In this document: positions 1 through 23,699 of the stretch, in pieces
Position numbering within the stretch: position 1 is the first letter of the stretch
Layout: every line of letters starts with the position of its first letter
Source: a virus
Length of the DNA: 23,699 nt
Virus record (IMG/VR): IMGVR_UViG_3300041411_000052
Coordinates: 1 to 23,699 of that record
Direction: 5' to 3' (one strand)
Notes under the pieces: generated by a model
Databases searched by the model: none
Told to the model about the DNA's origin: nothing
Seen by the model: only the letters and a program-made list of their open reading frames with translations
Translations under genes and position numbers: made by a program

Positions 1-44
1 ACGAAGTCCGGGATGTAGAGGACTGGAGCCTTAATATTGTTCAT
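1..44 (-). CDS. Partial small phage gene cut by left window edge
   Basis: An ATG at 44 (reading leftward) opens MNNIKAPVLYIPDF and stays open to base 1. A strong ribosome-binding site, AAAGGA, sits 7-8 bases upstream of this ATG, inside the end of the preceding gene, which it overlaps by 14 bases. That overlap is typical of packed phage early operons. Only 14 residues are visible, so no family can be named. It is the most downstream visible member of the minus-strand operon that begins at 1167. The start is well supported; the function is unknown. Confidence 0.6.
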   Translation of the reverse strand, partial: MNNIKAPVLYIPDF

Positions 45-282
45 CGATAAATCCTTTATACGTTACTGGGCGGACATCCTGAGCCCAACAAGTTGTTTTG
101 AAATTGTTTTTAGCGTTAGAGTTTTCAACCCAAATCAAATCAACGTCCAGAAATACATCGCCGCTACGAGCTGTACTAAACTTGGTTATAACGCCTTTAA
201 ACTTAGTATTGTATGAAGTTGCTCCTTCACCAAACAAGTTCATTCGTCCTTCGATCAACAAACCGATAGATAGAGTGTGCAT
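31..282 (-). CDS. Hypothetical phage protein (83 aa)
   Basis: Unrecognised soluble protein of 83 residues. It starts MHTLSIGLLIEGRMN and has alternating hydrophobic and polar stretches (GVITKFSTARSGDVFLDVDLIW) suggesting a small beta-rich fold. The start at 282 is preceded by AAGGAG with 8-base spacing, a strong site that favours it over the internal Met at residue 14. The start codon overlaps the stop of the upstream gene by one base, so translation is probably coupled. No catalytic motif or membrane segment is seen. It belongs to the left minus-strand operon. No function is proposed. Confidence 0.65.
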   Translation of the reverse strand: MHTLSIGLLIEGRMNLFGEGATSYNTKFKGVITKFSTARSGDVFLDVDLIWVENSNAKNNFKTTCWAQDVRPVTYKGFIDEQY

Positions 283-473
283 TATTGCTTCTCCTTGTAC
301 TTAACGAAGTTCGTTAGGGCGTCAGACAACGATTCACCCCCTTCAATAAACTCTTCGCTACCCCACTCGTCAACCGTCCAGATTTCCCAGACGCGACCGG
401 AACAATATGAGACACGAGTAAAAACGTATCCTTCGGCTTGAGCCTTCGCGAGTTCTTCTTTATATGAGTTCAC
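282..473 (-). CDS. Hypothetical phage protein, GTG start (63 aa)
   Basis: The reading frame is open back to a TTG at 548, but that stretch overlaps the 43-codon gene at 475-606. I place the start at a GTG at 473. It lies one base after the stop of that gene and has a G-run (479-483) at SD distance. The product begins (V/M)NSYKEELAKAQAEGYVFTR and contains an aromatic core, GRVWEIWTVDEW. It is acidic and soluble, with no recognised domain. It belongs to the packed minus-strand operon. The frame is reasonably sure; the start is inferred. Confidence 0.55.
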   Translation of the reverse strand: MNSYKEELAKAQAEGYVFTRVSYCSGRVWEIWTVDEWGSEEFIEGGESLSDALTNFVKYKEKQ

Positions 474-474
474 C

Positions 475-606
475 TTAACCCCCGTAACGAATTTCGTCGT
501 GACACTTAGAACAACATTCAACACTAACGCAATTGTCTTGATACACAACTCGATAGTCGTGTCTACAGTTCCAGGACCACCACCAATCTAGAAATCGCTG
601 TTTCAT
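475..606 (-). CDS. Small Trp/Cys-rich protein, possible zinc ribbon (43 aa)
   Basis: A 43-codon frame, short enough to be missed by ordinary length cut-offs. Its ATG (606-604) overlaps the TGA of the upstream gene in an ATGA junction, and its TAA (477-475) is followed after one base by the GTG of the next gene. The protein begins MKQRFLDWWWSWNCRHDYRV and later has CVSVECCSKCHDE. The pattern of Trp-rich start, C-x-HD, then C-x-x-C-H resembles small phage zinc-ribbon proteins in which a Cys/His pair and a CxxC bind metal. The metal binding is inference. The gene exactly fills a gap between its neighbours, which supports it being real. Confidence 0.6.
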   Translation of the reverse strand: MKQRFLDWWWSWNCRHDYRVVYQDNCVSVECCSKCHDEIRYGG

Positions 607-785
607 TTCAAATCCCTTTCTTCAATTTCGTAATCTTGGCCGTGATCAGCGTCAGTATAGCTATATTCGTCCATCATCCGCTCGCGTTCCCGGTCTACTT
701 CGACTCGGTGGAGATAAACGTCAATCACGCGGCGATGTTCATCGTGCGTATCCCACTGAACCTCGTACAGAATAAATACTTTCAT
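603..785 (-). CDS. Hypothetical acidic phage protein (60 aa)
   Basis: The frame is open from 815, but the start is taken at the ATG at 785 (MKVFILYEVQWDTHDEHRRV). This begins one base after the upstream stop, and the longer version would overlap the upstream gene. The protein is highly charged, with a central Arg/Glu-rich stretch (VEVDRERERMMDEY) and an acidic tail ending in EIEERDLK. No domain is recognised. Its TGA overlaps the ATG of the 43-residue gene downstream (ATGA), so the two are probably translationally coupled. Confidence 0.6.
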   Translation of the reverse strand: MKVFILYEVQWDTHDEHRRVIDVYLHRVEVDRERERMMDEYSYTDADHGQDYEIEERDLK

Positions 786-786
786 T

Positions 787-1167
787 TTAGAAGAGCCTCG
801 GTTGACTAAGGTCAACGATCATGATATAAAGGCCAGCTTTCTTAGCCCGCTTCAACATATCTACAGAACCGGAGCTTACCCCATCCCAGATAAGGAGTAA
901 AGCGCCTTTTCCGCTCACCTTCGCATAATCAGCCATGCGCTGGTTCCGTTGGTTCGGTCCTCCGGCCCAACGTTCGCTAGGAAGGACCGGAAATTCTTTT
1001 ACAGGAATACTCGAAACGTCAGCCCAGTCCCGTCCTAGAAGGTCAACCCCTTCGGCCATCCCACAGACGACTTCGGTAACGTCGTTAGCGTGCCAGAATT
1101 CCTGACAGGCATCATAGACGGTCTTACGACAAGTAATTGACCGCGACCCGGCTACGATAGTAATCAT
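787..1167 (-). CDS. SLOG-domain (DUF2493, YspA-like) protein
   Basis: A 126-residue single-domain protein of the SLOG superfamily, DUF2493/YspA-like branch. Visible motifs in order: an N-terminal strand leading into GSRSIT (residues 7-12); the glycine turn CGMAEGVDLLGRDWA (35-49); GGPNQRNQRMA (69-79); and a late WDGVSSGS (94-101). This is a Rossmann-like fold that in other SLOG members binds nucleotide-related ligands. The ligand and role here are unknown. It is the first gene of the left minus-strand operon. Its RBS, AAAGGA, lies within the 1168-1183 interval and so overlaps the gp8 late promoter on the other strand. The family assignment is firm; a role in nucleotide metabolism or host interference is speculation. 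Confidence 0.8.
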   Translation of the reverse strand: MITIVAGSRSITCRKTVYDACQEFWHANDVTEVVCGMAEGVDLLGRDWADVSSIPVKEFPVLPSERWAGGPNQRNQRMADYAKVSGKGALLLIWDGVSSGSVDMLKRAKKAGLYIMIVDLSQPRLF

Positions 1168-1174
1168 CTAAATA
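1167..1174 (+). promoter_or_regulatory. Late promoter TCTAAATA upstream of gp8
   Basis: TCTAAATA lies about 50 bases before the gp8 start and reads toward it. It resembles the T4 late box TATAAATA with C at position 2. The same NCTAAATA octamer recurs in several other gaps before virion operons in this window. It overlaps the start region of the divergent minus-strand SLOG gene, so the two transcription units may interfere. Confidence 0.65.
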
Positions 1175-1226
1175 TCCTTTATAAAGTACCATATTCTATA
1201 GTAATTACTCTCCAAGGTAAAGAAAG

Positions 1227-2540
1227 ATGCCAGCTATCGTCACGAACGATCTAAGAATCAAAAACTCCGACACGTTTGCGGCCGATATGATCGCAACCCC
1301 AAACTACATCTACATTGGCCGCGAAACTCCGTGGGATAATGAAGTTTTGCCGCCTGCTCTAATCGGTGCCGACCAAGAGTTGTTCGAAGTCTATAACGAC
1401 CTTTTGGCGATCAAAAAGATTGATCCTAACTCGATGCAGTCCGTTTGTCAGCGTATCGATTGGAAAACCAATACCGTCTATGACCAATACGACCACCGCG
1501 TCAACATGCTCGAAAAAGATATCGTTTCGAAATACTACTACAACTATTTCGTGCTGACGGAAGAATTCAACGTCTATAAATGTCTGTCGAACAACAACGG
1601 TGCTGTTTCGCTGGAGCGTCCTACTTCCCAACAAATTAACGCGTTCCAAACTTCAGACGGTTACATTTGGAAGTACATGTATACCCTGCGGTCTACTGAT
1701 ACTATCAACTTCCTGACGACTAACTGGATGCCGATCTATACCCTGAAGTACAACGATGGTTCGGCTCAGTGGCAAGTTCAGAATACCGCGATTGATGGTG
1801 CGATTCATCGTATCGAACTCGATTCGCCGGGAGCCAACTACAGCTTCACTAGCCTTCCGACCGTAGCAATTGTTGGGGATGGTACTGGGGCAACGGCCAC
1901 CGTTCAAGTTAACGAAGACGATGGTTCGATTGCTAAGATTGTCGTGGTTAACGTGGGCTCTGGTTATTCTTACGCGACCGTTGTTTTCGGTAACGTGGGT
2001 GACGGTATTGGCGCTGCTGCAACCCCTATTCTAAGTCCTATCGGCGGCCACGGCTTCGATGCTCGGGCTGAACTTGGCGGGACTTCGAAGATGATTAAGA
2101 CTTCGATCACCGGTTCCGAAGGCGACGTGTTTCCGACAACCTCTTTCCGTCGTACTGGGATCATTTCAGCGCCGTTGTCGAACAACCTAGGCTCTAAGGT
2201 ATCGCTGAATAATAACGGCGGCTACGCAGCCGGTAATTCGCTGCAGGGCGGAACCTCGGGCGCGGTCGGTCAAGTGCTTTACGTGGATGGAACTATCATC
2301 TGGGTTCAAAACGTGATCGGCGACTTTATTGCCGGTGAAGCGATGAATAACCTGACTAATGGTAGTACCTCGAACATCATTACCGTTATCAACGACACTC
2401 GCGTGCCTTTGAACCAATCGGTGGCCGCGAAAGACGACATTATTAATCGCTCTGGTAAGATTCTGTATATGTCGAACCGGGAAAAGATTACGCGTGCGAC
2501 CGAACAAACCGAAGACATCCGCGTGCTGATCCAGTTCTAA
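1227..2540 (+). CDS. gp8: Baseplate wedge subunit, T4 gp8-like
   Basis: A 437-residue homologue of T4 baseplate wedge protein gp8 (334 residues in T4), which helps join the inner wedge to the peripheral baseplate. The N-terminal third is characteristic: TPNYIYIGRETPWDNE, VCQRIDWKTNTVYDQYD, YYYNYFVLTEEFNVYKCL and SDGYIWKYMYTL. A middle section of roughly 100 residues holds two glycine-rich beta repeats of the type GANYSFTSLPTVAIVGDG and GSGYSYATVVFGNVGDG, which account for much of the extra length. The C-terminus ends in REKITRATEQTEDIRVLIQF, a normal gp8-type end. The start at 1227 follows an AAGG/AAAG-rich stretch. It is followed by another structural gene after a hairpin and a late promoter. 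Confidence 0.88.
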   Translation: MPAIVTNDLRIKNSDTFAADMIATPNYIYIGRETPWDNEVLPPALIGADQELFEVYNDLLAIKKIDPNSMQSVCQRIDWKTNTVYDQYDHRVNMLEKDIVSKYYYNYFVLTEEFNVYKCLSNNNGAVSLERPTSQQINAFQTSDGYIWKYMYTLRSTDTINFLTTNWMPIYTLKYNDGSAQWQVQNTAIDGAIHRIELDSPGANYSFTSLPTVAIVGDGTGATATVQVNEDDGSIAKIVVVNVGSGYSYATVVFGNVGDGIGAAATPILSPIGGHGFDARAELGGTSKMIKTSITGSEGDVFPTTSFRRTGIISAPLSNNLGSKVSLNNNGGYAAGNSLQGGTSGAVGQVLYVDGTIIWVQNVIGDFIAGEAMNNLTNGSTSNIITVINDTRVPLNQSVAAKDDIINRSGKILYMSNREKITRATEQTEDIRVLIQF

Positions 2541-2546
2541 ATTGAC

Positions 2547-2574
2547 GCTGGCCTTTGTGAAAACCTAGGCCAGC
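2547..2574 (+). terminator. Intergenic hairpin after gp8 (no U-tract)
   Basis: An 8-bp perfect inverted repeat, GCTGGCCT (2547-2554) and AGGCCAGC (2567-2574), with a 12-base loop. It lies just after the gp8 stop and runs into the late-promoter octamer at 2573. No T-run follows, so it is more likely an attenuator or RNA processing/stability element than a strong intrinsic terminator. Confidence 0.5.
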
Positions 2575-2580
2575 TAAATA
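2573..2580 (+). promoter_or_regulatory. Late promoter GCTAAATA upstream of the DUF4815-type gene
   Basis: GCTAAATA sits 34 bases before the ATG at 2614 and shares its first two bases with the 3' arm of the preceding hairpin. It matches the window's recurring NCTAAATA late motif. The gene itself has an AGGAAG ribosome-binding site. Confidence 0.65.
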
Positions 2581-2613
2581 AGCTTTATATCTAATACGTT
2601 AGGAAGAATTATA

Positions 2614-5600
2614 ATGGCCGTAGATTTAAGCCAAGCACCTTATCACGATGACTTCGATTCTTCGAAGAACTATCATCGCGTTCTTTTCACCCCAGGTCGT
2701 GCCGTCCAAGCGCGGGAGTTCAATCAACTCCAAACTTTGCTTCAAGAGCAAATCAAGCGTTTCGGGAATCACGTGTTCCAGAACGGCTCCATGGTTATTC
2801 CTGGCGAATCGAACTACAACACCAACTATGAATATGTAACTGTTCGCGATGTTCAGTACGACGCCATTTCTGAGATTCTTGAGACTAACCAAGTAACTCT
2901 GACCGGGAAGACTTCCGGTGTAGTCGCGCAGATCATGCAGTATCAGCCTAACATGGGCGCGGACCCGATTACTTTCTACGTTCAATATTTGAACGGTAGC
3001 GAAGATGGTCTGGTTTCTCGTTTTCTCCTAAGCGAAGAAATTGAGCTGACTACTGCTACAGGAACTTTGTTCGCCGAAGCCGTTTGTAACGGGACTGGGG
3101 TTGGTTCGGTATTCACCATCAACGCCGGGATCTTCTACATCAACGGTTTCTTCGTTGAGAACGACGCTCAATCAATCATTCTTTCGCGTTACAGCGACAC
3201 GCCTAGCGTTGTTGTAGGCTTCCGCCTGAAAGAAGCTACCGTAGACTGGACTGAAGACCAAACGTTGCTAGACAACGCTAGCGGCTCGACAAACCTGAAT
3301 GCTATCGGTGCTGACCGCCTTAAGTTAACTCTTGAGCTGGAATCTCACGCGTTTGATTCGACTTTCGATAAAGAAAACTTCATTCAACTCGCTGCGTTTA
3401 AAAACGGTATTATCCAAACTCTTCTAACCACCACCGATTACAGCGTTCTGGAAGATACTTTGGCGCGTCGGACTTATGACGAATCCGGTGATTATACCGT
3501 TGAGTCGTTTGGTCTGGACGTTCGCGAACACCTTGATGATGGTTCGAACGGCGGTCTGTTCTCGGTAATCGAAGGCGGCGACGATGCTAAGTTTGTAGTT
3601 GGGGTTGAACCCGGCAAAGCGTACGTGCGCGGCTACGAAATCACCAACATCGCTACCAAGTACCTTGAAATCGATAAGGCTCGTGAAGTCGGCACCGTCG
3701 ATAACAGCGCAACTACTTTGGTTATGGGCGCCTACGTTGAAACTCTGGCCGTTCCTAACACCACGCCGCTAATCGGTAAGATCGTGTCTTTCTACTCGGG
3801 CACTTCCGCAACTCCAGGCGCAGTTCCTTCGGGCACGGTTCTGGGTAGCGCTATGGTTATCTCGGTTGAACGTAAGTCAGACGGCACCATGAAGCTGTAC
3901 TTGGTTCGTGTGCGCAACGCCGTTGATGTTGCTGATACTTCGTTTATCGTTAACGCTACCACCGCATACATTGCCGGTGCCCCAGCGTTCACCTGCTTGA
4001 TTAACAAGGTTCTGTTGGGGACTTCGAACGCCGGGTTGGTTTTCCGCCTTCCTATTACTAACGTTCAAACCCTGCTGAATGTAGATGGTATTTCCGATAC
4101 TTCGATGACCACCGTTCGTCAGATCACGGCCACCGCCGATACTAGCGGTAACATCATCCTGACTGCCGGTACTAACGAAGTGTTTGTTGCTCCTAGCGCG
4201 ACTAACTCGTTTGCTTCGTTCGGTTCGACTCTTCGTGAGATTGCGACCATTTCGACTCTGGGCGGAACTCCAACCGGTAAAGCTCTGACTATCGCCTTTG
4301 GTGGTGCAGCGGCTAGCGCGGTTGTAACTGTGACGCTCGAAGTTGTTAAGCAAGTTGCTACCGCGAAAAGTAAAACGTTGACTCCGCTGACTCTTACCCG
4401 GACTTCAGCACAAATCGTCAACGGCAATCAATATTCGCTTAACAAAGCCGACGCAACTAAGTTGGTAAGCGTTATTGACGTGACTTCGGGCCTGAATATT
4501 ACTTCGAAGTTTTCGCTGAAACGTAACGTTTTCGCCGATTACTACGGTATCTCGTACATCCAACTGAACGTTGGCGAAGTGATGCCTGCAGGTAACGTAA
4601 CGATTTCTGCTGAATACTTCGCGCACGGCTCCAACGGCGATTTCTTCTCGGTTAACTCGTACTCGATTCCATACGAAGACATTCCATTCGAAACCATCGG
4701 TGGAGTTCAGGTTAAAGCTTCTGACTTGCTGGATTTCCGTCCGCGTAAGCCGGACGACAACAATAACAACTTTACCGGTGCTGGGTTCACTTCGGTAGAA
4801 GCGCCGTTCAACTCGACGTTGCTGCGCGCTGACCTGAAATACTACATGCCGCGTATTGATAAAGTTTTCGTTAACTCGAAAGGCATCTTTGGAACCGTTA
4901 AAGGTGTTCCAGGCGATGAGCCAAAAGAACCTAAGACCCCAGACAACTCGATGCTTCTGTATCGCGTGAACATCCCAGCCTACACCAATTCGATTAAAGA
5001 TGTCGCCGTTGAAGCCATCAATAACCGTCGTTACACTATGCGCGATATTGGTAAGCTGGAAGATCGTATTTCGAATCTGGAATACTACGTGACGCTGAGC
5101 CTTCTGGAAACTGAAACTTCTTCGATGCAGATCACCGATAGCGTTACCGGTCTGAATCGCTTCAAGAACGGTTTCATTACCGATTCGTTTGTGGATCACT
5201 CGGTTGGTAACTGGACTTCGGCTGATTATAAATGCTCGATTTCTCCTGAGTTTGCGTTCTTGCGTCCTGAGTTTTCCCCGGACCAAGTAGACATGAAGTT
5301 TAAAGCTGTAGGTTCGGGCGCCGTTCTGACCGGTTCGTTGGTAACTTTGCCGTACACTGAAGTTAACTTCTTGAATCAGCCGTACGCCTCGAACTTCCTA
5401 AACGTTAACCCGTACGCGGTTTACCGTTGGAACGGTGATATGATCCTGTCGCCAAGTAACGATACTTGGTTCGATACCGTCTACACTGCTCCACAAGTAA
5501 CGTATCAAGTGTTTAACAACGGCAATCTGGCACAGACTTGGAATAGCTGGCAGTTGTATTGGGCCGGTAGTAATGCTTCGAGTAGCCTGTACCGCGTTGG

Positions 5601-7569
5601 TAATGGTAACACTACTTCGACTGACGGCGTTAACTTTAATGGTAGCACTGATCACAACGTAGTTGGTAGCCACACGATTACTTCCACTTCCACTTCGGTT
5701 GAAGTTGTTGGTGATCGTGTCGTTGATAACAGCGTTATTCCTTACATGCGCTCGCGTGATGTAGCGTTTAAGTCTGTTGGTCTGAAACCTTCGACCAAAA
5801 TGTTTGCTTTCTTCGATAACGTTAACGTTTCGGCCTACTGCAAACAAACCGGCAAAGCGTTCGGTGCAGATATGATTACTGACGTTGATGGTAATCTGGA
5901 AGGGATTTTCAATATTCCGAACAATGCTACTCTGCGTTTCCGTACCGGGACTAAACAATTCACCCTGATTGATAACGCGCTGAACATTAAAGAAACCTCG
6001 TTGGCTTACGGCGATGCTGATTATAGCGCGAAAGGAACCTTGGTTACTCGTACCCAATCGATCCTGGCAACGCAGAAGATTTCTCAGACTACCGTTCCAT
6101 GGGATCCATTGGCTCAATCGTTCTTCGTTGAAAAAGACGGCGGCGTGTTCTTGACCTCGATTGAAGTGTTCTTCGCTTCGAAAGATCCAAGTTCGAGCAT
6201 CACGATGGAAATCCGTAACATGGTTAACGGCTACCCTGGCCAAGATGTTGTTCCTTACAGTAAGGTGACTTTGAATCCTTCCCAGGTTTCGATTTCGGCT
6301 GGAGCTAACGTTGGGACTAAGTTTACTTTCAATTCTCCAGTTTATCTGGCGAACGGCAATGAATATTGCTACGTGATTATGTCTAACAGCAATAACTACA
6401 ACGTTTACATCGCAACCATGGGTAACAAAGTAATCGGTAGCAACACTTATATCTCGAAACAACCGTATGTTGGTGTTCTGTTTAAATCGCAGAATAACAC
6501 TACTTGGTCGGAAGATCAGAACTCGGACATGAAGTTTAATATCAATGTCGCTAAGTTCTCTACCGATACCGTGTTCAACGCGAACTTCGTGAATAACAAG
6601 ACTGTAGCGATTACCTTGGCTAGCAACCCTCTGACCTCGGTTAGTGGAACTAAAGTAATTACCGCGCACGTTCCTAACCATAACCTGGTTGTTGGTTCGA
6701 AAGTGGTTATCGCTGGTGTTGATGTTGGTCCTGGGATTGCACTGAGTCAGTTGAATAAGCAACAAGTTGTAACGACTGTTATTGATGCTGATAACTTCAC
6801 TTTCGAAACTACTTCGAATGCTACTTCAAGCGGCACTTTCGGCGGAGCGGCGGTAAGTTCTGAACGCAACATGGTTCTGAACACCATCTACCCTTCGTTC
6901 CAAGAGTTGTTGATTGAGAACACTAACGTTGATTGGACCATGTCTGGTGTAACTGGTAAGTCGTTGTCTGGGACTGAAACCCCGTTTGTTGCTACTCCAG
7001 CTTACAACATTACTCCGAACAATAACAGTGATTTGCCGTTCCCACTGTTGATTCCTTCGGTTTCGGATTCGACCGTTGTGGCTGGCGACTATATGACGAT
7101 CACCGCTAAGATGATTTCCTATGCTGATAATATCTCGCCTGTAATTGATATTAACCGCGCCGGTGTTATCGGGATCGCTAACCGTATCAATAGCCCTGCG
7201 GTATTGAACGAAACCGCTGCGACTGGTGGTAATGCTATCGCTCGTTACGTTACTTCGGTAGTGGGACTTAAGAACCCAGCGAACGCGTTGAAATTGTTCC
7301 TCGATATCAACCGTCCACAAGGTTCGAACGTAAGCGTTTTCTACAAAACCGGTAACAGCGAAAACGAAGTTGTTGGTAAAGTTTGGACCGCGCTGCCTAC
7401 CATCGTTTCCGTTACCGCGTCGGACGTAAATAGTTACTCAGAAGCCGAGTTCTCCAAAGATGATATTCCTGACTTTGGCTTCTACCAGTTCAAGATTGTT
7501 CTGACTTCGGTTTCGTCTTCGGCAATCCCAAGCTGCAAACGTATGCGCGGACTTGCTCTAGGAACGTAA
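2614..7569 (+). CDS. Giant virion protein, DUF4815-type (1651 aa), baseplate/fibre
   Basis: The largest gene of the window. Its N-terminus is the DUF4815 signature found in structural proteins of large T4-like phages: YHDDFDSSKNYHRVLFTPGR (residues 10-29), AVQAREFNQLQ (30-40) and QIKRFGNHVFQNGSMVIPG (46-64). Further on are GSNGDFFSVNSYSIPYED (around 672-690), followed by LLDFRPRK, and VPWDPLAQSFFVEKDGG (around 1162-1178), a module repeatedly seen in such proteins. Residues 970-1040 are rich in Asn, Ser and Thr. There is no signal peptide, transmembrane segment or enzyme motif. It sits where T4 has genes 9-12 and wac, between gp8 and gp13, so it is probably a peripheral baseplate or fibre-attachment protein. 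Its exact place in the virion is inferred. Confidence 0.82.
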   Translation: MAVDLSQAPYHDDFDSSKNYHRVLFTPGRAVQAREFNQLQTLLQEQIKRFGNHVFQNGSMVIPGESNYNTNYEYVTVRDVQYDAISEILETNQVTLTGKTSGVVAQIMQYQPNMGADPITFYVQYLNGSEDGLVSRFLLSEEIELTTATGTLFAEAVCNGTGVGSVFTINAGIFYINGFFVENDAQSIILSRYSDTPSVVVGFRLKEATVDWTEDQTLLDNASGSTNLNAIGADRLKLTLELESHAFDSTFDKENFIQLAAFKNGIIQTLLTTTDYSVLEDTLARRTYDESGDYTVESFGLDVREHLDDGSNGGLFSVIEGGDDAKFVVGVEPGKAYVRGYEITNIATKYLEIDKAREVGTVDNSATTLVMGAYVETLAVPNTTPLIGKIVSFYSGTSATPGAVPSGTVLGSAMVISVERKSDGTMKLYLVRVRNAVDVADTSFIVNATTAYIAGAPAFTCLINKVLLGTSNAGLVFRLPITNVQTLLNVDGISDTSMTTVRQITATADTSGNIILTAGTNEVFVAPSATNSFASFGSTLREIATISTLGGTPTGKALTIAFGGAAASAVVTVTLEVVKQVATAKSKTLTPLTLTRTSAQIVNGNQYSLNKADATKLVSVIDVTSGLNITSKFSLKRNVFADYYGISYIQLNVGEVMPAGNVTISAEYFAHGSNGDFFSVNSYSIPYEDIPFETIGGVQVKASDLLDFRPRKPDDNNNNFTGAGFTSVEAPFNSTLLRADLKYYMPRIDKVFVNSKGIFGTVKGVPGDEPKEPKTPDNSMLLYRVNIPAYTNSIKDVAVEAINNRRYTMRDIGKLEDRISNLEYYVTLSLLETETSSMQITDSVTGLNRFKNGFITDSFVDHSVGNWTSADYKCSISPEFAFLRPEFSPDQVDMKFKAVGSGAVLTGSLVTLPYTEVNFLNQPYASNFLNVNPYAVYRWNGDMILSPSNDTWFDTVYTAPQVTYQVFNNGNLAQTWNSWQLYWAGSNASSSLYRVGNGNTTSTDGVNFNGSTDHNVVGSHTITSTSTSVEVVGDRVVDNSVIPYMRSRDVAFKSVGLKPSTKMFAFFDNVNVSAYCKQTGKAFGADMITDVDGNLEGIFNIPNNATLRFRTGTKQFTLIDNALNIKETSLAYGDADYSAKGTLVTRTQSILATQKISQTTVPWDPLAQSFFVEKDGGVFLTSIEVFFASKDPSSSITMEIRNMVNGYPGQDVVPYSKVTLNPSQVSISAGANVGTKFTFNSPVYLANGNEYCYVIMSNSNNYNVYIATMGNKVIGSNTYISKQPYVGVLFKSQNNTTWSEDQNSDMKFNINVAKFSTDTVFNANFVNNKTVAITLASNPLTSVSGTKVITAHVPNHNLVVGSKVVIAGVDVGPGIALSQLNKQQVVTTVIDADNFTFETTSNATSSGTFGGAAVSSERNMVLNTIYPSFQELLIENTNVDWTMSGVTGKSLSGTETPFVATPAYNITPNNNSDLPFPLLIPSVSDSTVVAGDYMTITAKMISYADNISPVIDINRAGVIGIANRINSPAVLNETAATGGNAIARYVTSVVGLKNPANALKLFLDINRPQGSNVSVFYKTGNSENEVVGKVWTALPTIVSVTASDVNSYSEAEFSKDDIPDFGFYQFKIVLTSVSSSAIPSCKRMRGLALGT

Positions 7570-7574
7570 AATTG

Positions 7575-7781
7575 ATGCAAACGGCTAAAGTTCAAGGTCA
7601 CGAAGGTCTAAGGAAAGACCTTCACACCAAGGCTATTATAAATGACGACGAAGGTGCCTTTCAGAAAGCCAAGGCGGCTAAAGAAAGGCGACTTCAAGAA
7701 ATTAATAGGGTAGATAGTTTAGAAGAGAAGGTTGCTAAACTTGAAGCGCTTATTGCGAAATTGATAGGAGAGACGGAATGA
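7575..7781 (+). CDS. Small coiled-coil protein (68 aa)
   Basis: A 68-residue charged protein in the structural operon. The frame could begin at a TTG at 7572, but the adjacent ATG at 7575 is the better start. The first half is Lys/Glu-rich. The second half has a heptad pattern, SLEEKVAKLEALIAKLI, predicted to be a short coiled coil, as in many small phage chaperones or trimerisation elements. It begins 5 bases after the 1651-residue gene and ends in an ATGA overlap with the next gene. It may be an assembly partner of one of these two proteins; that is inferred from position only. Confidence 0.65.
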   Translation: MQTAKVQGHEGLRKDLHTKAIINDDEGAFQKAKAAKERRLQEINRVDSLEEKVAKLEALIAKLIGETE

Positions 7782-8332
7782 ATGAAGCACAAAGATGGTC
7801 GCTAGAAGATACATTTGAACACTGGCTAGAAAAATACAACTCTTTCCTCGATATCGCCGGGAATGAAATCAATTTTCGTTATCTGGATACTGAAACTGTT
7901 GGGCTGACTGTTGAATTCGGTCCGGGACAAATTCGTAACGGTTCTACCGTTGAGGATCTGACCGGGGCGACGTTGACTTTCCCAGCAGACTCCAGCCTAG
8001 TTGTTGGTGTATACAAAGTTCCGAACGACGTAGTTGATGTTCCATCGGAAATCGCAGTTTATGCGCTCGGTGATGTACCAGAGGACTTCTTTGTACCGCT
8101 CTATGCGTTCGTTACAGGACCAACCGGCATTACTACGTCCAAAGACCTCCGTACGCCTTTTTCTTATGGTACAGGCGGTAGCGCGGGCGCTGGTGCACTG
8201 ATGTTTTTCGATCAACACGTTATGCGCGATACGGTTGTTCCAACTTTGAAGAACGCCTTGAGCGTGGCCCCAATTGTTGACGAAGGGTTTACCGTGACCG
8301 TTTCTGACGGCTCGGAATGGGTGATTGTATAA
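7778..8332 (+). CDS. Putative virion protein (184 aa)
   Basis: It starts at 7778 in an ATGA overlap with the upstream gene, behind a clear AGGAGAG ribosome-binding site. The N-terminus is helical (EDTFEHWLEKYNSF); the rest alternates short beta strands with glycine-rich turns. It includes YGTGGSAGAGALMFF and ends VTVSDGSEWVIV, an ending often seen in baseplate or fibre components. I recognise no named family. Its TAA overlaps the ATG of gp13 by one base, so it is part of the baseplate/neck operon. A role as a fibre or baseplate accessory is inferred from context. Confidence 0.6.
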   Translation: MNEAQRWSLEDTFEHWLEKYNSFLDIAGNEINFRYLDTETVGLTVEFGPGQIRNGSTVEDLTGATLTFPADSSLVVGVYKVPNDVVDVPSEIAVYALGDVPEDFFVPLYAFVTGPTGITTSKDLRTPFSYGTGGSAGAGALMFFDQHVMRDTVVPTLKNALSVAPIVDEGFTVTVSDGSEWVIV

Positions 8333-9081
8333 TGGCCAAACCTAATAGCCGTCAAAGTTTTGGTGAGTATTGCTTACGGAAACTTGGTAAGCCGGTCATC
8401 AACATCAACGTAGAAGCGAGCCAAGTCTTAGACCGGATCGACGAAGCGCTTCAGGTTTACTCTGAGAAGCATTTCGACGCGACGGAAAAGGAGTGGATTG
8501 GATATCGGTTGACTTCCGAGGACATCATCAAAGGGTATATCACGACTCCCGACGATATCCTAGTGATCGACCAAATTCTTAGTATGGACGGCGTGTTCCA
8601 GTCGTACAACGATGACCCCGATTTCGGTTATCGTTATCAGTTGGTGATGGGGAGCTTTAGCCCGTTCGCCTCCTTGGATATCCTTTCGTACTATCTGAAC
8701 GTTAGTTACATTAACGAAATCAACGCGTTGATTAACGTTGATCCGACGTTCGAATACACCCGTCACAAGAACAAGTTGACCATCGCTCAGAACACGAAAG
8801 AAATGAAGGCCGGAAGTATCATTGGCCTACACGTAATGAAGATTATCAACCCGGACGAAAACCCTTACGTCTGGAACGACAAATGGCTAAAGGAATATGC
8901 CACCGCGTTGATTAAACGTCAATGGGGACTCAACATGAAGAAACATGGAGAGATTGCGTTGCTGGGTGGGATTACCGTTAACGGACAACAAATTTACGAC
9001 GAAGCGCTAACTGATATTGCTTCGTTGGAAGAAGAGTTAGATACAGTTTACCAGGAACCCATAAATTTTTTCATGGGTTAG
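8332..9081 (+). CDS. gp13: Neck protein, T4 gp13-like head completion
   Basis: A 249-residue homologue of T4 neck protein gp13 (309 residues), which with gp14 closes the filled head at the portal and makes the tail attachment site. Typical sequence near the start: SFGEYCLRKLGKPVININV and RIDEALQVYSEKHFDATE, followed by GYITTPDDILVIDQIL. The C-terminal half has WNDKWLKEYATALIKRQWG. The start is placed at the ATG at 8332, which overlaps the upstream stop by one base; an ATG at 8317 would add five residues and overlap further. The protein ends normally (EPINFFMG), so the endonuclease gene that follows has not truncated it. In T4, gp14 follows directly; here 1.8 kb separates them. Confidence 0.85.
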   Translation: MAKPNSRQSFGEYCLRKLGKPVININVEASQVLDRIDEALQVYSEKHFDATEKEWIGYRLTSEDIIKGYITTPDDILVIDQILSMDGVFQSYNDDPDFGYRYQLVMGSFSPFASLDILSYYLNVSYINEINALINVDPTFEYTRHKNKLTIAQNTKEMKAGSIIGLHVMKIINPDENPYVWNDKWLKEYATALIKRQWGLNMKKHGEIALLGGITVNGQQIYDEALTDIASLEEELDTVYQEPINFFMG

Positions 9082-9086
9082 CCCAT
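9058..9086 (+). promoter_or_regulatory. Alternative hairpins over gp13 stop codon
   Basis: Three matching words lie in 29 bases: CCCAT (9058-9062), ATGGG (9073-9077) and CCCAT (9082-9086). The middle word can pair with either neighbour, giving two mutually exclusive 5-bp hairpins. In the second, the gp13 stop TAG (9079-9081) lies in a four-base loop. No T-run follows. An RNA-processing or attenuation role is possible but unproven. Confidence 0.35.
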
Positions 9087-9095
9087 TAAGAAACT

Positions 9096-9133
9096 AGAAA
9101 CCCTAAATAGTTATAATATTATTTGGGGTTTCT
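9096..9133 (+). promoter_or_regulatory. Long RBS-occluding hairpin in front of the HNH gene
   Basis: AGAAACCCTAAATAGT (9096-9111) pairs continuously with 9118-9133 over 16 positions (two G-T wobbles), with loop TATAAT (9112-9117). The 3' arm contains the GGGG ribosome-binding sequence (9125-9128), and the ATG (9135) begins one base after the stem. The late octamer CCTAAATA is inside the 5' arm. RNA from an upstream promoter would hide the start; RNA begun about six bases after the octamer would lack the 5' arm. This matches the arrangement known for T4 e, soc and I-TevI. Confidence 0.7.
9102..9109 (+). promoter_or_regulatory. Late promoter CCTAAATA for the HNH/lysis genes
   Basis: CCTAAATA lies 33 bases before the HNH start codon, embedded in the 5' arm of the long hairpin. 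By analogy with T4 late promoters, transcription would begin in or next to the loop, around 9115. Confidence 0.65.
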
Positions 9134-9134
9134 T

Positions 9135-9914
9135 ATGAATTACGAAACGATTTACAACAAGCTGATTGAAAGTAGGTTGAATCAGGATATACACGGGTAT
9201 TATGAAACTCATCATATACTTCCTAGATGCTTGGGCGGAACTGATGATGTTTCTAACCTAATCAAACTTACTGCTCGTGAACATCTGTTCGCTCATATTT
9301 TGCTAATGAAAATTTATCCAGATAATGTCGGACTTTCGTATGCCGTTAGGTGTATGTCTCTTAAAGGGATTGTAAATTCTAGAAAATATGAATTCGCCAG
9401 AATTCAATCTAGTAAGAATCAATCTGAACAATTTAAAGCCTTGTGGCAAGATCCAGATTACTTACAAAAACAAAGTTTTAGATCGACCGATGAATATAAA
9501 AACAAAGTTTCTCTTATGATGAAGGATTATTATTCTACAGATGAGGGGAAAGCTAACATTGAAATTGTTAGAGTTAAAATTACAGGGAAGGTCATTTCAG
9601 AAGAAACGAGATTAAAAATGAGCGAATCTTTAAAAGGAGTTTCTAAGCCAGAAGGATTCGGTGATAAGATTAGCGCTGCTAGAACTGGAATGAAATTTAC
9701 CGAAGAACATAAAGAAAATTTTCGAAAAGCTCGTACAGGAAAGGGTACTGGAGAACGAAACTCTATGTCGTCCGAAGAAAATCGAAGAAAACTTTCCGAG
9801 GCTAAAGTTGGCAGCAAAGCTGTATATTCAATAGACGGATCGCGACGGATCAAAAGGAAAGAAGAACTTTCACAATACCATCTTCGTGATGGAAAATATT
9901 TCGATTACGAGTAA
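9135..9914 (+). CDS. HNH homing endonuclease with NUMOD3 motifs
   Basis: A free-standing homing endonuclease of 259 residues. The HNH nuclease core is at residues 24-58: THHILPRCLGG followed by NLIKLTAREHLFAHILL, with the paired His at 26-27, Asn 41 and His 50/54 as likely metal and catalytic residues. Residues 148-228 carry three NUMOD3-type DNA-binding repeats: GKVISEETRLKMSESLKG, GMKFTEEHKENFRKARTG and a shorter SSEENRRKLSEAKVG. The gene is visibly richer in A+T than its neighbours and uses codons such as AGA and ATA that they use rarely, which fits horizontal acquisition. The start is the ATG at 9135; a TTG at 9123 lies inside the hairpin. It is inserted between gp13 and the endolysin, and both flanking genes are intact. 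Confidence 0.9.
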   Translation: MNYETIYNKLIESRLNQDIHGYYETHHILPRCLGGTDDVSNLIKLTAREHLFAHILLMKIYPDNVGLSYAVRCMSLKGIVNSRKYEFARIQSSKNQSEQFKALWQDPDYLQKQSFRSTDEYKNKVSLMMKDYYSTDEGKANIEIVRVKITGKVISEETRLKMSESLKGVSKPEGFGDKISAARTGMKFTEEHKENFRKARTGKGTGERNSMSSEENRRKLSEAKVGSKAVYSIDGSRRIKRKEELSQYHLRDGKYFDYE

Positions 9915-9919
9915 CAATA

Positions 9920-10441
9920 ATGCCAAAACTTACTCCGATAGTAAAGAGGAAACTTTTCAACTACCTAATCGGCGCCGGTGCTACTGCCGCTGTTGCGCTA
10001 AGTGGCACTACACTCATCGCGCCGAACGAAGGGTTGGTACTTGAAACTTATAGAGACGCCGTTGGTATCATTACCGCGTGCTACGGACACACAGGCCCAG
10101 AATTAAAAATGGGCATGAAGTTCACGCTCGACGAATGTAACATGATGCTTCTCGCTGACCTTAACAAACACAACAAAGAAATGCGTCGTTATGTTGCCGT
10201 ACCGTTGACGGAATACCAAGAAGCGGCGTTTACGTCCTTCGTGTATAACGTTGGGGTGGGTAATTGGAGAACGTCCACCATGCTGAAACTCTTGAACAAA
10301 GGCGATTATTTTGGCGCGTGTAAGCAATTGACGAGCTGGGTCTACGCTAAAGGCATCAAACTTAATGGACTTGTAACACGCCGGGGCATCGAAATGAATG
10401 CGTGCACCGGGAAACTGAATCTATATGCTGAGATAAAGTAA
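9920..10441 (+). CDS. SAR-type endolysin, GH24 phage lysozyme
   Basis: A 173-residue muramidase that hydrolyses the glycan strands of peptidoglycan at lysis. The GH24 catalytic triad is visible with T4-like spacing: Glu37 (PNEGL), Asp46 (YRDAVG) and Thr52 (ITACYGHT). The core continues with YQEAAFTSFVYNVGVGNW and GLVTRRGIEMNACTG. Residues 12-34 form a weakly hydrophobic Gly/Ala/Ser/Thr-rich segment (LIGAGATAAVALSGTTLIA) after a basic N-terminus and before the catalytic Glu. That is the signal-arrest-release design of phage 21 and P1 endolysins: sec-exported, held in the inner membrane, released on depolarisation. The start at 9920 is 5 bases after the HNH stop; the SD is weak. The putative holin gene follows after one base. 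Confidence 0.88.
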   Translation: MPKLTPIVKRKLFNYLIGAGATAAVALSGTTLIAPNEGLVLETYRDAVGIITACYGHTGPELKMGMKFTLDECNMMLLADLNKHNKEMRRYVAVPLTEYQEAAFTSFVYNVGVGNWRTSTMLKLLNKGDYFGACKQLTSWVYAKGIKLNGLVTRRGIEMNACTGKLNLYAEIK

Positions 10442-10442
10442 A

Positions 10443-10817
10443 ATGGCTACCGACAACAATAATAATAAAATAGATAGTATCATCGTCCAAAAACCTGCAG
10501 CGGTGTTGAAGTCGTATTCGGCCTTGACGCTTCTGGCGAACATTCTAATCTCTTTGAGCGCGGTTGGCTTCACGGCCATCGGTGCCCTTACGCAGATTGA
10601 TGTGGTTTACCTTGTAGGGATCATGTCGGTCCTGTCGATCTTCGGGTTTGCCGGAAGGTTCATCCAACAAGATATCTCAGGGACCGATAAAGAGGGTCCA
10701 ATGGGCTTCAAGGGGCTGTCTATCCGCTTTGTATGGTTTATCGAACGCTCGGTTAAGGGTAGTTGGGAAAAGCTCAAGGGCACGTTCCTAGGACTCTTTG
10801 GCAAAGACGCACAATAA
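10443..10817 (+). CDS. Small membrane protein, putative holin
   Basis: A 124-residue protein with two predicted transmembrane helices: residues about 24-46 (LTLLANILISLSAVGFTAIG) and 50-72 (VVYLVGIMSVLSIFGFAG). These are followed by RFIQQDI and a cytoplasmic-type basic tail (WFIERSVKGSWEKLKG). The second helix followed by an Arg-x-Ile-x-Gln stretch resembles small phage holins of the two-TM type. It lies one base after the endolysin stop, forming a lysis pair. With a SAR endolysin the expected partner would be a pinholin or canonical holin. The holin role rests on topology and position, not on a certain family match. Confidence 0.6.
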   Translation: MATDNNNNKIDSIIVQKPAAVLKSYSALTLLANILISLSAVGFTAIGALTQIDVVYLVGIMSVLSIFGFAGRFIQQDISGTDKEGPMGFKGLSIRFVWFIERSVKGSWEKLKGTFLGLFGKDAQ

Positions 10818-10834
10818 CACTACAACTATAAATC

Positions 10835-10842
10835 TCTAAATA
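10835..10842 (+). promoter_or_regulatory. Late promoter TCTAAATA upstream of gp14
   Basis: TCTAAATA ends at 10842, the first base of the 5' arm of the gp14 leader hairpin. A start about six bases downstream (near 10848) would fall inside that arm. Confidence 0.65.
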
Positions 10843-10869
10843 GCCTATAGAACTTAAATTTTATAGGCT
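10842..10869 (+). promoter_or_regulatory. Leader hairpin covering the gp14 translation start region
   Basis: AGCCTATAGAA (10842-10852) pairs with 10859-10869 (TTTTATAGGCT) through 11 pairs, one of them G-T, with loop CTTAAA. The only SD-like bases before gp14, ATAGG at 10863-10867, are in the 3' arm. The gp14 ATG is at 10877. The late octamer abuts the 5' arm, so late transcripts should start within the arm and lose most of the stem. Same logic as the HNH leader. Confidence 0.6.
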
Positions 10870-10876
10870 TTTCATC

Positions 10877-11506
10877 ATGACTGTCAATAACTACGCGAAT
10901 AATTATTATGCTGAAAATGAGCAGGATCTAACCGATTCTCTCATTATTGAAGCGATACAAATGAAGGGCGTAGATATGTTTTACCTTCCGCGTACGCATA
11001 ACAACTATAACTTCTTGTTCGGTGAAGATCCAACTTCGTCGTTCGAGTCGTGCACGGTCGTTGAAATGTATTGCTCGGACGTTAATGGCTTCGGTGGCGA
11101 CGGCGAATTGATGTCTAAATTTGGCCTCCAGGTCAAGGACACTGCGACCTTTATCCTTAACAAAACTCGCTTTAAGCAAGAGTTCCCCGGTGAGATCCGC
11201 CCGAAGGAAGGCGACATTCTTTTCATGCCGATCACCAACGCGATCCTAGAGATTAAGTTTGTGAACCATGAGAGCCCATTCTTCGAGCAAGGTCGCCAGT
11301 TCGTCTTCGAATTGAAGACCGAAACGTTTGAACTGTCTCAAGAAGAATTCGTTACTGGTAACACTGACGTGGATGACTTTGTTAAGTCGCTTATGGTTGC
11401 TGATCCCGAGACGGAAGTTGAAGCGTTCGGGGATAACGTTGAGATCGAAGAGCGTACCGATAGTCAGACTGTTTTCGATCCGCGTAACCCATTTGGAGTT
11501 AGCTAA
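10877..11506 (+). CDS. gp14: Neck protein, T4 gp14-like
   Basis: A 209-residue homologue of T4 neck protein gp14 (256 residues), the partner of gp13 at the head-tail junction. Recognisable stretches are the N-terminal YYAENEQDLTDSLIIEAIQM, then GVDMFYLPR, FGEDPTSSFES, MYCSDVNGFGGDGELMSKFG, EIRPKEGDILFMP and NHESPFFEQGRQFVFEL. The C-terminus is acidic and ends FDPRNPFGVS. It is separated from gp13 by the endonuclease/lysis cassette, unlike T4. Its stop overlaps the gp15 start by one base (TAATG). It is probably controlled by the leader hairpin at 10842-10869. Confidence 0.88.
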   Translation: MTVNNYANNYYAENEQDLTDSLIIEAIQMKGVDMFYLPRTHNNYNFLFGEDPTSSFESCTVVEMYCSDVNGFGGDGELMSKFGLQVKDTATFILNKTRFKQEFPGEIRPKEGDILFMPITNAILEIKFVNHESPFFEQGRQFVFELKTETFELSQEEFVTGNTDVDDFVKSLMVADPETEVEAFGDNVEIEERTDSQTVFDPRNPFGVS

Positions 11507-12219
11507 TGGCGATCTTACAAGACCACTTTTTCCACGATACGATCCAGATGTACGTTGGTGTGTTTGGATCTGTATTTGATGAAATCAAGATTAAGCGAAC
11601 TACGCCGAACAAACCTGATAAGTTTATCCGGGTGCCGATTGCGTATGCCGTGAAGAAACGTTACGACGTTCGGAATGATCAGAATCCAGATCCGAATAAG
11701 GTTCGGATTAAGAATCAGCTGCCGCGCATGAGCTTTACGATGACCGGTATGCAAAAAGATAACTCGCGTATGATGAATCGTATGAACACGATGATCAAAA
11801 GTGGCCCACGCGATCAACCCGGTGGATTAGCGACGCAACGCGAGCGCGTCCCATATAACTTTCAATTCCGCTTAGACGTTAAAACGAAGAACTTGGTCGA
11901 TATCCTCCAGATCCTGGAACAAATCCTCGTTTACTTTAACCCGTCAATTGTGGTCAACGTTATCGATAACCCAGACCTAGCCATGAGTTCGGCGATCCCT
12001 ATCAAGTTGCTGAATAACAGCGGCTTCGGTGATTTGTTTGAAGGGTCTTTCGAAGATGAAGAAGTTATCGAAGGTTCGTTGGAGTTTGAGTTAGAGGGTT
12101 ACTTGTACCTTCCAACTTCTGATGCAAAAATCATCAAGAAGGTTACTGTTAATTATTTCGACTTGGATTCCAGGAAGTTCTTGGAAAATCAAGTATTCAC
12201 TGAGGCGGATCTGCCATGA
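11506..12219 (+). CDS. gp15: Tail sheath terminator, T4 gp15-like
   Basis: A 237-residue homologue of T4 gp15 (272 residues), the hexameric ring that caps the finished sheath and tube and docks to the neck. The N-terminus HFFHDTIQMYVGVFGSVFDE leads into KIKRTTPN and a strand pair IRVPIAYAVKKRYD. It continues with LPRMSFTMTGMQKDNSRMMN, then RVPYNFQFRLDVKTKNLVD and LEQILVYFNPS, and ends in an acidic beta-rich domain with YLYLPT. It starts on the last base of the gp14 stop and ends in an ATGA overlap with gp16, so it is fully embedded in the neck/terminase operon. Confidence 0.88.
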   Translation: MAILQDHFFHDTIQMYVGVFGSVFDEIKIKRTTPNKPDKFIRVPIAYAVKKRYDVRNDQNPDPNKVRIKNQLPRMSFTMTGMQKDNSRMMNRMNTMIKSGPRDQPGGLATQRERVPYNFQFRLDVKTKNLVDILQILEQILVYFNPSIVVNVIDNPDLAMSSAIPIKLLNNSGFGDLFEGSFEDEEVIEGSLEFELEGYLYLPTSDAKIIKKVTVNYFDLDSRKFLENQVFTEADLP

Positions 12220-12710
12220 GCAAGATGGACGACAGACTAAATGAGATTTTAGGTGTTAGGGAAGGCGGTGGGTTAACGCTAGACGAACAACTTGACGGGC
12301 TTCGAGACGAAAGCGCTCGCGAGACGTTCGAAGTCGTTGAGTACAAAGACGTTGAATCGAAAGTCATCGAAGCGAGCGTCAACGAGGACGCTCTAGAGGA
12401 CTACAAGTACAGCCGTAAGATTCTATACGGGTTGATCGAACGGGGCACTGCGATGCTTGACGGGGCTCTCATGGTCGCTAAAGAGTCGGAGAACCCACGG
12501 GCTTACGAAACCGCTTCGAACATTATGAATAACGTAAATCAGATGGCCAAAAGTTTGATCGAACTTCAGAAGGCGTTGAATCCGAAGGGCGCCAAGATCA
12601 TCAAGGCCGATACCATTAACGTACAGAATAACAACCAAACTTATATTACCGAACCGGTTGATCCAGATGCCGGTGTTGCGAATATGTTGGATTCATTGGA
12701 TGATGAGTAA
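12216..12710 (+). CDS. gp16: Terminase small subunit, T4 gp16-like
   Basis: A 164-residue protein, the same length as T4 gp16, placed directly before the large terminase as in T4. Small terminases of this type form rings that regulate the gp17 motor and DNA recognition. The N-terminus is acidic and probably flexible. The centre is alpha-helical (YSRKILYGLIERGTAMLDGA and ASNIMNNVNQMAKSLIELQ), the helical oligomerisation region of the family. The tail contains INVQNNNQTYI and ends acidic. The start overlaps the gp15 stop by four bases. The assignment rests on the helical core, length and position. Confidence 0.82.
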   Translation: MSKMDDRLNEILGVREGGGLTLDEQLDGLRDESARETFEVVEYKDVESKVIEASVNEDALEDYKYSRKILYGLIERGTAMLDGALMVAKESENPRAYETASNIMNNVNQMAKSLIELQKALNPKGAKIIKADTINVQNNNQTYITEPVDPDAGVANMLDSLDDE

Positions 12711-12715
12711 CTAAA

Positions 12716-14431
12716 ATGGCCGCTAGAGCGAAGTCTAAGAACTACCCTTTCGACGTTGAGGGATTCATTGTTGAGAACAAGGATCTCATCAAGAAGTACC
12801 TCAAGAAGAACACCGATAAGGTGTATGTTGAAGACTTCGAAATCTCGAAAGAGCATTGCTACCAGAACAACCCTAACCTCTTACGAGCTGGGGCTGAGTT
12901 CGAGTATTCGACGATTCAAAAGCTCGAATACGTCAAGTGCATGAAGAATTGTAAGTATTTCACCAAGAAGTACATCAAGATCATTTCGATTGACGTTGGT
13001 GTAATCTCGTTCAAACTCTACAAGTATCAAGAAGAACTTATTGATCTGTATCAAGGGAATCGGTTTGTTCTAAGTATGCAAGGCCGTCAGACCGGGAAAA
13101 CCCAGACAACCGCTGCGTTTATTACTTGGTTCATTCTCTTTACTCCAACCAAGACCGCTGCGCTCTTGGCGAACAAGGCAGCTCAGGCGCGGGAGATTCT
13201 TTCTCGTATCCAGATGTCTTATGAAATGCTTCCGAAGTTCCTCCAACAACCGGTGAAGACGTACAACAAAGGCTCGATGAAACTGACTAACCAGTCGGAA
13301 GTCTTCTGTGCTGCGTCGTCCTCTTCTTCGATCCGGGGCCGTTCCATTGCCCTTCTGTATATCGACGAAGCCGCGTTCTTGCCGAATGACATGGAATTCT
13401 ACGAATCGACTTACCCGGTAATTTCCTCGGGTACAGAGTCGCGAGTCATTATTTCCTCAACACCGAACGGTGCGCGGGGATTGTTTTACAAACTTTGGAT
13501 TGAGTCTAAGGAAGAGATCAACCAATTTAAACGCATGGAAGTGCCTTGGCACATGGTGCCTTGGAGAACTAAAGAGTGGGCGGCGGAACAAGTATCGCAG
13601 ACTTCTCAAGAACAATTTGACCAAGAACACGGATTGAAATTTCGCGGTTCGCAAAACAGCCTTCTGGCCGGTCACGTTCTAGAACTGCTACCGGTTTTTA
13701 AACCTACTATGTACGGCGATTTGAAGATTTTCGAAGAACCGATCAAAGGTCACATCTACTTTGCCACCGTGGATACTTCACGCGGCGTCGGTGGAGATAA
13801 CTCGGCCTTTGTTGTGTTTGACATTACTTCTGTTCCATATCAAGTTGTCGCGACCTATAAAAATAATCAAGTGGCTCCTACGATCTATCCACAAATTATT
13901 AAATCGGTTCTCGACAAGTACAACTCAGCTTACGTTTTGGTTGAGATTAACGACATCGGCGAACAAGTTGCATCGATCCTGTATCACGACTTTGAATATG
14001 AAAATATGTTCATGTGCTACTCCGATAAGCAAGTTCAACGAATTGGATTTAACTCTGAAGCACGAATGGGTGTACGCACTACCGTTCAAGTTAAGTCTAT
14101 CGGTTGTTCCACTATCAAAACGATGATTGAAACAAACAAAGTCTGTCTGAAAGATTCAGACATGATCGAAGAGTTTGGTAACTTTATCCCGAAAGGTAAG
14201 AGTTATGAAGCTGCCCCCGGCTCGCACGACGACTTGGTTATGTGTTGCGTTCTGTTTGCTTGGGCGACGGTACAACAATACTTCATCGATCTAACAGACA
14301 TAGACGTTAAAAAGAACATGCAGGAATCCATGTATGACAAGTATATGGACGATATTCTTCCGTTTGGATTCATCGATGATGGTTTTGGTGAGGTATTTAA
14401 CCCTTCCGCTATCGATAACTATTCAAACTAA
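12716..14431 (+). CDS. gp17: Terminase large subunit, T4 gp17-like
   Basis: A 571-residue DNA-packaging ATPase/nuclease (T4 gp17 is 610). The N-terminal ATPase domain has a Walker A GRQTGKT at residues 123-129, preceded by FVLSMQ; a Walker B ALLYIDEAAF at 212-221, with Asp217 and catalytic Glu218; and the coupling motif SSTPNG at 247-252. The C-terminal RNase H-like headful nuclease has TVDTSRGVGGDNSA with Asp353, VLVEINDIG with Glu410, and GSHDDL with Asp505/506 as the likely metal-binding triad. It acts at the portal vertex to cut the concatemer and pump DNA. It lies 5 bases after gp16; a late promoter for gp18 follows. Confidence 0.95.
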   Translation: MAARAKSKNYPFDVEGFIVENKDLIKKYLKKNTDKVYVEDFEISKEHCYQNNPNLLRAGAEFEYSTIQKLEYVKCMKNCKYFTKKYIKIISIDVGVISFKLYKYQEELIDLYQGNRFVLSMQGRQTGKTQTTAAFITWFILFTPTKTAALLANKAAQAREILSRIQMSYEMLPKFLQQPVKTYNKGSMKLTNQSEVFCAASSSSSIRGRSIALLYIDEAAFLPNDMEFYESTYPVISSGTESRVIISSTPNGARGLFYKLWIESKEEINQFKRMEVPWHMVPWRTKEWAAEQVSQTSQEQFDQEHGLKFRGSQNSLLAGHVLELLPVFKPTMYGDLKIFEEPIKGHIYFATVDTSRGVGGDNSAFVVFDITSVPYQVVATYKNNQVAPTIYPQIIKSVLDKYNSAYVLVEINDIGEQVASILYHDFEYENMFMCYSDKQVQRIGFNSEARMGVRTTVQVKSIGCSTIKTMIETNKVCLKDSDMIEEFGNFIPKGKSYEAAPGSHDDLVMCCVLFAWATVQQYFIDLTDIDVKKNMQESMYDKYMDDILPFGFIDDGFGEVFNPSAIDNYSN

Positions 14432-14437
14432 TAAAAA

Positions 14438-14445
14438 ACTAAATA
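14438..14445 (+). promoter_or_regulatory. Late promoter ACTAAATA upstream of gp18
   Basis: ACTAAATA lies in the 54-base gap between gp17 and gp18, about 40 bases before the gp18 ATG. gp18 has an AGAGG ribosome-binding site. I see no occluding hairpin in this leader. Confidence 0.62.
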
Positions 14446-14485
14446 CTGTAAACGAAATTATATTCATTACATAGAGGTAAATAAC

Positions 14486-16081
14486 ATGCCAATTTCTTCA
14501 CCAGGTGTGAATACTCGGGAGAAAGACCTAACTTTCACCGTGCAAAACGTTACCACCAATGCAACCGGTTACGTCATGGTCAGCCGCTGGGGTCCAGCCG
14601 AGGAAATCGTTGAGATTACTACCAACGAAAAAGAACTAGTTGCCGTTTTCGGTCAACCAGATCAAACCACGACTCAATCTTTCCACGCCGCTGCTAACGC
14701 CCTGCTGTATAGCGTTCCACAGTTTATCGTACGTGCTATTGGGCCTGCTGCTAAAAACTCTGTACCAACCGGCGAAATCGCTCTGCTTGTGAAAAACAAA
14801 GAAGAAGCCGAATTCCTGAACTTGGACGGTATTGCTTTCATCGGTCGCTATCCGGGCCAACTGGGTAACAGCCTGAAGATTTCCGCTTCTGGCGTTGCTG
14901 GTTATGCTACTTGGGCCTACGCTAACAAGTTTAGCTACAAGCCAACTGGTGACACTTTCAACCTTGCAGTTATCGACGAAGACGGTTTGATTACCGGTGT
15001 TGCTGGTACTGTAATTGAAACTTACCATTTGCTGAGCAAAACTCCAGGCGCTAAACGTACTGACGGTACTACTGCTTACATTAAAGAAGTTATCAAGAAC
15101 CAATCGAGCTGGGTTAACATCGGCGACATTGATGAAATCATCTTCGACGTTACTTCCAATCACTACGAAGTTTCCTTGATTGGTGGTGTAGACGATAACC
15201 TTTCGACTACCGCTGACTATTCGAGTGCTGTTGAACTGTTTGCTAGCCGCGAAGTTGTTGATATTGCGCGCATGTACACTTCGTTCTTCCCGATTGCTGC
15301 GAAAATTGAAGCTATCGATTTACTGGAAAGCCGTGGCGATGCTGTTGCGTTTACCGCTCCTGAGCTGGACGACGTTTACAACACCCGCGAACAAGTTGAT
15401 AACCTGACCGAATACTTCGGCACTACTTTGAACAAGGCCACCAGCTACAACTTCCAAGTTGACAACTGGAAAATGGTTTATGACAAGTATAACGATCAGA
15501 ATATCTGGATCCCATGTGATAGTGACGCTTCGGGCCTACACGCTCGTTTGTTCGTTGAATCTAGCCCTTGGTTCTCTCCAGCCGGTTACAGCCGTGGTCA
15601 ACTGAAGAACGTTATCCGTTTGGCTTGGAACTCTAACGAACCACAACGCGATATTCTTTACCCAGCTCAGATCAATAGCATTATCTCTCCGAAAGGCGAA
15701 GGTACTATTCTGTTTGGTGACAAGACTGCTCTAAGTTCTCCATCCGCTTTCAACCGTATCAACGTTCGTACTCTGTTCATCGTAATGAAGAAAAACATCG
15801 CGAACTTTGCTAAGTACCAACTGTTCGAGCTTAACGATTACATCACCCGTACTCTGTTTAAGAATGCTTGTGATAAATATCTAAGTACCGTTAAAGGCGG
15901 TCGTGGGATTTATGACTTCTTGGTCGTATGTGATGAAACCAATAACACTGGCGACATTATCGACGATAACCAATTCATTGGTGACCTTTTCGTTAAGCCT
16001 GCTAAATCGATCAACATCATTAACTTGAACTTCGTGGCTGTCGGCACCAGTGTAGACTTCACCGAAGTAGAAGGAGCGTAA
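14486..16081 (+). CDS. gp18: Tail sheath protein, T4 gp18-like
   Basis: A 531-residue contractile sheath subunit (T4 gp18 is 659; many relatives are shorter because they lack an outer domain). The N-terminus is the classical sheath signature: SSPGVNTREKDLTFTVQNVT, RWGPAEEIVEITTNEKELVA and FGQP. The C-terminal core has FNRINVRTLFIVMKKNIANF and LFKNACDKYLSTVKGGRGIYD, and ends IINLNFVAVGTSVDFTEVEG, the strand-exchange tail of sheath proteins. It is followed 4 bases later by the tube gene, with an AAGGAG site inside its own end. Strong late expression is expected. Confidence 0.93.
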   Translation: MPISSPGVNTREKDLTFTVQNVTTNATGYVMVSRWGPAEEIVEITTNEKELVAVFGQPDQTTTQSFHAAANALLYSVPQFIVRAIGPAAKNSVPTGEIALLVKNKEEAEFLNLDGIAFIGRYPGQLGNSLKISASGVAGYATWAYANKFSYKPTGDTFNLAVIDEDGLITGVAGTVIETYHLLSKTPGAKRTDGTTAYIKEVIKNQSSWVNIGDIDEIIFDVTSNHYEVSLIGGVDDNLSTTADYSSAVELFASREVVDIARMYTSFFPIAAKIEAIDLLESRGDAVAFTAPELDDVYNTREQVDNLTEYFGTTLNKATSYNFQVDNWKMVYDKYNDQNIWIPCDSDASGLHARLFVESSPWFSPAGYSRGQLKNVIRLAWNSNEPQRDILYPAQINSIISPKGEGTILFGDKTALSSPSAFNRINVRTLFIVMKKNIANFAKYQLFELNDYITRTLFKNACDKYLSTVKGGRGIYDFLVVCDETNNTGDIIDDNQFIGDLFVKPAKSINIINLNFVAVGTSVDFTEVEGA

Positions 16082-16085
16082 TCAA

Positions 16086-16613
16086 ATGGCTTCAATTTCC
16101 GAGTTCAAAAGCGCCCTCAAAGGAGGGGGCGCCCGCTCTAACCGTTTCGAGACTCTTATTGAGTTTCCTTCGTTTGCAGCGACTTCAGACACAATCCGTA
16201 AAACTCCTTTTTTGTGCAGCTCTACCCAGCTTCCCGGTTCCAACCTCGGTGTAATTGAACATCCATTCCGTGGACGTACTCTGAAACTAGCGGGCGACCG
16301 TGTATTTGACGAATGGACCGTATCTTTCGTTAACGACCTGGACTTTGATCTGCGTAACGCGTTCGAACTATGGCATAACGCTATTAACGGTTACAACTCT
16401 AACACCGGTTTGGTAGTTCCAGATGACTATATGGCTAACGTAAGCGTATATCAACTAGATAACCAAGACCGTCGCGTTAAGTCGTACACCATGAAACTGG
16501 CCTGGCCTAGCGTTGTAGCGCCTATCGAACTCGCTCAGGATTCGAACGACCAAATTGAACTTTTCGAAGTGACGTTTGTTTATTCTGATATGAGTAACGG
16601 TTCTTCTACTTAA
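16086..16613 (+). CDS. gp19: Tail tube protein, T4 gp19-like
   Basis: A 175-residue inner tube subunit (T4 gp19 is 163). Typical stretches are FKSALKGGGARSNRFETLIE, LCSSTQLPGSNLGVIEHPF, RGRTLKLAGDRVFDEWTVSF, DFDLRNAFELWHNAINGY and ELFEVTFVYSD. Together they mark the beta-barrel tube fold that polymerises under the sheath. The gene lies 4 bases after gp18, with a strong AAGGAG site, and is followed by a hairpin that probably ends or stabilises the gp18-gp19 message. Confidence 0.93.
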   Translation: MASISEFKSALKGGGARSNRFETLIEFPSFAATSDTIRKTPFLCSSTQLPGSNLGVIEHPFRGRTLKLAGDRVFDEWTVSFVNDLDFDLRNAFELWHNAINGYNSNTGLVVPDDYMANVSVYQLDNQDRRVKSYTMKLAWPSVVAPIELAQDSNDQIELFEVTFVYSDMSNGSST

Positions 16614-16623
16614 TAGTGACATA

Positions 16624-16649
16624 TGAACGGCTCTTTTTAGGGCCGTTCA
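16624..16649 (+). terminator. Hairpin after gp19
   Basis: A 10-pair stem (16624-16633 with 16640-16649; one G-T), with core GAACGGC/GCCGTTC and loop TTTTTA. The following bases (ATTGTTCCC) form a poor U-tract, so it may be a weak terminator or a 3'-end stabiliser for the abundant sheath/tube mRNA. A late promoter follows 7 bases later. Confidence 0.55.
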
Positions 16650-16656
16650 ATTGTTC

Positions 16657-16664
16657 CCTAAATA
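16657..16664 (+). promoter_or_regulatory. Late promoter CCTAAATA upstream of gp20
   Basis: CCTAAATA lies 34 bases before the portal gene. It overlaps the 5' arm of a possible leader hairpin: 16658-16667 with 16677-16686, nine pairs and one A-A mismatch. The 3' arm of that hairpin reaches into the AAGAG ribosome-binding bases. The predicted start, near 16670, is in the loop. Confidence 0.62.
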
Positions 16665-16698
16665 ACTTTGATTACGAGTTATTAAGAGACTAAATTAC

Positions 16699-18336
16699 AT
16701 GTCATGGATTAATGAAATGTTTGGCGATTGGATGGACAAGAAGAAATTGTCTGTCGAAGATAAAGATATCATGGGCAATCAAATTGCCACTGATTATACT
16801 GACGGTGCTCTTGAAATTCAGGACTCCGTGAATTCATACATCTTGAATTTTGACTGGAACACCAACAACCAAGGCGCAATGATCGATACCTATCGTGAAA
16901 TCGCAAACTTTAATGACGTAAGTTTTGCCATTGAAGATATTGTGAATGAAATGGTTTCGTTTGCCGAAGATGAAGACCCGGTTAAACTGGACCTGACTGA
17001 TATCGAAAGTATCGGTGAGAAAACCAAAGAAAAGATTTATGAGCGTTGGGATCACCTAACTAAAGTATTACGGCTGCGAGATACAATTCACAATCGCACC
17101 AAGAATTTTTATGTTGATGGGCGTCTGGCCTATCAAAAAGTTATCGACATGAATTCTCCAAAAAAGGGAATCATCAACGTTGTCGAACTCGACAGCCGGA
17201 ACGTCACTAAAATTCGTAACGTAATGTACGACCCAGAAAATCAGACGATTAACGGGATTGAAGAATTTTTCGTTTATGACGAAACGAACTTGGCTCACGA
17301 AGTTGCTAGTAACAACGGCAACAACACTCGGCCAGGAAGTGCGAAGTACAAAGAAGTCTTGAAGCTTAACAAAGAAGCTCTGACCTACGTGACTTCGGGG
17401 ATTACCGATTCTAAGACTGGTTGGGCGGTAAGTTGGTTGCATAAGGCGGTGAAGCCTGCGAACCAATTGAACATGATGGAAAACGCCCTGGTAATTTACC
17501 GGATTGCGCGTGCTCCAGAACGCCGGGTGTTCTACGTGGACGTGGGGAACTTGCCTAAAGGTAAGGCCGAACAATACCTACAGAACCTGAAGAACTCGTA
17601 CCGTAACAAGATGTCGTACGACCCTGCTACCGGTACGTTTAAGGACCAGAGACACCTGCAGACGATGCAGGAGGACTTCTGGATGCCTCGGAATAGCGCG
17701 GGTAAGGGTACTGAGGTAACAACGCTTAGCGGCGGCCAGAACCTCGGCGATATCGAAGATGTTAAGTATTTCTTGACCCGCCTTTACAAAGCCCTGAACG
17801 TGCCAATTTCGCGTTTGGAAAGCGATGCGATTGCGAGCCTCGGTGGACGTGCTACGGAAATCAACCGTGACGAACTGAAGTTCTCGAAATTCGTTTCTAA
17901 GATCCGTAAGCGTTTCAATATCATGTTCCGTGACATCCTACGGACTGATTTGATTTTGACTGGTATCTTAACCATTCAAGAGTACACCGAATTAGAAGAT
18001 CAAATGAAGTTCATCTACGCGCAGGACATGTATCTAGAGGAACGCAAGTTCTTCGAAATGTCTCGCGACCGTTTGGAGTTGGTTGGTGAAATGCTTCCGT
18101 ATGTAGGTAAATACTATAGTAACGAATATCTGCGTAAAGAAATTCTACACCAGACTGACGAAGATATGGAAGAAATGGATAAACAGATTGCGGAAGAAGG
18201 TACTAATCCACAGTACCAACAAGCCGTAGATAGCGAAGGGAATCAAATTTCAACTCAGTCGATGTATGACCCAAACGTAATTAGTAATGCCCTAGCAGCC
18301 GGACAACCCGGTTATGTCGATCCAGACGCAGAATAG
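16699..18336 (+). CDS. gp20: Portal protein, T4 gp20-like
   Basis: A 545-residue portal (T4 gp20 is 524), forming the dodecameric ring at the unique head vertex that nucleates head assembly and forms the DNA channel. Recognisable parts: FAIEDIVNEMVSFAEDEDPV; FYVDGRLAYQKVID; MENALVIYRIARAPERRVFY; GNLPKGKAEQYLQNLKNSYR; MSYDPATGTFKDQRHLQTMQ; ALNVPISRLESDA; GGRATEINRDELKFSKFV; and RKRFNIMFRDILRTDLIL. The C-terminus is acidic and Gln-rich. It is expressed from its own late promoter after the gp19 hairpin and leads the prohead core cluster. Confidence 0.94.
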   Translation: MSWINEMFGDWMDKKKLSVEDKDIMGNQIATDYTDGALEIQDSVNSYILNFDWNTNNQGAMIDTYREIANFNDVSFAIEDIVNEMVSFAEDEDPVKLDLTDIESIGEKTKEKIYERWDHLTKVLRLRDTIHNRTKNFYVDGRLAYQKVIDMNSPKKGIINVVELDSRNVTKIRNVMYDPENQTINGIEEFFVYDETNLAHEVASNNGNNTRPGSAKYKEVLKLNKEALTYVTSGITDSKTGWAVSWLHKAVKPANQLNMMENALVIYRIARAPERRVFYVDVGNLPKGKAEQYLQNLKNSYRNKMSYDPATGTFKDQRHLQTMQEDFWMPRNSAGKGTEVTTLSGGQNLGDIEDVKYFLTRLYKALNVPISRLESDAIASLGGRATEINRDELKFSKFVSKIRKRFNIMFRDILRTDLILTGILTIQEYTELEDQMKFIYAQDMYLEERKFFEMSRDRLELVGEMLPYVGKYYSNEYLRKEILHQTDEDMEEMDKQIAEEGTNPQYQQAVDSEGNQISTQSMYDPNVISNALAAGQPGYVDPDAE

Positions 18337-18368
18337 TCTATTCAATAAAATAATGAGGTACTAAGGTA

Positions 18369-18617
18369 ATGTCGAAAATTAAACAGTTTTTGGATCAGCT
18401 TAAAGCGGATAACGTTCTTGAAGCTTATCAAACTATCAAAGACGAACTGTCGGAACGCGCCCGTTCTCTGACCGAAGAAGTAAACGTTCAAGTTGCTGAA
18501 AAGTTCAACATGAAGCGTATTGCTGAAGAAAAGGAAGAGAAAGAAGAAGACGACAATCTGTCCGACGAAGAAAAAGAAGCCAAGGCTGCCAAAGAAGCGG
18601 CTGAAAAGGAAGACTAA
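18369..18617 (+). CDS. gp67: Prohead core protein, T4 gp67-like
   Basis: An 82-residue protein (T4 gp67, 80 residues), placed between portal and protease as in T4. A helical N-terminus (KIKQFLDQLKADNVLEAYQT) is followed by a very Glu/Lys-rich acidic C-terminal half (EEKEEKEEDDNLSDEE). In T4, gp67 is a minor component of the internal scaffold and is cut to small peptides by gp21. The assignment is from position, size and charge pattern, as sequence conservation in this family is low. Confidence 0.75.
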   Translation: MSKIKQFLDQLKADNVLEAYQTIKDELSERARSLTEEVNVQVAEKFNMKRIAEEKEEKEEDDNLSDEEKEAKAAKEAAEKED

Positions 18618-18619
18618 TC

Positions 18620-18883
18620 ATGAGTGAGATTCTTAGTGAATTGATCATCACGAAGGTCAATTCAAGGGGCCAGAAACGGAAACGTGTTAAGTGTCGCCCC
18701 GGTTTCAAACTCAACGCCACGGGGACCAGTTGCGTCCCTATGAGCGGTGGAGAGAAGGCCGGCAAACGCAGGGCTATCCGTAAGTCTATCCGCACTAAGC
18801 GGGCAGGCGGAACCGCCTTGAAACGTCGTACTACCCGTAAGCGCTTGCGTGCCTTGAAACGTCGTAAGTCATTGGGTCTATAA
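18620..18883 (+). CDS. Very basic small prohead-core-region protein
   Basis: An 87-residue protein, extremely rich in Arg and Lys. It has a short head (SEILSELIITKVNSRGQKRK), a conserved-looking motif KCRPGFKLNATGTSCVPMS with two cysteines, and a long basic tail of KRR, RKR and KRRKS blocks. It starts 2 bases after the gp67-like gene and lies where T4 has gene 68. I recall similar basic proteins with the K-C-x-P-G-F/Y-K motif in other T4-like phages. It may be the gp68 counterpart or a DNA- or scaffold-neutralising core protein. The name gp68 is not proven. Confidence 0.65.
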   Translation: MSEILSELIITKVNSRGQKRKRVKCRPGFKLNATGTSCVPMSGGEKAGKRRAIRKSIRTKRAGGTALKRRTTRKRLRALKRRKSLGL

Positions 18884-18896
18884 AGAGAATAATAAA

Positions 18897-19529
18897 ATGA
18901 CCAAGTTACTTATTGAAACAAGCCACGAAGTTGAAATGCTTACCGAAGATACTGGTTCGGGCAAACAATTTTACATCGAAGGTATTTTTGCTCAGTCGGA
19001 AGTTATCAACGGCAATGGGCGTATGTACGAGAAGGCCGTGATGAATAACGCGGTTGATCGTTATATTAGCGAGTTTGTGTCTAAGCGCCGTGCCCTAGGT
19101 GAGCTCAATCACCCGGACCGCCCTTTTGCTGACCCAGCCATGGCTTCGATTCTTATTAAAGAAATGAAGTGGATGCCGAATGGTCGAGACGTTTACGGTA
19201 AAGCTCTCGTAATGAACACCCCTCAAGGTCAGATCGTTAAAGGTTTGATGGAAAGCGGTTTCAATATGGGCGTGTCTACTCGTGGACTCGGAACTGTAAA
19301 AGAATCTCGGGGCATCAAGTATGTCCAGAAAGATTTTTTCATGACCGCTGTAGACTGTGTTGATTTACCTTCTGGGCCTGATTGTTACGTTAACCAACTT
19401 CGCGAGTCTACCTGGGCGCAGAGCAATGGAGTTTGGGTTCCAATCAACGAAAGCGGCGAACAAGTTAACGAAGATATGTTCATGACTCAGTTTGAGAAGT
19501 GGATGAAATCGGTATCTAAAAACGTTTGA
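18897..19529 (+). CDS. gp21: Prohead maturation protease, T4 gp21-like
   Basis: A 210-residue serine protease (T4 gp21 is 212) of the herpesvirus-assemblin-like fold, which acts inside the prohead to process scaffold and capsid proteins. The catalytic His is probably His72 in GELNHPDRP. The nucleophile is probably Ser127 in NMGVSTRGLG, and an acidic residue in AVDCVDLPSG (Asp153 or Asp156) completes the site. The N-terminus YIEGIFAQSEVINGNGRMY is typical of the family. It starts 13 bases after the basic core gene. A hairpin overlaps its stop, and a TATAAATA late promoter follows immediately. Confidence 0.92.
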   Translation: MTKLLIETSHEVEMLTEDTGSGKQFYIEGIFAQSEVINGNGRMYEKAVMNNAVDRYISEFVSKRRALGELNHPDRPFADPAMASILIKEMKWMPNGRDVYGKALVMNTPQGQIVKGLMESGFNMGVSTRGLGTVKESRGIKYVQKDFFMTAVDCVDLPSGPDCYVNQLRESTWAQSNGVWVPINESGEQVNEDMFMTQFEKWMKSVSKNV

Positions 19530-19539
19530 AATTCAAACG
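19523..19539 (+). promoter_or_regulatory. Palindrome over gp21 stop codon
   Basis: CGTTTGAA (19523-19530) and TTCAAACG (19532-19539) form a near-perfect palindrome with one central base. As RNA it can make a 6-bp stem with a 5-base loop. The gp21 TGA (19527-19529) is inside it, and TATAAATA begins two bases later. No U-run, so it is not a typical terminator. Confidence 0.4.
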
Positions 19540-19540
19540 G

Positions 19541-19548
19541 TATAAATA
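19541..19548 (+). promoter_or_regulatory. Late promoter TATAAATA upstream of gp22
   Basis: An exact T4 late consensus octamer, 43 bases before the scaffold gene, just after the gp21 stop palindrome. The gene has an AGAGG site. Only this promoter and the gp23 one keep A at position 2. Confidence 0.75.
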
Positions 19549-19590
19549 ACTTTATCTAACTGATTAAGATTATTACAAGAGGAATTATCC

Positions 19591-20355
19591 ATGTCCGATC
19601 TACAATCTCTCTTTGAAGGCGCCGAACTTTCGGTTGAATTCAAAGAAAAGGCTGAAGTGATTTTTGCGTCTGTTGTTGAAAGCAAAGTCACCGAAGCTAC
19701 CGCTGCCATTGAATTGAAACTTCAAGAAGAGTTCAACGCCAAAGTTGAAACTAAACTTCAAGAACTCGAAGAAGCTTCTGATGCTTACATCGCCGAAGAA
19801 GTTATGCCGTCGGTTGACAAGTACCTGACCGCTGCTGCCGCTGAATGGCTTAAAGAGAACACCGTGGCTCTGGAAGCTGCTGGTAAAGTTTCGCTCGCTG
19901 AATCCTTCCTTACCGGTCTAACTGGTCTGGCTGCCGATCACCGTCTGACTCTTCCAGAAGGCCAAGATCAACTAGTTGTTCTACAAACTAAAGTTGACGA
20001 GCTTGACGAAAAGGCAAAAGGACTTCTGGACGCTAACATTGAACTCCAGAAAGAAAACATTGAATACAAAAAATCTCAAGTTGTTGTAGGTGTTGTTGCC
20101 GCTCTGAGTGAAGCTCAAAAAGAAAAGTTGGAAACTCCTTTCTCTAAAGTTGAATTCAAAGACGAAGCACAATACGCAGCCGCTTTGAAATCTTTGGCTG
20201 AATCTTATTTTCCAGTTGGTGGCGAAGTAATTGACGAAGCTGCTAAACTCGAAAAAGAAAAACAAGATAAGGCAGCCGCAAAAGCCTTGTCTGAAGTTAA
20301 TCTTTCAAGAGAAGATGCATACTACAAAGCTATTGGTAATAAGCTGAACTCGTAA
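19591..20355 (+). CDS. gp22: Prohead scaffold core protein, T4 gp22-like
   Basis: A 254-residue scaffold protein (T4 gp22 is 269), directly between protease and major capsid as in T4. It is Glu/Lys/Ala-rich and largely helical, with long coiled-coil-like stretches (EATAAIELKLQEEFNAKVET and LLDANIELQKENIEYKK). Several L-x-E or I-x-E triplets (such as LQE and LKE) fit the cleavage preference of the T4 protease, consistent with degradation during maturation. The C-terminus is REDAYYKAIGNKLNS. It has its own TATAAATA promoter, and its stop lies in the loop of an 8-bp hairpin. Confidence 0.88.
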   Translation: MSDLQSLFEGAELSVEFKEKAEVIFASVVESKVTEATAAIELKLQEEFNAKVETKLQELEEASDAYIAEEVMPSVDKYLTAAAAEWLKENTVALEAAGKVSLAESFLTGLTGLAADHRLTLPEGQDQLVVLQTKVDELDEKAKGLLDANIELQKENIEYKKSQVVVGVVAALSEAQKEKLETPFSKVEFKDEAQYAAALKSLAESYFPVGGEVIDEAAKLEKEKQDKAAAKALSEVNLSREDAYYKAIGNKLNS

Positions 20356-20363
20356 GAGTTCAG
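20344..20363 (+). terminator. Stop-codon hairpin at end of gp22
   Basis: CTGAACTC (20344-20351) pairs with GAGTTCAG (20356-20363) around a GTAA tetraloop that contains the gp22 TAA (20353-20355). There is no U-tract, since TTCAAAAACAAC follows. It is more likely an mRNA processing or stability element than an intrinsic terminator. The gp23 promoter lies 17 bases downstream. Confidence 0.5.
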
Positions 20364-20379
20364 TTCAAAAACAACTTAC

Positions 20380-20387
20380 TATAAATA
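20380..20387 (+). promoter_or_regulatory. Late promoter TATAAATA upstream of gp23
   Basis: An exact T4 late consensus octamer, 45 bases before the major capsid gene, which carries a GGAG ribosome-binding site (TCGGAGTAAC). It is the expected strongest late promoter. Confidence 0.78.
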
Positions 20388-20431
20388 GTCCTAAAGAAAC
20401 TAATTTAATTTGAAATATTCGGAGTAACAAA

Positions 20432-21712
20432 ATGAGTGAACTTTTGAAAGAAGAAGTCGACAAACTAATTGCCGACGAAAAATTCCCAAAGATCAATAGC
20501 GAATACCGCAAGTATGTAACTGAAGCTGTTCTGAACAACCAGCTGAAACACATGGCTATGACTTCGGAAAGCGCTGTACCTACTAACCAAACTGGTGGAG
20601 TTTCTAACTTCGATCCGGTCTTGATTAAAATGGTTCGTCGGGCTATGCCACAACTGGTTGCTTTCGACCTAGTTGGCGTACAACCAATGAGCGCTCCAAC
20701 CGGTTCGATCTTCGCGATGCGTGCTCGTTACACTAACCAAACTGGTACTGAAGCTCAGTTTAACGAAGCTGATTCGGCTTTCACCGGTACTGGCACCCAG
20801 GGCGGCGATACTTCCGGTTTCCCAGCTGATTTCTACGCTGTAGGCGATCCGGCTGTTGGTACCACTTACGGTACTGCTATGACCAAAGGCGCAGGCGAAT
20901 TGCTAGGTTCTACCGGCAACCCAGCTTGGAAAGAAATGGCCTTCAGTATTGAACGTGTTGACGTCTCGGCGAAAACCCGTAAACTGAAAGCTTCGTTCTC
21001 TCGCGAACTCCAGTACGACCTGAAAAACGTACATGGTCTGGACGCTGAAACCGAACTGGCTAACATTCTGTCTAGCGAAATCGTTGCTGAAATGGACCGC
21101 GAAATGCTGCGTACCGTTAACGTCGCCGCTGTACTGGGTGCACAAGGTGGCGCTAAAGCTGGTGTGTTCGACCTTTCGACCGATTCTGATGGTCGCTGGT
21201 TGGTAGAACGTTTCAAAGGCCTGCTGTTCCAACTTGAACTCGAAGCTAACGCCGTTGCTAAAGCAACCCGCCGTGGCCGTGCTAACCGCGTTGTTTGTTC
21301 TTCGAACGTCGCTTCTGCACTGAACCTTTCGGGCGTTCTTGTTTACAATAGCGGTGCTACTTCTGGCCTGAATATTGACGATACTGGTCAAACTTACGCC
21401 GGTGTTCTGAATGGTCGTTACCAAGTATTCATCGACCCGTATGCTACTGTTGATTATATCACCATCGGCTATCGCGGCGCTAACGCTTGGGATGCTGGTA
21501 TCTACTACGCTCCGTACCTTCCTCTGGAAATGTACCGCGCTCAAGATACTGACACCTTCAACCCTTCGCTTGGTTTTGCAACTCGTTACGGCATCATCGC
21601 TAACCCGTTTGCTGCTAAAGAAGTTGGTGGAGCTAACAAACCAGGTCTGGGCTTGGGTCAGGGCGAAAACCAGTACTACCGTAAGTTTGCTGTTAAAAAT
21701 ATCGCTGGTTAA
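20432..21712 (+). CDS. gp23: Major capsid protein, T4 gp23-like
   Basis: A 426-residue HK97-fold capsid protein (T4 gp23 is 521, so it is shorter). The N-terminal segment (SELLKEEVDKLIADEKFP) looks like the removable helical arm, but I cannot fix the cleavage point. Characteristic stretches: FDPVLIKMVRRAMPQLVAFD, GVQPMSAPTGSIFAMRARYT, MAFSIERVDVSAKTRKLKAS, FSRELQYDLKNVHGLDAETE, LANILSSEIVAEMDREMLR and YAPYLPLEMYRAQDTDTFNP, then FATRYGIIANPF. No gp24 vertex protein follows; a terminator ends the late block here. Codon use is highly regular, consistent with very high expression. Confidence 0.95.
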   Translation: MSELLKEEVDKLIADEKFPKINSEYRKYVTEAVLNNQLKHMAMTSESAVPTNQTGGVSNFDPVLIKMVRRAMPQLVAFDLVGVQPMSAPTGSIFAMRARYTNQTGTEAQFNEADSAFTGTGTQGGDTSGFPADFYAVGDPAVGTTYGTAMTKGAGELLGSTGNPAWKEMAFSIERVDVSAKTRKLKASFSRELQYDLKNVHGLDAETELANILSSEIVAEMDREMLRTVNVAAVLGAQGGAKAGVFDLSTDSDGRWLVERFKGLLFQLELEANAVAKATRRGRANRVVCSSNVASALNLSGVLVYNSGATSGLNIDDTGQTYAGVLNGRYQVFIDPYATVDYITIGYRGANAWDAGIYYAPYLPLEMYRAQDTDTFNPSLGFATRYGIIANPFAAKEVGGANKPGLGLGQGENQYYRKFAVKNIAG

Positions 21713-21730
21713 TTCTAGTGGTAAAATGAG

Positions 21731-21752
21731 AAAGGAGCCGAAAGGCTCCTTT
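21731..21752. terminator. Bidirectional GAAA-loop terminator after gp23
   Basis: AAAGGAGCC (21731-21739), a GAAA loop (21740-21743) and GGCTCCTTT (21744-21752), followed on the + strand by further T's. It ends the gp23 message. Read on the minus strand, the same stem is followed by TTTCTCATTTT and lies just beyond the stop of the converging operon, so it probably serves both directions. Confidence 0.88.
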
Positions 21753-21761
21753 TTTACATCT

Positions 21762-21953
21762 TCATTTCACGATTACCCAAGTGCCTTCTTTCAGGTACTT
21801 GTTAACGCTAGACCGGGGATAATCAATTGAAGAAGGTAGTCCGTTGGTTGTCCATTCCGCTTCGTCAGTTTCTGGATTCCAAGTATAAACTGGTTCGGAA
21901 GTATCGACATGGCGAAACGCGAACGCTACGGATGCATCAATTTTGTTATTCAT
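21762..21953 (-). CDS. Hypothetical protein, paralogue of its upstream neighbour (63 aa)
   Basis: The start is taken at 21953 (MNNKIDASVAFAFRHV), where ATGA overlaps the upstream stop; an ATG at 21965 would add four residues. Shared landmarks with the next gene upstream are the FRHV motif, WNPETDE followed by EW, and a Tyr-Leu-x-x-Gly-x-Trp-(V/I)-Ile-Val ending. The two are clearly tandem duplicates. It is a small soluble acidic fold with no recognised family. Last gene of the right-hand minus-strand operon, next to the bidirectional terminator. Confidence 0.68.
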   Translation of the reverse strand: MNNKIDASVAFAFRHVDTSEPVYTWNPETDEAEWTTNGLPSSIDYPRSSVNKYLKEGTWVIVK

Positions 21954-22147
21954 ACGATTATCCAAACCCCATTATTCAAATATATGTTTACGTCTTCCCG
22001 GCTATAGGGAGTACTGGCGCTAGATCCATTCTCAGGACGAATCCATTCAACTTCGTCAGTTTCTGGATTCCAGCGATATGTTTGCGCCGGTTCATAAACA
22101 TGACGAAAGTTGAACGCTACGGTTAGATCATTAATTTTACCATTCAT
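21950..22147 (-). CDS. Hypothetical protein, tandem paralogue (65 aa)
   Basis: A 65-residue sister of the downstream gene: MNGKINDLTVAFNFRHVYEP, then YRWNPETDEVEW and a YLNNGVWIIV end. DNA identity is locally complete, since the words encoding the PETDE region match base for base in both copies. This points to a fairly recent duplication or gene conversion. It is coupled by ATGA overlaps on both sides. No function is recognised. Confidence 0.68.
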   Translation of the reverse strand: MNGKINDLTVAFNFRHVYEPAQTYRWNPETDEVEWIRPENGSSASTPYSREDVNIYLNNGVWIIV

Positions 22148-22401
22148 GGTTTAAATTTCTCGTTAAGACGTTTCCATTCTTTGTATTCAGGATCTTGTTC
22201 TTGCTCAAGATTCTTAATCAAAGTGTTATAAACAACGGTAGTTCCGTTCCGGGCGTAATTGATACCATCGAGCCAATACTTCAGAAGTTCCAACTTGTGG
22301 GAGGCTCCACCATCGTCCATTCGACCGCCGTAACCGGCATCATCGCGCAATTTTTGGGCGCTTTCCGTTATAGCCTTTTCAATTTCTTTGATTACGTTCA
22401 T
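22144..22401 (-). CDS. Hypothetical helical protein (85 aa)
   Basis: An 85-residue mostly helical protein: MNVIKEIEKAITESAQKLRD, a Gly/Asp turn (YGGRMDDGGASH), then ELLKYWLDGINYARNG and a charged tail (DPEYKEWKRLNEKF). No membrane segment or catalytic motif. The start is in an ATGA overlap with the upstream gene, and the stop in an ATGA overlap with the downstream gene, so the operon is translationally chained. Function unknown. Confidence 0.65.
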   Translation of the reverse strand: MNVIKEIEKAITESAQKLRDDAGYGGRMDDGGASHKLELLKYWLDGINYARNGTTVVYNTLIKNLEQEQDPEYKEWKRLNEKFKP

Positions 22402-22586
22402 TTCGACAACTCCACGACGACGGTGATTTTGGAATACTTACCGAGGATACGTTTCAAAATGAGTTCGAGGTCCAGCGACTGCTCTACATCATGAAGCGTA
22501 CCGTCTTCATTAAAAACCTGAATGGTATAAACGGTACAGGTTTTGCCGTTAATCACTTCGGAAGTTTTGGTAAGGGTAGCGGTCAT
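22398..22586 (-). CDS. Hypothetical protein (62 aa)
   Basis: A 62-residue protein with an N-terminal beta-hairpin-like stretch (KTSEVINGKTCTVYTIQVFN), an acidic middle and a helical/beta end (LELILKRILGKYSKITVVVE). No family recognised. ATGA overlaps at both ends place it firmly in the minus-strand operon. Confidence 0.62.
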   Translation of the reverse strand: MTATLTKTSEVINGKTCTVYTIQVFNEDGTLHDVEQSLDLELILKRILGKYSKITVVVELSK

Positions 22587-22780
22587 TCTACCAACTCCAA
22601 ATCATCCTCATTCCAGTAACGACAACCGCGCAGATCTTCAACGGTCATCACCGAACTATTCGCATCACCGTAGGTCGTGAACACTACAGCAGTTTCGTTA
22701 TCGTCTCGGCCTTCTGGGCAAACGTGATTATTAACCGAATCTTTCAACTTAACAACTTGACCGTGTTTGAAAGTAGTCAT
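22583..22780 (-). CDS. Hypothetical small beta-barrel-like protein (65 aa)
   Basis: A 65-residue protein starting MTTFKHGQVVKLKDSVNNHV. It has a central VVFTTYGDANSSVMTVEDL and ends RYWNEDDLELVE. The pattern of G-x-x-V-x-L-K and a closing W-x-x-x-D-L-E-L resembles small SH3/KOW-like barrels common among phage ORFans; that is a weak structural guess. It begins one base after the upstream stop and overlaps the next gene by ATGA. Confidence 0.62.
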   Translation of the reverse strand: MTTFKHGQVVKLKDSVNNHVCPEGRDDNETAVVFTTYGDANSSVMTVEDLRGCRYWNEDDLELVE

Positions 22781-22781
22781 T

Positions 22782-23030
22782 TTATGCCCATCCTTCCGAT
22801 TTTACAACTTCACAATTTTCGGCGATAACGAAACCTTTGCCGGCCAAAATCCAAGATTCTACTTCGCCCTTAGTTTCAGCGGCAAAGAAATCAAACACAT
22901 ATTGCATTTCTTTGTAGTTACCGCAGGAATCGGTAAAGTTATTTTGGGTGCGGAGAGTAGCCTTGAAACGACCAAAACCGTCTACAGTATATTCGATTTT
23001 TACGATTTCAGCTTTAGGTTTACGGGCCAT
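22782..23030 (-). CDS. Hypothetical protein, first gene of minus operon (82 aa)
   Basis: An 82-residue protein: MARKPKAEIVKIEYTVDGFG, a beta-rich middle (RFKATLRTQNNF, MQYVFDFFAAETKGEVESW) and GKGFVIAENCEVV near the end. No family recognised. The start is supported by an AGAGAGGA site 8 bases upstream. That site sits next to an inverted repeat arm (23031-23040) that can pair with 23085-23094, with a TATAAT box between the arms. It probably heads the six-gene operon down to 21762. Confidence 0.66.
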   Translation of the reverse strand: MARKPKAEIVKIEYTVDGFGRFKATLRTQNNFTDSCGNYKEMQYVFDFFAAETKGEVESWILAGKGFVIAENCEVVKSEGWA

Positions 23031-23094
23031 TTCGAATTCCTCTCTTTCATGATTTAAGTACCGCTTCAGTAAGATTGATTATACGGAATTCGAA
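23031..23094 (-). promoter_or_regulatory. Inverted repeat bracketing promoter and RBS of minus operon
   Basis: TTCGAATTCC (23031-23040) and GGAATTCGAA (23085-23094) are perfect 10-base inverted repeats 44 bases apart. On the minus strand the distal arm covers part of the RBS of the gene starting at 23030, and the proximal arm lies upstream of the TATAAT box. Read-through RNA could therefore close the RBS while locally started RNA could not. Alternatively, the arms may be operator half-sites. Confidence 0.45.
23078..23083 (-). promoter_or_regulatory. Possible sigma-70 -10 box TATAAT for minus operon
   Basis: A perfect TATAAT on the minus strand, about 50 bases before the start codon at 23030 and directly downstream of a terminator. 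No good -35 hexamer is found at 16-18 bases (the best is a T-rich TTTCTT), so it may need an activator or be weak. Confidence 0.45.
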
Positions 23095-23102
23095 TCAAAA
23101 AG

Positions 23103-23122
23103 AAAGGGGCCGAAGCCCCTTT
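23103..23122 (-). terminator. UUCG-loop terminator after the 180-aa gene
   Basis: On the minus strand: GGGGC, a TTCG loop, GCCCC, then TTTCTTTTT, with A/T pairs extending the stem. The C(UUCG)G loop is exceptionally stable in RNA. It lies 14 bases beyond the stop of the gene at 23136-23678 and insulates the next operon. The + strand version also ends in T's, so it may work both ways. Confidence 0.85.
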
Positions 23123-23135
23123 TTCTAATTTATTT

Positions 23136-23678
23136 TTACTTTTTTACTTTGCGGGTGGGGAACTGGTTAAACACGTTCCCCAGCTTCGACACGTTAATGA
23201 TCATCTGGGTTTTCCAAAGATCAACCAGACCGGTATCTTTGGTTACTTTCAGAATCGAGTAGCCCCAAACGTGGTTCCCAATCAGTTCAGCGGAGACTAC
23301 GCCTTCACCAGCCTTTTCGGTCAATTTCGCGATAAAGGCATCATATTGAAACGAGGCGTCTTTACGAGCAGCTTCGACGAAAGCGAAAGAAACGTCAAAG
23401 TCCATTTTACCCAGATCAGGTTCTTTCGAGCTTTTTGAAGCGCTCGGCCAGTTGCATTTGGTGCAGCGACGAACCAGGTCGTAATAGGCTTTCTTTTCGC
23501 TCCACGACTTCGAAGATTCGTTAGTCGAGCTAGGGAAAGGGGCGAAGGCATCGCGGTCGCCGCTAGCGTTAGTCAACTTGAAGGAGATATCCAGCAGAAT
23601 CTCTTTAGCCTTTTGGGCGGCGCGATCCATAGCGGCTTCGCGGAGAGGTTCGACGGCGACGGCGATAAAGTTAGTCAT
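23136..23678 (-). CDS. Hypothetical phage protein (180 aa)
   Basis: A 180-residue soluble protein of unknown family. The N-terminus is helical (VEPLREAAMDRAAQKAKEIL). The middle is Ser-rich with a single CTKC pair (VRRCTKCNWPSASKSSKEP). A helical part (FVEAARKDASFQYDAFIAKL) precedes a beta-rich end (GNHVWGYSILKVTKDTGLVD and KTQMIINVSKLGNVF). The tail is basic (PTRKVKK). The start at 23678 has AAAGGA 8 bases upstream. It forms its own unit with a strong terminator at 23103-23122. One CxxC is not enough to claim a zinc finger. Its promoter would lie beyond the right edge. Confidence 0.72.
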   Translation of the reverse strand: MTNFIAVAVEPLREAAMDRAAQKAKEILLDISFKLTNASGDRDAFAPFPSSTNESSKSWSEKKAYYDLVRRCTKCNWPSASKSSKEPDLGKMDFDVSFAFVEAARKDASFQYDAFIAKLTEKAGEGVVSAELIGNHVWGYSILKVTKDTGLVDLWKTQMIINVSKLGNVFNQFPTRKVKK

Positions 23679-23699
23679 TTCATATTTCCTTTTAGGGAG

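Follow-up and report, generated by a model that had tools for sequence, protein, structure and literature searches.

The mobE gene of phage Aeh1 encodes a free-standing HNH homing endonuclease and is gated by a hairpin (Gibb and Edgell 2007, 2009, as reviewed in PMC2988022). Together with T4 e and T4 segB it is listed as hairpin-gated in reviews (PMC2988022, PMC3014915). Gated endonuclease genes are commonly located in early or middle transcription units (PMC2988022), a setting that the mechanism does not require. The late octamers of T4 occupy positions -13 to -6 relative to the transcription start (+1), and CTAAATA has been reported as the late motif of Aeh1 (PMC1524935). Here, we compare with these systems a hairpin located directly upstream of an HNH gene in an uncultivated virus.

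Genomic context of the HNH gene

The window, that is, the whole 23.7 kb stretch of viral DNA which was analysed, is a fragment of a T4-like phage genome. Among named phages, Pseudomonas phage pf16 is the closest, with 73% identity in the major capsid protein and ~71% in the DNA of gp13. The plus strand carries, in this order, gp13, the HNH endonuclease, a lysozyme, a small uncharacterised protein, gp14 and further structural genes:

8332..9081, plus strand: gp13 neck protein (head-tail adaptor), upstream of the HNH gene (phrog_211, 1.5e-37)
9135..9914, plus strand: putative free-standing HNH homing endonuclease, MobE-like, 259 aa (phrog_655 homing endonuclease, 1.6e-48; NUMOD3)
9920..10441, plus strand: lysozyme (endolysin), beginning 5 nt past the HNH stop codon (PF00959, 6e-40)
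10443..10817, plus strand: small protein, 124 aa, possible holin (only match phrog_21126, of unknown function)

The profile match and the conserved residues of the HNH region, HH...P...N...H, which are invariant in the alignment and profile set (A1), assign the HNH gene to the MobE-like family phrog_655 and point to a homing endonuclease as the product of 9135–9914. Identity to MobE of phiAS5 is 31.7%. The small protein encoded at 10443–10817 looks membrane-bound by eye and is a candidate holin or spanin. The gp13 gene stops at 9081 and the HNH gene begins with the ATG at 9135–9137; the hairpin lies in the gap between them.

Late promoters of the window

The CTAAATA motif is found six times in the window, always on the plus strand and never on the minus strand. 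Since all six copies end 25–52 nt upstream of plus-strand starts (1227, 2614, 9135, 10877, 14486 and 16699), CTAAATA appears to be a genuine late-promoter motif in this phage. Two copies matter for the HNH gene:

1167..1174, plus strand: late octamer TCTAAATA, head of the plus-strand unit running into gp13 (motif scan; minus-strand ORFs lie to its left)
9102..9109, plus strand: late octamer CCTAAATA, within the 5' arm of the hairpin, one of the six CTAAATA copies

The first-pass annotation described the latter octamer as non-T4-like. Such an octamer is not unusual, CTAAATA having been reported as a late motif for Aeh1; the window also contains a perfect TATAAATA ahead of two genes (start codons at 19591 and 20432).

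The plus-strand unit that includes gp13 encodes structural genes, starts at the late octamer at 1167 and adjoins minus-strand ORFs, which left of 1167 match the annotation of pf16. A scan of the window for sigma-70-type promoters gave 22 matches, below the shuffle mean of 27.7. Because the unit starts at a late octamer, with minus-strand ORFs beyond it and few sigma-70-type matches, transcripts entering from gp13 are expected to be mostly late as well, although other, earlier promoter types are possible. The separation of early from late expression initially proposed for the hairpin would thus find little room at this locus.

Hairpins also lie directly 5' of several late octamers elsewhere in the window (approximately 2549–2571, 16612–16657, 19523–19539 and 20356–20380), for example GAACGGCTCTTTTTAGGGCCGTTC ahead of CCTAAATA. 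They are perhaps terminators insulating successive late units.

Layout and rarity of the hairpin

The hairpin sequence between gp13 and the HNH gene reads AGAAACCCTAAATAGT (9096–9111), TATAAT (9112–9117), ATTATTTGGGGTTTCT (9118–9133), T9134 and ATG (9135–9137):

9096..9111, plus strand: 5' arm of the hairpin, 16 of 16 bases paired with 9118–9133
9112..9117, plus strand: loop TATAAT, holding the predicted late start A9115 (the -13 to -6 rule applied to the octamer at 9102–9109)
9118..9133, plus strand: 3' arm, carrying the ribosome-binding bases (sequence and folding)
9125..9129, plus strand: Shine-Dalgarno-like GGGGT (anti-Shine-Dalgarno duplex of -5.4 kcal/mol, inside the range of the other genes of the phage)

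The stem agrees with its first description in length, position, loop and the inclusion of the ribosome-binding site (RBS) in the 3' arm. All 16 pairs form without interruption, two of them being G-U, and the octamer lies in the 5' arm as claimed. The 121-nt region folds at -33.8 kcal/mol (z = -5.8), and none of 200 shuffles is as stable. On both strands of the window this is the longest uninterrupted stem, the runner-up being 14 bp, and when the whole window was dinucleotide-shuffled 20 times, the longest plus-strand stem measured 10–15 bp. Stem length by itself is unusual, not extreme. The hairpin ranks only about sixth among the distinct places of the window by raw folding energy; this measure of surprise was dropped in favour of stem length and the cost of opening the RBS, which discriminate better. 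The opening cost, defined as the energy needed to unpair 19 bases from -16 through the start codon, is 19.2 kcal/mol for the HNH leader, a value reached by none of 500 shuffles of the leader (mean 5.6, sd 2.7, maximum 15.6). Just three of 125 de-duplicated leaders with a late octamer cost more to open. What is unusual is the length of the hairpin and above all its placement, not its stability.

Opening costs on read-through and late transcripts

When the T4 geometry is applied to CCTAAATA, +1 is predicted at A9115, inside the loop, and the predicted late transcript, judged from the octamer position and the -13 to -6 rule, lacks the entire 5' arm. On read-through RNA the RBS is predicted to pair with upstream sequence, at an opening cost of 19.2 kcal/mol, which falls to 4.6 on the predicted late transcript; these computed energies take no account of co-transcriptional folding or proteins. 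Folding thus predicts that the read-through RNA is shut and the late-start RNA open, in line with what had been proposed. The gated genes used as controls behave likewise: 14.5 to 4.1 (upstream octamer) or 1.6 (downstream octamer) for T4 e, 17.4 to 5.7 for T4 segB and 14.4 to 4.4 for Aeh1 mobE. The logic of T4 e, soc and I-TevI, to which the hairpin was originally likened, is therefore reproduced for e, but not for soc, which is cited as a switch and changes only from 7.5 to 7.2; the metric thus misses some published cases.

Survey of endonuclease and structural leaders

HNH relatives, GIY-YIG relatives and gp13 loci were gathered, yielding 352 de-duplicated leaders. An [AC]TAAATA motif is present 8–60 nt before the start in 51 endonuclease and 74 structural leaders. 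A leader was counted as a switch if the opening cost fell by at least 5 kcal/mol from the long to the late RNA; where one leader contained several octamers, the one with the largest fall was kept, in both groups alike. Switches are found in 33 of the 51 endonuclease leaders versus 10 of the 74 structural ones (Fisher p = 3.6e-9, to be taken as a guide, since de-duplication was by shared 8-mers and the leaders are not fully independent). The remaining 18 octamer-bearing endonuclease leaders show no switch. Endonuclease leaders devoid of an octamer resemble those of structural genes (their median opening cost is 5.9, and 17% pass when given a pseudo-start), and many HNH homologues have neither hairpin nor octamer. 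The survey indicates that the predicted switch is common among endonucleases adjoining a late promoter. No description of this survey-level pattern was found in the open-licence literature.

Two loci deserve separate mention. One contig (L129) contains three homing endonuclease genes, one GIY-YIG-like and two HNH, within less than 5 kb (at 970, 1836 and 3694), all three preceded by a late octamer and an RBS hairpin. The stem is common to both HNH leaders, which suggests that the leader moves or is duplicated together with the gene. In another (L080, at 5001), it is the leader of gp13 that buries the start with unusual strength, at 24.8 kcal/mol as against 5.4 after a TATAAATA; here a structural gene behaves like the endonuclease leaders.

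Co-variation of the arms and the gp13 junction

Close relatives of the window leader were sought in phage records and none was found, the matches lying within genes only. Co-variation was accordingly judged on distant leaders, no near relative with the same arms having been found. In a MAFFT alignment of the GIY-YIG leaders the octamer and the Shine-Dalgarno sequence are anchored and the arms are gapped; for this reason, a half-swap test, in which the 5' half of one leader is exchanged for that of another, was used in place of per-pair counts. The mean barrier of endonuclease leaders drops from 10.2 to 5.9 upon swapping (p = 7.6e-8), significantly for GIY-YIG and HNH leaders each, versus 6.4 to 5.7 for structural leaders (p = 0.27).

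The nearest HNH orthologue (L111; 39% identity over 257 residues) is located between gp13 and a small protein preceding gp14. Its leader differs from that of the window in sequence and arms and has the same layout, with TATAAATA and a start-closing stem (13.5 to 2.1 kcal/mol). Chimeric leaders made from the two drop to 6.6 and 6.3. Stem sequences vary widely between leaders, as exemplified by AATTGTATCTT/AGGAGATACAATT (L221), TAAATACTCCTTATA/TATAAGGAGTATTTA (L198) and TGCACTTC/GGAGTGCA (L167). Relatives whose arms vary without keeping their pairing had been named by the first-pass annotation as evidence that would speak against a switch; instead, distant relatives keep the pairing while the arms change.

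One design recurs, TAAATACTC...GGAGTATTTA, in which the spacer is paired with the octamer, and the Shine-Dalgarno sequence with the bases just past the octamer. It is present in four GIY-YIG genes (L039, L198, L209, L210) and in the two HNH genes of L129, and nearly so in T4 segB. Of 16 octamer-bearing endonuclease genes that immediately follow gp13, 15 pass (2 HNH, the rest GIY-YIG). As predicted by folding, the switch is the usual arrangement for octamer-bearing endonucleases at the gp13 site, across two unrelated enzyme families.

Just past gp13 in two further contigs (L023 and L020), a long inverted repeat, CTAAGCGTTGCTAA...TTAGCAACGCTTAG in L023, is seen ahead of gp14, with a late-type octamer between its arms as judged by eye; in both it lies well upstream of the start codon.

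Proposed mechanism

We consider it likely that the hairpin is a switch for private expression of the homing endonuclease. Polymerase coming from gp13 would produce RNA in which 9096–9111 pairs with 9118–9133, burying the RBS and leaving the HNH gene untranslated. Polymerase recruited by the late promoter CCTAAATA would start near A9115 and omit the whole 5' arm; the resulting RNA could not fold the stem, and its RBS would be free. The gp13 stop codon lies 14 nt ahead of the stem, so that a terminating gp13 ribosome should just fail to melt it. The main effect would be to cut the HNH gene off from the strong structural-gene transcript, so that its own promoter sets its level. As upstream transcription is also expected to be late, insulation is probably this main effect, rather than separation of early from late expression, and an insulator fixing the dose of a DNA-cutting enzyme probably fits better than an early/late timer. 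The sequences, the predicted pairing and its rarity, the distribution of the promoter motif and the co-variation of arms among relatives are results of this analysis, whereas we infer how strong the repression is, the insulating role and a start at 9115.

More generally, we suggest tentatively, and with slightly more doubt than conviction, that a single leader design is reached convergently by free-standing homing endonucleases of any enzyme family that enter the late structural operons of T4-like phages. In this design the TAAATA of the octamer and the bases following it would pair with the Shine-Dalgarno sequence and the spacer, serving for insulation from strong late read-through and dose setting, not for early silencing.

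Alternative explanations

The stem might act as an intrinsic terminator or attenuator after gp13, at which read-through RNA ends and from which late RNA lacking the 5' arm escapes. Such a terminator predicts no HNH protein from read-through and therefore the same outcome as the RNA switch, reached by a different step. The A-rich 5' flank, the CCC/GGGG core and TTTCTTAT as a U-tract, with six T in the eight bases after GGGG, agree with it, and the hairpin of gp14 is likewise followed by TTTTC. However, the stem contains few G-C pairs, being rich in A/T, and is absent from the terminator scan list, and relatives of the same layout usually have one to four T in the eight bases before the ATG, burial of the RBS being what persists. 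We regard termination as unlikely. By the usual definition of an intrinsic terminator, a G+C-rich stem plus a U-tract, the stem does not qualify, TTTCTTAT after GGGG being borderline.

The hairpin of gp14 can itself be read in both ways:

10835..10869, plus strand: gp14 leader, octamer TCTAAATA followed by an 11-bp hairpin (10842–10852/10859–10869) across the predicted start (folding)

The opening cost of this leader is 12.1 kcal/mol on long RNA and 2.9 on the late transcript, and one of 500 shuffles reaches it. The hairpin, which holds TATAGG and precedes TTTTC, may serve as an RBS switch or as a terminator escaped by late transcripts.

It is equally improbable that the switch mainly times lysis, as in T4 e, whose hairpin is of the same kind, with the lysozyme coupled to the HNH gene and held down until the late promoter fires. 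Coupling of lysozyme translation to that of the HNH gene is possible, because the lysozyme starts 5 nt past the HNH stop codon, its Shine-Dalgarno sequence is weak (-2.5 kcal/mol) and it lacks its own late octamer, CTAAATA being absent between 9110 and 10835. A search of IMG/VR for relatives of the lysozyme gave three candidate stretches, none of them confirmed. The role in lysis timing suggested by the first-pass annotation is at odds with L111, in which the HNH gene occupies the same site and retains a comparable hairpin, yet no lysozyme lies between gp13 and gp14; the GIY-YIG cases at this junction likewise keep the hairpin and lack a lysozyme behind it. Moreover, RNA arriving from upstream should itself be late in the window. 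In our reading, lysis timing is a possible side effect of the hairpin, not its purpose.

The inverted repeat could also work as a DNA operator, bound over the promoter by the endonuclease or another protein, possibly alongside the RNA switch. The palindrome does cover the promoter, and I-TevI represses itself through a binding site over its own late promoter (PMC2988022). Yet the palindrome sequence is not kept between the window and L111, although the proteins are orthologous, and a DNA operator does not predict burial of the RBS, which is kept in two unrelated enzyme families. We therefore hold this reading to be very unlikely.

A chance palindrome around the promoter, or one that arises where divergent late promoters overlap, is the least credible reading: raw energy ranks the hairpin only about sixth in the window and Escherichia phage UPEC03 has a comparable repeat between divergent genes, with CCTAAATA on both strands, but none of the 500 leader shuffles reaches the barrier, relatives show enrichment and arm co-variation, and the minus strand of the window is devoid of CTAAATA. 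In UPEC03 (L107, ~1150–1201), the two octamers lie between the divergent gene 53 and an HNH gene and form a perfect 8-bp octamer/anti-octamer stem over the HNH RBS, a bidirectional late promoter that may gate translation too. A divergent-promoter palindrome fits UPEC03, and possibly the gp53/gp4 junctions of two other contigs (L100, L102), not the window.

Comparison with known systems

As judged by folding, the window leader is a further case of the known hairpin-gated late endonucleases of the mobE/segB/I-TevI type. The novelty claimed for a switch on a free-standing HNH endonuclease does not stand: Aeh1 mobE has the same layout with CTAAATA (PMC2988022), and T4 segB is also free-standing. 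The window gene and mobE belong to the same protein family (the A1 profile matches mobE), and both have a C-type late octamer in the 5' half of the hairpin (TCTAAATA in mobE, CCTAAATA in the window), nearly the same gap from octamer to ATG (26 and 25 nt, respectively) and an RBS buried on the long RNA. They differ in location, mobE being in the nrd region and the window gene among structural genes, and in the unrelated sequences of their stems; furthermore, the mobE case was tested at the bench, whereas that of the window is a prediction from sequence and folding. T4 segB, I-TevI, I-TevII and I-TevIII similarly have an RBS hairpin on upstream transcripts that is relieved by a late promoter (PMC2988022). 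These are, however, GIY-YIG or intron-encoded enzymes in early or middle units, as opposed to an HNH gene in a unit expected to be late. With T4 e, for which ~100-fold repression has been reported (PMC3014915), the window shares a late octamer within an arm of the RBS hairpin, but T4 gates the lysozyme itself, whereas here the HNH gene is gated and the lysozyme comes after. GIY-YIG endonucleases at the gp13/gp14 junction of uncultivated T4-like phages (L036, L039, L198, L210, L221 and others) share the site, the late octamer and the RBS hairpin, and are unrelated to the window gene in enzyme family and stem sequence.

With this one case, an uncultivated pf16-like phage joins a regulatory class that is already known; the survey carries more weight. 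In it, the predicted switch recurs in two unrelated enzyme families inserted at one and the same site, and does so in a setting where late transcription is expected from upstream, a pattern that calls for a dose-control reading beside the textbook early/late one.
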